NCBI RefSeq assembly: GCF_000194625.1
Contig: NC_015320.1
Location: forward strand, 1,410,612 to 1,474,611
DNA length: 64,000 bases
Reading direction: 5' to 3'
Source of the DNA: Archaeoglobus veneficus SNP6
Lineage (GTDB): Archaea > Halobacteriota > Archaeoglobi > Archaeoglobales > Archaeoglobaceae
The position numbers were made by a program, and so were the translations under genes. The notes under the pieces were generated by a model. That model was not told where the DNA came from, made no database searches, and saw only the letters and a program-made list of their open reading frames with translations. Shown here one piece after another: positions 1-64,000 of this stretch. Position 1 is the first letter of the stretch; every line of letters begins with the position of its first letter.

Positions 1-2
1 AC

Positions 3-314
3 TACATAGACCTGCTTACCTTCCTCTACGACGCAAGCTACGAGAAGCTGATTGTTGTGGATGCTGTTAGAGGAAACGAGGACTACAAACTCGTTGAGTT
101 CGACGTCAGGGCCGATGGAAAAGTGAAGGCCCCGATGACGCACTCAATAACATTTTTCGATGCCGTCAGACTTGCAAAGGCCCTTGGAATTCTTCCCGAT
201 AGAGTTATCGTCGTTGGGATGGAGATTGCCAGTGTTGAAGTGGAGGATGAGGGCAGGCTGGAGGAAGTTGCCGCGAAGGCTGCGGAGAGAGTTGCCGAGC
301 TTTGTTCTGAGTAA
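3..314 (+). CDS. Hydrogenase maturation protease, C-terminal part (5' end outside window)
   Basis: The reading frame is open from base 3, so the gene starts before the window and only about 103 C-terminal residues are visible. The pattern VVDAVRG, then a Thr-His-Ser segment (MTHSITFFDAVRLAKALG) and a late strand (VIVVGMEI), matches the C-terminal half of the HycI/HybD/FrcD endopeptidases. These remove the C-terminal tail of the NiFe-hydrogenase large subunit after nickel insertion. The GTG at 57 is internal, since conserved sequence continues upstream of it. The nickel-binding residues in the N-terminal half cannot be checked, and no hydrogenase gene is visible. Confidence 0.7.
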   Translation, partial: YIDLLTFLYDASYEKLIVVDAVRGNEDYKLVEFDVRADGKVKAPMTHSITFFDAVRLAKALGILPDRVIVVGMEIASVEVEDEGRLEEVAAKAAERVAELCSE

Positions 315-458
315 GTTCATTGTGTTTTATTTTTAGTAATACGTGGAAGGTTGGGAATACACTGACATCGTCGGTTTAGCAGACAAAAAGCGAAATCATA
401 AATTAATGATATTCCATTGTAAATAGGATGGGTGAAAGTCCATTACGGAGGAGCTGAT

Positions 459-773
459 ATGAGCAATTTACGGTGGAGCGAGTTTATTAGAAAAATCGAA
501 GAGGATGAAGAGCTCCAGAATAAAATCAAGGAGGATCCTGTTGCGGCAATCAGAGAGGTTGCTGCGACAATACCTGAACCGCTCAGGCGCGATGTCTGGA
601 TTTACCGCATAGTTGTTATAGCGCTCGGTCTGACGGTGCTTGCTGTTGTCATTGGAGCCATCGTAATAACCATGGTAGACAAGACGACTCCCGATGTACT
701 TGTTGCTCTTGGCTCCGCTGCGGTGGGTGCTTTAGCTGGACTGCTTGCTCCCTCTCCAGCGGGCGAAGGATGA
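459..773 (+). CDS. Small membrane-anchored protein of unknown function
   Basis: The product has 104 residues from the ATG at 459, which is preceded by a strong Shine-Dalgarno sequence (GGAGG at 450-454). An upstream in-frame ATG at 432 lacks one. The N-terminal 50 residues are charged and helical (SEFIRKIEEDEELQNKIKEDP). One clear hydrophobic helix follows (about residues 52-75), then a short linker and a second, Ala/Gly/Leu-rich segment near the C-terminus. I do not recognise a family. The charged cytoplasmic part followed by one or two membrane helices suggests a small anchor or adaptor. Confidence 0.6.
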   Translation: MSNLRWSEFIRKIEEDEELQNKIKEDPVAAIREVAATIPEPLRRDVWIYRIVVIALGLTVLAVVIGAIVITMVDKTTPDVLVALGSAAVGALAGLLAPSPAGEG

Positions 774-806
774 ATCAACAGAAAAAACACAAGCAAAATC
801 GCAAAG

Positions 807-816
807 TTTTATATAG
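807..816 (+). promoter_or_regulatory. BRE/TATA promoter of the HTH regulator gene
   Basis: The sequence GCAAAG-TTTTATATAG is a good archaeal BRE/TATA combination. It lies about 25-30 bases before the ATG at 841, so the transcript should be leaderless or nearly so; no Shine-Dalgarno sequence is present. Confidence 0.65.
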
Positions 817-840
817 TAAATCATACCTACTGTAAACTGG

Positions 841-1785
841 ATGCACGCAGCGGTGGTAGAATCGATACTCAGGATACTGGACAAGGCAGGTTTCAGAGTT
901 ACGGACTTAGTTGAGACCAAACCCCGCTGCTTTGACATCGTTGCAAGAAAAGATGAAATAGTCATGCTCATAAAGGTGCTCTACAACGTCGATTCTCTCA
1001 AGGCTGAGATGGCCGAAGAGATGAAGCTTGTCGCCAAGCTGCTGAAAGCTTCGCCGGTAGTCGTCGGCGAGCGCTTCAAATTCGACTACCTTGAGAGAGG
1101 TGTAGTTTACAACCGCTACGGGTTGCCTGTGATAAACACCGCAACGTTCTACGATTTTGTTGTGGAAGGTATCCCGCCGATGGTCTATTCAGCTCCGGGT
1201 GGCTACTACGTCAGGCTCGACAGCGAGAGGATAAGAGAGGCGAGGCAAAGACTCGGTATATCCATTGGCGAACTTGCAAAGATGCTTGGCGTGTCGAGGA
1301 GAGCCATTAAGAAGTACGAAGAAGGTGTTGATACATCGGTGGAGAATGCAGTGAAGCTCGAAGAGTTCCTCGGCGAGTACGTGATCAAGGCAATAGACAT
1401 CCTGAACTTCGTTAAGGATGATGTCGAACCAAAGGAGGATGTTGAGCTGAGGAATGGTGAAGCGGAGATAGTGGAGCAGCTACGCTGCATAGGCGTGAAC
1501 GTTTACCCGATAAAGCATGCTCCTTTCGACGTTGTTTCTAAAACAGGTGACGAGGCTGTTTTAACAGGTGTTAAACAGGTCAGGGAGATCGAGAGGAGAG
1601 CCGCGATTATTGGTAAGGTCTCTGAAGTCCTCTCGACCAAAGCAGCATACATAGTTGAGAAAGAAGTTAAAAAGGGTATTTCATCTGTAGTATTCCTCAT
1701 GAAGGAGGAACTCGCGTGCGTCAGTTCGCCAAAAGATTTTATAACCCTCTTGAATGAAAAGAAATCGACCGAAAGAAATATATAG
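841..1785 (+). CDS. Archaeal HTH-type (Xre-like) transcriptional regulator, COG1395 family
   Basis: A 314-residue protein with a Xre-type helix-turn-helix at about residues 128-178 (IREARQRLGISIGELAKMLGVSRRAIKKYEEG). It sits between an N-terminal alpha/beta domain, which begins like an endonuclease-fold domain (DIVARKDEIVMLIKVL), and a C-terminal domain of similar type (FDVVSKTGDEAVLTGVK). This matches the archaeal family annotated as putative HTH-type transcriptional regulatory protein. The gene ends 47 bases before the thermosome ATG on the same strand, and its stop codon lies inside the thermosome TATA box. That arrangement hints at a link with chaperonin expression, which is inference only. 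Confidence 0.85.
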   Translation: MHAAVVESILRILDKAGFRVTDLVETKPRCFDIVARKDEIVMLIKVLYNVDSLKAEMAEEMKLVAKLLKASPVVVGERFKFDYLERGVVYNRYGLPVINTATFYDFVVEGIPPMVYSAPGGYYVRLDSERIREARQRLGISIGELAKMLGVSRRAIKKYEEGVDTSVENAVKLEEFLGEYVIKAIDILNFVKDDVEPKEDVELRNGEAEIVEQLRCIGVNVYPIKHAPFDVVSKTGDEAVLTGVKQVREIERRAAIIGKVSEVLSTKAAYIVEKEVKKGISSVVFLMKEELACVSSPKDFITLLNEKKSTERNI

Positions 1786-1797
1786 AACTACTGTTCT
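1776..1797 (+). promoter_or_regulatory. Thermosome promoter with adjoining inverted repeat
   Basis: AAATATATAG at 1776-1785 is the TATA box. It is followed directly by the perfect inverted repeat AGAAC-TACT-GTTCT (1784-1797), placed between the TATA box and the expected start site near 1805-1810. A dimeric repressor bound there would block transcription, which fits heat-inducible control of a chaperonin gene. The repeat is seen in the sequence; its role is inferred. Confidence 0.55.
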
Positions 1798-1832
1798 ACT
1801 AATTCCCAGCCCATAGGCGGGGGTGAGAAGAA

Positions 1833-3467
1833 ATGGCTACGCTGCAGGGGCAGCCTGTACTGATTTTGAAAGAGGGAACCCAGAGGACTGTTGGAAGAGA
1901 CGCCCAGAGACTCAACATAATGGCTGCAAGAGTTATTGCCGAGGCTGTTAGGACGACTCTTGGGCCGAAAGGAATGGATAAAATGCTCGTCGATAGCCTC
2001 GGCGACGTCGTTATCACCAACGATGGAGTTACAATACTTAAAGAGATGGATGTCGAGCACCCGGCTGCAAAAATGATAATTGAAGTTGCAAAGACCCAGG
2101 AAGACGAGGTGGGTGATGGTACAACGACTGCTGTAGTTCTTGCCGGTGAACTTCTCAAGAGAGCAGAAGAGCTACTCGACCAGGACATCCACCCGAGCAT
2201 CATCGCCAGGGGTTACAGGCTCGCAGCCGAGAAGGCAATGGAGATTCTTGACGAGATCGCAATGAGTATTGACGTGAACGACGATGAAACCCTCAAAAAG
2301 GTCGCTGCTACCGCTATAACCGGAAAGCACGCTGAGTACGCAGTAGAGCACCTCTCCGGAGTCGTAGTCGATGCGGTCAAGAAGGTTGCAGAGAAGACCG
2401 ACAGCGGTTACAAAGTTGACGATGACGCAATCAAGCTCGAGAAGAAGCAGGGCGGAGGCGTTGAAGACACCGAGCTCATCGATGGAATTGTGATCGACAA
2501 AGAAGTCGTGCACCCAGGAATGCCAAAGAGAATAAAGAACGCAAAGATTGCAGTTCTTAAGGCAGCCCTCGAGGTCAAGGAGACTGAGACCGATGCGGAG
2601 ATTAGAATCACCGACCCAGAGATGCTCCAGAAGTTCATCGAGCAGGAGGAACGCATGATCAAGGACATGGTAGATGCGCTCGTCAACGCCGGAGCAAACG
2701 TCGTCTTCTGCCAGAAGGGCATTGACGACCTTGCACAGTACTACCTCGCAAAGGCTGGAGTGCTCGCTGTTAGAAGGATAAAGCAGAGCGACATCGAGAA
2801 GCTCGCCAAGGCGACGGGAGCAAAGATTCTGACCGATCTCAGAGACATCAAGCCAGAGGATCTCGGCGAGGCTGAGCTTGTCGAGGAGCGCAAGGTCGGC
2901 GATGAGAAGATGGTGTTCGTGACGGGCTGCAAGAACCCGAAGGCCGTGACGATCCTCATCAGGGGCGGTACCGAGCACATCGTCGATGAGGTTGAGCGCA
3001 GCCTGACTGACTCCATCAAGGTCGTGAAGGCAGCACTGGAGAGCGGCAAGGTCGTTGCGGGCGGAGGTGCGCCAGAGATTGAGATCAGCCTGAAGCTCAA
3101 GCAGTGGGCACCAACACTTGGTGGAAGGGAGCAGCTATCAGCCGAAGCTTTCGCCACGGCACTCGAAATTATACCGAGGAGTCTCGCGGAGAACGCTGGA
3201 CTTGACCCCATCGACATACTCGTCGAACTCAAGAAGGCCCACGAGGATGGCAACGTCTACGCTGGAGTCAACGTCTTCAGCGGAAAAGTTGAGAACATGA
3301 AGGAGCTTGGAGTCCTTGAGCCGCTGAGGGTCAAGAAGCAGGCAATCAGCAGCGCAACCGAGGTAGCAATAATGATCCTGAGAATTGACGATGTCATCGC
3401 TGCTAAGGGCATCGAGAGCGAGAAAGAGAAGGGCGGCGGTACCGAGGGCGAGGAGAGCGAGGAGTAA
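1833..3467 (+). CDS. thsA: Thermosome subunit (group II chaperonin)
   Basis: A 544-residue cytosolic ATP-driven protein-folding machine subunit of the CCT/TCP-1 family that forms two stacked 8- or 9-membered rings. Diagnostic motifs are [14 protein letters not shown] near residues 41-54, the ATPase motif [15 protein letters not shown] near 94-108, and VVAGGGAPE around 410. The C-terminal tail is acidic with short Gly runs ([12 protein letters not shown]) and no GGM repeats. GTGAG before the ATG serves as ribosome-binding site. Only one thermosome gene is in the window; alpha versus beta subunit cannot be decided without comparison. Confidence 0.97.
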
Positions 3468-3490
3468 ATTTTGATAACTCTTTCCCTATG

Positions 3491-3506
3491 TTTTTTTCTC
3501 TTATTT
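3491..3506 (+). terminator. Poly-T terminator after the thermosome gene
   Basis: A run of seven T residues followed by further T-rich sequence begins 23 bases after the thermosome stop codon. There is no preceding hairpin, which is typical of archaeal oligo-dT termination. Confidence 0.45.
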
Positions 3507-3548
3507 CGTGAGAACAGTTTTTTAATTCGTTACTCTGAACCTTTATAG

Positions 3549-4076
3549 ATGCTCGTGTGCGGCATTGACGTTGGCGTCAGAATGAGCTACATCGCCCTGC
3601 TCGATAACAGAAGGCTTGTTTATTGCGGAAAGTATAACGAGCCTGTTAAATGCGACGCTGTTGGCATCGATGCACCTCTTTCGCTTCCGGAGTCGGGAAG
3701 CCTTAGAGAATGCGAGCGGAAGCTCCTAAAGCTGGGGATAAGGCTTTTTCCGTCCGGAGCAGATTTCTTCAGGTCTGTAGTAAACAGGGGAATGGAAATC
3801 GCGGAAGAGTTCAGAAAAATTGGTGCTGAAGTCTTCGAGGTGTATCCGTATGCGACTCGCAGACGGCTCGGCATAGCCCCCGACGTAAAAAAGTCCACCA
3901 AAGGAGGCAGAGAGCGAATAATTGCCGAACTCGCGAGATTTGTTGAGGGCATTGATAACCTGAGCAACCACAACGAGGTAGATGCAGTAATCTCAGCCCT
4001 CACGGTCAGCCTCTACTACGAAGGGAAAGCAAGACTGCTGGATGGACGAGATGGAGCGATCCTCGTCCCTCTTTAG
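3549..4076 (+). CDS. DUF429 family predicted nuclease (RNase H-like fold)
   Basis: A 175-residue protein with the DUF429 signature: an N-terminal strand carrying an acidic residue (GIDVGVRMSYIALLD), a second acidic strand (AVGIDAPLSLP), the motif LFPSGADFF and EVFEVYPYATRRRLG, and a C-terminal acidic helix (NHNEVDAVISALT). These positions resemble the metal-binding Asp/Glu set of RNase H folds, so the family is predicted to be a nuclease, with no established biological role. A TATA-like TTTTTAATTC lies about 27 bases before the start, giving a leaderless mRNA. Confidence 0.75.
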   Translation: MLVCGIDVGVRMSYIALLDNRRLVYCGKYNEPVKCDAVGIDAPLSLPESGSLRECERKLLKLGIRLFPSGADFFRSVVNRGMEIAEEFRKIGAEVFEVYPYATRRRLGIAPDVKKSTKGGRERIIAELARFVEGIDNLSNHNEVDAVISALTVSLYYEGKARLLDGRDGAILVPL

Positions 4077-4351
4077 CGTGCAAGTATTTCCTGTTTTGCC
4101 ATATAGAACTGGCACTTTTCCGGCTCTATTATGTACGTTTCAGCCCTTACCCTACCCCATATGGCAAAGCTCTTGGCAGCGACGATTGCCTGACAGTATG
4201 CAGGACACTCTCCATTCAGCAGAAGGCCGTTCACTCTGCAGAAGTCGTGGTAATTGCAGTTGACGACTTCTACTCTCCTGTTCGTGACATCAACAGCTAT
4301 AATTGCCTGAATCTTATTCAACCTGACCGAAACACACTTTATTTCGTTCAT
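4073..4351 (-). CDS. Conserved-looking cysteine-containing hypothetical protein
   Basis: A 92-residue product with six cysteines (positions 6, 32, 38, 50, 54 and 80), the middle four spaced C-X5-C-X11-C-X3-C in a segment reading CNYHDFCRV...GECPAYCQA. Such spacing could bind zinc or an iron-sulfur cluster. Its end overlaps the end of the convergent DUF429 gene by 4 bases. GGATGG about 5 bases before the ATG is a plausible ribosome-binding site. I do not recognise the family. Confidence 0.6.
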   Translation of the reverse strand: MNEIKCVSVRLNKIQAIIAVDVTNRRVEVVNCNYHDFCRVNGLLLNGECPAYCQAIVAAKSFAIWGRVRAETYIIEPEKCQFYMAKQEILAR

Positions 4352-4546
4352 TTCTGATCCATCCTTATATTGAGGTGATACTCATACTTATTACAATAAT
4401 AGGACTAATACCAGCATATTTAAATTTTTCGAAATAAGAATAAAAATAATTAAATCTTTTTTTATTCCCCCTAATAGAATGGGTGGTCATTGAAACAAAT
4501 AGTATGCAATCTATTTTTCGGTATGCTTAAATTAAATATATAGTTG

Positions 4547-5233
4547 TCAGGGATACTCAAACCCCTCTCCCGGTCTGAGCACTACTACCTTGACTCCAGT
4601 CTTATCCTCGGCTAACTTTCTGAACTCCTCGGGATCCTGATTTATGACCGGGAACGTGCCGTAGTGCATTGGAACGGCTACTTTTGGCTTTACGAGTTCA
4701 AGGGCCTTAACTGCACCCCTTATTCCCATGGTGTACCAGTCCCCTATGGGCACAAGCATCACGTCCGGGCTGTGTAATTCGCCGATTAACTGCATGTCAA
4801 TGAAAACATCTGTATCGCCTGCATGGTAAACCTTCACACCGTCCAGTTCTACAACAAAACCTGCAGGACAGCCAGTACTTATCAGCCTGCCGTTCTCCTC
4901 AACGTCTGCAGAATGCAAGGCAGGAACCATCGTAAACCTTACGTCCTTAACCTCAGCCGTACCGCCGATGTTCATGCCGACCGCATTTCCACCGTTCATG
5001 GCTATATACCTCGAAAGTTCGTGAATGCACACGACAGGAGCGTTGCAGCGCTTTGAGATCTCTATGGCATCTCCAAGGTGGTCTCCATGACCATGTGTTA
5101 CGGCAATGACGTCCACGTCAACCTCCTGAGGCTTTACAGGAGACGCCGGGTTCCCCGAAAGAAACGGATCAATCAACACCCTCCTGCTACCCTCAAGCAG
5201 AAAAGCTGCATGCCCCAGCCATGTGATCTTCAT
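4547..5233 (-). CDS. UPF0173 metal-dependent hydrolase (metallo-beta-lactamase fold)
   Basis: A 228-residue hydrolase starting MKITWLGHAAFLL at an ATG preceded by GGAGGTG; an upstream in-frame ATG at 5248 would overlap this ribosome-binding site. The zinc ligands of the fold are present: THGHGDHLGD near residue 50, a later His in the strand around ALHSADVE, the Asp of VYHAGDTDVF, and a final His in VPMHYGTF. It belongs to the uncharacterised UPF0173 (YtkL-like) group; the substrate is unknown. It stands alone, 42 bases downstream of tiaS on the same strand. Confidence 0.9.
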   Translation of the reverse strand: MKITWLGHAAFLLEGSRRVLIDPFLSGNPASPVKPQEVDVDVIAVTHGHGDHLGDAIEISKRCNAPVVCIHELSRYIAMNGGNAVGMNIGGTAEVKDVRFTMVPALHSADVEENGRLISTGCPAGFVVELDGVKVYHAGDTDVFIDMQLIGELHSPDVMLVPIGDWYTMGIRGAVKALELVKPKVAVPMHYGTFPVINQDPEEFRKLAEDKTGVKVVVLRPGEGFEYP

Positions 5234-5275
5234 ACATCCCACCTCCATTAATTATACTGTGCGCAAAAGTTAAAC

Positions 5276-6544
5276 TTACCGGAAGATGTGCTTCTTTGAA
5301 ACATCCATTCTGACAAGGGGCTTTGATAAATGCCTCCTCGCACACGGAGGTACTTCGTAAAAGCCCTCCTCTATCTTCCTCTCAACTCTTCTCGCAACTT
5401 TCTCAAGGGCCTTTGTTTTGCACTTTCTACACCTGAACCCCTGCCCTCTACCGGCAGATTCCATTCTCTTTCCGCACACCGGACAGACGGGGTTTTCGTA
5501 GACGTATGTCTCTGCAAGCCTGACGATGTTTATCTTTTCGAGGTTTATCGTGTTCTTTTTCATAGATCCGTAAACTTCAACGATGTCGCCAGCCTTAAGT
5601 TCCCGGATGACATCTCTGAACTGCTTCGTTGGTTCGAACGCTGCACATTTCACATCCCCAAACCGTGTTTCGATGGCAAAGAAGACGTGTCCACCAGTTA
5701 TTGTGCTTGGCTCCTCAACCACCTTCCCTCTCACTATGTACGAGTGGTAGTCCTCGAGTTTGTTCGTGTTCCTTTCGTGTATCAGATGCATATCCGTGGC
5801 CTGATTTGTTACAAAGGTCATGTACCTGTCGACTGGCTCAGTCTCAACGGTATCGAAGGCCTCCCTTATCGCAGCGAGGTCGTCGCCCCTTATTCCGAAC
5901 AGGACAGGATCGGGAGAACCTGGAACCGCCACCACCACCCTGTTGTGCCAGTCAACAGTGTCCCACGTCCTTGGGTAGGTTTTTCTGTCCGCTTCAAAGA
6001 ACGATTCTTCATCGTACTCTCTTGGCGTTCCGAAACGTTCCGGCTTTCTGTATGCGAGAACCTCGAGGGTGTAATCGTCGAGGTCAAGGCCTACGGCAGC
6101 GAGGGCCCCGATAAGTCCCCTTCCGAGCTTGTACCTGAGGTGAGGTATCATGTACTTTCCTATGATAAACAGCGCCTCATCAAGACTTATGACGCCTCTT
6201 ACCGCTCTGAGGGCAAACTTCGATAGGGCATTCATAACCCTGTCGTTCTCTGCATCGACGAAAACTGCTCCAGGATTCGTTTTTTCGTCCTCAAGCATTG
6301 CGTATTCTTCTATTTTCTCCCTCACAACGTCCATTACGTCGTCGAGGTTTCCTTCAACGAGAAAAGAGACCGCCCCGTTTCCCCTCGTTTTGAAAGGAAT
6401 TGTGGGGTTGAGCCTGATCAGCCTCGGAAAGCCTACTACGCTTAAACCCCTCTCCTCAAGTTCTTCCACGATAAGCACAGCAAGATACGTGGTGCACATC
6501 CCCCTGCTTGAGTCGGTGTCGTCTATTCCCACCCACAGTTTCAT
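5276..6544 (-). CDS. tiaS: tRNA(Ile2) 2-agmatinylcytidine synthetase TiaS
   Basis: TiaS uses ATP and agmatine to convert the wobble C34 of tRNA-Ile(CAU) to agmatidine, so that it reads AUA. The 422-residue protein begins MKLWVGIDDTDSSRGMCTTY, the family's N-terminal kinase-like motif, followed by RLIRLNPTIPFKTRGNGAV. It has an OB-fold region near residues 275-350 and a C-terminal zinc ribbon with two CxxC pairs (CPVCGKR and CRKCKTK). The ATG at 6544 was chosen over the in-frame GTG at 6553 because family members start at this point. The protein is essential for decoding in archaea. Confidence 0.95.
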   Translation of the reverse strand: MKLWVGIDDTDSSRGMCTTYLAVLIVEELEERGLSVVGFPRLIRLNPTIPFKTRGNGAVSFLVEGNLDDVMDVVREKIEEYAMLEDEKTNPGAVFVDAENDRVMNALSKFALRAVRGVISLDEALFIIGKYMIPHLRYKLGRGLIGALAAVGLDLDDYTLEVLAYRKPERFGTPREYDEESFFEADRKTYPRTWDTVDWHNRVVVAVPGSPDPVLFGIRGDDLAAIREAFDTVETEPVDRYMTFVTNQATDMHLIHERNTNKLEDYHSYIVRGKVVEEPSTITGGHVFFAIETRFGDVKCAAFEPTKQFRDVIRELKAGDIVEVYGSMKKNTINLEKINIVRLAETYVYENPVCPVCGKRMESAGRGQGFRCRKCKTKALEKVARRVERKIEEGFYEVPPCARRHLSKPLVRMDVSKKHIFR

Positions 6545-6667
6545 CGACTCCACTGCTTGCCGTGGCTTTATTAAAGTTTAGTGAGAATTGTATAACTAAT
6601 ATAATTACTCATGGTAGAAAAAATTTAAAGTAACATTTATATACTCTTATTTTGCCTTTTTGTCATA

Positions 6668-6820
6668 ATGATGGGTGAATTAACATTCTGCGAGAAGAGG
6701 AAGTCCCTCAAGGTCATGGATTACGAGTGCTGGGTGTGTGAGGAGAACGTGATCAACGGTGGACGCTGCTATCCGTGGGCGCAATGGGGTGTCGAAAAGA
6801 GGGCTCCGTGGGAAATATAA
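6668..6820 (+). CDS. Small Cys-containing protein (50 aa)
   Basis: An ATG-ATG start at 6668/6671 opens a 50-codon frame ending TAA at 6820. The product has four cysteines (8, 21, 24 and 34), with ECWVCEE as the central pair, and four tryptophans in the second half. This suggests a small metal-binding or redox protein. A good TATA box (ATTTATATACTC, about 6634-6645) lies 23-34 bases upstream, supporting expression. I do not recognise a family; the opposite-strand neighbours (tiaS, ClC) give no clue. Confidence 0.6.
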   Translation: MMGELTFCEKRKSLKVMDYECWVCEENVINGGRCYPWAQWGVEKRAPWEI

Positions 6821-6884
6821 CCGCACCAAATAGTAAAATTATGACATGTAGGTAATATTATCTATCTATCCCAAATAGTTTTTG

Positions 6885-8654
6885 TTATTCTACTGACCTC
6901 GTAGCCCTTGCGTGGGCTCTTATTATTGCAGACCTTGTTATCAGTCCGAGGAGCTTTCCTTCATCTTCTCTGCTAACTACAGGCAGCCTTCCTATGTCGT
7001 AGGTTGCAAGCTTTACAAGCGCTTCTTCAAGACTCTCGTCGGGATACGTTACAATAACACTTCTCGACATTATCTCTCCCACACTCGTCGTCTCCCTCTC
7101 CTCTATCGGCACCTTCTCCACATCTTCGAAGGTCACAATACCAACAAGCCTGCCGTTCTCTACAACTGGAAAACCTATGTGCCCGGTCTTTTCAATGAGT
7201 TCCAGAACATCCATCACCGTTGAAGAGGGACTTACCGTTATAATTTTGTCTGCAGGCGTCATGGCCTCGCTCACTTTTATCTTCTGGAGAATATCAACGG
7301 AGAGTTCACCTCTGTGAGCTGGACTTTCCAGTTTTGTTGCCACCTGCTCGGCGTATATGGATCTGTCCCCGGTAATGTAGTATGCCACGGTCGATGCAAG
7401 CAGTAAAGCAGGCAGCAGGTTGTAGCCACCGCTCATTTCCAGAACCATCAACACGGCTGCTATGGGTGTCTTGGCAACTCCAGCGACGAATGCAGCCATA
7501 CCTATGAGGACGTAACTCCCGGGCTGCGCGGTGACTGGAATGATGTCGTGGAAAACATATCCGAAAAACGCTCCAACCATGCTGCCAATTACGATGGACG
7601 GGGCAAATACTCCACCACTTCCTCCAGAACCTATGGTGAACGAAGTGGCAACTATTTTACCGAATATTGCCGCAATGATAACATAAATGGCAAGCTTTCC
7701 GTACAGTGCTTCCTGAACATACCCGTATCCCATTCCCAGAACCTGCGGAACGTAGAAGCCGATGACTCCCGTTACAAGTCCGCCAATCACCGGCTTGAGG
7801 TAGGGAGAGATGTTCAATTTCTTGAATGCGTTGTGGATGGAGTAGAACGTGTTGATGTACAGGATTCCAATAACTCCAGCAAACAGACCGAGGGGTACAC
7901 ACAGGAGCATTTCAAGGGGAGAACTGAAGGTAAAGTTCGGAATACTGAAGATGGGCAGCATACCAAAGTGCACACCAGCGATGTGCCCTATAATAAGCTC
8001 AAAGACGATAAACGCTGTAATTGATGAAATGAAAGCCGGAACTATGGCTTCGACTTCGTAGTCTCTCTTGTAAAGCACTTCAATTCCGAAAATTGCTCCA
8101 CCAAATGGACTGCGAAATATGCTACCGATTCCCCCAGCCATTCCACATACGAGCAGGATTCTTCTGTCCCTGTCCGAAAGGTTCAGAAGTGATGCCAGCG
8201 CTGAGCCAAAACCAGCTCCAATCTGAATGATTGGCCCCTCTCTGCCGGCGCTTCCGCCGCTACCTATGGTTATTGATGATGCGATCATTTTTATAATCGG
8301 AACCCGTGACCTTATCTCACCCCTCATCCTGTGGAATGCCCTTATGACCGCATCAGTCCCATGACCCTCCGCTTCTGGAGCAAAGGTGTAAACTATCAGA
8401 CCACTCAGCAAACCACCTATGGCCGGGATAAGGTAGAGAGGTAAAAGTGACGCGTGGAAGTTGAGACTTACCACATCCACCTCGCCACCGGCGGGAGGAG
8501 GTGTGTAGCTATCCAGCCCGGAGAGAAACACGTCTGTGCAGAGATCCAAGAGAAAGTAAAATGCGAAGGCACCAACTCCCGAAATCACACCAACAAGGGT
8601 GGCGAGCAGTACAAGTTGACCAGAGCCCAACGGAGGTCTCTGAAAACTGGTCAC
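6885..8654 (-). CDS. ClC-type chloride channel/transporter with C-terminal CBS pair
   Basis: A 589-residue membrane protein. Residues 1-435 hold the ClC core with the selectivity motifs GSAGREGP (gating glutamate retained) and GGSGGVFAPS. Two CBS domains occupy about 455-585 (SEAMTPADKIITVSP and VGEIMSRSVIVTYPDESLEEA), probably sensing adenine nucleotides. The retained glutamate allows a chloride/proton exchanger as well as a channel. Translation starts at GTG 8654. A TATA-like AAATATTTTAAC lies about 30 bases upstream, only a few bases from an inserted IS element at 8695 and beyond, so the core promoter seems spared while sequence beyond it was displaced. Confidence 0.93.
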   Translation of the reverse strand: MTSFQRPPLGSGQLVLLATLVGVISGVGAFAFYFLLDLCTDVFLSGLDSYTPPPAGGEVDVVSLNFHASLLPLYLIPAIGGLLSGLIVYTFAPEAEGHGTDAVIRAFHRMRGEIRSRVPIIKMIASSITIGSGGSAGREGPIIQIGAGFGSALASLLNLSDRDRRILLVCGMAGGIGSIFRSPFGGAIFGIEVLYKRDYEVEAIVPAFISSITAFIVFELIIGHIAGVHFGMLPIFSIPNFTFSSPLEMLLCVPLGLFAGVIGILYINTFYSIHNAFKKLNISPYLKPVIGGLVTGVIGFYVPQVLGMGYGYVQEALYGKLAIYVIIAAIFGKIVATSFTIGSGGSGGVFAPSIVIGSMVGAFFGYVFHDIIPVTAQPGSYVLIGMAAFVAGVAKTPIAAVLMVLEMSGGYNLLPALLLASTVAYYITGDRSIYAEQVATKLESPAHRGELSVDILQKIKVSEAMTPADKIITVSPSSTVMDVLELIEKTGHIGFPVVENGRLVGIVTFEDVEKVPIEERETTSVGEIMSRSVIVTYPDESLEEALVKLATYDIGRLPVVSREDEGKLLGLITRSAIIRAHARATRSVE

Positions 8655-8694
8655 TTTCGCCCGTAAGAAGGGTATTGTTAAAATATTTTTTGAT

Positions 8695-8710
8695 TACGTT
8701 TTCATACTCT
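8695..8710 (+). repeat. Left target-site duplication of the IS481-like element
   Basis: TACGTTTTCATACTCT occurs here and again at 9676-9691, directly outside the element ends. The duplication is 15 or 16 bp, because the last T can be assigned to the element or to the target. The copies are identical, which suggests a recent insertion. Confidence 0.85.
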
Positions 8711-8733
8711 GTAGTATCCCAAAATTATTTCAC
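8710..8733 (+). repeat. Left terminal inverted repeat of the IS
   Basis: The 24-base end beginning TGTAGTATCCC matches the reverse complement of 9652-9675 at 21 positions; the mismatches are at repeat positions 4, 12 and 17. Confidence 0.9.
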
Positions 8734-8752
8734 AACCCTAAACCCAACTCTT

Positions 8753-9655
8753 GTGAGAAAACTAACGAACAAAAAGATCAGGTGGATAATCAGACAACTT
8801 GACAGAGGAACTCCAGTGAAGGAAATAGCTGCTGTGATGAGAGTAACACCAAGAAGAATCTACCAGATTAAAAAACAATACGAGGAAACAGGAGAAATTC
8901 CAGAACTGAGACAATCGGGAAGAAAACCCAAACAGATAGACAAAGAGATAGAACAAATAATCCTGCAAACCTACAACAAATACAGACTCAGCCCAGTTCC
9001 ACTGGAAAAGCTGATAGAAAGAGATTATGGAATTCACATTCCGCACAACACCATATACAAAGTTTTACTCAAACACGGTTTGGTGGAGGAGAACATGAAC
9101 AAGAAGAAGAGGAGGAAATGGGTTAGATACGAGAGAAAACACTCCATGTCCTTATGGCAGGGAGACTGGAAAATGCTTGGAGAGAAGTGGATAATAGCCT
9201 TTATGGATGATGCTTCTCGCTTCATAACCTGCTACGGTGTTTTTGATTCCGCTACAACTGAGAACACAATCAGAGTTCTGAGAAAGGGATTCGCTGAATA
9301 TGGCATTCCAGATGAGATTCTTACTGATCACGGAACCCAATTTGTTGCTGCAAAAAGCAGAGAGAAGGCTAGGCACAAGTTTAAAGAATTCTTGAAGGAG
9401 AATGGAATAAGGCACATTCTGGCGAGGGTAAACCACCCTCAAACCAATGGAAAGATAGAGAGGTTCTTTGGTTTGATGGAGCAGAAAATTGGTCTTTTTG
9501 AATCGCTGGATGAGTTTGTTTACTGGTATAATTACGTGAAGCCTCACATGAGCCTGAATTTTGATGAACTGGAGATTCCTTATCAGGCGTTTCTGAGAAA
9601 GTTGCCCGCTGAAAGGGTGTTTGAGTTTAGCGGGAGGTGGTTGATTGAGGAGTGA
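8753..9655 (+). CDS. IS481-type DDE transposase
   Basis: A 300-residue transposase starting at GTG 8753, just inside the left repeat; the frame stays open upstream only by chance into the ClC gene. Residues 1-60 form a helix-turn-helix (VKEIAAVMRVTPRRIYQIKK). An integrase core spans about 130-240 with the catalytic triad D138 (WQGDWK), D192 (LTDHGTQF) and E236 (GKIERFF). The ending VKPHMSLNF is typical of IS481/IS3-type integrases. No frameshift or internal stop is present. Confidence 0.93.
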   Translation: MRKLTNKKIRWIIRQLDRGTPVKEIAAVMRVTPRRIYQIKKQYEETGEIPELRQSGRKPKQIDKEIEQIILQTYNKYRLSPVPLEKLIERDYGIHIPHNTIYKVLLKHGLVEENMNKKKRRKWVRYERKHSMSLWQGDWKMLGEKWIIAFMDDASRFITCYGVFDSATTENTIRVLRKGFAEYGIPDEILTDHGTQFVAAKSREKARHKFKEFLKENGIRHILARVNHPQTNGKIERFFGLMEQKIGLFESLDEFVYWYNYVKPHMSLNFDELEIPYQAFLRKLPAERVFEFSGRWLIEE

Positions 9656-9675
9656 AATTATTTCGGGATACCACA
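9652..9675 (-). repeat. Right terminal inverted repeat of the IS
   Basis: This is the inverted partner of 8710-8733. The transposase TGA stop (9653-9655) overlaps it. Confidence 0.9.
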
Positions 9676-9691
9676 TACGTTTTCATACTCT
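9676..9691 (+). repeat. Right target-site duplication of the IS481-like element
   Basis: This is an identical copy of the 16 bases at 8695-8710. Removing one copy and the element restores the pre-insertion sequence between the ClC and KaiC-like genes. Confidence 0.85.
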
Positions 9692-9710
9692 CGAAACTCT
9701 ATATACTCCG

Positions 9711-10346
9711 TTATAGTATCCTTTCACCTATCTCAATACCCCCGTTGGTAAGCTTGAGCTCATAGTAGTCAGTAGGAGGGGCAATGGGATTCTTCTTCAC
9801 CCTTATGCCTCTTCTTATGTTGAAGCCCTCTATGATCTCCTCTATTTCTATAACCACATCAGATGATTCCTCAAACATTGCTCTCGTTTTCATATCGCTG
9901 AGGGCTTTATCGAGGGTGAATATGGCCGTGGAGTTCCTGCTCCGGATGTGGTTACACAGATCTGTGCAGAAGGCAAACACTTTATCAGGTTTATGCAGAA
10001 CAAGGAGTGACGAAAGGAGAAAGAATACTACAAGCTCCGCATTTCTTCTTCTTATTGAGTCACCTATGGTGTACAGTTCTTCGAGGCTTATGTCCCCATT
10101 TTCGGGAGCAATCATCTCATAACTTCCGCTACCATCACCCACAAAACGAATCATATCCCTCATTCTTCTCTTTCCCAGCAGAATCAGGACTTTCCTGCCG
10201 TTTCTGAGGGCGTTAACAATGAACCCGAGGACTACCTCCTCACCGAGCCCACCGACAGTTTCCACAAGGACTGTTCTTCCTTCCTCTACTCCTCCACCAA
10301 GTAGCCTGTCGAGAGCAGTACCGGAGGAGAACATGGCAACCCTCAC
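9711..10346 (-). CDS. Degenerate KaiC/RecA-like protein without Walker A
   Basis: A 211-residue protein with the overall pattern of a KaiC/RAD55-type domain (TALDRLLGGGVEEGRTVLVETVGG, then VLILLGKRR and a late RRGIRVKKNP), but with no GxxxxGK[ST] P-loop: the position reads ETVGGLGEEV. It is therefore unlikely to hydrolyse ATP by itself. The GTG start at 10346 overlaps the stop of the intact KaiC-like gene upstream by 4 bases, so the two are translationally coupled and may form a heteromer. An ATG at 10334 is an alternative start. Confidence 0.7.
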   Translation of the reverse strand: MRVAMFSSGTALDRLLGGGVEEGRTVLVETVGGLGEEVVLGFIVNALRNGRKVLILLGKRRMRDMIRFVGDGSGSYEMIAPENGDISLEELYTIGDSIRRRNAELVVFFLLSSLLVLHKPDKVFAFCTDLCNHIRSRNSTAIFTLDKALSDMKTRAMFEESSDVVIEIEEIIEGFNIRRGIRVKKNPIAPPTDYYELKLTNGGIEIGERIL

Positions 10347-11035
10347 TCAAAGATGTTCTCCTCACTGAATACTTTTATTCCTTCCGATGTTATGCGGTAC
10401 GGTCTGATGGACTCATCAAAGGCGGTACCCCTCATCTTTCTTATTCTAATTCCTCTAATCAGCCTGCCTCTTATCTCGTACTCAACGTACTCTATAACTC
10501 CGCTCACCAGGAAATCCTCCGGAGAAACCCCGGTTTTTTCAGAAGTCAGCAGCGCCGTAACCTTGTGAACCTTGAAGATATTGAAGAGAGACATCATGTC
10601 CCTCCTGTACTCAACCTCGCTTTTTGAGGCGAGCTCGAGTATGGTTATGGGGTCTACGACGATTCTTGTGGGTTTCAGTTCCTCGATTTTTGCCTCCAGT
10701 GCAGCTTTGAAACCGGGAATATCAAGTTCGAGATTTCTAAAAAACGAGTTTCCGAAAAGAGTTTCTCCTGAAGGTGAAGCGTCGAACATGTGTATGTTAT
10801 CGAAACTATCAATATCAACCCCCACGTTTTTCATGTCCTCCTTTACCTCATTTATGGGCTCTTCAAGGGTAACATATATGCAGTTCTCGCCCCTTTTTGC
10901 GCCCTCCACAAGAAACAGCATCGAAAGTATTGTCTTTCCGCTACCCGGCCCTCCCTTTACGAGGTATGTTCTACCGGGAATAAGTCCACCGTTAAGCATC
11001 TCATCGAGGCCCTCGACACCCGTTGATGCACGCAT
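10343..11035 (-). CDS. KaiC-like RecA-superfamily ATPase
   Basis: A 230-residue single-domain KaiC-type protein: TGVEGLDEMLNGGLIPGRTYL is the classic KaiC opening, Walker A is GGPGSGKT (28-35), and the Walker B-like strand is RIVVDPITILE. The domain ends with the beta-rich EYEIRGRLIRGIRIRKMRGT. Such archaeal proteins are cytosolic signalling or regulatory ATPases of unknown target. It is coupled to the P-loop-less relative downstream. A TATA box (ATATTTATATTTTG on the minus strand near 11,057-11,070) supports transcription from here. Confidence 0.88.
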   Translation of the reverse strand: MRASTGVEGLDEMLNGGLIPGRTYLVKGGPGSGKTILSMLFLVEGAKRGENCIYVTLEEPINEVKEDMKNVGVDIDSFDNIHMFDASPSGETLFGNSFFRNLELDIPGFKAALEAKIEELKPTRIVVDPITILELASKSEVEYRRDMMSLFNIFKVHKVTALLTSEKTGVSPEDFLVSGVIEYVEYEIRGRLIRGIRIRKMRGTAFDESIRPYRITSEGIKVFSEENIFE

Positions 11036-11203
11036 CGTTGAAAGATCACAACTTCAAAATATAAATATCTTTGGCTTTAATCTGGATATATTTTAAAGCT
11101 GTAGAAAATTTAAACTCAGTTTTATTTTTTGTCGATTTCATAATAAGATACTGGCATCGACATACTCATCAACTCTATATATCCACCGGCCCGTAGCCAT
11201 TCT

Positions 11204-11716
11204 ATGCCCGAAATTTACGTTCTCCGCCTTGGACATAGAAGTGAGAGAGACAAGAGAATTTCCACCCACGTTGCGCTTACAGCAAGGGCATTCGGGGCGA
11301 AAGGAATTTACTTCGACACCTACGACAGGAAGGTGTTCGAGAGCGTAAGAGATGTTGTCAGGCGCTGGGGTGGAGAGTTCTTCGTAGAAGAGTGCAACTG
11401 GAAAAAGCTTTTGAAGGAATTTGATGGTCTGAAGGTCCACCTCACAATGTACGGCGTTCCATTACCCGAAAAAATCGACGATATAAAAAAAGTGGAAAAA
11501 GTGCTCGCTATAGTGGGTGCAGAGAAGGTCCCACCCGAAGTTTACGAGCTTGCAGATATGAACGTGTCTATAGGGACGCAGCCCCACAGCGAGGTTGCAG
11601 CCCTCGCAGTCTTCCTGCGTGATGTGCTGGATGGGAAAGTCTTCAGCCTCCAGTTTCCCGACGCAAAAATACGAGTAATCCCCTCGGAGAGGGGAAAACA
11701 GGTGGAGGAGCGCTGA
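11204..11716 (+). CDS. tRNA (cytidine(56)-2'-O)-methyltransferase
   Basis: A 170-residue SPOUT-class enzyme, aTrm56, which methylates the ribose of C56 in the T-loop of archaeal tRNAs. Its start [30 protein letters not shown] is the family signature. The trefoil-knot SAM pocket is formed by [18 protein letters not shown] and [23 protein letters not shown] (CTATATATCC) at about 11,174 lies 30 bases upstream, giving a very short leader. Confidence 0.94.
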
Positions 11717-11765
11717 GCAGGATTTAACCGATACGTTTTTATAGACTGTTTTCCACGCTAATCCG

Positions 11766-12650
11766 ATGTCCAGCGACGATTTGCTTGTTTATATTAACGG
11801 TGAGTTTGTGCCGGAAAGCGAGGCGAAGGTCAGCGTTTTTGACCATGGCTTTCTCTACGGCGACGGAGTCTTTGAGGGCATCAGGGCTTATAACGGCAGA
11901 GTTTTCAAGCTTAAGGAACACATTGATCGTCTTTACGACTGTGCAAAGGTGATAGACCTCCAGATTCCCGTTACGAAGGAAGAGTTCATGGACATAATCC
12001 TTGAAACTTTGAGGAGAAACAATTTGAGAGACGCGTACATAAGGCCAATCGTAACGAGAGGTGTTGGTGACCTCGGCCTCGATCCAAGAAAATGCAGCAG
12101 GCCGATGATCATCGTGATAACGAAGCCGTGGGGCAAGCTCTATGGAGACCTGTACGAAAAGGGTTTGAAGGCTGTAACTGTTACCGTCAGGAGGAATGCA
12201 ATCGACTCGCTCCCGCCAAACATCAAGTCTCTGAATTACCTCAACAACATCCTTGCGAAGATCGAAGCCAATGCTAAGGGTGGTGATGAGGCAATTTTCC
12301 TCGATCACAACGGCTACATCTCCGAAGGCAGCGGAGATAACGTGTTCATCGTCAAAAATGGAGCAGTTTACACTCCCCCAACCCTCAACAACCTGAAGGG
12401 AATAACGAGGGCCGTGGCAATAGAGATAATTCAGAAGCTTGGAATACCGTTCAAGGAGACGAACCTCGGTCTGTTTGACCTTTATTCTGCGGACGAGATA
12501 TTCGTTACGGGAACGGCTGCTGAGATAGCACCAATAACCGTAATCGATGGCAGAACTGTAGGCGATGGAAAGCCCGGAGAGATAACGAAAAGGCTTATGG
12601 ATGAGTTCAGAAAACTGACAGAAACAGAAGGAGTTCCGATTTACGAGTGA
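11766..12650 (+). CDS. ilvE: Branched-chain amino acid aminotransferase
   Basis: A 294-residue fold-type IV PLP aminotransferase performing the last step of Val, Leu and Ile synthesis. Typical elements are [29 protein letters not shown], the catalytic Lys in [12 protein letters not shown], the phosphate-binding segment [12 protein letters not shown], and [12 protein letters not shown]. It heads a three-gene amino-acid operon with the ACT regulator and homoserine dehydrogenase. The upstream sequence contains a TATA-like TTTTTATAGAC about 25-30 bases before the ATG. Confidence 0.95.
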
Positions 12651-12658
12651 GCTGGGAT

Positions 12659-13168
12659 ATGGCGATAATATCTATTGTCGTCGAACTCAAGGATCAGCCA
12701 GGACAGTTGCTGAAGGTCATAGAGCCCATTTCAAAGCTTGGTGGCAATATCCTCAGCATAATCCACCAGAGGGACAAACGCACTCCCCTCGGCAGAATTC
12801 CGGTTGAGGTGTCTCTCCAGATAGATGAGAAGAAAGTCGAAGAACTCATCGAGTCAATCAAGGGACACGGTATCATAGTAAGAAGCTACAACGAGGTAAG
12901 ACTTCTTGCAACAACATCCATTCTGCTCGTAGGTCACATAATCCATACCGATTTGGGCGACACCATTAACAGCATCGACAAAACTGGTTACGCGGAAGTT
13001 GTAGAGATGCATATATCCATGCCCCACTTGAATGAACCATCAACGGCAATGGTCACGATTTCTGCAACCGGAAAAGAGAAACTCAGAGAAGCGATAAATC
13101 TGCTGAGAGAAGTGTGCAATAAGAAGAACATCTTGATGATAGAGCCCCTGAACGAGGAATCGACATGA
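12659..13168 (+). CDS. ACT-domain allosteric regulator linked to homoserine dehydrogenase
   Basis: About 169 residues with two ACT-like modules: residues 1-70 (IISIVVELKDQPGQLLKVIEPISKLGGNI) and about 75-165. This is the COG2061 type, often encoded beside archaeal homoserine dehydrogenase and thought to supply amino-acid feedback regulation in trans. A GTG at 12647 overlapping the ilvE stop is an alternative start that adds four residues. The ATG at 12659 is preferred because it precedes the ACT strand directly. It overlaps hom by 4 bases (ATGA). Confidence 0.85.
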   Translation: MAIISIVVELKDQPGQLLKVIEPISKLGGNILSIIHQRDKRTPLGRIPVEVSLQIDEKKVEELIESIKGHGIIVRSYNEVRLLATTSILLVGHIIHTDLGDTINSIDKTGYAEVVEMHISMPHLNEPSTAMVTISATGKEKLREAINLLREVCNKKNILMIEPLNEEST

Positions 13169-14157
13169 TAAGGATAGCTATTTTCGGCTTTGGGGCAGTT
13201 GGGCAGGGTGTTGCTGAAATACTGATGAACAGAGAGAGAATCGAGAGGTGGATTGGAGAATACAGAGTTGTGGCTGTAGCGGACTCGAAGGGTTCAATCT
13301 GCGATGAAAACGGAATTAGCCTGAAGGAGGCGCTTGAAGCGAAGAAGAAAGGAAGTCTACCACCCGGCATGAGCGTGATGGACATAATAGACAGCATCGA
13401 CTTCGACGTAGCTATCGAGGCAACGCCAACGAACATAGAAACGGGAGAACCGGGGCTGAGTTATATCAAAGCCTGCCTCAACAAGGGCTGCCACGTCGTC
13501 ACGTCGAACAAAGGCCCCCTCGTTGTCGCCTACAAAGAGCTTGCAGAGCTTGCAGAACGCAAAGGAGTCAGACTGATGTTCGAAGCTACAGTCGGCGGAG
13601 CGATGCCCCTCATAAAACTCGCAAAGAGAGACATCGCTGGCAACGAGATTCTCTCTATAAAAGGTATTCTGAACGGCACATGCAACTACATTCTCTCAAG
13701 GATGGAGCAGGAGAGACTCAGCTACCACCAGATTCTCAGCGAGGCGCAGGAGCTTAAAATTGCCGAAGCAAACGCCAGCTACGATGTCGAAGGCATAGAC
13801 TCTGCAGCGAAACTCGTAATTCTCGCAAATGCAGTGATGGGTATGGATGTGAGCTTCAACGATGTCGAAGTCGTTGGAATAACGAGCATAACTCCCGAGG
13901 CGTTCGAAATAGCCATGGAAAAAGGCTATACCATAAGGCTGATTGCTGAGGCAAGTAGAGACGGATTGAGGGTTTCCCCAAGACTCCTCCCACTCCACCA
14001 CCCTCTTGCGGTCAGAGGGACTCTCAACGCCGTGCTGATTCAAACCGACCTCGCAAGAGAGATCTTTGTCATAGGCAGAGGGGCTGGCAAAATAGAGACC
14101 GCGAGCGCAATAATTTCAGACTTAATCGACATATACAGCCATGATAGCTCTAATTAA
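13165..14157 (+). CDS. hom: Homoserine dehydrogenase
   Basis: A 330-residue NAD(P)-dependent enzyme reducing aspartate semialdehyde to homoserine, on the route to Thr, Met and Ile. The Rossmann motif FGFGAVGQGVAEIL is at residues 5-18. The catalytic region has HVVTSNKGPLV, FEATVGGAMPLI and GILNGTCNYILSRM, with Lys/Asp further on (YDVEGIDSAAKLVILAN). It lacks its own ACT domain, which fits the separate ACT protein encoded just upstream with a 4-base overlap. Confidence 0.95.
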   Translation: MIRIAIFGFGAVGQGVAEILMNRERIERWIGEYRVVAVADSKGSICDENGISLKEALEAKKKGSLPPGMSVMDIIDSIDFDVAIEATPTNIETGEPGLSYIKACLNKGCHVVTSNKGPLVVAYKELAELAERKGVRLMFEATVGGAMPLIKLAKRDIAGNEILSIKGILNGTCNYILSRMEQERLSYHQILSEAQELKIAEANASYDVEGIDSAAKLVILANAVMGMDVSFNDVEVVGITSITPEAFEIAMEKGYTIRLIAEASRDGLRVSPRLLPLHHPLAVRGTLNAVLIQTDLAREIFVIGRGAGKIETASAIISDLIDIYSHDSSN

Positions 14158-14845
14158 GATAGCAGTGGCTCTTGTCTTTCTCCTGGAAGCCTGTAAGATG
14201 GATTTAAAGGAGAGGAGGGTTCCAAACCGCCTCTGGAAACTTATGCTCCTTGTTTTCCTGCCCCTCGACATAATTGAATACTACCTGCAGCCATTCAGCC
14301 TTACATTTGCCCTGTTCCAGTTTGCATTCGTTGCGGCGTTCTGTTATGCGCTCTACTATCTCGGGCTCTACGGTGGAGCGGACGCGAAGGCAATCATGTG
14401 TTTAGCCATTGCTTTTCCAGCGTATCCATCTTTCTTCGTTTTTCCCCTGCTGAACGAGGGGCTGGGGATGCTCGCCTTCACGACGCTTGCGAATTCTGTA
14501 CTCGCCGCTCCCTTTCTCGTAGCAGTTCTCCTGGTTAGAAACGCTTTATCGGGAAACCTTGAGTTTCCTTACTGCCTTATAGGTTACAAGGTTGACGCGA
14601 GGGCTGTTCCAAGGTTTCACAACCTGCTGGAGTATGTTGAAGGTGGAGAGGTCAAGAGGAGGCTGAGGAGCATCGAACCAACAGAGGAGATGCTGGACAA
14701 GCTGAGAAAGGCAGCGGATAAAGGAATAGTTAAGAAGGTATGGGTAACACCCGGTCTCCCATTCCTTTGCTTCATAACGGTAGGGTTCGTTATTGCTGTC
14801 TTGGTGGGTGACCTCATGGTGTGGTTGTTTTCCTGCTGGTTTTGA
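14141..14845 (+). CDS. A24-family prepilin/preflagellin peptidase
   Basis: A 234-residue polytopic membrane aspartyl protease. The two catalytic Asp motifs are visible: KMDLKERRVPNRL after helix 1 (about residue 21) and GGADAKAIM (about residue 84). At least four hydrophobic segments lie N-terminally and one at the C-terminus, with a roughly 60-residue charged cytoplasmic stretch in between. It would process class III signal peptides of archaeal pilins or archaellins. The start overlaps the end of hom by 17 bases. No pilin gene is in the window. Confidence 0.88.
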   Translation: MIALIKIAVALVFLLEACKMDLKERRVPNRLWKLMLLVFLPLDIIEYYLQPFSLTFALFQFAFVAAFCYALYYLGLYGGADAKAIMCLAIAFPAYPSFFVFPLLNEGLGMLAFTTLANSVLAAPFLVAVLLVRNALSGNLEFPYCLIGYKVDARAVPRFHNLLEYVEGGEVKRRLRSIEPTEEMLDKLRKAADKGIVKKVWVTPGLPFLCFITVGFVIAVLVGDLMVWLFSCWF

Positions 14846-14851
14846 TTCTAA

Positions 14852-16216
14852 TTACTCGCCTCTGAGTAGAGATATAAGCGATAATAGTTTTTCCCTTGCC
14901 TCCTCATCTTCTATCTTTTCTATAGCTGGCATCATCGGCGAGAAGTCCCAACGCCTTACTTTGAAACCGTTGAGCTCTTTAGCAAGCTCTATCATTTCTT
15001 TATCAGCTTTGTCGAGTTCACCTTTGAAAATATAGGCAGAGATTATAAGAAATCTTGAAATAATTCTTTCTTCGATGCTGTTTGCTTTTTTAAAAGCCAT
15101 CTCCGCCAAAACTAAAGCATCATTTAATTTATCTAAAATTATAAAAATTTCTGAAAGATTCATTATAGCTTCCATATATTCTGGATCGATCTCTAAAGCT
15201 TTGTTATAACATTTAATCGCATCTCTGTATTTCCCAAGCCTGCATAGCGCATTACCTTTGTTGTTCCAAGCATTCACAAATTTTGGATTTATCTTCAAGG
15301 CTTTAGTAAAACATTCAATTGCTTCATAGTATTTTCCGAATTTATACAATACAGCACCTTTTCCATTCCACGCGTCAGCATAAGTAGGATCAACAGCTAA
15401 AGCCCAGTTGCACAGAGTCATGGCCTTCTCATACTCTCCTTTCCTGTAGTAGTACACTGCCCGCAGATAGGCTAATTCTACGTCATCAGGAAAACCAAGA
15501 GCTCTCTCACTACCTTCGACTTCTTTAATAATACTCCTTACATGTTCTTCTATATGACTAGGGATTTCATTTTTCTTTTCAGCTGTATCAAACCCACTGT
15601 CCTTTAGTAGCTCTTCAAGTCTATTTATCTTCTTTTCATAATCTCTTTTAATTTCTTCTTTGAATTTTTCAAGCTCCTTTGCTAAAGCAGGATTTATTCT
15701 CCTAGCTACTTCTCCCACCACATCGATAGGGGTTCGCTCTTCTTCAATCTCGGGGCGGTTTTTGATAAGCTGTGCGAGTACATCTTCAATGTCTATAAAC
15801 TCCTCGTATGGAACTACTCTCATCCATATTATATCAGAGGGAAGCAAGTCCTTGATTTTCTTTTCTTCACTCTTTTTCACCAAGACAAAAACGGGTTTCC
15901 CTAAACCAATCATCATTCCAAACTCAATTAGCACGTTTGGATTCAGGTCGCTTATATCTACTATTCCATAAGCTGATGACTGAATCATTCTACAGATATC
16001 GCAAAACCATGAAGGGTGTTTTGGATCATTATCCCCAACGATTAAGCAATTCTCGCTGTAGTCTTTCCCAAGTGCGTTTTTTATAGCATTCCGTACGGCC
16101 TTTTCCCTCCTTCCCCTATCAGAATCAAAGGGTTCCGCTAAGAAAAATACGTCTCTCTTGACTCTTACAGACTTATTGCACTTTCCACCAACCACTGGAC
16201 AGTATATTTCTAACAT
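14852..16216 (-). CDS. TIR/nucleoside-deoxyribosyltransferase-like domain fused to TPR repeats
   Basis: A 454-residue protein. Residues 20-115 resemble the Rossmann-like TIR/NDT nucleotide-hydrolase fold: VFFLAEPFD, then SAYGIVDISDLNPNVLIEFGMMIGLGKPVFVLVKK, with E98 at the usual catalytic Glu position. A coiled-coil linker (about 155-195) and four TPRs (about 246-382: AVYYYRKGEYEKAMTLCNWAL and three similar units) follow. Cys pairs at 6/13 and 72/75 could bind metal. Codon use is clearly more AT-rich than in the neighbours, suggesting transfer. An enzymatic head plus TPR sensor is an architecture known in antiviral NADase effectors; that role here is inference. No SMART-like partner gene adjoins it. 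Confidence 0.7.
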   Translation of the reverse strand: MLEIYCPVVGGKCNKSVRVKRDVFFLAEPFDSDRGRREKAVRNAIKNALGKDYSENCLIVGDNDPKHPSWFCDICRMIQSSAYGIVDISDLNPNVLIEFGMMIGLGKPVFVLVKKSEEKKIKDLLPSDIIWMRVVPYEEFIDIEDVLAQLIKNRPEIEEERTPIDVVGEVARRINPALAKELEKFKEEIKRDYEKKINRLEELLKDSGFDTAEKKNEIPSHIEEHVRSIIKEVEGSERALGFPDDVELAYLRAVYYYRKGEYEKAMTLCNWALAVDPTYADAWNGKGAVLYKFGKYYEAIECFTKALKINPKFVNAWNNKGNALCRLGKYRDAIKCYNKALEIDPEYMEAIMNLSEIFIILDKLNDALVLAEMAFKKANSIEERIISRFLIISAYIFKGELDKADKEMIELAKELNGFKVRRWDFSPMMPAIEKIEDEEAREKLLSLISLLRGE

Positions 16217-16464
16217 TATATACCAAAAAACTACATAAATTTTAAAGTCTTTCGATATTTAGATTTTAGAAAAAGTATTTGTAAGACGAATGCGTAGAAG
16301 CTATGTTTAAGACATTTAATACCATAACGAAAGTATCTTCAGTAGTTAAATTATCCCACAGCCGTTCAAATAACCATGCCGAATGGATTGCGTCTAGATG
16401 CTTCAGTGAAAAACATTGCTGAGCAAAAAGCTTTTTATTACGACATCTCACGGGGGCAGTTATC

Positions 16465-16474
16465 TTTAAATACA
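16465..16474 (+). promoter_or_regulatory. Promoter of the ribosomal protein operon
   Basis: TTTAAATACA lies 29-38 bases before the L18e ATG, and TTGGAGGGAT just before the ATG provides the ribosome-binding site. The 200 bases upstream (16,217-16,464) are AT-rich and show no gene. Confidence 0.6.
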
Positions 16475-16502
16475 TATCCATGCTTTCGTTGGAGGGATAG
16501 TT

Positions 16503-16859
16503 ATGAGCAGGCTCAGGAAATTGCAGAGGCGAAAGTCGAACCCGAATCTCGTAAAGCTGATCGATGAGTTGCTTGCAAAGGATAAACGGGTGTGGAAAGA
16601 CCTGGCGGAGCGGCTGGCGAAGCCGAGGAGGAGGTACGCCGAAGTGAACCTGTCGAAGCTCGAGAAGTACGTATCAGACGACGAGATTGCACTCGTACCC
16701 GGGAAGGTCCTCGGAAGTGGAGAAGTTACAAAGCCCATCAAGGTTGCAGCCCTCGGCTTCTCTGCCGTGGCCAAGAGGAAGATTGAGGAGGCGGGCGGAG
16801 TTTGCATGAGCATAAGCGAGGCAATGCAGGCTGAAGGAAAGTTCAGAATAATCGGGTGA
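16503..16859 (+). CDS. rpl18e: 50S ribosomal protein L18e
   Basis: A 118-residue large-subunit protein related to bacterial L15. Characteristic segments are SRLRKLQRRKSNPNLVKLIDELL, DDEIALVPGKVLGSGEVTKPIKVAALGFSAVAKRKIEEAGG and SISEAM. It is the first gene of the archaeal L18e-L13-S9-RpoN-RpoK-enolase-S2 operon and is preceded by a good ribosome-binding site (GGAGGGAT). Confidence 0.97.
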   Translation: MSRLRKLQRRKSNPNLVKLIDELLAKDKRVWKDLAERLAKPRRRYAEVNLSKLEKYVSDDEIALVPGKVLGSGEVTKPIKVAALGFSAVAKRKIEEAGGVCMSISEAMQAEGKFRIIG

Positions 16860-16865
16860 TGAGGC

Positions 16866-17345
16866 ATGTCGGTAAACGTTTCACGCATTCTCAAACTGCT
16901 CGGCGATGATTATACTGTAATTGATGCCAGCGGCCACGTCTTGGGCAGACTCTCGAGTGTAATCGCGAAGAGGTTGCTTAACGGAGAGAAGATCGTCGTT
17001 GTGAATGCAGAGAAGGCTGTAATAACCGGAGACAGACACATGGTATTTTCGAGATATAAGGAGAAGTATGACAGGGGCAGCAAGGAGAAAGGCCCATACT
17101 TCCCGCGCCACCCGGAGAGAATATTCAAGAGAACCGTAAGAGGCATGCTGCCGTGGAAGAGCAGGAGGGGGAGAGAAGCGTTCAGACAGCTTAAGGTGTT
17201 CATGGGTGTGCCCAAAGAGCTCGAAGGAAAGCAGTTTGAAGTAGTGGAACAGGCTCTGCTTGAGAAAGTTTCAAAAACAGACAAGTACGTCACACTTGGA
17301 GAGGTTAGCAAATATCTCGGTTACAGAGTAGAGGTGGAAGCATGA
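16866..17345 (+). CDS. rpl13: 50S ribosomal protein L13 (uL13)
   Basis: A 159-residue protein with typical uL13 segments: [38 protein letters not shown], the basic [27 protein letters not shown], and the archaeal C-terminus. The RBS GATGAGGC lies before the ATG, and the stop overlaps the S9 ATG by 4 bases. Confidence 0.97.
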
Positions 17346-17740
17346 AGATCGTGCTCACGAGCGGAAAAAGGAAGACTGCTGTTGCAAGAGCGACTGTGAG
17401 GGATGGTAAAGGAAGGGTCAGAATAAACAAGATTCCTGTCGAGATAATCCAGCCCGAAATGGCCAGGATGATCTTGATGGAGCCCCTGATAATGGCGAAG
17501 GAGCTTGCAAACAAGGTCGACATCGACGTCGTAGTGAACGGCGGAGGCTTCATGGCTCAGGCCGAAGCTGCAAGAACCGCCATCGCAAGGGGGCTCGTGG
17601 AGTGGAGTGGAGATGAGGAGCTGAGGAAGGTTTACCTCGAGTACGACCGCTCCCTGCTCGTAAACGACACAAGGAGAAAGGAGCCAAAGAAACAGGGAGG
17701 CAGAGGAGCAAGAAAGAGGAGGCAGACCTCCTACAGGTGA
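17342..17740 (+). CDS. rps9: 30S ribosomal protein S9 (uS9)
   Basis: A 132-residue small-subunit protein contacting the P-site tRNA through its C-terminal tail. It has the opening [24 protein letters not shown], the central [22 protein letters not shown] and the Arg-rich terminus ending in KRRQTSYR. It is translationally coupled to L13 by a 4-base overlap. Confidence 0.98.
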
Positions 17741-17747
17741 TTTATTT

Positions 17748-17948
17748 ATGTTTCCCGTTCGCTGCTTTACGTGTGGGGCTGTCATAGCTCACAAGTGGGA
17801 GGAGTACTCCAAAAAGCTCGAAGAGGGCAAGTCTCCGAAGGATGCCCTCGACGAGCTCGGCATAAACAGATACTGCTGCAGGAGAATGTTTCTGACGTAC
17901 AAGTCCGTGATAAAGGAGTTTGCCCGCTTCCACGGGGCCGTGGGGTAG
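17748..17948 (+). CDS. rpoN: DNA-directed RNA polymerase subunit N
   Basis: A 66-residue zinc-binding subunit, the homologue of eukaryotic Rpb10. The zinc ligands are CFTCG (CxxC, residues 6-9) and the adjacent CC pair in NRYCCRRMFLTY. The last five codons and the stop lie inside the tRNA-Pro gene, because the TAG stop is part of the tRNA D-arm. Confidence 0.98.
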   Translation: MFPVRCFTCGAVIAHKWEEYSKKLEEGKSPKDALDELGINRYCCRRMFLTYKSVIKEFARFHGAVG

Positions 17949-18007
17949 CCTGGTGATCCTGCGGCGTTCGGGACGCCGTGACCCGAGTTCAAATCTCGGC
18001 GGCCCCA
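17934..18007 (+). tRNA. tRNA-Pro (anticodon CGG)
   Basis: A 74-base cloverleaf: acceptor GGGGCCG (17934-17940) pairs with CGGCCCC (18000-18006), the discriminator is A, the anticodon stem CGGCG/CGCCG encloses the loop TTCGGGA (anticodon CGG), and the T-arm is CCGAG-TTCAAAT-CTCGG. CCA is not encoded. The 5' 15 bases overlap the end of rpoN, so a primary transcript can give either an intact rpoN mRNA 3' end or a mature tRNA, not both. Confidence 0.95.
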
Positions 18008-18023
18008 CTTATTCCCGGAGGTG

Positions 18024-18266
18024 ATGATTACGGTTTCGAAAGCCAGTAGGAAGACCTTTCCCTTTGAATATACACGCTTTGAAAAAGCCCGTATCATCGG
18101 AGCGAGGGCTTTGCAGATAGCTATGGGTGCTCCAGTCCTTATTGAGACAGACAGAACCGACCCTCTCGAGATAGCGAGAGAGGAGTTCGAGAAGGGCATA
18201 ATTCCCATCACCGTCAGAAGAAGAAGAAACAGTTTTGTATGGCTTGAGCGCAATGATTTATTCTGA
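18024..18266 (+). CDS. rpoK: DNA-directed RNA polymerase subunit K
   Basis: About 80 residues, the homologue of Rpb6 and bacterial omega. The conserved core is [26 protein letters not shown] and the C-terminal [21 protein letters not shown] directly precedes the ATG at 18024; an in-frame GTG at 18021 lies within this ribosome-binding site. It lies 16 bases after the tRNA-Pro gene. Confidence 0.95.
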
Positions 18267-18277
18267 GGTGAAATTGA

Positions 18278-19489
18278 ATGATAATTGAAGACGTAAGATA
18301 TAGAATCGTTTTTGACAGCAGAGGAAACGAGACAGTCGAATGTGAGATTGAAGCTGGTGAAGTTATCGGAAGAGCAATTGCTCCGAGTGGCGCCTCAACT
18401 GGAAGTGAAGAGGCTATCGTAGCTGACCCGTACAAAATCGACGAAATAGAGGAGAAAATCTCCAAAGGTATTGTTGGAATGAGTGTCTTCGATCAATTCA
18501 GCGTTGATGAGGCTTTGAGAGAAATCGATGGAACTGAAAATTTCTCCAGCATTGGTGGCAACTTCGCAATTTCCGCAAGCTTAGCTACGGCCAAGGCTGC
18601 AGCCGAAATACTTGGCGTGCCGCTCTACGCATACGTTGGAGGGCTTGTGAACGAGATTCCATATCCTCTCGGCAATGTTATTGGTGGAGGAGCTCATGCT
18701 GAAGATTCGACAAACATTCAGGAGTTTCTCGTTATCCCAGTTGGTGCAAGCGACTTCTTTGAAGCGCAGCGAACGAATGCGATGATTCACAAGGCAATAA
18801 AGCAGGAGTTCAAGAAGAGGGGCATATTCGCAGCAAAAGGCGACGAGGGTGCATGGGCAGCCCAGATCAGCGATGAACAGGCCTTCGAGATACTCGAGGC
18901 TGCCATCGCGAAAGTCGAGGATGAGATGGATGTAGAGGTAAGGATTGGACTTGACGTTGCTGCCACCGAATTATGGAACGGGGAGCGCTACGTTTACAAG
19001 GATAAAAAGCTGAGCACGGAGGAGCAGATTACATACATAGCCGAGCTAATCGACAAACACAACCTGCTATACGTCGAAGACCCGCTGCACGAGAACGACT
19101 TCGAGGGTTTTGCCGAACTTACAAAGCAGGTCAAGTGCATGGTATGTGGAGATGACATCTTCGTAACTAATCCGAGAAGAATAAAGAAGGGCATTGAAAT
19201 CGGGGCGGCAAACACCGTTCTGATAAAGCCGAATCAGGTGGGTACGCTGAGCGACACGATAAAAGCCGTAAAGCTGAGCAAGGATAACGGCTATGAGATT
19301 GTTGTATCCCACAGGAGCGGTGAAACGGAAGACGAAACCATTGCACATCTAAGCGTTGCCTTCAACGCAACATTAATAAAGACGGGAGTTGTTGGCGGGG
19401 AAAGACTTGCCAAGCTCAACGAGCTTGTGAGGATTGAGGAGTATATGGACTCCCCAACAATGGTAAAGATCAGGAGGCTGTCAGGATGA
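18278..19489 (+). CDS. eno: Enolase
   Basis: A 403-residue glycolytic/gluconeogenic enzyme interconverting 2-phosphoglycerate and phosphoenolpyruvate. It shows [13 protein letters not shown] at the start, the GASTGSEEA loop, the metal ligands in IGLDVAATE and [10 protein letters not shown], the catalytic Lys in [14 protein letters not shown], and SHRSGETED. It is shorter than the usual 420-430 residues, mainly in the N-terminal domain, but the catalytic elements are present. It is part of the ribosomal operon, as in other Euryarchaeota, and overlaps rps2 by 4 bases. Confidence 0.97.
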
Positions 19490-20103
19490 TTAGGGAAGAA
19501 GGGAAAGCGCAGGAGGAAGTTTACGAGTATTTGATATCACCGGATGAATACCTCGCAGCGGGAGTGCACATAGGGACGCAGGTGAAAACGGGCGACATGA
19601 GGAAGTTCATCTACAAGGTAAGACCAGACGGGCTCTACGTCCTTGACATAAGACAACTCGACGAGCGCATAAAGATTGCAGGAAAGTTCCTATCTAGATT
19701 TGAGCCAGCAAAGATTCTTGTTGTTGCAGCAAGACAGTATGGCCAAAAGCCTGCAAAGATGTTCGCTAAAGTGGTTGGAGCAGACTGCATAGTTGGCAGG
19801 TTCGTACCGGGTACGCTTACAAACCCGATGCTCAGGGAATACAGAGAACCTGATGTAGTCATCGTAACAGACCCGGCGATAGACAGCCAGGCAGTGCAGG
19901 AAGCGACAGACATTGGAATACCTGTCGTAGCGTTGTGCGACTCTAACAATTCGGCAGCAAACGTCGATTTAGTCATTCCAACGAACAACAAAGGTAGAAA
20001 GGCCCTCGCTCTCGTTTACTGGCTGCTTGCGAGAGAGATTCTGAGGAACAGAGGAATATCGGAGTTCCCGTACGCAGTCGAAGACTTCGAGGCGGAGCTG
20101 TAA
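19486..20103 (+). CDS. rps2: 30S ribosomal protein S2 (uS2)
   Basis: A 205-residue protein with the archaeal uS2 signature: [63 protein letters not shown] and [35 protein letters not shown]. It ends the operon; the AT-rich spacer behind it carries the promoter of the next small gene. Confidence 0.97.
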
Positions 20104-20177
20104 CCGCCTGTTATCAAATTTTTCATCATCACAATCATTAGATAATCCTTAAATACTATTTTGCAAAACGCCCCCAT

Positions 20178-20339
20178 ATGACAGTCGAGGCGCGATTAGT
20201 GGAAAATGCTGAGTCCATTTTCTGCCCGCGCTGCAGAAATCCATTCCTTGCTATCAGGCTTGTAAATTCAAACTCAAAAGCTATCGAACTTGAATTCGAA
20301 TGTCCAGAATGCAAAACAGTGTACAGGATGAAACTTTAG
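20178..20339 (+). CDS. Small zinc-ribbon protein (53 aa)
   Basis: An ATG at 20178 opens a 53-codon frame ending TAG at 20339. Two CxxC pairs (CPRCRN near residue 16 and CPECKT near 44) form a compact zinc ribbon separated by beta-type sequence (AIELEFE). A TATA box (TTAAATACTA, about 20,150-20,159) lies about 25 bases upstream, indicating a leaderless mRNA. The position between S2 and TyrRS suggests a translation or transcription role, but no family is recognised. Confidence 0.7.
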   Translation: MTVEARLVENAESIFCPRCRNPFLAIRLVNSNSKAIELEFECPECKTVYRMKL

Positions 20340-20384
20340 TGTGGACAGGATAAAATTTAATAGTCATCCGGCTTAGCTGCCGGT

Positions 20385-21374
20385 ATGGATATTGACTCAA
20401 GGGTAGCGCTGGTTACGAGGAATGCTGTAGAGATTGTCACAGAAGACGAACTGAGGACTCTTCTTGAAACGAATGAAAAGCCAAGAGCATACGTGGGTTA
20501 CGAGCCAAGTGGTGAGATACACCTTGGCCATCTGATGACTGTAAACAAGCTTATAGACCTTCAGAATGCTGGTTTTGATGTTGTTGTCCTCTTAGCAGAT
20601 GTTCACGCCTACCTTAACGAGAAGGGTGATTTTGAGGAAATTGAGAGGATTGCCGAGTACAACAAGCAGGCGTTTATAGCTCTTGGACTTGAGGAGAACA
20701 AAACAGAATTTGTTCTTGGCAGTTCGTACCAGCTCAGCAGGGATTACGTTCTTGATGTCCTCAAGATGGCGAGAATCACCACACTAAACAGAGCAAGACG
20801 AAGCATGGATGAGGTCAGCAGGAGGAAGGAAGACCCCATGGTTTCTCAGATGGTATACCCCCTCATGCAGGCTTTAGACATAGCGCACCTGAAAATAGAC
20901 CTCGCTGTTGGAGGAATGGATCAGAGAAAAATCCACATGCTCGCGAGAGAGAACCTGCCTCGCCTCGGCTATCTATCACCTGTCTGTCTTCACACACCAA
21001 TACTTCTCGGCCTGGATGGCCAGAAGATGAGCTCTTCGAAGGGAAACTATATCTCGGTCAGAGACAGCGAAGAGGAAGTTGAAAAGAAGTTGAGAAAGGC
21101 CTACTGTCCCGCTGGACAGGTTGAGGATAACCCCATCATTCAGATAATGCAGTACCACATCTTCCCTCGCTTTGAAAAGGTAGTTGTGGAGAGAGACGAG
21201 AAGTATGGGGGAGATATCGAATACAATAGCTTCGACGAGCTCGTATCCGACTTCGCATCAAAGAAACTGCATCCAGCAGACCTGAAAAAAGCTGCAGCAA
21301 AATATTTAAACAAATTACTCGAAGCATCAAGGAGAAAACTTGCTGAGTTTCAGGCTGGTTGCAGTTGCGAGTAA
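20385..21374 (+). CDS. tyrS: Tyrosyl-tRNA synthetase
   Basis: A 329-residue class I aminoacyl-tRNA synthetase of the archaeal/eukaryotic type. It has YVGYEPSGEIHLGHLMTVNKL (HIGH-like HLGH), the tyrosine-binding helix with YPLMQALDIAHLKIDLAVGGMDQRKIHMLAREN, and KMSSSKGNYISV (KMSKS-like). The archaeal form lacks the S4-like C-terminal domain of bacteria, as here. TATA-like AAATTTAATAG lies about 30 bases upstream. Confidence 0.97.
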   Translation: MDIDSRVALVTRNAVEIVTEDELRTLLETNEKPRAYVGYEPSGEIHLGHLMTVNKLIDLQNAGFDVVVLLADVHAYLNEKGDFEEIERIAEYNKQAFIALGLEENKTEFVLGSSYQLSRDYVLDVLKMARITTLNRARRSMDEVSRRKEDPMVSQMVYPLMQALDIAHLKIDLAVGGMDQRKIHMLARENLPRLGYLSPVCLHTPILLGLDGQKMSSSKGNYISVRDSEEEVEKKLRKAYCPAGQVEDNPIIQIMQYHIFPRFEKVVVERDEKYGGDIEYNSFDELVSDFASKKLHPADLKKAAAKYLNKLLEASRRKLAEFQAGCSCE

Positions 21375-21422
21375 CAGGTTGACTGGTGAGAGATTGTACA
21401 ATAATTATAGAGAGGTGATTAT

Positions 21423-21710
21423 CTGACCGATGAGGTAATAAGGGTCAGGCTCCCTGACAGGAATAAAGGAGAAATGTTCGCTGTTGTAGAGTCCATGATG
21501 GGGGCAGGCCACATAAAGGTGAAGTGTGAAGATGGCAAAGAGCGGCTTGCGCGCATACCTGGCAAGATGCGCAAGAAGATATGGATAAGAGAAGGCGACA
21601 TTGTAATAATCGTGCCCTGGTCGTTCCAGGACGAAAGAGCCGACGTGATCTGGAGATACACAAATCCGCAGGTTGAGTGGCTGGAGAGAAAGGGTCTTCT
21701 CAAGTTCTGA
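21423..21710 (+). CDS. Translation initiation factor aIF1A, apparent CTG start
   Basis: A 95-residue OB-fold factor promoting ribosomal subunit dissociation and initiator tRNA placement. Homology covers the frame from 21,423 (TDEVIRVRLPDRNKGEMFAVVESMMGAGHIKVKCEDGKERLARIPGKMRKKIWIREGDIVIIVPWSFQ). The first ATG (21,474) would delete the first OB strand. The only start-like codon between the in-frame stop at 21,408 and this region is CTG at 21,423, set 6 bases after GAGGTG. A non-AUG start is therefore likely. ATA or ATC starts in this frame are less plausible. Confidence 0.85.
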   Translation: MTDEVIRVRLPDRNKGEMFAVVESMMGAGHIKVKCEDGKERLARIPGKMRKKIWIREGDIVIIVPWSFQDERADVIWRYTNPQVEWLERKGLLKF

Positions 21711-21802
21711 ATCTAATTTTCTAAATTTGAAGCCAAGCTTCTCTTTTCTGGAAAAAGTAGAAAATGAGTAAAAATGACGTAGTTAATATTGTCTATCTAA
21801 AT

Positions 21803-22780
21803 TCAGGACTCCCTCGTCTTGGCAGCTATCAGACATCCCCTTGCAACGCTGAACAGCGGGTCTTTGGCAACCCTGATCTCGGAAACATTCACGGGCAAAC
21901 CTATCTCGCTCAACCTCTCTTCGAAGAGGGCTTTGAATCCCTTTGGCTTTGATGTTCCACCTGCGAGCACGATTGGAAACTCCACAGCCGGTGGTGTCGC
22001 TTCAGCAAGCTTTCTGCTCAGGTTTTCAACCACGTGGGAGATGAGCTGGTCATAGTATATCGCGAGAGCTCCTTCTACGCTACCGAGTTCCACCTCTTTC
22101 TTCAGCTCGAATCCGCTCTCCTTCGTTGAGCAGACCTGCTCTCTCGGCAATCCAGTGGCTTTTGCAACGTTTTCGTCAATCCAGTCACCTCCCTGTGCGA
22201 TGCTGAAAGAGACTATAGGCGCTGCAAAGTACGCTGCCGTGACGTTCGTCATTCCCGCTCCGAAGCTAATACCGATTCCCGTGAAGCTCGTGTCCGCAAG
22301 CTCAGAATAGATGACTGCCAGACCCTCATCGATCACGAACGGATTGTAGCCGACTTTCTTTATCAGCGCCTCCATAGTCTTCCTGTGGTACAGCACCTCG
22401 ATGTCCGAGTCAATGGGCTTTGCCGGAGAGGATATGCACGCAACCTCGCCTGCATTGGCTGGCGAGCCAACTACCTTTTCTATCATAAGCTTTATAATCG
22501 GAAGTGCCTCCTTCTCCTCGGGGCTCAGAACGCCAGACTTCATCGGCCTCCTCGTGTTCTTCTTAAATATCGTTGCAAACTTCAGAGCATCGTCTCCAAG
22601 CACGTAGATCTTGTTCCCCTTGATAACGTAAGCAACCCTCGCGTTGTCCAGCATCATCTTCGTCATCTCGTTGTACTCCAGCTCGAGGAACGCGTTCCTC
22701 TGCTGCACGAACACGACATTTTCTCCTTCCATTTCCGCACAAATTATATTCATCGTTCCTATATCCAGACCCTTTGCCAT
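21803..22780 (-). CDS. Actin/MreB/ParM-like ATPase
   Basis: A 325-residue protein with the actin-fold motifs: phosphate 1 AKGLDIGTMNIICAE (residues 2-16), phosphate 2 TGIGISFGAGMTNVTAAYF (about 166-184), and the adenosine motif IVLAGGTSKPKGF (about 271-283). It probably binds ATP and may polymerise. The sequence does not look like DnaK or crenactin and is closer to MreB/FtsA-type archaeal actins. It lies 23 bases downstream of a four-helix membrane protein gene, so the two are probably one operon and may form a membrane-tethered filament system. Confidence 0.8.
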   Translation of the reverse strand: MAKGLDIGTMNIICAEMEGENVVFVQQRNAFLELEYNEMTKMMLDNARVAYVIKGNKIYVLGDDALKFATIFKKNTRRPMKSGVLSPEEKEALPIIKLMIEKVVGSPANAGEVACISSPAKPIDSDIEVLYHRKTMEALIKKVGYNPFVIDEGLAVIYSELADTSFTGIGISFGAGMTNVTAAYFAAPIVSFSIAQGGDWIDENVAKATGLPREQVCSTKESGFELKKEVELGSVEGALAIYYDQLISHVVENLSRKLAEATPPAVEFPIVLAGGTSKPKGFKALFEERLSEIGLPVNVSEIRVAKDPLFSVARGCLIAAKTRES

Positions 22781-22803
22781 ATTTCAACCTCCGGTACAGA
22801 TTT

Positions 22804-23556
22804 TTAACCACCAAAAAGTTTGAACTTCTTCTTATCCTCCTTTTTGAGTTTCTCCTCTTCAAGCATTTTCAGTATTTTCGATGCTTCGTTAACATCGTTA
22901 ACTTCTGCCTTTTTAATCCTCAGCTTCCCTGTGCTGACCTTGATCAGCTCGTTAGCCTCGGGAACTGTGTCCTTAATCTTCACGACTCTGCCCCTGCGCT
23001 CCTGCAGAACCTTACCCACCTTGATGTCAGCCTTTGGTTCGACTATCTTCAAGTCCAGCGCGCTGTCCTCGAACTTCGGCACGATGATCTTTGCCTCCTC
23101 GTAATCGATATCTGTATCGATTTTCTTCTCTAATTTCTTCCTTTCAGTGTATGTTGTCCTGATAGTCTTTGTTCCCTCGATTATCCTCATCACTGCCTCC
23201 GCAAAAGAACTGCTGAAAAATAGCACAAGGCCAAGGGCATACAGGACTGCGACATAGATTACCTGTGGGTAGTACCAATTCTCAGGATACAGCACAATAA
23301 AGAGGAGGACTGCTGAGATAGTTGCGGCAAATCCTGCCAGAGTGGCTGGCTTGTATCTTCTGAAGCCATACATTGCGTTTATACCGTAGAGTGCCAGCGG
23401 AACTGCTAAACCCACTATCGTAAATGTTAGCTCCACCTCGAATGGCTCGGAGCGACGGTTAAGGCGAAACAAACCGATTAACAGCAATCCTATGAAAAGC
23501 AGGCAAACCCCGATGGCAAAAAGCAATGAGGGCGTATAGTAGTCCTTCTTCCTCAT
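22804..23556 (-). CDS. Membrane protein with charged cytoplasmic tail, partner of the actin-like protein
   Basis: A 250-residue protein with four hydrophobic helices in residues 8-118. About 130 mostly cytoplasmic residues follow: a coiled-coil stretch (TYTERKKLEKKIDTDIDYEEAKIIVPKF), a small beta-rich part with RRGRVVKIKDTV, and a Lys/Glu-rich end. No family is recognised. It is immediately upstream of and co-directional with the actin-like gene, suggesting it could be a membrane anchor for that filament; this is inference from position only. Confidence 0.65.
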   Translation of the reverse strand: MRKKDYYTPSLLFAIGVCLLFIGLLLIGLFRLNRRSEPFEVELTFTIVGLAVPLALYGINAMYGFRRYKPATLAGFAATISAVLLFIVLYPENWYYPQVIYVAVLYALGLVLFFSSSFAEAVMRIIEGTKTIRTTYTERKKLEKKIDTDIDYEEAKIIVPKFEDSALDLKIVEPKADIKVGKVLQERRGRVVKIKDTVPEANELIKVSTGKLRIKKAEVNDVNEASKILKMLEEEKLKKEDKKKFKLFGG

Positions 23557-23761
23557 TGAGATTGGTTCCTGTTTTGTGGTGTTATAAAACTATCGATACT
23601 GACATTTTTCGAATTGGGTTTATTGGTAGTATTTTATATTGAAATTTACAGTAACTTTCCAAAATTATGTTGAGGATATCTTTAAGGCAGTACCGTATAT
23701 TTAACTCCCATGTGGGCTTCCGCCAAGGCTGTGGATATTTTCTATTCGACACACTCCCATC

Positions 23762-23865
23762 CGGGCTTCTAAGCCCACTTTAACGAGTCGTTCGGTGAGG
23801 AGTTCTCCCCAATCTAAACGTCGGGCTTTTAAGCCCAGTTAGTTACCGGGGTACACTCCTCACCG
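23762..23865 (-). ncRNA. Candidate bridge/seek RNA of the IS1111-like element
   Basis: Read on the minus strand, this segment forms an 11-bp stem of CGGTGAGGAGT (23,855-23,865) with ACTCCTCACCG (23,793-23,803). Inside it are a 3x3 internal loop, a CCCC/GGGG helix and the hairpin GGGCTT-AA-AAGCCC style palindrome at 23,823-23,836. Outside it, a second hairpin lies at 23,763-23,776. Part of the stem overlaps the last codons of the transposase. Such structured RNAs guide target choice by IS110-family recombinases, and in IS1111 they lie 3' of the gene, as here. Structure seen; function inferred. Confidence 0.5.
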
Positions 23866-24863
23866 TAGTAGCTTGTAGGAGTATAACTTATATAAGGCTT
23901 TTTATCTCTCAGCACCGCATATACGACTGTTAGAAGTTTCCTTGCTGTTGCAACTATGGCCTTCTGGGATCCCTTTCTCTGTTTTATTCTCTCGTAGAAT
24001 TGCCTGAATCTTTCATCTTTCCTTATTGCAACGAAGGCACACTGAACGAGAACCCACCTGAGAAGTTTGTTCCCCTCCTTCGTTATCCTTCCAGTGATTG
24101 TTTTGTTTCCGGACTGTCTTGTGGAGGGTACTAAGCCAGCATAGCTGCAGAGCTTCTTTGAGTTCGGGAAACGCTTTATGTCGCCAATCTCAGCGTAGAT
24201 TAGCAGGGCTGAGAAGTAGCCTATTCCTGGAATGGTTGTTAGAAGCACGGTTTCTTCATTCTCCAAGCACTTCTGCCTTATTTCTTTATCTATTTCCTTA
24301 ATTTCATTCTCGATTGATGAAAGGATCCTCAGATAGCGATCTATCCACTCGTTGTTTAAAGAGTTTAGAAATTCCCTTCCTTCTGAATTGAAGAGATTCC
24401 CATCGTACTTTATTCCGTTCTTTGCGAGGATTGAATGAATTCTGTTCTTTGTTGAGGTTGAAAGCTTTTTCAGTCTTATCCTTTCCCTTATTATCTCCCT
24501 CAGCTCCATTATTTCATCTGGTGGTAGATAGGCAGTTGGGAGGAAGTTTGTTCTTGCTAAATCGGCTAATACTTTTGCATCTACTCTGTCTGTCTTCTTC
24601 TTTGATTCCGCTATCAGTTTGGTTTTGTACGGATGGGAGAGGAGGACTTCGTTTTTCTTTCTGAGTTTTCTTGCAAGGTTTATCGCTGTTGTTGTTGGCT
24701 CCAATATGATTGTTCTGTTTCCAGGAATATTCTCCAGGAATTTTTCAAGCTCTTCAGTTCTTACTTTCTTTTCCAGGATTATTTCTCCGTTCTCTTTCAT
24801 AGCGCATACGAAGGAGAAATTCTTATGTACGTCTACACCTACGTATACACGGCTTCCGCCCAT
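23829..24863 (-). CDS. IS110-family transposase (DEDD recombinase)
   Basis: A 344-residue protein with an N-terminal RuvC-like DEDD domain (YVGVDVHKNFSFVCA with the first Asp, IILEPTTTAINLA with the Glu, KKTDRVDAKVLADLA with the Asp pair) and a C-terminal Tnp_20 domain (TIPGIGYFSALLIYAEIGDIKRF and SYAGLVPSTRQSGNKTITGRITKEGNK with the candidate catalytic serine). Length is normal and the frame is intact. GGAGGGAT precedes the ATG, and a TATA (CTTAAATACTCC) lies at the element end near 24,890-24,900. Confidence 0.93.
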   Translation of the reverse strand: MGGSRVYVGVDVHKNFSFVCAMKENGEIILEKKVRTEELEKFLENIPGNRTIILEPTTTAINLARKLRKKNEVLLSHPYKTKLIAESKKKTDRVDAKVLADLARTNFLPTAYLPPDEIMELREIIRERIRLKKLSTSTKNRIHSILAKNGIKYDGNLFNSEGREFLNSLNNEWIDRYLRILSSIENEIKEIDKEIRQKCLENEETVLLTTIPGIGYFSALLIYAEIGDIKRFPNSKKLCSYAGLVPSTRQSGNKTITGRITKEGNKLLRWVLVQCAFVAIRKDERFRQFYERIKQRKGSQKAIVATARKLLTVVYAVLRDKKPYISYTPTSYYGEECTPVTNWA

Positions 24864-24938
24864 CCTATCCCTCCAATCTTATTTCGGTTGGAGTATTTAA
24901 GGGCGGAAGCCCAACATGTTATCTAAACATTAATATAG

Positions 24939-26283
<1,345 letters not shown>

Positions 26284-26298
26284 TTTTCGGAATACCTA

Positions 26299-26312
26299 AA
26301 ATTTAAATAGCC
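26299..26312 (+). promoter_or_regulatory. Promoter of the NifX-like/MinD-like cluster
   Basis: AAATTTAAATAGCC is a strong TATA element about 20-33 bases before the ATG at 26,332, giving a leaderless transcript. Confidence 0.6.
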
Positions 26313-26331
26313 GCAAGCAAGTCTTAACTCT

Positions 26332-26754
26332 ATGAGAATTGCTGCTTCAACAACGAAAGGTGGACTTGACGACGTGGTTACGGACATTTTTGGAAGAGCA
26401 CCGTGCTTCACAATCGTTGACGTGAAAGACGGAAAGGTCGGTAGCTTCGAGGTTGTGAAGAACGAGAGCGCTGCGGCGAGCGGTGGGGCTGGTATCGCCG
26501 CTTCACAGCTCATGGTTGACAGAGATGTGGATGCTGTTCTGACAGGAAAACTCGGACCCAACGCCTACAACGTTCTGAACGCTGCCGGCATTAAGGTATA
26601 CATGGCGGCAGGAATAAAAGTCAGCGAAGCTGTGGAAAAGCTGCTCAGAGGCGAGCTCGAAGAGATTACGGCTCCGTCTGGAGGGAAAGGCGGAGGAATG
26701 GGAAGAGGTATGGGACGAGGCATGGGTAGGGGGATGGGCAGAGGAAGGTTTTAG
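26332..26754 (+). CDS. NifX/NafY-like (MTH1175-type) cofactor-binding protein with Gly-Met-Arg tail
   Basis: A 140-residue protein. Residues 1-110 form the dinitrogenase iron-molybdenum-cofactor fold (MRIAASTTKGGLDDVVTDIFGRAPCFTIVDVKDGK, AGIAASQLMVDRDVDAVLTGKLGPNA). The tail is a simple repeat of Met-Gly-Arg-Gly units. Members of this fold bind Fe-S or Mo-Cu-S clusters. It is followed by two MinD-like ATPases with ferredoxin insertions and an Mrp ATPase, the same set as in the orange-protein (ORP) system described in Desulfovibrio. Confidence 0.85.
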   Translation: MRIAASTTKGGLDDVVTDIFGRAPCFTIVDVKDGKVGSFEVVKNESAAASGGAGIAASQLMVDRDVDAVLTGKLGPNAYNVLNAAGIKVYMAAGIKVSEAVEKLLRGELEEITAPSGGKGGGMGRGMGRGMGRGMGRGRF

Positions 26755-26782
26755 ACAAGTTGATGCTTCAAGAAGGGAAAAT

Positions 26783-27595
26783 ATGCGCATCGCCGTCGCG
26801 TCCGGAAAAGGTGGAACAGGGAAAACAACAATTGCCGTAAACCTCGCTTACTTCAACAGTCTGCCTCTCTTCGATCTCGATGTAGAGGAGCCAAACGACC
26901 ACATATTTATCGCAGGAGACGTAAAAAAAGAAGAACCCGTTTACAGACCCGTCCCGGTTGTCGATTCTGCAAAGTGCACACTCTGCGGGAAATGCAGAGA
27001 AGTGTGCCAGTACAACGCAATCGTTGTCCTGAAAGATTCAGTGGTCATATTTCCGGAAATCTGCCATAGCTGCGGAGCATGCAGCTACTTCTGCCCAGAA
27101 GAGGCCATAAGCGAAAATGGAAGGCAGGTCGGAAAAATAGTCGAAGTTGAGGGCGATATAAAGCTCGTTTACGGTGAACTGGCCATAGGGGAAGCATCAC
27201 CTGTACCGCTAATCAGAGAAGTTAAGAAAAAAGTAGCAGAAAAAGCTATCCTCGACTGCCCGCCTGGCGTCTCGTGTCCGATGGTGGAGAGCATAAGGGA
27301 TGCAGACTTTGTCGTGCTCGTTGCAGAACCTTCACCGCTCAGCATGCACGATCTGAAGCTTGCTGTTGAAGTTGTCAGGAGCTTTAACAGGCCCTTTGGC
27401 GTCGTTATAAACAAGCACGGTTTGCCGTTCGACATAGAGAGCTACTGCACGAATGAAGGAATGCCTATTCTTGGCAGAATCCCCTTCAGCCCAGAAATCG
27501 CGAAGGCTTATTCAAGAGGAAAGCTCCTCTTTGAATACAAACAGGTTTTCAAGGATATTTATCGAACAATCAGAGATACTACGGAGGTGGATTAA
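26783..27595 (+). CDS. MinD-family ATPase with inserted 2[4Fe-4S] ferredoxin domain (first copy)
   Basis: A 270-residue deviant-Walker ATPase: SGKGGTGKTT at residues 7-16, a ferredoxin-like insertion with C65, C68, C71, C75 and C94, C97, C100, C104, then AILDCPPGVSCPMVESIRDADFVVLVAEPSP. Such proteins act with NifX/ORP-type proteins and probably couple ATP hydrolysis to cluster transfer or electron flow. The last base of its stop codon is the first base of the next gene's ATG, so the two are tightly coupled. Confidence 0.9.
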   Translation: MRIAVASGKGGTGKTTIAVNLAYFNSLPLFDLDVEEPNDHIFIAGDVKKEEPVYRPVPVVDSAKCTLCGKCREVCQYNAIVVLKDSVVIFPEICHSCGACSYFCPEEAISENGRQVGKIVEVEGDIKLVYGELAIGEASPVPLIREVKKKVAEKAILDCPPGVSCPMVESIRDADFVVLVAEPSPLSMHDLKLAVEVVRSFNRPFGVVINKHGLPFDIESYCTNEGMPILGRIPFSPEIAKAYSRGKLLFEYKQVFKDIYRTIRDTTEVD

Positions 27596-28437
27596 TGAAA
27601 CAGATCACAGTCATCAGCGGAAAGGGTGGGACTGGAAAAACCACTATCACTGCCACCTTTGCCTACCTTGCAGGCAATTCAGTAATTGCAGACTGCGATG
27701 TAGATGCCCCTAACCTCCACATACTGCTGAAACCAAGAATTATGAGGGAAGAACCGTTCATGGGTGGCAGAAAAGCATTCATCACCAGCGACTGTAACGC
27801 ATGCGGGCTATGCTACGAGCTCTGCAGGTTTGATGCTATAGTCCCCGGAGATATTTATTCTGTGGATGAAACAAGATGCGAGGGGTGTGCGCTCTGCTTC
27901 AACGCCTGCCCCAGCAAAGCGGTGGAAATGAGAGTTGCGCAGTCGGGGAAAATCTTCATTTCGGAGACGGATTACGGCCCGATGGTTCACGCACTGCTTA
28001 ATCCTGGTGAAGAGAACAGCGGTAAGCTCGTGTCTGAAGTCAGAGAAAAGGCAAAGCTTATAGCAGAGGAGAAAAAAGCGAAGCTGCTGCTGCTCGATGG
28101 GGCTCCTGGCATTGGCTGTCCAGTGATAGCCTCGCTGGCAAACACAGATATCGCAGTAGTCGTAGCAGAACCCACGCTTTCGGGCATATCCGACATGGGG
28201 AGAGTCCTCGACCTTGCAGAACATTTCAGAGTGGAGAGTGTGGTGATAATAAACAAGCACGACCTCAATCCCGATGTGGTTAAGGAGATAGAAAAGCTGT
28301 GTGCCACCAAAGGAGTTGAAGTGCTGGGTAAAATACCATATGACGCATCAATTCCAGAACAGCTTTCGAAACTCAGCTTTCCGTTTGAAGGAGAAGCCGC
28401 AAAGGCCATAGCCGATGTCTGGGAGTGCCTGATGTAG
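27595..28437 (+). CDS. MinD-family ATPase with inserted 2[4Fe-4S] ferredoxin domain (second copy)
   Basis: A 280-residue paralogue of the preceding gene with Walker A SGKGGTGKTT (8-17), ferredoxin cysteines C67, C70, C73, C77 and C95, C98, C101, C105, and LLLLDGAPGIGCPVIASLANTDIAVVVAEP. The two copies differ clearly in sequence, suggesting a fixed heterodimer rather than a recent duplication. GGAGGTG directly before the ATG is the ribosome-binding site. Confidence 0.9.
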   Translation: MKQITVISGKGGTGKTTITATFAYLAGNSVIADCDVDAPNLHILLKPRIMREEPFMGGRKAFITSDCNACGLCYELCRFDAIVPGDIYSVDETRCEGCALCFNACPSKAVEMRVAQSGKIFISETDYGPMVHALLNPGEENSGKLVSEVREKAKLIAEEKKAKLLLLDGAPGIGCPVIASLANTDIAVVVAEPTLSGISDMGRVLDLAEHFRVESVVIINKHDLNPDVVKEIEKLCATKGVEVLGKIPYDASIPEQLSKLSFPFEGEAAKAIADVWECLM

Positions 28438-28476
28438 CGGAAGTGAGAAAAAGCCGAATGAGCAGGAGGGATGTTG

Positions 28477-29244
28477 ATGGCTGAGTTAAAGACCGATGAT
28501 GAGATTGAAGAAACGATTAAGAGAAAGATGGCACACATAAAGCGAAAAATCGCCGTAATGAGTGGAAAAGGTGGCGTTGGAAAGTCCACCGTCACAGCAC
28601 TCCTTGCCGTCCATCTGGCGAAGCAGGGCAAGCTCGTTGGTATACTCGATGCTGACTTTCTCGGCCCGAGCATACCGAAGCTATTCGGGCTCGAAAGGAA
28701 AAAACCACTTTCGAGTATCGACGGAATAGAGCCTATTCTGAGCCCCAAATACGCGATAAGGATAATGTCGATGCAGTTCGTGACTCCCGAAGCAGCTGCG
28801 GTGATATGGCGTGGGCCCATGATTTCGAGAGTCCTTCAGGACTTCCTTGCACACGTCTCGTGGGGAAATCTCGACTACCTCATTATCGACATGCCCCCCG
28901 GCACAGGAGATGTGCCGATAACCGTGATGCAGGAAGTTCCACTCGACGGTGTCGTGATGGTGGCAACGCCCCACGATTTAACTGCAAATATTGTTGAAAG
29001 GGCAATAAACATGGCGAGGACGATGGATGCTGAAGTTCTCGGCATCGTGGAGAACATGAGTTACTACCGCTGCCCGGATTGTGGAAGGATTGCGAGATTC
29101 GGCAACAGCGCAGCCCTGCTCGCAAGAAAGTACGGACTGAAAATCATAGCGAGCATACCGCTCGAGGAAGACCTTGCAAGGTACGGGGATGCCGGGGTAA
29201 TAGAGGAGTATAAAACAGACTACTTTGAGGGAATAGAGTTGTAG
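28477..29244 (+). CDS. Mrp/NBP35-type Fe-S cluster carrier ATPase
   Basis: About 255 residues: Walker A SGKGGVGKST (29-38), ADFLGPSIPKLFGL, WRGPMISRVLQDFLAHVSWGNLDYLIIDMPPGTGD, and the C-terminal CxxC (YYRCPDCGRIARFG) that holds the bridging 4Fe-4S cluster of the dimer. It is a scaffold and carrier for cluster delivery to apoproteins. ATG at 28,477 follows GGAGGG with good spacing; the ATG at 28,471 is too close. It closes the NifX-MinD-MinD-Mrp cluster. Confidence 0.92.
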   Translation: MAELKTDDEIEETIKRKMAHIKRKIAVMSGKGGVGKSTVTALLAVHLAKQGKLVGILDADFLGPSIPKLFGLERKKPLSSIDGIEPILSPKYAIRIMSMQFVTPEAAAVIWRGPMISRVLQDFLAHVSWGNLDYLIIDMPPGTGDVPITVMQEVPLDGVVMVATPHDLTANIVERAINMARTMDAEVLGIVENMSYYRCPDCGRIARFGNSAALLARKYGLKIIASIPLEEDLARYGDAGVIEEYKTDYFEGIEL

Positions 29245-29331
29245 CAAAGCTTTGTAAACCAAGATAAAGTATCGTAAAGTTTTCTAAAGCTTTACAATTC
29301 TTTTCAAAAATTTTTGAATAATTGGATAGAA

Positions 29332-29345
29332 AAGTATGTTTATAT
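29332..29345 (+). promoter_or_regulatory. Promoter of the exported coiled-coil protein
   Basis: AAGTATGTTTATAT is a TATA-type element about 37-50 bases before the ATG. Upstream, 29,244-29,253 is the palindrome CAAAGCTTTG, and GTAAAG...CTTTAC lies near 29,274-29,295; these could be operators, but this is weak. Confidence 0.4.
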
Positions 29346-29381
29346 TCTTCCACGAGAACTATAGTTTGGAGGTGATGCGAG

Positions 29382-30773
29382 ATGAGACGTGTAATGTTGG
29401 CCGTGGTGGCACTCCTGTGCCTCGTTGGCGTGACGGCGGTAATGGCTACAGCGATGGCACAACCGATGCAGCTTCATGTGAGCACAGAGATGCACGAAGA
29501 GAACAGCGACACCAGTGTTAGTACATCTACAGAATTAGAAGTAAATGAGACTGAGACCACATTAGAGCAGGAAGTAACTCACCAGACAGGGATGCATGGA
29601 GGAGTTATGGTAAAAGAGCAGGTTAGAGAACACGTCAAAGAGCAGAATGCGGGAGCTGTGCAGCAGGTAAGGGTGATGGAAAAAGTGCGAGAGAGACTGC
29701 ACCCACACAAGGTTGAGGAAGACTACATGAAGGCCAAGCACGATTACAAAGCTATCAGGGAAGAATACCATAAGCTTAAGCAGCAGGGAAGAGCTGATTT
29801 CGGTCATGCAAAGAGGTACTGCCTCGCCGGAGGAATGTACATCGAGAACTGGTTCGACAGGATAGAAAACATGATACTGACCTCAAACATGGACGAAGAG
29901 ACAAAGGAGGCAATGCTTGCAAAGATTGAGGAGGAAAGGGCTGCCTTCGAGGAGAAGCTGCAGGCCATCAACGAGTCCGAGACGCCAGAAGAGCTGAGAG
30001 AAGCTGTCAAGGAGCTCAAGGAAGAGTGGAAGAATGTCAGAGTACTCGTAAAGGCCGTAGCGATGCAGGTAGCAATAGTGAGGATCGAAACAACGATTGA
30101 GAAGGCGGAGGATCTACAGCTCAAGCTCGAGGGGCAGATCACCGAGCTTGACGATGCCAAGCTTGCTGCCATGCTCGAAGATTACGCTGCAAAGCTTGAG
30201 GAGGCAAAGGAGAAGCTCAACGAGGCAAAGGACATACTCGTCGACGCTGAAACGAGAGAGGACGTGCATGAAGCGCAGCAGCTAATAAGAGAGGCAATAA
30301 GTCTCCTGAGGGATGCCTTCAAGGACGTGAGGGAAATTGTTAGAACCAGTGCAGAGCTGAGGCTGCAGATAAGGGAGCAGGAGGGCAAGATCTTCTTCGG
30401 TAACCAGACCGGCGAGCTGTTCGTCGTAGGAAATGGAACTGCAAAGTTTGAAGGAACAGGCATAGTCGTCGTCAGAGGTAGCGGAGAGATCACAGTTGAG
30501 CCAGAGACTGCAATCGTTACACTGGTCGGCTTCGGCAGCAAGAGCGTCGAGGGTGGAGTTGCAAAGGTAAGTGGCGAGGGCAAGGCAGTGATAAGAGGCG
30601 AAAACATTAAGGTCACAATCGAAGGAGAGAACATTAAGCTCTTCGTGAAGGGCTACGGAACTGCAACCCTTGAAGGTGAGGGCATCTACAGAGTCAAGAA
30701 GCTTCCGCAGTACAACATGACCGAGGAAACGTACGAGGGTAGTGTTGAAGTCGAGATAGGGGGTGAGCAGTGA
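29382..30773 (+). CDS. Exported coiled-coil protein with beta-repeat C-terminus
   Basis: A 463-residue protein with a signal peptide (about residues 1-26, ending near AMAQP). Residues 50-340 are charged and helical with long coiled-coil stretches (e.g. EEERAAFEEKLQAINESE). Residues 350-450 are Gly/Val-rich beta sequence with repeated units (FEGTGIVVVRGSGEITVEP, AKVSGEGKAVIRGENIKVTIEGENIKLFVKGYGTATLEGEGIY). GGAGGTGAT lies 8 bases before the ATG. It overlaps a small lipoprotein gene by one base. The family is not recognised; it may be a cell-surface structural or adhesion protein. Confidence 0.8.
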   Translation: MRRVMLAVVALLCLVGVTAVMATAMAQPMQLHVSTEMHEENSDTSVSTSTELEVNETETTLEQEVTHQTGMHGGVMVKEQVREHVKEQNAGAVQQVRVMEKVRERLHPHKVEEDYMKAKHDYKAIREEYHKLKQQGRADFGHAKRYCLAGGMYIENWFDRIENMILTSNMDEETKEAMLAKIEEERAAFEEKLQAINESETPEELREAVKELKEEWKNVRVLVKAVAMQVAIVRIETTIEKAEDLQLKLEGQITELDDAKLAAMLEDYAAKLEEAKEKLNEAKDILVDAETREDVHEAQQLIREAISLLRDAFKDVREIVRTSAELRLQIREQEGKIFFGNQTGELFVVGNGTAKFEGTGIVVVRGSGEITVEPETAIVTLVGFGSKSVEGGVAKVSGEGKAVIRGENIKVTIEGENIKLFVKGYGTATLEGEGIYRVKKLPQYNMTEETYEGSVEVEIGGEQ

Positions 30774-30994
30774 TGAGGAAGTTGGCTGTGATTTTAGCCC
30801 TCATCGCTGCTGCCCTCCTGCTCGGCTGTGCAGAGGAGCAGGTGACTCCCACTCCAACTCCCACGCCCACACCAGAACCGATCAAGCCAGTGAGTGAGGA
30901 GACAGAAGTGGCTCAGATTGAGAACACTATAAATGAGATCGAAACCATCCTGAACGATTTGCAGGAATTGGACAATATTAGCTTTGATGTCTAA
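30773..30994 (+). CDS. Small lipoprotein
   Basis: About 73 residues: a hydrophobic signal segment with lipobox LLLGC, a Thr-Pro repeat linker (TPTPTPTPTPEP) typical of a surface tether, and a short acidic helical end (IENTINEIETILNDLQELDN). The ATG overlaps the stop of the upstream exported protein (TGATG), so the two are probably made together and may interact at the cell surface. Confidence 0.8.
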   Translation: MRKLAVILALIAAALLLGCAEEQVTPTPTPTPTPEPIKPVSEETEVAQIENTINEIETILNDLQELDNISFDV

Positions 30995-31018
30995 TTTTTT
31001 TAATTCAATTTTTGATTT
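30995..31018 (+). terminator. Poly-T terminator between convergent genes
   Basis: T-runs of seven, five and five bases follow the lipoprotein stop and precede the end of the convergent cofH, a typical archaeal T-rich termination region. Confidence 0.45.
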
Positions 31019-31020
31019 TT

Positions 31021-32019
31021 CTATAGTTTTCTGTAAAGTGTGTCTCTCTGCCTTGGTATCCTGCCAGCCCGCTCTATTACTGCTTCCAGCTCTTCTACAC
31101 TCAGAAATTCACCAGACGTTGAGCCAGCAGCCTTTGATATGTTCTCTTCCATCAGCGTACCTCCAAGATCATTGGCTCCAACGAAAAGGGCTGCCTGAGC
31201 AAGCTTTACCCCAAGCTTAACCCACGAAGCCTGAATGTTTTTTATTGCAGGATACAGCAGAATTCTCGCAACGGCTATAACTAAAAGGTCTTCGAAGCCC
31301 GAACTGCCCTTCGCCACCCTGCCCAGGCTGTTGTTGCGCCACATGAACGGAAGAGGTATAAACTCCGTAAAACCACCTGTTTCCTCCTGTATCTCTCTGA
31401 TGAGCTTTATGTGTCTTATCCTCTGCTCCCACGTCTCAATGTGGCCGTACATCATGGTAGCAGTGGTGGGAATTCCAAGTCTGTGGGCAGATTTGACTAT
31501 CTCGACCCATTGATTTGCTGAGAGTTTTTCCGGGCATATCTTAGCCCTTATACTATCGTCAAGAATTTCTGCGGCGGTTCCAGGCATGGAGTTGAGACCA
31601 GCGCGCTTCATCTCTTTCAGCACATCCTCGTAGTGCAGCCCACTCATCCTCGCGGCGTGGAGGACTTCCATTGGTGAAAACGCATGGATATGGATACTTT
31701 TTGAAACATCCCTGACTGTATCGAGTATCGAGATGTAGAAATCGAGGTCAGCGTTGGGATGGAGTCCTCCCTGCATGCACACTTCGGTACATCCATAGTC
31801 AACTGCTTCCTCAACCTTTCTTCTTATCTCATCAAGGGAGAGCAGGAAGTTCCTTCTGTTTCTGAACGAGCAGAATCTGCAGCTATTGACGCATATGTCT
31901 GTGAAGTTGATGTTTCTATTTACAACGTAAGTTACCTCTTCTCCAGCAGCTTCTTTCCTCAACTCGTCTGCAAGCTTGAATGTCTCGAACGGGTTCTTAA
32001 TCAGGTCTAATTCCTGCAT
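31021..32019 (-). CDS. cofH: FO synthase subunit 2 CofH (radical SAM)
   Basis: A 332-residue radical SAM enzyme with the cluster motif [10 protein letters not shown] (CxxxCxxC). It joins tyrosine-derived and ribityl-diaminouracil moieties in the synthesis of FO, the chromophore of coenzyme F420. Other typical segments are [36 protein letters not shown] and MMYGHIET. It overlaps the end of cofG by 13 bases, so the two subunits are encoded together as in other F420-using archaea. Confidence 0.96.
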
Positions 32020-32990
32020 CTGTACCCCTCTTCGTCGGAAAGGAGATGAATGAGGTGAGAAACTTCATTTCCATACCAGCCGAGCTTTATGTATTTGGGA
32101 TATATGGGCAAACGTTCCTTCAGCACAAATTCTCCCCTTAAACACCTTTCTATTCTATCAAGCTCCGGCCACGGATGCTCCGGATTGATGTAGTCGGGCG
32201 TTATATCTGAAATTCCTCCCAAGTCTCTTGCCCCAGCCTTTACGAATGGATAGATGTCTTCAACGAGGTTTGGTGGAATCTGAATCGTCACATCTGGTGG
32301 GAGAATTCTCCTCGCTGCCTTTACCACTTCAAGCATCTCCTGGGCAGTAGGTGGTGGAGTATTCTCCATTGGTGTCCCATTCTTTGGACTGAAGTTCTGG
32401 ATTATGACTTCCTGTATGTGGCCGTAGTTTTCGTGAATGTCGGCAATCACTTCGAGACTGTAAATTCTGTCTTCCATTTTTTCGCCAATCCCAACCAGTA
32501 TGCCTGTTGTGAAGGGAATCTGTAATTTGCCTGCATCTTTTATCACCCTGATCCTTACTTCCGGCTTTTTTCCGGGGCTATTGGAGTGGCACTCCAGTTC
32601 CACTGCCTGTTCAAGCATCAGCCCCATGCTGGCGTTGTACCGCCTTAACGCCTTAAGCTCCCCCTTATCCAGTACTCCGGCGTTTGTATGGGGGAGAAAG
32701 CCCTTCGTTATTGCAAACCTGCAGACATCGAGCAGGTAATCCATAAAGCTGGAGTAACCCATTTCTCCAAGCTTCTCCTTTATCCGCCTATGTACATCCG
32801 GTCTTTCACCAAAGGTAAGCAGAACTTCACTCGCTCCCTTTGCTTTATTCAAAACAGCCTTTATTTCGTCAAAATCCATAATTACTGGATTCGATGAGCG
32901 GAATCCACAGTATTTGCACTCATTTCTGCACGCGTTTGTCAGGGGAAGGAACACATTTCTCGAGTATGTTACAACTACAGAATGCTCCAC
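32007..32990 (-). CDS. cofG: FO synthase subunit 1 CofG (radical SAM)
   Basis: A 327-residue radical SAM protein with [10 protein letters not shown] as cluster motif, [23 protein letters not shown], and the C-terminal signature [22 protein letters not shown]. With CofH it makes FO. Translation starts at GTG 32,990; a TATA-like CTTATACAAT lies about 20-30 bases upstream on the minus strand, so the mRNA is leaderless. Confidence 0.96.
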
Positions 32991-33125
32991 AGGTATCCAT
33001 GATTAGCATAATTGTATAAGCTTTGTCATTCCTGCTCAAGCTCACGTGGCAACCAGCGGGTTCAGCCCAGCAGGATTCCAACCAGTATCAAAACAGTTTT
33101 TTGCTGGAAAGTAAAAAATGACTCT

Positions 33126-33638
33126 ATGCTCGAGTATCTATACCCCATCAGGACGTACCTTATTGTTTCAGGCACCGAAAAGCCCAACGTTATGACCGCA
33201 GACTGGGTGGTACCACTTTCCTTCAACCCTCCAATGCTCGGTGTTGCAATAGGACATTCGAGGTACACTCACAGACTAATAAAGGAGCACGGAGAATTCG
33301 TCGTTGCAGTTCCCACGCTCGAACTGCTCAGAGAAGTATGGATGGCCGGAACTATCAGCGGTGCTGAGAGAGATAAATGTGAGATTCTTGCGCTGACCTT
33401 CGTGCCTTCAAAGAAGGTCTCTGTTCCGTCGATTAAAGAGTGTCAGGCCAACATCGAGTGCAGAGTCGTTAAGGACGTTGAAACGGGCGACCACACGTTC
33501 TTCGTTGGTGAAATCGTAGACGCAAGCCATGGCGATGCGTTTCGCAGGGGTGTGGATGTGGAAAGCTACCGCTTTATCCTCCATGCGGGCTTCGGAAGAA
33601 AGTTCACTACCAACACCCACGAAATTTACGAACCCTGA
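33126..33638 (+). CDS. Flavin reductase-like FMN-binding protein
   Basis: A 170-residue split-barrel flavoprotein of the flavin-reductase-like family: PNVMTADWVVPLSFNPPMLGVAIGHSRYTHRLIKEHGEFVVAVPT is the FMN-binding first half, with HTFFVGEIVDASHGDAF in the second. The frame is open further upstream, but the barrel begins at MLEYLYPIRTYLIVSG, so ATG 33,126 is chosen. Its end overlaps the convergent thioredoxin-like gene by 13 bases. The electron donor and acceptor are unknown. Confidence 0.88.
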   Translation: MLEYLYPIRTYLIVSGTEKPNVMTADWVVPLSFNPPMLGVAIGHSRYTHRLIKEHGEFVVAVPTLELLREVWMAGTISGAERDKCEILALTFVPSKKVSVPSIKECQANIECRVVKDVETGDHTFFVGEIVDASHGDAFRRGVDVESYRFILHAGFGRKFTTNTHEIYEP

Positions 33639-34216
33639 GTTACGTTCTGAGTCTGATTCTGTGCCTGCTGAATCTGAGCCATGTGGCAGCAGTAAGTGCA
33701 GGAGTACGTGGAGGGCGGGTTGATTCCACGTCCCTCATGACAATCAATGCACTCCTGGACATCGTAACTGGTGTTTCCGTACACGACTTCAGGCACTTCG
33801 AAGCCAAGTTCTTCGAGATACACCCCAAGCTTTGCCACTTTTTTCCAGCCCACGAAGACTGCCACCCTGTCCCCTTGTATGAATACGGCCGTGGGCACAC
33901 CGAAAAGGCCAATATGCTTGGCAACCCACAGACTTTCGTTGGAACAGAGACTCTTGTTAGAGACATCGCAGAAATCAAATTTTATGCCCTGAACTTCCTC
34001 CCTCAACAGATTCATATAGGGTTTTATCTTCACGCAACTCGGGCAACGGGGTGAGTAGTAGAAGAACACTTTTACCGTTTCATTTTCGTTCAGATTTTCA
34101 GTTTCAGTGATTTTCGCTCCGGTTTCGGTTTTCATTTCCACCTGGTTCTGGGTGCAGCCGATGATCAGGCTGCTGAATATCAGAATTGTCCCAAGCACGG
34201 GCAGCAGGCGTCGCAT
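33626..34216 (-). CDS. Thioredoxin-like lipoprotein with C-terminal CXXCH motif
   Basis: A 196-residue protein: lipoprotein signal with C21 in the lipobox (LIIGC), thioredoxin fold at about 47-145 with the active site CPSC (58-61) and the cis-Pro loop GVPT. A tail follows with CIDCH (156-160), a CXXCH heme-c attachment motif, and a second cluster of Cys and His (C173, C176, C177, H178). It would act outside the membrane, in disulfide or heme-protein chemistry. A single heme on the tail is plausible but not proven. Confidence 0.8.
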   Translation of the reverse strand: MRRLLPVLGTILIFSSLIIGCTQNQVEMKTETGAKITETENLNENETVKVFFYYSPRCPSCVKIKPYMNLLREEVQGIKFDFCDVSNKSLCSNESLWVAKHIGLFGVPTAVFIQGDRVAVFVGWKKVAKLGVYLEELGFEVPEVVYGNTSYDVQECIDCHEGRGINPPSTYSCTYCCHMAQIQQAQNQTQNVTQGS

Positions 34217-34246
34217 GATTTGACTCGGTACTCAAACAATAAAAAC

Positions 34247-35359
34247 CTACTGAGTTACGCTGTGATACCAGCCTATTATGTACTCTGGCAGCCTTAACCC
34301 CCTCGACGCAAGCCTCTCGACGACGCTGAGAGGAAGGGGGCTCAGGACAAAGGCCGCATAGCAGTAGAAGTTTTCAACTTCGCAATCCATGACGAAGCTG
34401 TTTGTTTTCTCTGAGAGCGTTGATTCCCTGCCAACAATGGAATACACCTCAGCCCCAAAGTCTTTCGCTTCTTTACACCAGCTCAACAGCGGTTCGGTTT
34501 CACCACTCCAAGAAATCAGGAGGAGCACATCTCCAGCTCGAGGCCGGGGGGCAAGTGGCCCGGAAAGGTAGACTTCGTCACCTATTGACCTCTTGACGTG
34601 CTGAAGCCTGATTACGGTCATAAGTGCCACTATCTTCGCCATTCCAAGCCCGCCAACTATTACGTGGCTTCTCCTTTCCATCGCCTCTACGAGGTTGTCG
34701 TAAATATCTGAGTCAACAAAATCATCGACGAACTTACTTATTCGCCTGAACTCGTTTTGTATACCTCGAAACACATCTCTGTAGCTTTTTCCAGAGTTTA
34801 CAGCCTGCTTTATCCTGTGAATAAGCATCAGGCTTCCAAGCTCATAGATGTCGTTCATGATACCATGCTTCATGTACTCCTCTGCAGTTTTTGGCTCTCT
34901 ACCCCTTCCCCTCAACTCTATTATGGCTCCATATTCTTTCTCTCCAACGCGCCCTATCGCAGAATCGGGATTCGAAACTATCGCATCTATCGTGAATTTC
35001 TTACTGTCCGTCTGCTCGATGTATGCTGAAAGCTCCCGTACGATTCTCTTTGGAGTAGTCGTCTCCCCGCTTCCCGAGTTTACGAGGAGTGAAATCCTTT
35101 TGTACTTCTTCTCGAGGACTTTCGCAGCTTCGAACATGTTTTTCCCGGGGAAGTCTATGCTGTCAGGCATCTTCACGTCTTTGTTAATCCTCCCGAGGCC
35201 GATGTAAAGAGCACACTGCGAACGGCCTTCTCCGACGGGGATAATGCAGTCAGCACTGTAGAGGTGGTCGTAAAACGTCTTAAATTCCCTTTTTCTTATT
35301 GCATCAACGTTGCGGTAAACGCGCTCAAGATAAGGGACATTTCTGCACATCATATACAT
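34247..35359 (-). CDS. Tandem SIS-domain protein (sugar-phosphate isomerase type)
   Basis: A 370-residue protein with two SIS-like domains: residues 35-150 (GEGRSQCALYIGLGRI, then LLVNSGSGETTTPKRIVREL) and about 225-340 (HVIVGGLGMAKIVALMTVIRLQHV, then LLLISWSGETEPLLSWCKEA). SGSGET and SWSGET are the phosphosugar-binding loops. It may act on or sense a sugar phosphate. The exact substrate is not evident; it is not a GlmS, since no glutaminase domain is present. Several ATGs (35,359, 35,353, 35,350) could be the start. Confidence 0.8.
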   Translation of the reverse strand: MYMMCRNVPYLERVYRNVDAIRKREFKTFYDHLYSADCIIPVGEGRSQCALYIGLGRINKDVKMPDSIDFPGKNMFEAAKVLEKKYKRISLLVNSGSGETTTPKRIVRELSAYIEQTDSKKFTIDAIVSNPDSAIGRVGEKEYGAIIELRGRGREPKTAEEYMKHGIMNDIYELGSLMLIHRIKQAVNSGKSYRDVFRGIQNEFRRISKFVDDFVDSDIYDNLVEAMERRSHVIVGGLGMAKIVALMTVIRLQHVKRSIGDEVYLSGPLAPRPRAGDVLLLISWSGETEPLLSWCKEAKDFGAEVYSIVGRESTLSEKTNSFVMDCEVENFYCYAAFVLSPLPLSVVERLASRGLRLPEYIIGWYHSVTQ

Positions 35360-35467
35360 TATCTTCTGACCTACACCTTAATGTCTTTTTTCCAAATCCG
35401 CCTTAAACCAGTTATAAGCGTTCGCAAGGTATCGATAGCGATAAGTACTACCCATCCTACCGGAAGC

Positions 35468-36103
35468 GTGGACTGGCAGAAGTTCATTTCGACGATGGAG
35501 AGCGAGGCAAAGAAGAGAAGTGCTCCGGTTTTTACCCTGAAGGATTTCCTCAAAACCCCATTTCAGCATCTCGTTTTTGCAGTTCTGAGCTCAAGAACAA
35601 GGGATGAGCAGACTGCAAAGGTCGCAAAAAAGCTTTTTGAAAGGGTGAAGAAGCCAGAAGACCTTGCAACGATGCCAGTTGAGGAGATAGAGAGGTTGAT
35701 AAGAGGCGTAGGATTCTACAGAGTGAAAGCAAGGAAGCTAAAGGAGCTTGCAAAGGTTCTCGTAGAAATGGGCTCGGTTCCCGACACCTACGATGAACTC
35801 GTGAAGCTTCCGGGGGTTGGCAGAAAGACCGCAAACGTCGTCCTCGCGAGCGCCTTTGGCAAAGCAGCGATAGGTGTAGATACCCATGTCCATAGAGTTT
35901 CAAACAGAATGGGGCTCGTCAGGACGAAGAAGCCGGAAGAAACGGAGAACGAACTCAAGAAAATTATACCCAGAGAACTCTGGACGAGAGTGAACAGAGC
36001 AATGGTAGGTTTCGGCCAGACAGTATGCAGACCTCTGAAACCACTATGCGACGAGTGTCCCTTCACAGACTGGTGTCCAAAAAACGGCGTTAAGAAAGGT
36101 TGA
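35468..36103 (+). CDS. nth: Endonuclease III (DNA glycosylase/AP lyase)
   Basis: About 211 residues. The HhH-GPD fold shows VFAVLSSRTRDEQTAKVAKKLF, the helix-hairpin-helix LVKLPGVGRKTANVVLASAFG with the catalytic Lys, GVDTHVHRVSNRMGLV with the catalytic Asp, and the 4Fe-4S motif VCRPLKPLCDECPFTDWC (CX6CX2CX5C). It removes oxidised pyrimidines in base excision repair. The frame runs upstream to 35,264, but GTG 35,468 gives the usual length; the extra part overlaps the divergent SIS gene. Confidence 0.93.
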   Translation: MDWQKFISTMESEAKKRSAPVFTLKDFLKTPFQHLVFAVLSSRTRDEQTAKVAKKLFERVKKPEDLATMPVEEIERLIRGVGFYRVKARKLKELAKVLVEMGSVPDTYDELVKLPGVGRKTANVVLASAFGKAAIGVDTHVHRVSNRMGLVRTKKPEETENELKKIIPRELWTRVNRAMVGFGQTVCRPLKPLCDECPFTDWCPKNGVKKG

Positions 36104-36114
36104 AATCAGCAAAA

Positions 36115-36939
36115 TCACGAGCGCAACTTTTCAGCAATCAGCGTCGCAACACTGAGTTCGCTTACAGCCCTCTCGATTGTGTCTGTCGCAACAACTCTTG
36201 CAACGCCCGCAGCATAGAGCTTGTTGAGAGCGTTCGACGCAAGAACAGCATGAACGCATGCAGCTTCAACTTTCTCTGCTCTGAGGGCTTTCGCAGCCTC
36301 GACAATAGTTCCTCCGGTCGATATTATGTCATCAACTATCACGACCCTTCTTCCTTCAACGTCGAGGCTCTTTGGAGTGATTTCAACGTGTTCCGCGTCG
36401 ATTCTCCTCTTTTCCAGATAATCGAACTCGCATCCAGCAGCTTTGGCTGCGCGCTTTACCCTCTCCAGCGAGCCAAAATCTGGTGAGATCATGACAACAT
36501 CCTCGTCTCTGTAGTGTTCTCCTATCAGCTCCATTGCATCGACCTCTTCAAGCTTCCTGAAGTGGCTTGCCGCTTCTCTGCTGTGCAGATTGACCGAAAT
36601 AACCTTGTTCGCGTAGCTTTCGATGAGCCTCGCAACGGCCCGTATGCTGATCGCTTCACCATCAAAAAACTTCCTGTCCTGTCTCGAATACCCCATGTAT
36701 GGCACGACTGCTGTTATATCGCACGATTCGAGAGCATCAAAGAGAAGCATGAGACAGACGAGGTCGTCGTTTGACGTTACGCTCTGAACCACGATTACCT
36801 CGTTGTCAACATCCTCGACCTTTACATACAGCTCGCCATCAGGAAAGCGCTTGAAAGTAGTTTTTGCGAGCGGTACGTTCAGTTCATCTGCAATCCTTTT
36901 GGCAAGCAGTGGCGATGATGTGCCCGCGATGATCCGCAT
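36115..36939 (-). CDS. prs: Ribose-phosphate pyrophosphokinase
   Basis: A 274-residue archaeal-type PRPP synthase making PRPP from ribose 5-phosphate and ATP for nucleotide, His, Trp and NAD synthesis. It shows FPDGELYVKVED, PYMGYSRQDRKFFDGEAISIRAVARLI, VNLHSREAASHF and the PRPP-binding VVIVDDIISTGGTIVEAAKAL. ATG 36,939 is used, 26 bases after a TATA (CTTATATCCC near 36,961-36,972). An in-frame start at 36,993 lies upstream of that promoter. Confidence 0.96.
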   Translation of the reverse strand: MRIIAGTSSPLLAKRIADELNVPLAKTTFKRFPDGELYVKVEDVDNEVIVVQSVTSNDDLVCLMLLFDALESCDITAVVPYMGYSRQDRKFFDGEAISIRAVARLIESYANKVISVNLHSREAASHFRKLEEVDAMELIGEHYRDEDVVMISPDFGSLERVKRAAKAAGCEFDYLEKRRIDAEHVEITPKSLDVEGRRVVIVDDIISTGGTIVEAAKALRAEKVEAACVHAVLASNALNKLYAAGVARVVATDTIERAVSELSVATLIAEKLRS

Positions 36940-37003
36940 ACAGGCTGTTTTGCGGAATGGGATATAAGTTTTAGGCTTTTTATTCTGTTCCATGCATGGC
37001 GAA

Positions 37004-37663
37004 CTACCTCAGAACATCCGGCGGTATCAGACCCTCGTGAACGGCTGTGGCAATGAGAACGCCGTCGCATCCCATCTTTTCAGCCCTTTCGATGTCCTCC
37101 ACACTCCTTATTCCGCCGCCTGCAAGCACAGGATTGGTAGATAATCCCACCACTTTCTCCACGAGCCTGAAGTTGGGAAAGAGAGTCCCAACGTTTCCGA
37201 TGCTCAGGACTATTACGCCCTTCAGCCTGAAGGAGTTAAGCCATTCTACTGCCTCTTCAACGTTATTGAAGGAGTTCGAAGCATCCATAAGCCCATCCCT
37301 TACGTCGAGGCTCACGTAAAATCCATCCTCGATTTTTCTGAGGTCAAACGTCTCGCTTCCGAGGACTGGTGTAAACGGCAGGTCTACTGTATCTTCAACA
37401 CTTCTGAATCCGCAGTCGGCAATCAGCTCCTCACACAAGGGAATCATTGATGTGATTGTGTTTACGTTGCTCCCCCTGCCCATTATTGCGTCGAGGTCTG
37501 CAACGTAAACTCTCTTTGGATTCAACGTGCTTACGACCTCGAGCGGATCGCTACTCGTCACAACTCTACTCGTTAAGTGAACAGGTCGATAATTCTGCCT
37601 CTCCCCTCTTACAGCCCTCACAACCTCGCCGTTCAGTATGTCCATTACAAAGTAGACTTTCAC
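37004..37663 (-). CDS. HisA-related TIM-barrel protein (COG1411 type)
   Basis: A 219-residue phosphoribosyl-type TIM barrel with KVYFVMDILNGEVVRAVRGERQNYRPV, YVADLDAIMGRG and the C-terminal phosphate-binding loop LAGGGIRSVEDIERAEKMGCDGVLIATAVHEG. It is the archaeal HisA-like group of unknown reaction, distinct from true HisA. It starts at GTG 37,663 and is divergent from mfnB, with which it shares a short intergenic promoter. This may point to a role in C1-cofactor synthesis (inference). Confidence 0.85.
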   Translation of the reverse strand: MKVYFVMDILNGEVVRAVRGERQNYRPVHLTSRVVTSSDPLEVVSTLNPKRVYVADLDAIMGRGSNVNTITSMIPLCEELIADCGFRSVEDTVDLPFTPVLGSETFDLRKIEDGFYVSLDVRDGLMDASNSFNNVEEAVEWLNSFRLKGVIVLSIGNVGTLFPNFRLVEKVVGLSTNPVLAGGGIRSVEDIERAEKMGCDGVLIATAVHEGLIPPDVLR

Positions 37664-37680
37664 GAAGGAGAGAACAACAG

Positions 37681-37694
37681 ACTTATAAATATAG
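37681..37694 (+). promoter_or_regulatory. Shared divergent promoter of the HisA-like gene and mfnB
   Basis: ACTTATAAATATAG reads as a TATA box in both directions. It lies about 18-31 bases before the mfnB ATG (37,712) and a similar distance before the GTG of the HisA-like gene (37,663). A single TATA-centred element may therefore serve two leaderless genes. Confidence 0.55.
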
Positions 37695-37711
37695 TATGCG
37701 GAAGCCTATCA

Positions 37712-38413
37712 ATGCTCGTGCTCGTAAGTCCGGCAGACGTTCAGGAGGCCATTGAGTCCATTGAGGGTGGAGCAGACATAATAGACGTGAAGAACCCTGC
37801 AGAAGGGTCGCTGGGTGCGAACTATCCATGGGTTATAAGAGACATCGCAAAAGTCGTGAAGGAGCACGGCAAAGAAGTCAGCGCGACAATTGGTGACATG
37901 GACTTCAAACCCGGAACTGCAAGCCTTGCAGCCTTTGCCGTAGCTTCCTGCGGAGCCAACTACGTGAAGGTCGGGCTTTACGGAGTTAGGAGGAAAGACG
38001 AAGCTTTTAAGCTTGTCAGGGCTGTTGTAAACGCAGTCAATGAATTTGGCTCAAAGGTCGTCGTTGCAGGCTATGCAGACTTCAGGCGAATAGGATCCAT
38101 CTCTCCTCTCGAGCTTCCTGAAGTCGTTCGCAACGCTGGAGCTCACGGTGTTATGGTTGATACCGCTGTTAAGGACGGCAGCAGGCTTTTTGACCACATG
38201 GGGGTTGAGGAGCTTGCGACCTTCGTTGAGCTGGCGCACTCAAACGACCTTTTCTGCGCCCTTGCCGGATCCATACAGTTTGAGGACATCCCCGTTCTAA
38301 AAAAGCTGGGAGCAGATATTGTCGGTGTGAGGACTGCCGTGTGTGAGAACGGGAGAAATTCGAAGATCAGGCGGGAGCTTGTGGCGAAGCTGGTTGAGGT
38401 GGCGAGATCGTAA
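37712..38413 (+). CDS. mfnB: (5-formylfuran-3-yl)methyl phosphate synthase
   Basis: A 233-residue TIM-barrel enzyme forming 4-HFC-P from two molecules of glyceraldehyde 3-phosphate, the first step of the furan ring of methanofuran. The family signature is LVLVSPADVQEAIESIEGGADIIDVKNPAEGSLGANYPWVI, with YVKVGLYG, VVVAGYADFRR and ALAGSIQFEDIPVLKKLGADIVGVRTAVC. The open frame extends upstream, but ATG 37,712 fits both the family start and the promoter. It indicates a methanofuran-dependent C1 pathway, as in Archaeoglobus. Confidence 0.95.
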   Translation: MLVLVSPADVQEAIESIEGGADIIDVKNPAEGSLGANYPWVIRDIAKVVKEHGKEVSATIGDMDFKPGTASLAAFAVASCGANYVKVGLYGVRRKDEAFKLVRAVVNAVNEFGSKVVVAGYADFRRIGSISPLELPEVVRNAGAHGVMVDTAVKDGSRLFDHMGVEELATFVELAHSNDLFCALAGSIQFEDIPVLKKLGADIVGVRTAVCENGRNSKIRRELVAKLVEVARS

Positions 38414-38471
38414 GGGTGTGTGCAGCCATCAATCCAAACAACTTTTTTAACATCCTGCACTACAAGCTACG

Positions 38472-39089
38472 ATGGTGCACATCGTCATCCCCTTCCGCCC
38501 ATCGAACCCGAAATCGAGGCTCGCCGACTACCTGAGCGAAGGAGAAAGGCAAAGACTTGCAGTCTGCATGCTTAAAGATGTTCTTTCGGCTGTTCGCGAT
38601 TATCCTACATCGGTTCTCGCAAGTGAGCTTCCTGCAGACCTGAGGGACGAAATTGAACCATTTGCCGACTTAATTGTTGACCCCCGCCCTCTTGATGAGG
38701 CAGTCAATGCCGTTCTGCAGCCGGAAACAGCCGTTATAATGTCGGATCTCCCTTTAATTAACAGAAAAATCGTTAAAGGCTTTGTAGAGACAGAAGGGGA
38801 TGTCGTGATAGCTCCGGGAAGAAAGGGTGGAACCAACATGCTGCTTGTCAGGATTCCTTTCAGGGTGTCTTACCACTACGGAAGTTTTCTCAAGCACGTT
38901 AAAATGGCCAAAAAAGCTGGAGCAAAGGTTAGCGTTTACGACTCGTTCTTCGCCAGCGTTGACATCGACACCTACGACGACCTGCTCGAGGTTATGCTTC
39001 ACGGGCGGGGCGAAACAAAGAGGTTTCTCAGTGAGTTAGGTTTCAGGATAGTGATGGAAAAGGAGCCGCGCCTGATTAGGGAAGTCTAA
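38472..39089 (+). CDS. cofC: 2-phospho-L-lactate guanylyltransferase CofC
   Basis: A 205-residue nucleotidyltransferase that activates 2-phospholactate with GTP for coupling to FO in F420 synthesis. Typical segments are VIPFRPSNPKSRLADYLSEGERQRLAVCMLKDVL, AVIMSDLPLIN and VVIAPGRKGGTNMLLVR, with the C-terminal SVDIDTYDDLLEVMLHG. A TATA-like CTTTTTTAAC lies about 25 bases before the start. It complements cofG and cofH encoded 6 kb away. Confidence 0.93.
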   Translation: MVHIVIPFRPSNPKSRLADYLSEGERQRLAVCMLKDVLSAVRDYPTSVLASELPADLRDEIEPFADLIVDPRPLDEAVNAVLQPETAVIMSDLPLINRKIVKGFVETEGDVVIAPGRKGGTNMLLVRIPFRVSYHYGSFLKHVKMAKKAGAKVSVYDSFFASVDIDTYDDLLEVMLHGRGETKRFLSELGFRIVMEKEPRLIREV

Positions 39090-39108
39090 ACTGGATCGCA
39101 GTTAAAAA

Positions 39109-40095
39109 CTACAGGGAAACTATCAGAGTTCTGATGTTCTCTTCCGTCAGTTTTATCCCGTAGTTTTCGAGGTATTTCACGTCCTCCGTATCTATTTCCG
39201 CAGAGAAGCGGTAATTTTTAATTGCCCCTTTTATGCACTCGTCTCCTATCTCCTTAAAGCCAAGACGCTTCACCACTTCAACGGCTTGTTCTTCACTCAT
39301 ACTCCTCAAGCATGCCCTGATCTTCTCCGTAAACTCCACGACAAGTTGCTTGTGTTCGCTGTAGAAGTTAGCATTTGAAGCCATGGAACAGCAGGGAAAT
39401 TCACCTACTACCTCTCTGAACTCGTACTTGTAGCCATCGAGAAGCGTAAAGTACGGCTCCCAAACCGCTATGGCGTCAAATTCTCCCTGCTCATACGCTG
39501 CAATCATCCTTTCTGCTGAACTGAAGTACCTTATTTTTACGGCTTCTATGCCAGTCCTTTCGAGGAAAAGCTTGAGGTTGTTCTCCATGGCCGAAAGCTC
39601 CGTAGTTGCAAAAGTCCTGGCTTTCTCTATTTTCTTTCTACTTACGACGCCACTTCCGTTGTACGCCACAACTGCGTGAATCTTTAAAGACTTGAGCAGA
39701 AGACCAAATAGAACCTGAGTGATAAGTGGCGAAACGCCGATGTCTATGCTGCCAAGCGCAAGACTCCTCGTTAGCTCTAAGGCATTATCGAAGACGATTA
39801 CCCTTGCGTTTACTTCCTCTGCCGCAAGGAGCACGTGAGGATATTCTGCTGCTCTCAGCACACCAACTCTCACCTGACCTTTTACAGGAAAAGGTGCAAA
39901 GTTCGCGTGCCAGATTCTATAAGCCCTACCTATCCTCTCCCTTACTATTTCTCCCTTCTTCTCGAGATCGGCCAGAATCTCCGAAACTGTGGACTTCGAA
40001 AGTCTGAGCTCGCTGCATATCTCGCTCTGCATGATCCCGTCGCTTTTTCTGATCATGAGCAATTCCAGAATTTTCTCCCTTGCCTTCGACCCCAT
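39109..40095 (-). CDS. Winged-helix regulator fused to a periplasmic-binding-protein-like domain
   Basis: A 328-residue protein: MarR/TrmB-like winged helix at about residues 1-65 (KAREKILELLMIRKSDGIMQSEICSELRLSKSTVSEILADLEKKGEI), then an NMT1/sulfonate-type ligand-binding domain (GQVRVGVLRAAEYPHVLLAAEEV, SLALGSIDIGVSPLITQ, AYEQGEFDAIAVWEPY). There is no signal peptide, so the ligand is cytoplasmic. It is divergent from the nadA-nadX-nadC operon, and a palindrome overlies the nadA start. It is therefore a good candidate for the NAD-pathway regulator, with a pyridine-type ligand possible. Confidence 0.8.
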   Translation of the reverse strand: MGSKAREKILELLMIRKSDGIMQSEICSELRLSKSTVSEILADLEKKGEIVRERIGRAYRIWHANFAPFPVKGQVRVGVLRAAEYPHVLLAAEEVNARVIVFDNALELTRSLALGSIDIGVSPLITQVLFGLLLKSLKIHAVVAYNGSGVVSRKKIEKARTFATTELSAMENNLKLFLERTGIEAVKIRYFSSAERMIAAYEQGEFDAIAVWEPYFTLLDGYKYEFREVVGEFPCCSMASNANFYSEHKQLVVEFTEKIRACLRSMSEEQAVEVVKRLGFKEIGDECIKGAIKNYRFSAEIDTEDVKYLENYGIKLTEENIRTLIVSL

Positions 40096-40129
40096 CGAAA
40101 TTACTTGCAAAGTATTAAATATCAATCTT

Positions 40130-40145
40130 TCGAACATAAGTTCGA
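40130..40145. promoter_or_regulatory. Palindromic operator at the nadA start
   Basis: TCGAAC-ATAA-GTTCGA is a perfect inverted repeat. It lies just downstream of the TATA (AGTATTAAATATC, about 40,111-40,122), and its last base is the A of the nadA ATG. A bound dimer would block the start site. It is 35 bases from the start of the divergent regulator gene, which could thus control both itself and nadA. Confidence 0.6.
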
Positions 40146-41041
40146 TGGAGATCAAAAAGCGGATACTCAAGCTAAAAGATGAAAAGAACGCCGTAATACT
40201 TGCGCACAATTACCAGAATGCAGAAATTCAGGAAATAGCTGATTTTATCGGAGATAGCCTTGAGCTGGCAAGGACTGCAGCTAAGACGAAGGCAGACATA
40301 ATCGTCTTCTGCGGTGTTGACTTCATGGCTGAAACAGCAGCCGTTCTCAATCCTGATAAGCTCGTTCTGATTCCCTCAAAAGATGCAAGATGTCCAATGG
40401 CTGCCCAGCTTCCTCCGGAGAAGGTTGTGGAAGCAAAAAGGTCAGGATGTCCATTTGTAATTTACGTAAACAGCTATGCTGCGTCGAAAGCTGAGGCAGA
40501 CATATGCTGCACGTCAGCCAACGCAGCGAAGGTGGTTGAATCTCTCGACAGCGATACGGTCATGCTTGGGCCCGACGCGAATCTTGCCTGGTTTGCAGCC
40601 AGAAAAACCGGAAAGAAGGTTATTGCTGTTCCTTCTCACGGCTACTGCTACGTCCACAAGGCGTTCCGAATTGAGGATGTCAGAAATGCACGCTCAGCCC
40701 ATCCAGATGCGAAAATTATCGTTCATCCCGAGTGCGATCCCGAAGTACAGATCGCAGCAGACTTCGTTGGTTCGACGAGTCAGATGTACCGCTACGCAAT
40801 GGAGAGTGATGCAGAGAAGTTTGTTGTTGGAACTGAAATCGGGCTGATAGAGCGTATGCGGAGAGAGATCGAGGGAAAGGAGTTCATACCTCTCAGACAC
40901 ACCACGTGTATAGAGATGAAGCTCAACACCCTCGAGAGAATCCACGATGTCCTCTTGAACGAGAAAAACGTGGTTAAAATTGATCTGGAGATTGCAGATG
41001 GAGCAAGGAAAGCAATAAGGAGAATGCTTGAGGTAGCCTGA
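40145..41041 (+). CDS. nadA: Quinolinate synthase NadA
   Basis: A 298-residue 4Fe-4S enzyme condensing iminoaspartate with dihydroxyacetone phosphate to quinolinate. It shows AVILAHNYQNAEIQEIADFIGDSLELAR, VFCGVDFMAETAAVLNP, DICCTSANA, GPDANLAWFAARKTGKKV, VHPECDPEVQIAADFVGSTSQM and HTTCIEMKLNTLE; the Cys residues in these blocks include the three cluster ligands. It is the first gene of nadA-nadX-nadC, and the mRNA is leaderless. Confidence 0.97.
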   Translation: MEIKKRILKLKDEKNAVILAHNYQNAEIQEIADFIGDSLELARTAAKTKADIIVFCGVDFMAETAAVLNPDKLVLIPSKDARCPMAAQLPPEKVVEAKRSGCPFVIYVNSYAASKAEADICCTSANAAKVVESLDSDTVMLGPDANLAWFAARKTGKKVIAVPSHGYCYVHKAFRIEDVRNARSAHPDAKIIVHPECDPEVQIAADFVGSTSQMYRYAMESDAEKFVVGTEIGLIERMRREIEGKEFIPLRHTTCIEMKLNTLERIHDVLLNEKNVVKIDLEIADGARKAIRRMLEVA

Positions 41042-41841
41042 TGCGGGTTGGAGTTATTGGTTGCGGGGCGATAAGCAGCGTTATAGTCGGTGCTGCGGTA
41101 AGCGAGGGATTTGCAAATATAGTCGCCCTCTTCGACAGACATGTTGATAGGGCTGAAAGGCTTGCCACCAGATGTAATGCTATAGCAGCGAAAACCTTTG
41201 ACGAATTTCTCGAAGTAGAAATGGATGTTGTTGTTGAGGCTGCATCCCAGCAGGCCGTTGCCATGTACGCGGAGAGAGTTCTCGAAAAAGCCGATCTGAT
41301 GATAATGTCCGTCGGAGCTCTCGCGGACGGTAAACTGTTGAAAAGAATTATAGAAGCAGCGGAAAGGAACTCTCACAAGATCTATCTGCCCTCGGGGGCA
41401 GTTGCAGGAATAGATGCCCTTAAAGCCGTTGCGGATCTGATAGAGGAAGTCGTTCTTACGACGAGAAAGAACCCTGAAAGTCTTAAGGGAGCGCCGTTCT
41501 TCGAATCGGCCGGAATCAAGCCGGAGGATATTAAAGAGGAAACTCTTCTCTTCGAAGGGAGCGCGAGGGAAGCAGTAGTGCTTTTCCCCCAGAACATAAA
41601 CGTTGCCGCAATAGTTAGCCTTGCCGGGGTGGGCTTTGACAGAACGAAAGTCAGGATAATCGCCGATCCCGGACTAAGGACGAACATTCACGAGATAAGG
41701 GCAAAAGGCTCCTTTGGTGAGATCGTAACTACAACAAACAACGTTCCATCTCCACAGAATCCCAAGACAAGCTACCTTGCTGCACTGTCTGCTGTGAGAA
41801 CTCTTAAGAACTTGAGACAGAAGATTGTAATCGGGACCTGA
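41041..41841 (+). CDS. nadX: L-aspartate dehydrogenase
   Basis: A 266-residue NAD(P)-dependent enzyme producing iminoaspartate from aspartate for NadA, replacing the oxygen-dependent NadB. The Rossmann motif GVIGCGAISSVIV is at the N-terminus, with VEAASQQAV, MSVGALAD, YLPSGAVAGIDALKA and the catalytic His region around FPQNINVAAIVSLAG. The ATG shares a base with the nadA stop (TGATG). Confidence 0.95.
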   Translation: MRVGVIGCGAISSVIVGAAVSEGFANIVALFDRHVDRAERLATRCNAIAAKTFDEFLEVEMDVVVEAASQQAVAMYAERVLEKADLMIMSVGALADGKLLKRIIEAAERNSHKIYLPSGAVAGIDALKAVADLIEEVVLTTRKNPESLKGAPFFESAGIKPEDIKEETLLFEGSAREAVVLFPQNINVAAIVSLAGVGFDRTKVRIIADPGLRTNIHEIRAKGSFGEIVTTTNNVPSPQNPKTSYLAALSAVRTLKNLRQKIVIGT

Positions 41842-41842
41842 T

Positions 41843-42697
41843 ATGTTCACTATTCCCCGCTTCATAATCGAAGAACACGTTAGGCGATTTCTTGAGGAAG
41901 ACCTGTATCTTGGGGATATCACTCCTGTTCCCAAGGAGGATGTTAAGGCGAAAATAGTCGCAAAGCAGCGAGGAGTTGTTGCAGGCATTGAAGTTGCGAA
42001 AATAGCCTTTGAAATCGTCGGGGTTGAAGTTATTGAAGCTTTGAGAGACGGGGAAGAAGTTGAGAGAGGACAGACAGTAATGGCAGTTACAGGCAGGGCG
42101 GGAGACGTTCTCATGGCTGAAAGGACAGTGCTAAATATTCTCATGCGCATGAGCGGGATAGCTACGACAACGAGAGATATTGTCGAGAAGGCAAAGAAGA
42201 TCAACCCATCCATCAGAGTGGCTGCGACGAGGAAAACTACACCAGGGTTCAGACTTTTCGAGAAAATAGCCGTCGTTATAGGTGGTGGCGACCCACACCG
42301 CTTTAACCTCGGTGACTGTGTTTTAATAAAGGACAATCACATCACAGTATCGGGAGGCGTTGGGAAGGCGATACGGCTTGCAAAAGCTGCGAGCTTCACG
42401 AAGAAAATCGAGATCGAAGTCAGAACAGTCGATGAGGCGATTGCTGCAGCAAGAGAGGGGGCGGACATAATCATGTTTGACAACATGGACGCTGACGAGA
42501 TTAGGAAGGCAGTGGAAACTCTTGAACAGCTCGGCCTGAGAGACAAGGTAATCCTCGAAGCTTCAGGGGGAATAAGGCCAGAGAACGTAGAAGAGTACGC
42601 TTCGACGGGCGTTGATGTCCTTTCATCCGGTTACATTATTCACTCCGCAAAGCCTGTGGACATGAGTCTTTACATTAGTTCAGAAGATTCAGGATAA
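41843..42697 (+). CDS. nadC: Nicotinate-nucleotide pyrophosphorylase NadC
   Basis: A 284-residue quinolinate phosphoribosyltransferase, the third enzyme of de novo NAD synthesis, using PRPP. It has [101 protein letters not shown] and [28 protein letters not shown]. It follows nadX by one base. Confidence 0.97.
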
Positions 42698-42738
42698 CAC
42701 AACATAACATAATTATACTACTACGCCTACGAATTCCC

Positions 42739-43269
42739 ATGGTTGAAATGCGGGAGTGTCTAAAGCTTATTTACGACAGGGTTTCAATAAGAAGATACCA
42801 GCCCGCTGAAGTGCCTGACGACGTGATTCTTGAAATTCTGAATGCTGGTAACGCTGCTCCGTCAGCGGGAAACCTTCAGGCGAGAGATTTCATCGTTGTT
42901 AAAGACCCTGCCACGAAAAAGAAGCTTGCCATCGCTGCTCTTGAACAGATGTTTATCGCTGACGCGCCCGTCGTAATTGTTGTCTGTGCAAACTATCCAA
43001 GGAGTATGCGCATCTACGGCGACAGGGGAAGGCTCTACGCGGAGCAGGACGCGACGGCGGCAGTTGAAAACATACTGCTTGCAGCCCACGCCCTCGGGCT
43101 TGGAGCAGTCTGGGTTGGAGCGTTCCATGAGGTTGCCGTGTCAAACATCCTCGGGATTCCCGAATACGCAAGGCCGATAGCCATTGTTCCCATTGGCTAC
43201 CCGGCAGAAAAGCCGGAGAGAAGAAGCAGGTATCCGATTCAGGAGCTAACGCACTGGGGGAGATGGTGA
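42739..43269 (+). CDS. Nitroreductase-family flavoprotein
   Basis: A 176-residue FMN-dependent oxidoreductase: [44 protein letters not shown] is the FMN-binding opening, with [25 protein letters not shown] and a short C-terminus ending in THWGRW. A TATA-like AATTATAC lies about 21-29 bases before the start. It overlaps the next gene by 7 bases. The substrate is unknown. Confidence 0.92.
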
Positions 43270-44045
43270 AGAAGTTCAACGCCATTACGTTCCTGACGGA
43301 CTTCGGAGACTTTTATCCCGGAGTAATGAAAGGAGTTATCCTCGGCATAGCTCCCGACGCAAAGATAATTGATATTACGCACGGAGTTGAGCCTCAGAAC
43401 GTATATCAGGGAGCTTTTCTACTCCTCCATTCCTACCGATTCTTTCCTCCCTCCATTCATGTTGCCGTCATCGATCCGGGCGTTGGAAGCAGCAGGAGAG
43501 CAATAGCTATCGAATGCAAAAATCACCTCTTCATCGGCCCAGACAACGGCATTCTCTATCCTGCGTGCGTGGATGATGGAATAAGAAGGGTATGGAAGAT
43601 AATTGAAGACAAAACGTTCACCTTTGCATCCAGCTCAACAACCTTTCACGGAAGGGACGTCTTCGCCCCCGCTGCAGCCCTTGCCTTCGAGGGTAAGCTG
43701 GAGGATGTGGCTGAAGAAATTGAAACAGAGGAAATGAAAAAGCTGGAGCTGTACGATTGCAGGGTTAGCGGTGACGAAATTCACTGCCGGATTCTTTTTG
43801 TTGACAGGTTCGGTAATGCCGTTACCAATGTTCCAGCAGACCTCGTTAAAAAGCTGGATGCAAAAGGCTTTTACATTGGTAGTGCAGAATTTCCTCTCGT
43901 AAAAACGTACTCGTGTGTTGAAGAAGGCGAGCCCCTCGCACTGATAGGGAGCTTCGATACTCTCGAGCTTAGCGTTAGAAACGGGGATGCAAGCAGGACT
44001 TATGATCTGAAATCGGGAAAGGTGGTGCTTAAATGGAGGAAATGA
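43263..44045 (+). CDS. SAM hydrolase / SAM hydroxide adenosyltransferase (DUF62)
   Basis: A 260-residue protein of the fluorinase-like family, converting S-adenosylmethionine to adenosine and methionine with water. The signature is [47 protein letters not shown], then [49 protein letters not shown] and [14 protein letters not shown]. The Asp-Arg-His set of the hydrolase type (FDxxD, RGxxH-like positions) fits a hydrolase rather than a halogenase. It overlaps both neighbours. Confidence 0.93.
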
Positions 44046-44467
44046 TGTCGGAAAGAGCGCTTGCCAGAATGATTGAAGCTGTTAACAAGCACCTGCCGAG
44101 GCAGAGCAAGTCGCTTGCCGAACTTCTGCAGGAGGAGTATCCAACCATCAGGGCAAGGGATGGAAACGAGTACCTCATTGAGAGGAAGGAACTGGAGTTT
44201 ATAGCCCAGCACGTTGACAGGGATGAGTGGGACAAGTTTAGCATCCCCATAATCCTCGAGATGTGCAACATTTCCGGAAACGTGCTCGTTTACGTGAGAA
44301 ATAAGCGTCACGCTGCATTTCTGAAAAAGGCATTTGGCTATGACAGATTCGTCGATGACGTGCTCGTTATATATCCATACGAAATGCGCCCTGTGAGAAG
44401 AAAGCTCAAGACTGCATCACAGGTAATGTTCAACGTCCTGAGCCCGAGTATCCCGGACGAAATCTAA
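44045..44467 (+). CDS. UPF0216 family protein
   Basis: About 140 residues with the UPF0216 pattern ERALARMIEAVNKHLPRQSKSLAELLQEEYPTIRARDGNEYLIERKELEFIAQHVDRDEWDKFSIPI. The function of the family is unknown. ATG 44,045 was chosen because GGAGGA lies 5 bases before it; the upstream ATGs at 44,033 and 44,042 overlap that site. It ends a three-gene overlapping run with the nitroreductase and the SAM hydrolase. Confidence 0.85.
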   Translation: MSERALARMIEAVNKHLPRQSKSLAELLQEEYPTIRARDGNEYLIERKELEFIAQHVDRDEWDKFSIPIILEMCNISGNVLVYVRNKRHAAFLKKAFGYDRFVDDVLVIYPYEMRPVRRKLKTASQVMFNVLSPSIPDEI

Positions 44468-44559
44468 CCCATTTTTCATCAACCAGCATAGACAGCAGAT
44501 GTCACGTAAAAATAAAATTACGACAAAAGTTTTAATACGTTAACGTGCAAAATTCAAAT

Positions 44560-44727
44560 ATGAAGCTCGATAATCTCTACTGCGCACGATGCGGGTCTGA
44601 ATTTGACATAGTGGTTAGAAGGACGACCGGTTATTCCGGCCCTATGCATATACCCAACCTCTACTGTCCTTTTTGCGGTGGTAGAAGGCTGGTAAAGAAG
44701 CAAGGGGTATTCTTCCATGAACCCTGA
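44560..44727 (+). CDS. Small zinc-ribbon protein (55 aa)
   Basis: A 55-residue protein with two knuckles, CARCGSEFD and CPFCGGRRL, of rubredoxin/zinc-ribbon type. TATA-like GTTTTAATAC (about 44,527-44,536) lies 24-33 bases upstream, consistent with a leaderless start at ATG 44,560; a GTG at 44,545 is an alternative. The end overlaps the MidA-like gene by 11 bases, so the two are probably co-expressed. Confidence 0.75.
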   Translation: MKLDNLYCARCGSEFDIVVRRTTGYSGPMHIPNLYCPFCGGRRLVKKQGVFFHEP

Positions 44728-45613
44728 AGAGATAATCTCCCGGTTTATAGCGGAAAATGGCCCTGTTAGCTTCAGGGACTTCGTCTGGCTTCTCCTCTAC
44801 CATCCCGAGGTAGGATACTACGTGAGATGCGAGTACGAAGACAACTACGAAAAGTGCCTCAGGAGAGTGGCACTCGAAGCAGCGGTTGAGGATATGCTCG
44901 AAAAGTGTGGTGGGGACATCATCGAGCTGAGAACACTGAACGACGTTGAAGGGCTTGAAGATGGCTTTACAGGCGTTGTAGTTGCCAACGAGTTCTTTAC
45001 GTCTCTTCCATTTCACCTCGTAGATGGAGGAAAAGAAGTCTATGTCGATTCTGAACTTACAGAAATCCTCAGAGATCCCTCTGAAGATCTTCGTAGCTTT
45101 CTCGAATACGCAGCCCCTTATATAGAGGTTACGCGCTTTCCTGCATGTGTTGACGCTGCGAAGATTGTCGAAAGAATCGGTGAGGCGATTGAGAAGGGTT
45201 TTCTTATAGCCATCGACTATGGTTTGCCCGTGGAGGAGTATTACTCGAGGAAACTCAGAATAGCGTGCTTCAGCGAGGACAGCTTTGGCCACAATCCCTA
45301 CTCCCACGTGGGACAGCAGGCAGTGGCAGCCCCCATCGATTTCACAGCACTGATGGAGTGGGGTAGCCGTTCCGGATTATGCCTGACCGGCTTTACAAGT
45401 TACAGGTACTTTCTGCTCAACACTATAGGCGAGGACGAAATGGAGGAGCCCTCGAGCTTCAAGTCGATAGCCATGCCAGTGACGTTAAAGGTTCTCGTAA
45501 TGCACAAAGGAATGAGGTGGCAAAAACTGAAGTGTCTGCAGAGTGTCCCCTCTTTCGGATACTGGAACCGCTACAACTACGAAATTACCAACGACTACGA
45601 GAGTGGAGACTGA
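44717..45613 (+). CDS. MidA/NDUFAF7-like protein with reduced SAM-binding motif
   Basis: A 298-residue relative of the COG1565 SAM-dependent methyltransferases: VSFRDFVWLLLYHPEVGYY, VVANEFFTSLPFHLVDG and AIDYGLPVEEYYSRKL... YSHVGQQAVAAPIDFTALM follow the family closely. The expected glycine-rich SAM loop before the ANE block is missing, the region being shortened to GGDIIELRTLNDVEG. The protein is also shorter than the usual 350-390 residues. It may be a non-catalytic derivative or use a divergent cofactor pocket. Confidence 0.75.
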   Translation: MNPEEIISRFIAENGPVSFRDFVWLLLYHPEVGYYVRCEYEDNYEKCLRRVALEAAVEDMLEKCGGDIIELRTLNDVEGLEDGFTGVVVANEFFTSLPFHLVDGGKEVYVDSELTEILRDPSEDLRSFLEYAAPYIEVTRFPACVDAAKIVERIGEAIEKGFLIAIDYGLPVEEYYSRKLRIACFSEDSFGHNPYSHVGQQAVAAPIDFTALMEWGSRSGLCLTGFTSYRYFLLNTIGEDEMEEPSSFKSIAMPVTLKVLVMHKGMRWQKLKCLQSVPSFGYWNRYNYEITNDYESGD

Positions 45614-45736
45614 TAAAATCTAATACTTCGCCCATGCTCCTTACGGGTTGCAGAGAGGAACAATTCTTTATTATATTTCCCAAATTAATTCAATACTCTT
45701 AACTACTCGTAAGAAAATCGTATCTAAAAAATCGCA

Positions 45737-45809
45737 AGCCGCCGGCGGGATTTGAACCCGCGACCTGGTGATTACAAGTCACCCGCTCTGCCAGCTGAGC
45801 CACGGCGGC
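45737..45809 (-). tRNA. tRNA-Thr (anticodon TGT)
   Basis: On the minus strand the acceptor GCCGCCG pairs with CGGCGGC, the discriminator is U as in archaeal tRNA-Thr, the anticodon loop is CTTGTAA with TGT at 34-36, and the T-arm is GCGGG-TTCAAAT-CCCGC. There is no encoded CCA and no visible intron. Both flanking segments (45,614-45,736 and 45,810-45,870) are AT-rich without a further gene. Confidence 0.95.
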
Positions 45810-45875
45810 TTGGGCGTTAATTGGTCAAAGGGGATAAAAAAATTTTGCTGGTAGCTGACGATGCTGCGATGACCA

Positions 45876-45889
45876 AAGTTTAAATACTC
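45876..45889 (+). promoter_or_regulatory. Promoter of tatC
   Basis: AAGTTTAAATACTC is a consensus archaeal TATA region about 19-32 bases before the tatC ATG, so the transcript is leaderless or nearly so. Confidence 0.65.
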
Positions 45890-45907
45890 CTTGTCCAACA
45901 ACCAGCG

Positions 45908-46822
45908 ATGGCAGATTTTACTGCGAGCGAGGCAGCTGAAGTACTTCTTGCCATTAGAATGAAGCTCATCAAGGTCCTTGCTATCATCGCTATTACGTGG
46001 GCGATAGTCTTCGCTTTCGTTGCAGATCCTCTTCTTACAAAGGTCGTGGATGACCTCTATCCCGGAAATGTAGAACAGAGCAGAAACCTGGAGGAAATTT
46101 CTCACGTTTCAAGTGAGCTAAAAAGAATTGCAAGTATCCTCGATAGTTATGTAGCGAATCCAAACAACGAGTCGGCTATGAAAAATGCATCTCAGGCGTT
46201 GAAAGAGCTTTCAAAGATAGCTTTGAAAGTTAGTGCCTCACCCATATACCTGAGACCCCTTGAAGGGCTGATTTTGAAGCTTAAAATCTCGCTAATATTT
46301 GGAATTGTTGTAGCTCTGCCATACATTTTGCACCTTTCCTATAGAACCTTAAAAACGAGAACAGATTTGCTGGAAAATGTTTCAGTTACAAAAAGCCAGG
46401 CAGTTAGGTATGGTTTGGTATCGGCTATTCTCTTTGTACTCGGTGTGATCTACGGCTATTTCCTTCTGAAGTTCTTTCTGGTATTTCTCTACGGTAGCGC
46501 TGAGAAACAGGGAGTAATTCCCCTGTATTCTCTTTCTGAATTTGTCAGCTTTGTTGTGTTGATGCTCACGATTTTTGGCATCGTTTTTCAGATGCCTCTT
46601 GTGATGCTCTTTCTCGTCGGAAACAGCATAGTCGAATACAGAACGCTGACGTACTACAGAAGACACTTCTACGTGACATTCTTTGTGATAGGGGCTGCAA
46701 TAACTCCACCAGACGTTTTCACGCAGTTAATGGTAGCCCTTCCAATGGTTGTCTTCTTCGAGTTGAGTTTGCTCCTGACGAGGATCGTGCACCGGGATAA
46801 GATTAAGGGGGCAAAGGTTTAA
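45908..46822 (+). CDS. tatC: Sec-independent protein translocase TatC with enlarged first external loop
   Basis: A 304-residue six-helix membrane protein that recognises twin-arginine signal peptides. The second half is typical: LEGLILKLKISLIFGIVVALPYILHLSYR, LLKFFLVFLYG, IFGIVFQMPLVMLFLVG, YYRRHFYVTFFVIGAAITPPDVFTQLMVALPMVVFFELSLLL. Between helix 1 (about residues 22-42) and the conserved loop end lies an unusual 60-residue helical insertion (VEQSRNLEEISHVSSELKRIASILDSY...). No tatA adjoins it. Confidence 0.88.
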   Translation: MADFTASEAAEVLLAIRMKLIKVLAIIAITWAIVFAFVADPLLTKVVDDLYPGNVEQSRNLEEISHVSSELKRIASILDSYVANPNNESAMKNASQALKELSKIALKVSASPIYLRPLEGLILKLKISLIFGIVVALPYILHLSYRTLKTRTDLLENVSVTKSQAVRYGLVSAILFVLGVIYGYFLLKFFLVFLYGSAEKQGVIPLYSLSEFVSFVVLMLTIFGIVFQMPLVMLFLVGNSIVEYRTLTYYRRHFYVTFFVIGAAITPPDVFTQLMVALPMVVFFELSLLLTRIVHRDKIKGAKV

Positions 46823-46826
46823 ATAG
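46813..46826 (+). promoter_or_regulatory. Promoter of the KaiC-GTPase-Roadblock-V4R operon
   Basis: AAAGGTTTAAATAG overlaps the tatC stop codon and lies 22-35 bases before the ATG at 46,848. The signalling operon therefore has its own promoter, although read-through from tatC is possible. Confidence 0.6.
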
Positions 46827-46847
46827 TCGCTGCTGCTAATCATTATC

Positions 46848-47501
46848 ATGGTGAAACTTGACATCATAAATGTTGACGTTCCTCCGGGCAGCAACCTCAT
46901 GGTTTACGGCCCTCCGCTTATAGGAAAATCCATTTTCGTCAGGAACCTCTTTTATGAGAAGGTCAGCAGCGGTTTTGGCGGGATTTACATTTCCACGAAA
47001 GATACAGCAGAGACGCTCATAGACTGGTTCAAGGGTGTGGGTCTCGAGGATTTCAGGATTATCGACTGCGTATCGAAAGCGATGATGGACGATATCTCCG
47101 ACACAGATACGATAAAAAGAGTCTCGATAATGGATTTGACTGGAATCTCGGTGAGGGTTAATGGATTTCTCGAAGACTACTGGAGATCTGGTGTAAGAGA
47201 AGTTCTCCTGACTTTTGATACGATATCTACTCTTCTAATGTATCTCAACCCTCAAACGGTATTCAGGTTTCTTCACGTGCTAACGAGCAGGCTGAGGGCC
47301 GCTGGAGCCATCGGGCTCTATGTTGTAGAAGAGGGTATGCACGACGACAAGACGACCGCAACACTAAAGCAGCTATTTAGTGGAATAATTGAACTCAAGG
47401 AAGAAGACGGCAGGAGATTTTTCAGGTTCATAAGTTCTTCTGTCAGGACGGAATGGATGGAGTTTACTGTTGAGGAAGACAGAATAGTGGTGATAGCATG
47501 A
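46848..47501 (+). CDS. KaiC/RecA-like ATPase, first gene of a signalling operon
   Basis: A 217-residue protein with Walker A GPPLIGKS (21-28), YISTKDTAETLIDWFKGVGL as in KaiC/RAD55 domains, a Walker B-like strand VLLTFDTIST and a C-terminal domain ending WMEFTVEEDRIVVIA. It is a RecA-superfamily signalling ATPase of unknown target. Its stop overlaps the next gene (a GTPase fusion) by 4 bases; genes for Roadblock/LC7 and V4R proteins follow, which suggests a joint cytosolic signalling complex. Confidence 0.85.
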   Translation: MVKLDIINVDVPPGSNLMVYGPPLIGKSIFVRNLFYEKVSSGFGGIYISTKDTAETLIDWFKGVGLEDFRIIDCVSKAMMDDISDTDTIKRVSIMDLTGISVRVNGFLEDYWRSGVREVLLTFDTISTLLMYLNPQTVFRFLHVLTSRLRAAGAIGLYVVEEGMHDDKTTATLKQLFSGIIELKEEDGRRFFRFISSSVRTEWMEFTVEEDRIVVIA

Positions 47502-48655
47502 AGGTAGGTATCCCTGTTCTCGAAGAGATTTTACGTGAGCTACCCAGAGGAAAGACGCTGACGTACTACATTGATCCCGAAGTCGAGGGGGACGTTTTTG
47601 CAATGCAAACTCTCTACACAAACCTTGAGGAAGGCTACAAGTGCGCCTACGTAACCTCAACAATGACCCCTGCAAGCGTTAGGAACAGATTTAGGGAATT
47701 CGGCTGGGAACTCGATGACTTTCCGAACTTCTCAATGGTTGATGCGTACTCCGGTTTTGTTGGAGACATTTCAGGAGAAAGATACGTTGTCAAAGACCCT
47801 TCCAACCCCACCGAACTCGACGAAACAATCAGAAAAGTGGTTAAAGAAAACGACCTCGTCGTTATTACTCTATCCGCCATGATTGACGTCTGTGGCGAGG
47901 AGTTCGTTGGGATTGCAGAAGGGTGGGTACAGCATGCAGCCCTGAACGATTCGTGTCTCGTTATAAGCTTCGTCGCCTGGCCTTACTCAGACAAGGTCAT
48001 CCAACAAGTAAAAGACATGTCCAATGCTGTCGTTAGTGTTGGAGGAATCCACCACAGGGTTGTGCTCGGACACTACTATGGCCTTTTAAAGGCCGATTGG
48101 GTTGACGTTGAAGGAAAGGCCGTCCTTTTCAGGCTCGTAAAGCCCGGAGGAATTAGAGCATACATACCCAAGATTCTCGTTACCGGGCCATTTAACGCAG
48201 GAAAGTCGAGTTTCGTACATGCCGTCTCGGACAGGGCTGTATCCGTCGATAGACTCGGCACAACTGTAGCTTTAGACCACGGACACGTTGAGTACAAGGG
48301 TTTCTCTATAGACATCTTCGGCACGCCTGGACAGGAGAGGTTCGACCCACTGCTCAAGTTTCTGGGTAAAGAAGCGCTTGGAGTTATACTCGTTGTTGAT
48401 TCAACTCGCCCGGAGACATTCCCGAGGGCGAAGCAGATGCTCGAAGCAACTACCCGCTTTGGCCTACCCTACGTTATCGCTGCAAACAAGCAAGACCTAC
48501 CAGGTGCATTGAGTCCAGAGGAGATTCGCAAAAGAATGGCTCTGCCCGAAAACGTACCGGTAATTCCTACGGTTGCGAGAGATAAGAAAGGTGTGTACGA
48601 AGTTATAGATGCTCTGTTAAATCTACTCATAGGTGGTAAGTATGGCGAGTCTTAG
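47498..48655 (+). CDS. KaiC-like domain (no Walker A) fused to Ras-like GTPase
   Basis: A 385-residue fusion. Residues 1-215 align in pattern with the preceding KaiC-like protein (YVTSTMTPASVRNRFREFGWELDDF) but lack a P-loop. Residues 222-380 are a small GTPase of the MglA/COG2229 kind: G1 GPFNAGKS (230-237), switch I TT (255-256), G3 DIFGTPGQE (272-280) and G4 NKQD (330-333). The regulator of such GTPases is usually a Roadblock/LC7 protein, encoded next here with a 14-base overlap. The domain order (pseudo-ATPase then GTPase) is unusual. Confidence 0.85.
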   Translation: MKVGIPVLEEILRELPRGKTLTYYIDPEVEGDVFAMQTLYTNLEEGYKCAYVTSTMTPASVRNRFREFGWELDDFPNFSMVDAYSGFVGDISGERYVVKDPSNPTELDETIRKVVKENDLVVITLSAMIDVCGEEFVGIAEGWVQHAALNDSCLVISFVAWPYSDKVIQQVKDMSNAVVSVGGIHHRVVLGHYYGLLKADWVDVEGKAVLFRLVKPGGIRAYIPKILVTGPFNAGKSSFVHAVSDRAVSVDRLGTTVALDHGHVEYKGFSIDIFGTPGQERFDPLLKFLGKEALGVILVVDSTRPETFPRAKQMLEATTRFGLPYVIAANKQDLPGALSPEEIRKRMALPENVPVIPTVARDKKGVYEVIDALLNLLIGGKYGES

Positions 48656-49013
48656 GGAGATGCTCGAAAACGTTCTGAAGGATTTGAAATCAGTTGGAGA
48701 TGTTGAAGCCTCGGCCATCGTGTCGAGAGATGGGTTGCTCATCGCTGCAGACATTCCGCAAAGCGTTAACGCTGAAGCTTTCGCAGCAATGACTGCTACG
48801 ATGCTCGGTGCTGCTGAGACAGCAACTTCAGAACTTGGAAAAGGGATTCCCGACAGAGTGATTGTAGAGGGTAAAGACGGAAAAATAATAGCAACTGGGG
48901 CTGGAAGTAAGGCTCTGCTGGTTGCTATGACCACTCCAAAGGCAAATCTCGGACTGGTTCTTCTCGAACTGGGAAGAGCGAGTGAAAAAGTTAAAGAACT
49001 CCTGAAGGGGTGA
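48642..49013 (+). CDS. Roadblock/LC7 (MglB-like) protein
   Basis: A 123-residue single Roadblock/LC7 domain: LREMLENVLKDLKSVGDVEASAIVSRDGLLIAADIPQSVNAEAFAAMTATMLGAAETATSELG, then GKIIATGAGSKALLVAMTTPKANLGLVLLELGRA. In bacteria MglB-type proteins are GTPase-activating partners of MglA. ATG 48,642 follows AGGTGGT. The start lies inside the upstream GTPase gene, so the two products are made together, as expected for a partner protein. Confidence 0.92.
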   Translation: MASLREMLENVLKDLKSVGDVEASAIVSRDGLLIAADIPQSVNAEAFAAMTATMLGAAETATSELGKGIPDRVIVEGKDGKIIATGAGSKALLVAMTTPKANLGLVLLELGRASEKVKELLKG

Positions 49014-49017
49014 GAAC

Positions 49018-49617
49018 ATGGTAGATCCGTTTGAGGTTCTCGTCAGTGAGGACATCACTAACTGGACGAGGGAAGAGATAGTAAATGTCTTTCTGAGGTA
49101 TGAAAATGGCAAGGTGATTTTCATAGAGAAGGCTCACGTGGCGGCGATGTACAACACGTTTCTTGTGGGTCTTTACCTTGATCTCATGAGAATCGTTGGT
49201 GTTGCTGCAAAGGGACTGATCCTCAACGCAGCCAGAAACGGTGGTCTAAGGGCCGGAAAGGCAATAAGGAAGAGATACCAGAAGGAGAAGGGTGAACTTA
49301 CAAGAGATAAAGCCTGCAAGATCGCAAAGAACATGCTGGCGATATGGGCGAAGGGCTTTGCGTGGGGCAACATAGATGCAGACGTGAATTGCGAGGAAAT
49401 AAAGGTGAGAATCTTTGACTCATTTGAAGGTGACGGCTACAGAAGGCTGAGAAGAGAACCTGCGAAGCAGCCCATGTGCTGGATGATATTTGGCTACATG
49501 TGGGGTCTCTTTGAGGGCATTCTGGACAAGAAGCTTGAAGGCGAGGAAGTAGAATGTATAGCAATGGGCAACGAGCACTGCACCTTCGTGTTCAGAGCCG
49601 CCGAGGCCGGAGAATGA
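49018..49617 (+). CDS. V4R-domain protein
   Basis: A 199-residue protein with a V4R (4-vinyl reductase) domain in the C-terminal two thirds. It ends in the family signature EGILDKKLEGEEVECIAMGNEHCTFVF, whose Cys and His residues can bind metal or a small hydrophobic ligand; related domains occur in sensor proteins and in BchJ. It starts 4 bases after the Roadblock gene and is preceded by GGGGTGAGA. It is the likely input domain of the signalling operon (inference). Confidence 0.88.
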   Translation: MVDPFEVLVSEDITNWTREEIVNVFLRYENGKVIFIEKAHVAAMYNTFLVGLYLDLMRIVGVAAKGLILNAARNGGLRAGKAIRKRYQKEKGELTRDKACKIAKNMLAIWAKGFAWGNIDADVNCEEIKVRIFDSFEGDGYRRLRREPAKQPMCWMIFGYMWGLFEGILDKKLEGEEVECIAMGNEHCTFVFRAAEAGE

Positions 49618-49621
49618 AAAG

Positions 49622-49632
49622 TATTTTTAACC
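49622..49632 (+). promoter_or_regulatory. Promoter of the siroheme genes
   Basis: TATTTTTAACC lies 20-30 bases before the ATG at 49,652, indicating a leaderless transcript separate from the V4R operon. Confidence 0.55.
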
Positions 49633-49651
49633 CCCTACTAAACTCACGCCG

Positions 49652-50353
49652 ATGAGAATTCCCCTCTTCATCGAATTCGAAGGAAAGAAAGTCTTGATAA
49701 TCGGTGGAGGCGGAGTTGGTACCTCAAGAGCTAAGAAGTTCATAGAGGCTGGAGCCGTCGTTAAGGTGCTCAGCCTCGCGTTCAGCGATGAATTGAAGGA
49801 ACTTGAAAAGGCCGGAAAAGTTGAGTTGATTGAGGGTGATGCATTCGACAGGAGGAGGCTCGAGGAGCTACTTTCCTGGAGTGATCTCGTGACAGTAGCC
49901 ATTCCAAATCTTGAAGTTAACGACCTCATAATTGATATTGCAAAAAAGCACAAAACCCTCGTAAACCTCGCAAACGATGCAGAGAAGACAGAAGTCGTTG
50001 TGCCGTTCGAGGGGGAAGTTGAGGGAATCCGCTTTGCCGTAACTACTGAGGGCAAGAGTGGTGTCGTTGCAAGAAAAGTTAGAGATTCTTTCAGAAAAAT
50101 GCTCGAGGAGGATGAAGAAACCCTCTACTTCCTCAAGGCGATGTACCACCTCAAGCAGTACATGAAAGCCAACAACGTACCTGTACAGCTCAGAATGAAA
50201 CTCTACTTTGTAATTGCTGCCGATCCAGAGTTCAGGAAGCTCGTAAGCAGAGAGGACATAGAGGGAGCGAGGAGGTACGTAGAAAAACTTGTGGAAGAGT
50301 ACGTTTCTGGAAAGAGGAAGATTGATGAGAGCCTCGTAAAAATGCAGTTCTGA
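49652..50353 (+). CDS. Precorrin-2 dehydrogenase / sirohydrochlorin ferrochelatase-type protein
   Basis: A 233-residue protein of the Met8/SirC/CysG-N type: residues 1-110 hold a Rossmann domain (IPLFIEFEGKKVLIIGGGGVGTSRAKKFIEAGAVV, VTVAIPNLEVNDLIIDIAKK, LVNLANDAEKTEVVVPFEGEVEGIRFAVTTEGKSG). It oxidises precorrin-2 to sirohydrochlorin with NAD and may also insert iron. The next gene uses siroheme, so the pair forms part of the alternative (siroheme-dependent) heme pathway. Confidence 0.92.
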   Translation: MRIPLFIEFEGKKVLIIGGGGVGTSRAKKFIEAGAVVKVLSLAFSDELKELEKAGKVELIEGDAFDRRRLEELLSWSDLVTVAIPNLEVNDLIIDIAKKHKTLVNLANDAEKTEVVVPFEGEVEGIRFAVTTEGKSGVVARKVRDSFRKMLEEDEETLYFLKAMYHLKQYMKANNVPVQLRMKLYFVIAADPEFRKLVSREDIEGARRYVEKLVEEYVSGKRKIDESLVKMQF

Positions 50354-50362
50354 GGTGCTGAA

Positions 50363-51313
50363 ATGTTTTCTGAAAACGATGTCAGGCTTTTAATGGCTAT
50401 TCAGTACAGGTTGCCCCTCTGTGAGCAACCACTTCTGGAACTTGCTGAGCGTGAGAAGCTTGATCCCGATTTCGTTTTGCGCAGGGTTAAAGAGTTCAGG
50501 GAAAAAGGTGTCATAAAGCGCTATGGTGCGAATCTCAACTACAGGGCATTCTCGACAGAACATAAAGCAGCCCTCGTTGGGGCAAACGTTGAAGAGGACA
50601 GAATCAAAGAGGTTGCGCGCATAATAAATGCTGCAAATCCTAAGCACAATTACTGGAGAGAACATGAGCACTACTCCGTATGGTTCACCATAAAGGCAAG
50701 GAACGAGGAGGAGCTTTTCTCGAAGATAGATGAGCTTATGAAAAAATGCAATGTTGAAGATTACGTCGTTCTGCCAACGAAGAGAGTTTACAAGATGGAC
50801 GTTAAGTACGACCTCATAAAGGGTATTTCGTGGAGTGAAAAGAGCTTGGAGAAATTCGACGTGCCGAAGGTGGAGGAGCTTGGCCTCGATGCTTCTCTGC
50901 TGAGAAGACTCGAGAGCCTCGATGTCTGCGAGAGGCCTTTTTCGAAGTTTGCAGAAAATGGATACACCGAAAGTGAACTTGTTGATCTGATTGCGGAGTT
51001 AATAAAAAAGGGTGTCGTGAGAGACTTCAGCGGAGTTCTGAAGGAGAGAAAGATTGGCTTTTTAGAGAACGGTATGACCGTGATAAAGACCGATAATCCA
51101 GAGAAGCTCGCTCTCAAGCTCGTCGAAGAACTTCCTCAAATCACCCATCTCGTCGAAAGAAAGGTTCCCGACGGATGGCAATATCCGCTGTACTTTATGG
51201 TTCACGCAACCCGAAGAGAGCCTATCGAGAAGATAAGAGAGAGCCTGAGAGGTTACGGCGTTGAGGATACAAGAACTCTCTACAGCAAAGCAGACTTAAA
51301 GGAACAGGCGTGA
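50363..51313 (+). CDS. Siroheme decarboxylase, AhbA-AhbB type fused in one chain
   Basis: A 316-residue protein with two AsnC/Lrp-like units: residues 1-150 (LLMAIQYRLPLCEQPLLELAEREKLDPDFVLRRVKEFREKGVIKRYGANLNYRAF, HNYWREHEHYSVWFTIKA) and about 165-310 (LRRLESLDVCERPFSKFAENGYTESELVDLIAELIKKGVVRDFSGVL). AhbA/AhbB remove acetate carboxyls of siroheme to give didecarboxysiroheme on the way to heme. Usually two separate proteins, here they appear as one chain. The second unit is less conserved. Confidence 0.88.
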   Translation: MFSENDVRLLMAIQYRLPLCEQPLLELAEREKLDPDFVLRRVKEFREKGVIKRYGANLNYRAFSTEHKAALVGANVEEDRIKEVARIINAANPKHNYWREHEHYSVWFTIKARNEEELFSKIDELMKKCNVEDYVVLPTKRVYKMDVKYDLIKGISWSEKSLEKFDVPKVEELGLDASLLRRLESLDVCERPFSKFAENGYTESELVDLIAELIKKGVVRDFSGVLKERKIGFLENGMTVIKTDNPEKLALKLVEELPQITHLVERKVPDGWQYPLYFMVHATRREPIEKIRESLRGYGVEDTRTLYSKADLKEQA

Positions 51314-51434
51314 TACTCTGAAACAAGCATCACCTCGGCGATAGGATTGCCGTGTACCCGGAAACTTCAGTTCGTGGTTTTTGATTCGAACACAGATTAA
51401 AGTAGAGACGCCGGCACAATCCCACCTCAGCAGA

Positions 51435-52118
51435 TTATACGGAGCTAACATCCCGCCAGTCCGTCGTTCCATCTTCAGTTATCAGCGTCGCGAGGTCTGC
51501 AGGAGCGAACTCGAAAGGCTCAACAACCCTGAGCCTTCCGGCCTTGTAACTCGGAGCTACGACGTAGAACGGTCTGTTGAGGTACTTCGCAGTGAGTGCA
51601 AGTGGTAGCGTTCCGACCTTGTTCACAAAGCCATCCATTGATATGGCATCTGCCCCGCAGACGACGACGTCGCTCTTCATCACGGCATACCCCATCTCTG
51701 CATCGAAGACGAGTTCTGATTCGACCTTTCTCTTCAGAAATTCGTATGCATCTACACCCTCTCCTCCCGGCTCAGATCGAAGGACGAAGACTTTTTTAGC
51801 TGTGTATAGCCCCCTTTCGACGATGTGGCTCCTGCTTATGATTACCACCCTCTTTCCTTCTACGAGTTCTGCAAGCTTGCTGCCAGCCCTCTCGTTCATC
51901 TCCTCTATCATCTTCCGGACTTCTCCGACATCATACATCTCTAAGAGTTTCATTATGCTCACAAGCCCCGCCATGCTCGGGTGTGCGCTGGCTATCTGCC
52001 TTGCAGCTTCAACCTGACTCTCTCTGTCGAGGCCTTCGAGGTACTTCAGAGCCTTCTCAATTATCCTCGACGAGCCGCTCCTCCTGTCTTCTGTAATGTC
52101 TTTTATGCTCAATCCCAT
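51435..52118 (-). CDS. eIF2B alpha/beta/delta-like protein
   Basis: A 227-residue member of the eIF2B/ribose-1,5-bisphosphate isomerase superfamily: VVIISRSHIVERGLYTAKKVFVLRSEPGGEGVDAYEFL, SDVVVCGADAISMDGFVNKVGTLPLALTAKYLNRPFYVVAPSYK. It is shorter than ribose-1,5-bisphosphate isomerase (about 320), the N-terminal helical domain being reduced. The reaction is uncertain: a regulatory or sugar-phosphate-binding role is possible. The 120 bases between it and ahbAB show no gene. Confidence 0.8.
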   Translation of the reverse strand: MGLSIKDITEDRRSGSSRIIEKALKYLEGLDRESQVEAARQIASAHPSMAGLVSIMKLLEMYDVGEVRKMIEEMNERAGSKLAELVEGKRVVIISRSHIVERGLYTAKKVFVLRSEPGGEGVDAYEFLKRKVESELVFDAEMGYAVMKSDVVVCGADAISMDGFVNKVGTLPLALTAKYLNRPFYVVAPSYKAGRLRVVEPFEFAPADLATLITEDGTTDWRDVSSV

Positions 52119-52225
52119 GGCATCACCTTTTACGGACTTAACGCAGAAGATGTTATTTTCGCCCTTAATATCAGTTCCCTTTTCTCTGAACCCCCAACAT
52201 GGTATCCAAGACTCTTATTTTTTCC

Positions 52226-52765
52226 TCAAAACCTCTTATACCCCTTCACACCACACAATCGCGCGAAGCTGCACGAACGACACACTGGCTGGGCAACTTC
52301 GAAAACAATCTCGGGTATAACACCCTCTCTTATGTATCCCCATAGAGCGTCGAAGTAGGCTATCGTTTGTCTGATGATGCTGCGGGAGAAGCTCGTGTAG
52401 ATTATCTTCATCTTATCCATCCCGTTGCCCGCAAAGACGAGGAGGCCGAGCTTCTTGCCTTCCATAAGCATGTAGAGGTTGAGCTGTGCAAGATTTGGTA
52501 ACAGGTACTGCTGCGCTACGCTGGATTTGACCTCCACGACGAAATCTCTCGTAACAAAATCGGGTCTGCCGACCAGCGTATAGTTTCTGAAGTACAGTTC
52601 TCTGTTTCTCGCTCTCCTGAGCCCGAGATGCGAAAGTTTCTTCTCAACAACCTCTTCAGCTCTTCTTCCCTTTTCCATGAGCTTCCTGTCGAGCTTCGCT
52701 GGCATGAAGTACGAGAAGTAGCTCCATCTCATGCAGCGAAGCGCCCAGCTCGCGGAGAAACGCAT
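52226..52765 (-). CDS. Cas4/RecB-like PD-(D/E)XK nuclease, stand-alone
   Basis: A 179-residue protein with the nuclease core GRPDFVTRDFVVEVKSS (Asp, then Glu-X-Lys), the upstream helix GRRAEEVVEKKL, the QxxxY-like helix PNLAQLNLYMLM, and Cys residues at the N-terminus (RCMRWSYFSYF) and C-terminus (CRSCSFARLC) for a 4Fe-4S cluster as in Cas4 and Dna2. No cas genes or CRISPR array are in the window, so it is probably a housekeeping or repair nuclease, in keeping with the XPB-Bax1 neighbours on the same strand. Confidence 0.82.
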   Translation of the reverse strand: MRFSASWALRCMRWSYFSYFMPAKLDRKLMEKGRRAEEVVEKKLSHLGLRRARNRELYFRNYTLVGRPDFVTRDFVVEVKSSVAQQYLLPNLAQLNLYMLMEGKKLGLLVFAGNGMDKMKIIYTSFSRSIIRQTIAYFDALWGYIREGVIPEIVFEVAQPVCRSCSFARLCGVKGYKRF

Positions 52766-52870
52766 ATCATGGGTAAGGGGACGGAACGCTTAACGCTTGG
52801 GTGTGACGCGAAAGTGTTTGATGCTGTGCGACGATTTATGTAAATGTTGAACAAAAATAAAAACACGGGA

Positions 52871-52930
52871 TGTGGGCCCGTTAAGCCGCAGAGCCTCATG
52901 CTTGTCAGCCCTGCCGGTTCGCGGGCCCAT
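52871..52930 (-). ncRNA. Probable H/ACA pseudouridylation guide RNA
   Basis: On the minus strand an outer stem UGGGCCCG/CGGGCCCA closes a pocket of CGAACCG and GGCUUAA. An 8-bp upper stem (GCAGGGCU/GGCUCUGC) ends in an 11-base loop with tandem G-A/A-G pairs, i.e. a kink-loop for L7Ae. ACA follows the outer stem, exactly 14 bases after the upper stem, as the H/ACA rule demands. A TATA-like TTATTAAT lies about 20-25 bases upstream, overlapping the bax1 stop. The predicted target is (UUA)AGCC-U-N-CGGUU. Confidence 0.75.
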
Positions 52931-52949
52931 AGAACATTACACTCATAGA

Positions 52950-54437
52950 TTAATAAGTTTTGCAGTTCTTAGACACTTTCTCAATAATTGCATCCTCCTC
53001 AGTGAGTCCTATCCATTTTATCCTGTAGCCCATATCTGGAAGGATGTCACAGCCTACACCATACTTCTCCAAGATGTGGGCCACATCGGATAGCTTTTCA
53101 GGGTTTGCATGCTCCACTTCGACACTCATTCGCTCAAAGACTTTCCTTTTCACCGCATAACTCCCGGCTAAAATATAATCTTCAGGGATAAGAGCAGCAA
53201 TTTCTTTTACGGAAACACCGTATGCGTTTGAAAGTTCCTTCAGGTTGACTACATCCTCTCTGAACTCAATTTCCTTTACATCTCGCCTCAAATAGGCGTT
53301 TATCCTCTTTACAATCTCGCTGTACGGCATCTTTTTCGAGAACATGATAACATCCTCGGATTTCAATTTCCCCTCACCGAATTCCTCTCTTGCAATCAGA
53401 ATCAGGGGGATTCCAGCTTCTTTTACTTTCTCAATCTTCTTTTCCACATATTCTGGAGTCCAGAAGCCAGCAATTTCTACGTAGACTTCCTTTTCGCCTT
53501 TTCTTATGAGAAAGTCCGGAACGAATGCATATCTACCGGCTTTAACGACGTCTGGCTCTCTTACCACCTCAATATCCGGCTTTATCGCCCTTAGTTTCCT
53601 CACGAACTCTTCTTCGAGCGAGGAATCGTACTCGACCTTCTCGTCCCGCTCCGGAAACAGGTGTTTGTAGCTATCGTCTATCTCAAGAATGTAGATCTTG
53701 CCCGAATCGTCGAGGATTTCAGCCCTTATCCACCACCTGTCGGCTTTTACGATGGAGGGGACTATCTTGGCCATCGATGTGCCGTACTTCCTGGTCATCT
53801 TTAAAATGGATGCTGGGCCAGTTACATCTGTAAGAATCTGATCGCCTTCCTCGTAAAGCTCGTACATCAGCCCGAGCCACTTGATGCGGCGGAAGATTTC
53901 CTTGTGGTTGGATGAAGTCCAGAAGGTCATGCGGAGGCAGTTGAACAGAGCTGTCTGAAGCAAAGATAGATTGTAAAGTCTGATGAGAGTGTCAGCATTG
54001 ATCTGTCTGACATCGACGAGGATCAGCTCCTCATCCCTATCTGCAAACATGGCTCTCTCGATTTCTTCGGGCGTAGTGTTGAAGTATCTGGCAGCATACT
54101 CTATAACGCGCTGTCTCTCCTTCTTTGTTGTCACGTAGCCTTTCTCGAAGAGGTACAATCTCACCTCAACGGGATCGAGGGGAGAAGACACATAGAACAT
54201 GCAGGCCTTGTCAGCGCAGAAGTTCTCCATAACTCTTGCCAGTCCCCTCACCTTTCTGTAGTTCTCCGCGTTTTCCAGCGATTTCAGTGCTGAAAGGATA
54301 GAGCCGTACTTTCTGCCCTTCCCGGCTTTGAAAATTTTTATTATCCTCTCCGCTAAGGCGTAGTCCTTATCGCCTGCAAACTTCGGGAGTATCTTTCCCC
54401 TCGACTTCCTGACTTCAAGGAGTTCTTTTGGAAGCAT
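52950..54437 (-). CDS. bax1: Bax1 nuclease (XPB partner, DUF790)
   Basis: About 495 residues. Bax1 binds archaeal XPB and cuts bubble or overhang DNA in nucleotide excision repair. The N-terminal helical part ([35 protein letters not shown]) is XPB-like. The nuclease motifs are [38 protein letters not shown] (Asp, then Glu of EIAG and Lys). Upstream in-frame codons to 54,572 overlap xpb extensively, so ATG 54,437 is used, giving a 23-base overlap with xpb. Confidence 0.9.
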
Positions 54438-55770
54438 GTCTTCGCCTCCTCCTTGCCGTGTGAACTTCTCCGGTATCTCTCGACACGAGTTCGTAGAGAA
54501 TCGCCTTATCTTTGCCCTTCGCTGGCCTGAGGATTCTGCCAAGGCGCTGGATGAATTCCCTCGCACTCCCACTCCCGCTCATGATTATTCCAACGTTTGC
54601 ATCGGGCACATCTATTCCTTCGTCAAGCACCTGACTGCTGACGATGGCTTTGAACTTCCCTTTTTTGAAGCCGTCGAGGATTACCTGTCTTTCATCCTTC
54701 GAGGTGCGGTACGTGATGGCTGGAATCAAGAATAGCTTCGATATCGCGTAGACGAGGTCGTTGTGACGTGTGAAGATTATTATCTTGTTTCCCCTGTGCC
54801 TTTCGAGCAGTTCTCTGAGCTTAACAAGCTTGTTTTTCGAGTTGAATGCAATCTTCCTGGCCTCATCCCACGCCCTCAACGCTTCGTAGGCCCTTGCATC
54901 GTATCCGGTTGCCATAACAACTCTGTTAAAGTCATCCACACTTCTCAGCACTATTCCCTTTCTTCTTACGTACTCTCTGAATATTCTGGCCTTCGATTCG
55001 TACTCCTTCCTCTCCTCCTCCGTCAGAGGGACGTAGATTCTCTTCACAGTGTAGTCTGAGAGATGTTTTCCTGCAAGATCTTCGGGCCTGAGCTCGAATA
55101 TCTTACCTCCAACCAGTTCAGGCAGCAAAGAATGGCGGCCATCATCCCTTTCGTAGGTTGCTGTTAAGCCGAGGCGATAGGGAGCTGCGCTCATCTCTGC
55201 AATCTGACTGTAAGATTCTGAGGGTAGGTGGTGAACTTCGTCAAAAACAAGGAGCATGAACCTATTGCCCAGCGTTTCGGCGTTTATGTACGCTGAGTCG
55301 TAGGTTGAAACTGTAATCGGCCTGAGCTCTTTCTTTCTGCCTGAAAACTCACCTATCCATTCTTTGCCAAAGATTGAAAGTTTCTCCTTCCACTGGTCAA
55401 GCAAATCGAGGGTCGGAACAATAATGAGCGTCGGAACTGACAGATCTTTTATCACCTCCATTGCTACATACGTCTTGCCGCTGCCTGTCGGTAAAACTAT
55501 GCATCCTCTTCTATCCAGCATCCACCTCTCAACAGCCTGCTGCTGGTAGTCCCTCAACTCTATTTCCGCATCGAAAAAAGGTGTTGGGACGGGGTCGAGA
55601 ACCTCATCGGCGTATTCAATTCCCGATTTTTCGAGGTAATCTACTATGTCCCGGTACTTGTAGGCAAAAGCCCTGTAGCATCCCGAACGAGAATCGTATT
55701 TAGCGAAAGGGACGTGAATGTTGCCTTCAATCCTTATCGTGCCCCTCTCGTAGCTGAGTCTTGGCTTCAT
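54415..55770 (-). CDS. xpb: XPB-type DNA repair helicase
   Basis: A 451-residue superfamily 2 helicase. The N-terminal damage-recognition region is followed by [15 protein letters not shown], Walker [13 protein letters not shown], the DEAD-type box [22 protein letters not shown] (motif III, with the RED-like ERDDG), and motifs IV-VI ([51 protein letters not shown]). It unwinds damaged DNA together with Bax1, encoded directly downstream with overlap. Length is normal for archaeal XPB. Confidence 0.95.
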
Positions 55771-56036
55771 TTCCCAGCACCACTGCAGCCCCTAAAAACT
55801 CTAAAGAGTATCTAAATGATGCATTGCAAGGATGTAATAAGACTTTCCCGAACCCCAATGAATCCTGCAAGTTGCTCTTTTCAGACAATTAATGATCGAA
55901 TTGGAAAAATCGAGAATACGTATGGATAGGCCCTTTTTTCCTCTAATGGCATTCTGGAACTTTTTCGTCAGAACTTCATGAGTGTTAAATTACGAAATTT
56001 TTTTATGGCATAGTTAACACTATTCTTGAGATTGAT

Positions 56037-57032
56037 ATGGCCTTCTCCAATAAAAGTGTCGAAACTGGAACAATCAGTATAAACTCTCATACCCATACAT
56101 GCTTGCTTGACATACAGGATCTCCGTGTTCACTTCATACTCGAGGACTCAGCAGTCAGAGCAGTTGATGGCGTCAGCCTTAAGGTGCATGAAGGCGAAAC
56201 TCTCACGTTGATCGGGGAAAGTGGAAGTGGAAAATCGATCCTCGGAACCTCAATCCTGAGACTTCTCCCGCCAAATGCCAGAATTGACGGAAAAATCCTG
56301 TTTAACGGATTGGATCTGCTCAACCTGCCAGAAGACGATCTGAGAAAAATCAGAGGCAGAGATATTGCGTGGGTTCCACAAAATCCTGCAACGTCTCTTA
56401 ACCCCGTATTAAAGGTGGGCATCCAGATTGCCGAACCGATGGAAACCCACCTTAACATGAATAGAGAGAGCGCCCTGAAAAAAGTCATAAAGTTACTTAA
56501 ATTCTTTGATATAGAGCCTGCGGAAAAAAGAGTTAACGAGTATCCGCATCAGTACAGCGGAGGGATGCGACAGAGGGCACTCGTTGCAATGGGCACTTCA
56601 ACAAAGCCCAAGCTGATCATTGCAGACGAGCCAACGAAGGGTGTGGATGCATCGAAAAAAGTTCGTGTCGTGGAACTTTTCAGAAAAATTAAGAAAAACG
56701 GCAAATTATCGATGCTCGTCATAACCCACGACCTGCCATTCGCCAGAACTCTTGCCGATAGAATTGCAGTAATGTACTGCGGGCAGATAGTCGAAATCTG
56801 CAACGCTGACACTTTCTTCGAAGAACCCCTGCACCCTTACTCAAAGGCTCTGCTCGATTCTCTGCCATCAAGGGGGTTAAAGCCCATAAAGGGCAACTCA
56901 CCAAGCATGGTAAGCCCGCCAGAAGGCTGCAGGTTTCATCCGAGATGCGAATATGCAAACAGCAGATGCAGGAAAGAGCCGCCGCTTATCGAACTCAATG
57001 GCAATTCAGTGAGGTGCTGGCTCTATGACTGA
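56037..57032 (+). CDS. Peptide/nickel-type ABC transporter ATPase (OppD/DppD-like)
   Basis: A 331-residue ATP-binding subunit: Walker A GESGSGKSILG, Q-loop WVPQNPATSLNPVL, signature YSGGMRQRALVAMG, Walker B LIIADEPTKGVDA, and the C-terminal OppD-type Cys-rich tail (CRFHPRCEYANSRCRKEPP) that may hold a 4Fe-4S cluster. The first 25 residues precede the domain start (LLDIQDLRVHF), so a later start is possible. It overlaps the next gene by 8 bases. The permease and binding-protein genes are on the opposite strand, 1.7 kb away. Confidence 0.92.
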   Translation: MAFSNKSVETGTISINSHTHTCLLDIQDLRVHFILEDSAVRAVDGVSLKVHEGETLTLIGESGSGKSILGTSILRLLPPNARIDGKILFNGLDLLNLPEDDLRKIRGRDIAWVPQNPATSLNPVLKVGIQIAEPMETHLNMNRESALKKVIKLLKFFDIEPAEKRVNEYPHQYSGGMRQRALVAMGTSTKPKLIIADEPTKGVDASKKVRVVELFRKIKKNGKLSMLVITHDLPFARTLADRIAVMYCGQIVEICNADTFFEEPLHPYSKALLDSLPSRGLKPIKGNSPSMVSPPEGCRFHPRCEYANSRCRKEPPLIELNGNSVRCWLYD

Positions 57033-57987
57033 AGCCATAGCCATCGCTGACAAGAAAATGCTGGTCAGAGGTGTACGGCTGCGCAAGGTCTTCGAGTCCG
57101 GAGTTATTTCGAAACGCAGAGTTGTTGCCGTTGACAACGTTGACATCGAAATAGGGAGTGGAGAGACCCTCGCTCTTGTAGGAGAAAGCGGGAGCGGCAA
57201 GTCAACGCTCGGCAGGATGCTTCTACTGCTGATAAGGCCAACGAGCGGAGATGTTTATTTCGATGGAATGAACCTCACAAAAATGAAGGAAAGTGAGCTG
57301 AGAAAAATCAGGCAGAAAATGCAGCTCATTCCGCAGCATCCAGAAAGTGCTCTGGATCCGAGATGGAGAATATACAATAGCATTGCAGAACCCCTGCGAA
57401 TTCATAAACTCGCAGATAGAAACGAAGAGAAAGAAATCGTTTACAGGCTTATAGAGACCGTTGGACTGCAGGAAGAGCACTTAAGCAGATATCCCCACGA
57501 GTTGAGCGGAGGAGAACTGCAGAGAGCAGTTATAGCGAGGGCAATAGCGCTAAATCCGAAGTTTATTGTGTGCGACGAACCGACTTCAATGCTGGATGTT
57601 TCCGTTCAAGCAGCGATTATCAACCTGCTTATGAACTTGCAGCGCAGGCTTGGTCTGTCATACCTCTTCATAACCCACGATCTGGAGGTTGCCAACACAA
57701 TTGCACACAGAATAGCGGTAATGTATGCTGGGCAAATAGTCGAGGAAGGTGTTAGAATTTTAGATGGACCTTTGCATCCCTACACGAGGATGCTCGTTGA
57801 ATCCCTTGATATGAATGTGGATTCCAAAAACTTCAAGTTTAAGGCCGAAGATCTGCTGAACACCCATTCCTCCAAACAGACTGGATGCAAATTTTACCAT
57901 CTCTGTCCGAAACGAATGGATAAGTGTCTAAAGCCACCAGAAATTGTTGAGATTGATGGACGGAGGGTTAGGTGTCATTTATACTGA
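57025..57987 (+). CDS. Peptide/nickel-type ABC transporter ATPase (OppF/DppF-like)
   Basis: A 320-residue partner ATPase: Walker A GESGSGKSTLGRM, Q-loop LIPQHPESALDPRWRIYNSIAEPLRIH, signature LSGGELQRAVIARAI, Walker B FIVCDEPTSMLDVSVQ, and the tail CKFYHLCPKRMDKCLKPPE. It forms the heterodimeric ATPase with the preceding gene product. Confidence 0.92.
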   Translation: MTEAIAIADKKMLVRGVRLRKVFESGVISKRRVVAVDNVDIEIGSGETLALVGESGSGKSTLGRMLLLLIRPTSGDVYFDGMNLTKMKESELRKIRQKMQLIPQHPESALDPRWRIYNSIAEPLRIHKLADRNEEKEIVYRLIETVGLQEEHLSRYPHELSGGELQRAVIARAIALNPKFIVCDEPTSMLDVSVQAAIINLLMNLQRRLGLSYLFITHDLEVANTIAHRIAVMYAGQIVEEGVRILDGPLHPYTRMLVESLDMNVDSKNFKFKAEDLLNTHSSKQTGCKFYHLCPKRMDKCLKPPEIVEIDGRRVRCHLY

Positions 57988-58032
57988 TGTTTGGAAGTAA
58001 AGCTATTATTAGTGAAGCTACTGAGAAAATAA

Positions 58033-58617
58033 ATGATGAGGAAATATAACTGGAGTCGTCTAAATCGTCTGCAAATAGGTCGATACGCAGAATACTTCGT
58101 CAAGATGGAGTTTACTTTGTTTGGCTTCGAAGTCTACACGGCCGAAGTAGATGACCGAGGTATCGACTTTGTTGTCCGCAAGGATAACCGGTACTACGAT
58201 GTACAAGTCAAGTCAGCTCGTGGGCTAAATTATATCTTTTTCCCGAAAGACAAGTTCAGTCCGCGTGATAACCTGTTGGCAGCAATTGTACTTTTCTTCG
58301 ATGGTGAGCCACCACAACTATACCTCATTCCATCAAAAGAGTGGCTTAAACCAAATGCTCTTCTTGTGAGCCGTGATTATGAAGGCAAAAAAAGTAAACC
58401 AGAGTGGGGGCTCAACTTATCTAAGAAAAACCTACCTTGCTATCCCGGTTTGCATTCGATAAGATTGTTCAGAAATTATAGTGTTACTCCAGAGAAACCT
58501 TATTTGGAGTTGCTATCGAATGGGTTTGACAAGATTCTGAGGTCTCTGGAAACACAAAAAAGTATAGCTTTCTTAAAGTCGCTGAAGAAAAACCCAGAAT
58601 TGATGAATCTTTATTAA
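58033..58617 (+). CDS. PD-(D/E)XK nuclease-like protein (DUF4365-type)
   Basis: A 194-residue protein with a restriction-endonuclease-like core: E20 in GRYAEYFVKME, D45 in DDRGIDFVV and Q58-V-K60 in YDVQVKSA, the QxK variant of the motif. Codon use is more AT-rich than the flanking transporter genes. It is placed between the two converging transporter operons and is not related to transport. It could be an inserted defence or repair gene; no methyltransferase partner is next to it. Confidence 0.75.
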   Translation: MMRKYNWSRLNRLQIGRYAEYFVKMEFTLFGFEVYTAEVDDRGIDFVVRKDNRYYDVQVKSARGLNYIFFPKDKFSPRDNLLAAIVLFFDGEPPQLYLIPSKEWLKPNALLVSRDYEGKKSKPEWGLNLSKKNLPCYPGLHSIRLFRNYSVTPEKPYLELLSNGFDKILRSLETQKSIAFLKSLKKNPELMNLY

Positions 58618-58682
58618 AGGATGAAAAACCAAGTGAAGATCTTCAAGGGGTATGGGGTTGCTTAATTTTAGAATAAATATCC

Positions 58683-59525
58683 TCACGACTCAAATTTCCT
58701 CTCCAACGCCCTCGGATCCAGCACATCTCTCAAGCTGTCTCCGAGCATGTTGAACGCTAAAACTGAAACCATAATCATAAAACCCGGAAACACCATCAGA
58801 TAGGGATGCGTTTCCATAAATGGAAGTGCATCTCTGAGCATAACTCCCCATTCCGGTGTGGGAGGTTGCAAGCCCAAACCAAGAAAGCCCAATCCGGAAA
58901 TCGCAAGTATGGCTGAGCCCAAATCGAGGGTCATGAGTGGCAGGATAGGCGACAATGCATTTGGAAGTACGTGCCTCACCATAATCTCAAAATTACTCGC
59001 TCCTAAAGCCTTTACAGCCAGAATAAACTCCGATTCCTTTAACGATAGCACCACGCTTCTGACCATTCTCGCATAGCTCACCCACCATACCGCAGCCAGT
59101 GCAAGCACAAGATTCAGGTATGATGGACCGAAAATTCCCAAGATTACAATGGCTAAAATTATGTTGGGAAATGCCAGCAAGACATCAACTATTCTCATAA
59201 TAACGTTGTCAACAACTCCGCCGTAATAGCCAGCTACAATACCGAGCCCCACGCCTATTGAGGCTGTGAGCATGACGACAGACATTGCAACGAAAAGCGA
59301 AACCCTTGCACCATGCAAAACTCTGCTAAAAACATCCCTGCCAAAGTTGTCAGTCCCGAAGGGGTGCTTTACGCACGGATACACCAATCTCTCCTTTAAA
59401 TTCAACTCGTTGGGATCGTAGGGCGAGATTAGCGGGGCAAATATGCCGAGGGCTAGTAGGAGTAGAATCATGGCAATACTAGTCTTCAGCTTCCTCACGC
59501 TGTTCATGCTGTTTATGCTGTTCAT
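58683..59525 (-). CDS. ABC transporter permease (OppC/DppC/NikC-like)
   Basis: A 280-residue membrane protein with six hydrophobic helices. The first half contains PFGTDNFGRDVFSRVLHGARVSL, the DppC signature, and the EAA-loop region is VKALGASNFEIMVRHVLPNALSPI. The C-terminus has PPTPEWGVMLRDAL and GDSLRDVLDP. It is coupled to the upstream permease by a 4-base overlap. Confidence 0.93.
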   Translation of the reverse strand: MNSINSMNSVRKLKTSIAMILLLLALGIFAPLISPYDPNELNLKERLVYPCVKHPFGTDNFGRDVFSRVLHGARVSLFVAMSVVMLTASIGVGLGIVAGYYGGVVDNVIMRIVDVLLAFPNIILAIVILGIFGPSYLNLVLALAAVWWVSYARMVRSVVLSLKESEFILAVKALGASNFEIMVRHVLPNALSPILPLMTLDLGSAILAISGLGFLGLGLQPPTPEWGVMLRDALPFMETHPYLMVFPGFMIMVSVLAFNMLGDSLRDVLDPRALERKFES

Positions 59526-60442
59526 TCCACCCTCACCCTCGGATCGAGGATCATGTAAACGATGTCAACAATCAGGTTCACCACAACAAAAAGAAAAGCG
59601 ATGAACACGACAAAGCCAGAAACAGCTATGTAATCCCTCGCAAATATGGAATCCATGAGGAACTTGCCTATTCCGGGCAGAGAGAATATGCTTTCGATTA
59701 TTACAGCACCTCCAAGCAGGTGTCCAAACTGAAGGCCGATAAGCGTTACCACTGGAATTACAGCGTTTCTCAAAGCGTGTCTGATAATGACTGCTCTTTC
59801 TGGCAATCCTTTCGCCCTTGAAACGAGAATGTACTGCTCATTTAGCACTTCGAGCATGCTTCCACGCATGACCCTTGTTATGGATGCAAAGATGTGCAAA
59901 CCCAAAGCAATTGTTGGCAAGATCATGTTTTTCAATCCTCCAAGGCCAAAAGCCGGTAAAAGCTTGAGTTTGACGCAGAAGAACAGGATCAACAGTAAAG
60001 CGAGCCAGAAGCTTGGAATTGAAACGCCAAGGCTCGCTATGATTCTGCAAACGTTATCAATTATAGAGTCCTTCCTGATAGCGGATACGATGCCGAGAGG
60101 AATGCCAAGGGTTGTGGCAAACAGAACTGCTGAAAACGCGAGGGTTAGCGTGACGGGAAATCTGTAAAGAAACTCACCTATAACACTATCTCCAGTCTGC
60201 GGGCAGACGAGCTTTCCGGTAACGAACAGCTTCAGCCAGATGTAGTACTGGACAAGGAAAGGTTGGTCGAGGTTGTATCTCGCCATAAACGCAACAACTT
60301 CATCCTCTGTCGGCTCAAAACCAAGCTGTTCTTTCAGTACCGCCTCGGCAACATTTCCCGGGGCGAGGTACAGCAAAGAAAAAGAAAGAAAAGAGGCAAA
60401 AAACATCACAAGCAAGGCTGTTGCGAGCCTTTTGACGATCAT
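59522..60442 (-). CDS. ABC transporter permease (OppB/DppB/NikB-like)
   Basis: A 306-residue permease: IVKRLATALLVMFFASFLSFSLLYLAPG at the N-terminus, the EAA loop VSRAKGLPERAVIIRHALRNAVIPVVTLIG and FSLPGIGKFLMDSIFARDYIAVSGFVVF near the C-terminus. It follows the binding-protein gene by 5 bases. Confidence 0.93.
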   Translation of the reverse strand: MIVKRLATALLVMFFASFLSFSLLYLAPGNVAEAVLKEQLGFEPTEDEVVAFMARYNLDQPFLVQYYIWLKLFVTGKLVCPQTGDSVIGEFLYRFPVTLTLAFSAVLFATTLGIPLGIVSAIRKDSIIDNVCRIIASLGVSIPSFWLALLLILFFCVKLKLLPAFGLGGLKNMILPTIALGLHIFASITRVMRGSMLEVLNEQYILVSRAKGLPERAVIIRHALRNAVIPVVTLIGLQFGHLLGGAVIIESIFSLPGIGKFLMDSIFARDYIAVSGFVVFIAFLFVVVNLIVDIVYMILDPRVRVE

Positions 60443-60447
60443 GGTAC

Positions 60448-62043
60448 TTATTTCACTATCTCAACATTTGTCAGATCCATCTTGTACATTGTCGCAGCGT
60501 GCTTGTAGCCCTTAACGTAGTCCTTGTAGGCAACAACCTTAACTATGTCGTAAAGCGGTAGCTGGGCAGCTTCATCGTTCAGAATCTTCCATATCTGCTG
60601 GTAGTACTCGTTTCTCTTCACATCGTCTCTTGTGGTGTAAACTTTCTTTATTAACTCATCAAGCTCTTCGCTGTGGTAGTGCTTGTAGTATCCTCCAGCC
60701 TTTGTGTAGTGGTTCTGCCACAGTATGCCCTGAGGTGCCCACGGGATGCAGCCGGAATGGTGGACGAACATCATAAACTCGCCCTTCTTCCTCTTTTCCC
60801 ATGTGGCGCTCGATTCCAGAGAAACGATGTTGAGCTTTATTCCCACCTTCTTGAGCTCTGATTGCAGGTAGATTGCTACTGCATCAGCGTTTGCTTCTCC
60901 CTGCGGGACTAACAGTTCGACTTCAAGCTTCTTTCCATCCTTCTCCCTTATTCCATCCCCATCGCTGTCAACCCATCCAGCCTCTTCAAGCAGGGCTTTT
61001 GCCTTTTCAGGATCGTAGCTGTATCCTTCAATGTCTGCTGGCCCGTACTTGAACCACGGGCACATTGGAAGATTTGCTGGTTCTGCTATTCCGGCAAACA
61101 GCTCCTTGACCATAGTCTCCTTATCGACAGCATAATTTATCGCTTTCCTCACCCTCACATCGTTTAGTGGCTCAACATAGCAGTTGAACCTTATAACCTG
61201 ATATCTCCCATAGCTCTGCCAGCTCACTTCAATGTCCTTCTCTGCCTGAAGCTTGGGAACTTCTTCATAGGGAACTGCTGAATGATGCTCAGGAGCGCCG
61301 ATTATGTCCACATCACCAGCTTTAAGAGCCATTACGAGCGCATGCGGATCGGGAATTACCTTCCAGACTATTTTTTCAAGTTTTGGCTTTGTTCCCCAGT
61401 ACTCATCGTTTCTTTCAAGCACAGCATACTGATCCTTGACATATTCAACGAGCTTGAATTGACCAGTTCCAATGTACTTCACGAGCTTTCCGCTCGTATT
61501 CCATGCAGGTTCAACGGCTGTAGGACTTACTATCTTGCTCCTGAACTCGCTTGCCAGATCGAGCAAGAACGGATAGTAGTACTCTTTGAGGTATACTTTG
61601 ATCGTGTAATCGTCAACGATTTCAACCCTGTCCACGTATTTTGCATAAGCAGCTCCCTGATTCATGCACCACTCAAGGGCAAACTTCGCTGCTTTTGCGT
61701 CAAATGGTGTACCATCGTGGAATTTAACACCCTTTCTCAGGTGGAAGGTGTAAGTTAGGCCATCATCGCTTATGTCCCAGCTTTCTGCAAGCAAAGGTAT
61801 AGGATTACCGTATCTGTCTACATCTACCAAAGTCTCAAATACGAGACTCCTGCCTTCAGTTGCCTTCTTAAAGTCCTTAACCGCTCCAATCTTGAGCACC
61901 TGTTCGACTTTCGCTTCTTCTGCAGCTTGAACTTCTGGCGTTTGTGTAACCTTGGTTTCTTCCTTAACCTTCTCTTCACCTGCGCATCCAAGCAGGAGCA
62001 AGGCAACCAAAACCAGAGCGGCAAGTTTCATCAGTTTCTTCAT
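60448..62043 (-). CDS. ABC transporter substrate-binding lipoprotein (OppA/DppA/NikA-like)
   Basis: A 531-residue family 5 extracellular binding protein: lipoprotein signal with LLLLGC, then a short charged linker. The core has GNPIPLLAESWDISDDGLTYTFHLRKGVKFHDGTPFDAKAAKFALEW, IGTGQFKLVEYVKDQYAVLERNDEYWG and the late segment WKILNDEAAQLPLYD. The DGTPFDA block and the GTG-(P/Q)-F/W segment resemble NikA as well as DppA, so the ligand may be a metal chelate or a peptide. It is the first gene of the minus-strand transporter operon. Confidence 0.92.
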   Translation of the reverse strand: MKKLMKLAALVLVALLLLGCAGEEKVKEETKVTQTPEVQAAEEAKVEQVLKIGAVKDFKKATEGRSLVFETLVDVDRYGNPIPLLAESWDISDDGLTYTFHLRKGVKFHDGTPFDAKAAKFALEWCMNQGAAYAKYVDRVEIVDDYTIKVYLKEYYYPFLLDLASEFRSKIVSPTAVEPAWNTSGKLVKYIGTGQFKLVEYVKDQYAVLERNDEYWGTKPKLEKIVWKVIPDPHALVMALKAGDVDIIGAPEHHSAVPYEEVPKLQAEKDIEVSWQSYGRYQVIRFNCYVEPLNDVRVRKAINYAVDKETMVKELFAGIAEPANLPMCPWFKYGPADIEGYSYDPEKAKALLEEAGWVDSDGDGIREKDGKKLEVELLVPQGEANADAVAIYLQSELKKVGIKLNIVSLESSATWEKRKKGEFMMFVHHSGCIPWAPQGILWQNHYTKAGGYYKHYHSEELDELIKKVYTTRDDVKRNEYYQQIWKILNDEAAQLPLYDIVKVVAYKDYVKGYKHAATMYKMDLTNVEIVK

Positions 62044-62182
62044 TCAATCACCCCTGTACTAAGCCCTCACATATGAGGTCTGTCATTCTATCGCAACGCA
62101 TTCAGCCTTAGCTCATACATTCTCATAAAAATCTTTCGATTTTTAATACTTATTGATAAGATTAGTAATAAAATATCAATCA

Positions 62183-62929
62183 TTACACCCTCTTAAAACC
62201 CTCAATCATAAAGTAGTTCCTGCCACCCCATGCAAGACGATAAACGAAGGGCTGGCTGTTCAGCATCATCTCCCTTATCCAGCTCAGGTCCTTTACCGAG
62301 ATGTCAGACAGACCTGCCCTTCCAAACATCTCAGCAACTTTCTCTGGATCTGAGCCGCCGTAGAAGGGGAGCATCTTGTTTATCTCCTTTCTGTAGTGGT
62401 AGTTCTTCCATGGATTTCTCCTTTCGTAAACTGCAACTGCTATTCTCCCGATGAACCTCCTGAGCTTCGCAGGCGGAGAACTATCAAGCCATTTGCCATC
62501 TATTGCAACAACTTTTCCCCCATCCCTTACAACCCTGCTCCACTCTTCTATGGCTTTCTGCGGATTTGGAAGAGTCCAGAGCAAATGTCTGCAAATCACT
62601 GCATCAAAAGAACAATCGTCGAATGGCAGGTTTTCCGCATCTCCAAGCTTGAATTCTACATCAACTCCAAGCTTTCTCGCTTTTTTCTTTGCAACTTCAA
62701 GCATGCCCTTCGATAAATCAATTCCAACAACTTCGTGACCTAACTCAGCCAGTATCAAAGCGAGAAAGCCAGTTCCCGTTCCAACATCGAGAATTTGCAT
62801 CCTTCTTTCGAACACGCTGGCCAGAACATCTCTCCAGACTTCTGGCAGGCTTGCATGTCCTGGAGACTTATCGTAGTCTTTTCCTCTCAAATCCCAGTAC
62901 TCCCTTATTTTTTCTTTTACGTCAGACAT
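62183..62929 (-). CDS. Class I SAM-dependent methyltransferase
   Basis: About 248 residues. SAM-binding motif I is ILDVGTGTGFLALILAELG, motif II VVGIDLSKGMLEVAKKKA, then GDAENLPFDDCSFDAVICRHLLWTLPNPQKAIEEWSRVVRDGGKVVAIDG. The substrate is unknown. ATG 62,929 follows GGGGATTGAG; an ATG at 62,941 is an alternative. It lies 139 bases upstream of the binding-protein gene on the same strand, so methylation of a transported chelator is one possibility (speculative). Confidence 0.85.
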   Translation of the reverse strand: MSDVKEKIREYWDLRGKDYDKSPGHASLPEVWRDVLASVFERRMQILDVGTGTGFLALILAELGHEVVGIDLSKGMLEVAKKKARKLGVDVEFKLGDAENLPFDDCSFDAVICRHLLWTLPNPQKAIEEWSRVVRDGGKVVAIDGKWLDSSPPAKLRRFIGRIAVAVYERRNPWKNYHYRKEINKMLPFYGGSDPEKVAEMFGRAGLSDISVKDLSWIREMMLNSQPFVYRLAWGGRNYFMIEGFKRV

Positions 62930-62941
62930 CTCAATCCCCAT

Positions 62942-63304
62942 TTATTCGGTTACAATCATCAATGTCGTCGTTATTGTTTCCCTTATCGCAAATCTTCGTC
63001 AATTCGTCTGCATATACCGTAAGCCTACCAAATATCTTCCACGCTCCGTGATTAACAAGTCTGAACGTTCTTCGAATACCATATAACACCATTTGAATTG
63101 CAAGTATTAACAATGAAATAAATAATTTTCGAAATTTCGGAAAAATCTCAATCCTTTCCTGAGTACTGATAACAAATAGCAAATTTTTTAAAGCATAGCT
63201 CGTCGCCAGAATTCCAAAAAAATTAACACGAAATGTGAAGAAAGCAGAAAAATTTCTAAATCAAAAAAATTGGTAGATTCGTCAAGGAAAGTTGAGGTGA
63301 TGAA
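62942..63304. other. Intergenic region without a convincing gene
   Basis: This 363-base AT-rich stretch between the methyltransferase and the surface-protein gene has one weak minus-strand open frame of 83 codons (63,182-62,931, TTG start) with a single hydrophobic stretch, which I do not accept as a gene. GAGGTGATG at 63,294-63,302 is the ribosome-binding site of the following gene, and its promoter is probably in the A/T-rich sequence near 63,250-63,265. Confidence 0.5.
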
Positions 63305-64000
63305 ATGGAAAAGAATATCGTAAAACTGCTGACTGCATGCATGGTGATTTTCGCAGCAATGTCTGCCGCGAGTGCAAGTGAGGGCAGCTACGGAAACGTG
63401 ACAGCGAGCATACAGGACGTCGTCACAGTTGGCGATACTCCGGCAACGATTTACTTCAACATATCCATCAAAGATACGACCAACGCTACCGCCTGGTTCA
63501 ATGTGAGCTTTCCAACGTGCTTTGACCTCAACAGTGCAACAGTTAACATTACGATAAACGGTACAGCAGATCCAGCAGACTGGGATAAGACAACAAGTGG
63601 CAACTACATCAACGTCTCGTCTTCAACAGCCTCGGCAAACGCAAACGAAACTCACTGGATTAACATAACGTTTAACCTGAACAGTTTCTCAAGCATTGAG
63701 GGAATCCTCGGAGAGCACAGCATAGTGGTTACTACGAACAACAGCGCGAGCATAACGCTGACGACGAGGGTTACGTGTGAGATAAACACAGGCGATGTTA
63801 CCCTGGAGAATTCGACGACACCGTACATCCTCGTCAAGTTCAAAAATGCAAAGCAGAACGTCGCACTCAATAAGATAGAGTACTACTATGGCGATAGTAT
63901 ATCCTTCGCTGTCGATACGGCCGATGAAGCAACAATCAAGCTCGTTGACCTTGACACTGGCGACGTCGTAAAGGCTGCGAGCGTCTCTGGCCACGGAGAT
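63305..64000 (+). CDS. Large exported surface glycoprotein, N-terminal part (cut by window end)
   Basis: An ATG at 63,305, after GAGGTGATGAA, opens a frame still open at 64,000 (232 codons). It starts with a signal peptide (KNIVKLLTACMVIFAAMSAASAS). A beta-rich domain follows, with many N-glycosylation sequons (NVT, NIS, NAT, NVS, NIT, NGT, NET), e.g. SVSG-type repeats and ATIYFNISIKDTTNATAWFNVSF. This is the pattern of archaeal S-layer or other cell-surface proteins. The family cannot be settled without the C-terminus. Confidence 0.8.
   Translation, partial: MEKNIVKLLTACMVIFAAMSAASASEGSYGNVTASIQDVVTVGDTPATIYFNISIKDTTNATAWFNVSFPTCFDLNSATVNITINGTADPADWDKTTSGNYINVSSSTASANANETHWINITFNLNSFSSIEGILGEHSIVVTTNNSASITLTTRVTCEINTGDVTLENSTTPYILVKFKNAKQNVALNKIEYYYGDSISFAVDTADEATIKLVDLDTGDVVKAASVSGHGD

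Follow-up and report, generated by a model that had tools for sequence, protein, structure and literature searches.

We find that three adjoining genes of Archaeoglobus veneficus SNP6, encoding a KaiC-like protein, an inactivated KaiC domain fused to a Ras-like GTPase, and a Roadblock/LC7 protein, are conserved as a closely spaced, operon-like cluster and make up a widely inherited signalling unit. We consider it about 60% probable that this module works as an MglA/MglB-type switch of archaea, carried on a scaffold of KaiC fold. The stretch of DNA analysed, here called the window, is 64 kb long and comes from a genome consisting of a single contig of 1,901,943 bases, whose closest named relatives are Archaeoglobales MAGs.

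All genes of the module lie on the + strand. Gene 1 (46848..47501, 217 aa) encodes the KaiC-like protein, with Pfam matches to DUF7504 (7e-24) and KaiC (9e-11). Gene 2 (47498..48655, 385 aa) combines the inactivated KaiC domain (aa 1-215; KaiC 7e-10) with an MglA-type G domain (aa 222-377; Arf 7e-14, Ras 4e-11). The Roadblock/LC7 protein is encoded by gene 3 (48642..49013, 123 aa; Robl_LC7 3e-18) and is followed by a V4R protein, gene 4 (49018..49617, 199 aa; V4R 3e-13), which is accessory and mainly limited to Archaeoglobaceae. Genes 1 and 2 overlap by 4 nt (ATGA), the Roadblock ATG at 48642 falls 14 nt within gene 2, which ends at 48655, and a gap of 4 nt separates the Roadblock stop from the V4R start. 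These coordinates bear out the preliminary description, which had placed four tightly coupled open reading frames here with the Roadblock start inside the GTPase gene, and every domain assignment is backed by Pfam. An archaeal TATA-box-like element, TTTAAATA (46818..46825, + strand), overlaps the stop codon of tatC (46820-46822) and is a plausible promoter; the element occurs six times in the 64 kb, compared with 2.16 occurrences expected. Transcription starting about 25 nt downstream of it would make the mRNA almost leaderless. A scan for sigma-70 promoters and terminators, which is ill-suited to archaea, gave nothing above chance.

In order to see how the genes are inherited, we searched with gene 2 over 394 genomes of the phylum and obtained matches in 90, many of them full length. 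A second collection, which overlaps with the phylum set, supplied 80 named archaeal loci in which the fusion occurs. Gene 1 adjoins gene 2 in 76 of the 80. Contig ends cut off three of the remaining loci, and in the last, from an Alkanophaga, gene 1 matches more weakly, below the cut-off. The Roadblock gene is directly downstream of gene 2 in 76/80 loci, upstream in two (both Alkanophagales) and lost to contig ends in the remaining two. Taking 76 loci together, genes 1 and 2 are separated by a median of +1 nt and genes 2 and 3 by a median of -1 nt, a spacing far tighter than chance would give; where V4R follows the Roadblock, the median gap is +4 nt. Hosts include Archaeoglobaceae, ANME-2, Methanoperedens, GoM-Arc1, Alkanophagales and Methanosarcinales/Methanocellales MAGs. 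In a tree of 61 gene 2 proteins, which covers only relatives of the KaiC-GTPase fusion and is rooted at the midpoint only, the Archaeoglobaceae group together in one clade (100/100), and a separate clade (100/100) unites the methanogen families that lack an adjacent Roadblock. Failure of the four genes to co-occur in related genomes had been set beforehand as a refuting condition. The three-gene core survives this check in the 80 named loci, while a four-gene system of general occurrence is refuted.

Three further observations concern the distribution of the triad. It was considered as a marker of anaerobic methanotrophs and rejected, as Archaeoglobaceae also carry it; genomes that we take to be Methanocella, which are methanogens, carry it as well and also count against that idea. 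One triad, at 58% identity, is found in a Hydrothermarchaeota MAG (L109) and may reflect horizontal transfer or misbinning. Family f31 has a second, divergent version of the triad (L044:2-2410, with second copies also in L041 and L043) that runs in reverse, as Roadblock, fusion, KaiC-like, and that in L044 adjoins a multi-PAS sensor protein.

The G domain of gene 2 carries an intact P-loop, GPFNAGKS (G1; 48185..48208, + strand), with its GK unchanged in every row of both alignments (35/35 and 55/55), and a G4 motif NKQD of the NKxD type (48485..48496, + strand) that is invariant in 55/55. Its G3 is GTPGQ (48320..48334, + strand), with the Asp of DxxG replaced by Gly. Complete G1, G3 and G4 motifs had been claimed for this domain; G1 and G4 stand, and G3 is not the canonical DxxGQ but of the MglA type. 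Among the 55 Roadblock-linked relatives, the G1 GK, the switch I TT, GTP, Q279, R281, R252 and NKxD are all invariant; R252, an Arg of switch I, is a candidate intrinsic finger. GTPGQ in G3 together with Thr in place of Arg beside the G2 Thr is the signature of MglA groups 2-5 (PMC4316618), and the gene 2 domain shows both, having GTPGQ with TT in G2. Like archaeal MglA, it has no insertion between G1 and G2 (PMC4316618). MglA proteins are defined as single-domain proteins of 150-240 aa, whereas gene 2 encodes 385 aa with an N-terminal KaiC domain, and for this reason we speak of an MglA-type G domain rather than of an MglA. The KaiC-GTPase fusion type fell outside the 2014 MglA survey because proteins above 240 aa were left out there (PMC4316618). 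Sequence searches reached Arf and Rab better than MglA, and the PDB chains matched include MglA and MglB.

Several lines of evidence connect this G domain to the Roadblock protein. Gene 2 is the one Ras/Arf-like small GTPase in the A. veneficus genome, the next match being FeoB, and the genome's only Roadblock gene adjoins it. Gene 3 shows features of MglB/Roadblock regulators: a Roadblock/LC7 domain of about 120 aa, coupling to a GTPase gene, and SRDG, which corresponds to the Asp-Gly pair of coupled MglBs (compared with PMC4316618). In one locus, L042, KaiC, GTPase and Roadblock domains are fused in a single open reading frame of 523 aa. Given the sole Roadblock beside the sole small GTPase, this natural fusion and the conserved adjacency, the two proteins are likely to be a functional pair. 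The Roadblock gene is not obligatory in cis, since genes 1 and 2 lack an adjacent Roadblock in 25/25 loci of three methanogen families, and Roadblocks are encoded elsewhere in 24 of those 25 genomes. In rows of this methanogen clade, without an adjacent Roadblock, Q279 is replaced in 3/10 and R281 in 4/10. Such erosion fits relaxed selection on Roadblock-assisted hydrolysis, but with Roadblocks elsewhere in those genomes and an altered motif in L042 as well, it is consistent with a GAP role without proving one. Since the fused L042 protein is changed at Q279 (GTPGH), a change at this residue does not cleanly mark the loss of a Roadblock. Sequence and gene order thus support the proposed MglA/MglB-type pair, through the conserved adjacency, the natural fusion, the one-to-one genome content, the GTPGQ motif and the relaxation of catalytic residues in loci that lack an adjoining Roadblock.

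An AlphaFold model of gene 2 (pLDDT 90.1, pTM 0.84) has an N domain whose structure matches the RecA/KaiC-fold protein PH0284 (E 9e-17). The P-loop (Walker A) lysine is replaced by Gly, Val, Ser, Ala or Cys in this domain, without exception across the 35 and the 55 aligned rows, and we call the domain pseudo-KaiC for this reason. The alignment, together with the Pfam matches to KaiC and Arf/Ras, agrees with the earlier description of a P-loop-less KaiC copy fused to a Ras-like GTPase. An apparently intact P-loop in 69 gene 2 N domains was rejected, the regular expression having matched a GGIPxGK[ST] strand before the P-loop; the aligned position is without lysine. Gene 1 had been described as a RecA-type ATPase with Walker A. 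The motif is intact in A. veneficus (GPPLIGKS, of the GK[ST] form) but is not conserved across the family: GK[ST] is kept in most Archaeoglobaceae, GKE or GKD is found in most ANME, and the methanogen families are without the lysine. ATP hydrolysis is unlikely as a conserved function because the P-loop is degenerate or missing in the KaiC parts, and GTPase activity is probably what is conserved.

Gene 1 is a member of the Pfam DUF7504 family. KaiC-like proteins of this family without gene 2 are present in Methanosarcinaceae and haloarchaea (L179-L194), with degenerate Walker A motifs (GKE, RKD, GKR). The relatives inspected there, unlike gene 1, have no GTPase linkage, and as gene 1 stands alone in both groups it has roles outside the module. 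The window itself contains a second overlapping KaiC-like pair (9714-11053, - strand), apart from the module, of which one gene has a strong KaiC match and the other a weak one (KaiC/DUF7504).

We also examined the V4R protein, which had been taken for a standard fourth component. This did not hold, and V4R as an essential part of the module was rejected, as it follows the module's Roadblock in 13/14 Archaeoglobaceae loci and is a direct neighbour in 0/66 others. The sole exception outside Archaeoglobaceae is a divergent V4R beside a second Roadblock copy in L165 and L090. The model of gene 4 (pLDDT 88.9) is closest to the phenol sensor PoxR (E 1e-10, TM 0.70) and to MopR (TM about 0.67), followed by TRAPPC3/Bet3 and Thorarchaeal TRAPPC3 (E 4e-6 to 1e-3, TM about 0.45-0.65); H-NOX structures are weakly matched. 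A zinc site is predicted at Cys154/Glu177/Cys180/Cys188 (49477..49581, + strand), residues that align with the PoxR/MopR zinc ligands; the corresponding ligands of DmpR are Cys151, Glu172, Cys177 and Cys185 (PMC7264223). Among V4R relatives Cys154, Cys180 and Cys188 are invariant and Glu177 is present in at least 90%. Gene 4 thus has the V4R fold and the predicted zinc ligands of PoxR/MopR-type sensors, and the natural inference by analogy is that it would act as a ligand or redox sensor. It shares its fold and the Cys/Glu at the predicted zinc positions with the V4R sensor domains of PoxR, MopR, DmpR and MsvR, but unlike these it stands alone, without an AAA+ or DNA-binding domain. The other V4R protein of the A. 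veneficus genome resembles MsvR on inspection and seems to have a winged-helix region at its N terminus.

In the switch that we propose, the inactivated KaiC domain in gene 2 would pair with the gene 1 product to give a scaffold resembling KaiC/ArlH-type subunits, and the G domain would alternate between its GDP- and GTP-bound states. A homodimer of the Roadblock protein would bind the switch regions of the G domain and control the cycle as a GAP, possibly as both GAP and GEF like MglB, and the complex in its GTP-bound state would bind an effector. In Archaeoglobaceae, a zinc-stabilised V4R dimer of PoxR/MopR-like build may have been added as a ligand or redox input. The GTPase-Roadblock partnership is well supported by the comparisons above; the assembly of the scaffold, the direction of regulation, the V4R input and the output are what we infer.

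Other explanations start from the neighbouring genes. Directly downstream of the module and on the same strand lie a precorrin-2 dehydrogenase/siroheme synthase N-domain gene (SirC; 49652..50353, +) and a fused AhbA-AhbB siroheme decarboxylase of the alternative heme pathway (50363..51313, +); other Archaeoglobaceae have both in this place, and we regard them as context and not as core. Siroheme/heme genes hold this downstream position in two Archaeoglobaceae genera, and AhbD (546 and 585 bits, cut-off 500) adjoins the module in GoM-Arc1 and in the divergent second copy L043. In the methanogen families, DtxR-FeoA and FeoB are directly upstream of genes 1 and 2 in most loci, which place these genes mostly between the Feo genes and DphB. 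Heme/siroheme or iron genes were thus seen beside the module in the window (49652-51313), in L095, L172 and L043, and in L045-L069. Such flanking, in several lineages, is suggestive only, as the pattern was spotted post hoc. It could mean that the GTPase switch signals the status of heme, siroheme or iron and tunes tetrapyrrole synthesis or the uptake of iron, with V4R, whose fold is related to H-NOX, as the Archaeoglobaceae sensor; the H-NOX matches in our fold search are weak. We consider this unlikely: most ANME-2/Methanoperedens loci are without such genes, their module neighbours including TruD (read by eye) and S19e ribosomal genes; gene order can come from shared ancestry; and no heme-binding residue was identified. 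A switch for polarity or surface appendages as in Myxococcus, with GTPase and Roadblock placing pili or archaella and the KaiC parts acting like ArlH, draws on the MglA/MglB precedent, on the weak similarity of gene 1 to ArlH/FlaH and on a report of Roadblock and KaiC-family genes close to type IV pilus loci of archaea (PMC4858521). Since the identified neighbours of the module include no recognisable pilus or archaellum gene, we hold it to be rather improbable.

The V4R protein and the KaiC folds suggest further alternatives. V4R (TRAPPC3/Bet3 fold) and Roadblock (longin-like fold) might form a TRAPP/Ragulator-like platform, a joint exchange factor for the GTPase. The TRAPPC3 matches of the V4R model, the published common ancestry of TRAPPC3 and V4R with its Asgard versions (PMC10933270), and the occurrence in L090/L165 of a divergent V4R next to a second Roadblock all fit such a platform. 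Nearly all other module-bearing lineages are without V4R, however, and the model is much nearer to PoxR/MopR than to TRAPPC3, which leaves the idea very unlikely. A bolder reading, which combines a ligand- or heme-gated GTPase switch, a KaiC-fold scaffold turned from an ATP-driven hub into the carrier of a Ras-like switch, and V4R plus Roadblock as a simple, ancestor-like TRAPP-type exchange platform, strikes us as decidedly improbable. As both gene 1 and gene 2 have KaiC folds, a KaiC-based timer with the GTPase as its output could also be imagined, and the preliminary description had the KaiC-like pair acting as effector or clockwork. An ATP-driven clockwork is not supported by the P-loops, as the fusion is never found with the lysine and the Walker A features of gene 1 are gone in most relatives, its P-loop ending in GKE/GKD in most ANME and lacking the lysine in the methanogen families. 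We give a timer next to no chance, and the loss of the P-loop also makes assignment to the KaiC circadian clock unlikely.

The MglA/MglB-type switch has known counterparts. In MglA-MglB of Myxococcus and Thermus and in other MglA groups a small GTPase gene likewise stands beside a Roadblock gene, and the G3 GTPGQ is common to the module and groups 2-5; the archaeal module differs in that its G domain sits behind an inactivated KaiC, nearly always with a KaiC-like gene. Archaeal KaiC-like ATPases have been proposed as signalling hubs, with inactivated copies called iKaiC (Makarova et al., 2017, as relayed in PMC5847659 and PMC6393860). As far as those accounts go, the hubs likewise combine a KaiC family member with an inactivated KaiC bearing an output domain, and the module is set apart by its output, a Ras-like GTPase with Roadblock. 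The Asgard GTPase/Roadblock/V4R-type system has the same three protein folds and includes GTPase-Roadblock fusions, but its genes are generally not in shared operons and KaiC parts are not involved (PMC10933270). The literature searched contained no description of the pseudo-KaiC-GTPase fusion with its operon, and no paper joining ANME, Roadblock and GTPase or a KaiC-like protein and a small GTPase in an operon. GTPase-Roadblock pairs, GTPase-Roadblock fusions and iKaiC hubs are already known kinds, and priority for the fusion and operon cannot be claimed.

Few archaeal families have expanded as much as the KaiC-like proteins, which are proposed signalling hubs with mostly obscure outputs. A dead KaiC joined to a KaiC-like partner, an MglA-type GTPase and a Roadblock protein is a concrete, testable tie between KaiC hubs and GTPase switches, and because the module is widespread in anaerobic methane oxidisers and Archaeoglobaceae it is open to biochemical study. 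It also bears on how GTPase-Roadblock pairs functioned before eukaryotes. A KaiC-free counterpart was seen in family f7 (L198:479-1729 and L071:3580-4867), where a stand-alone MglA-like GTPase gene has Roadblock genes on both sides.
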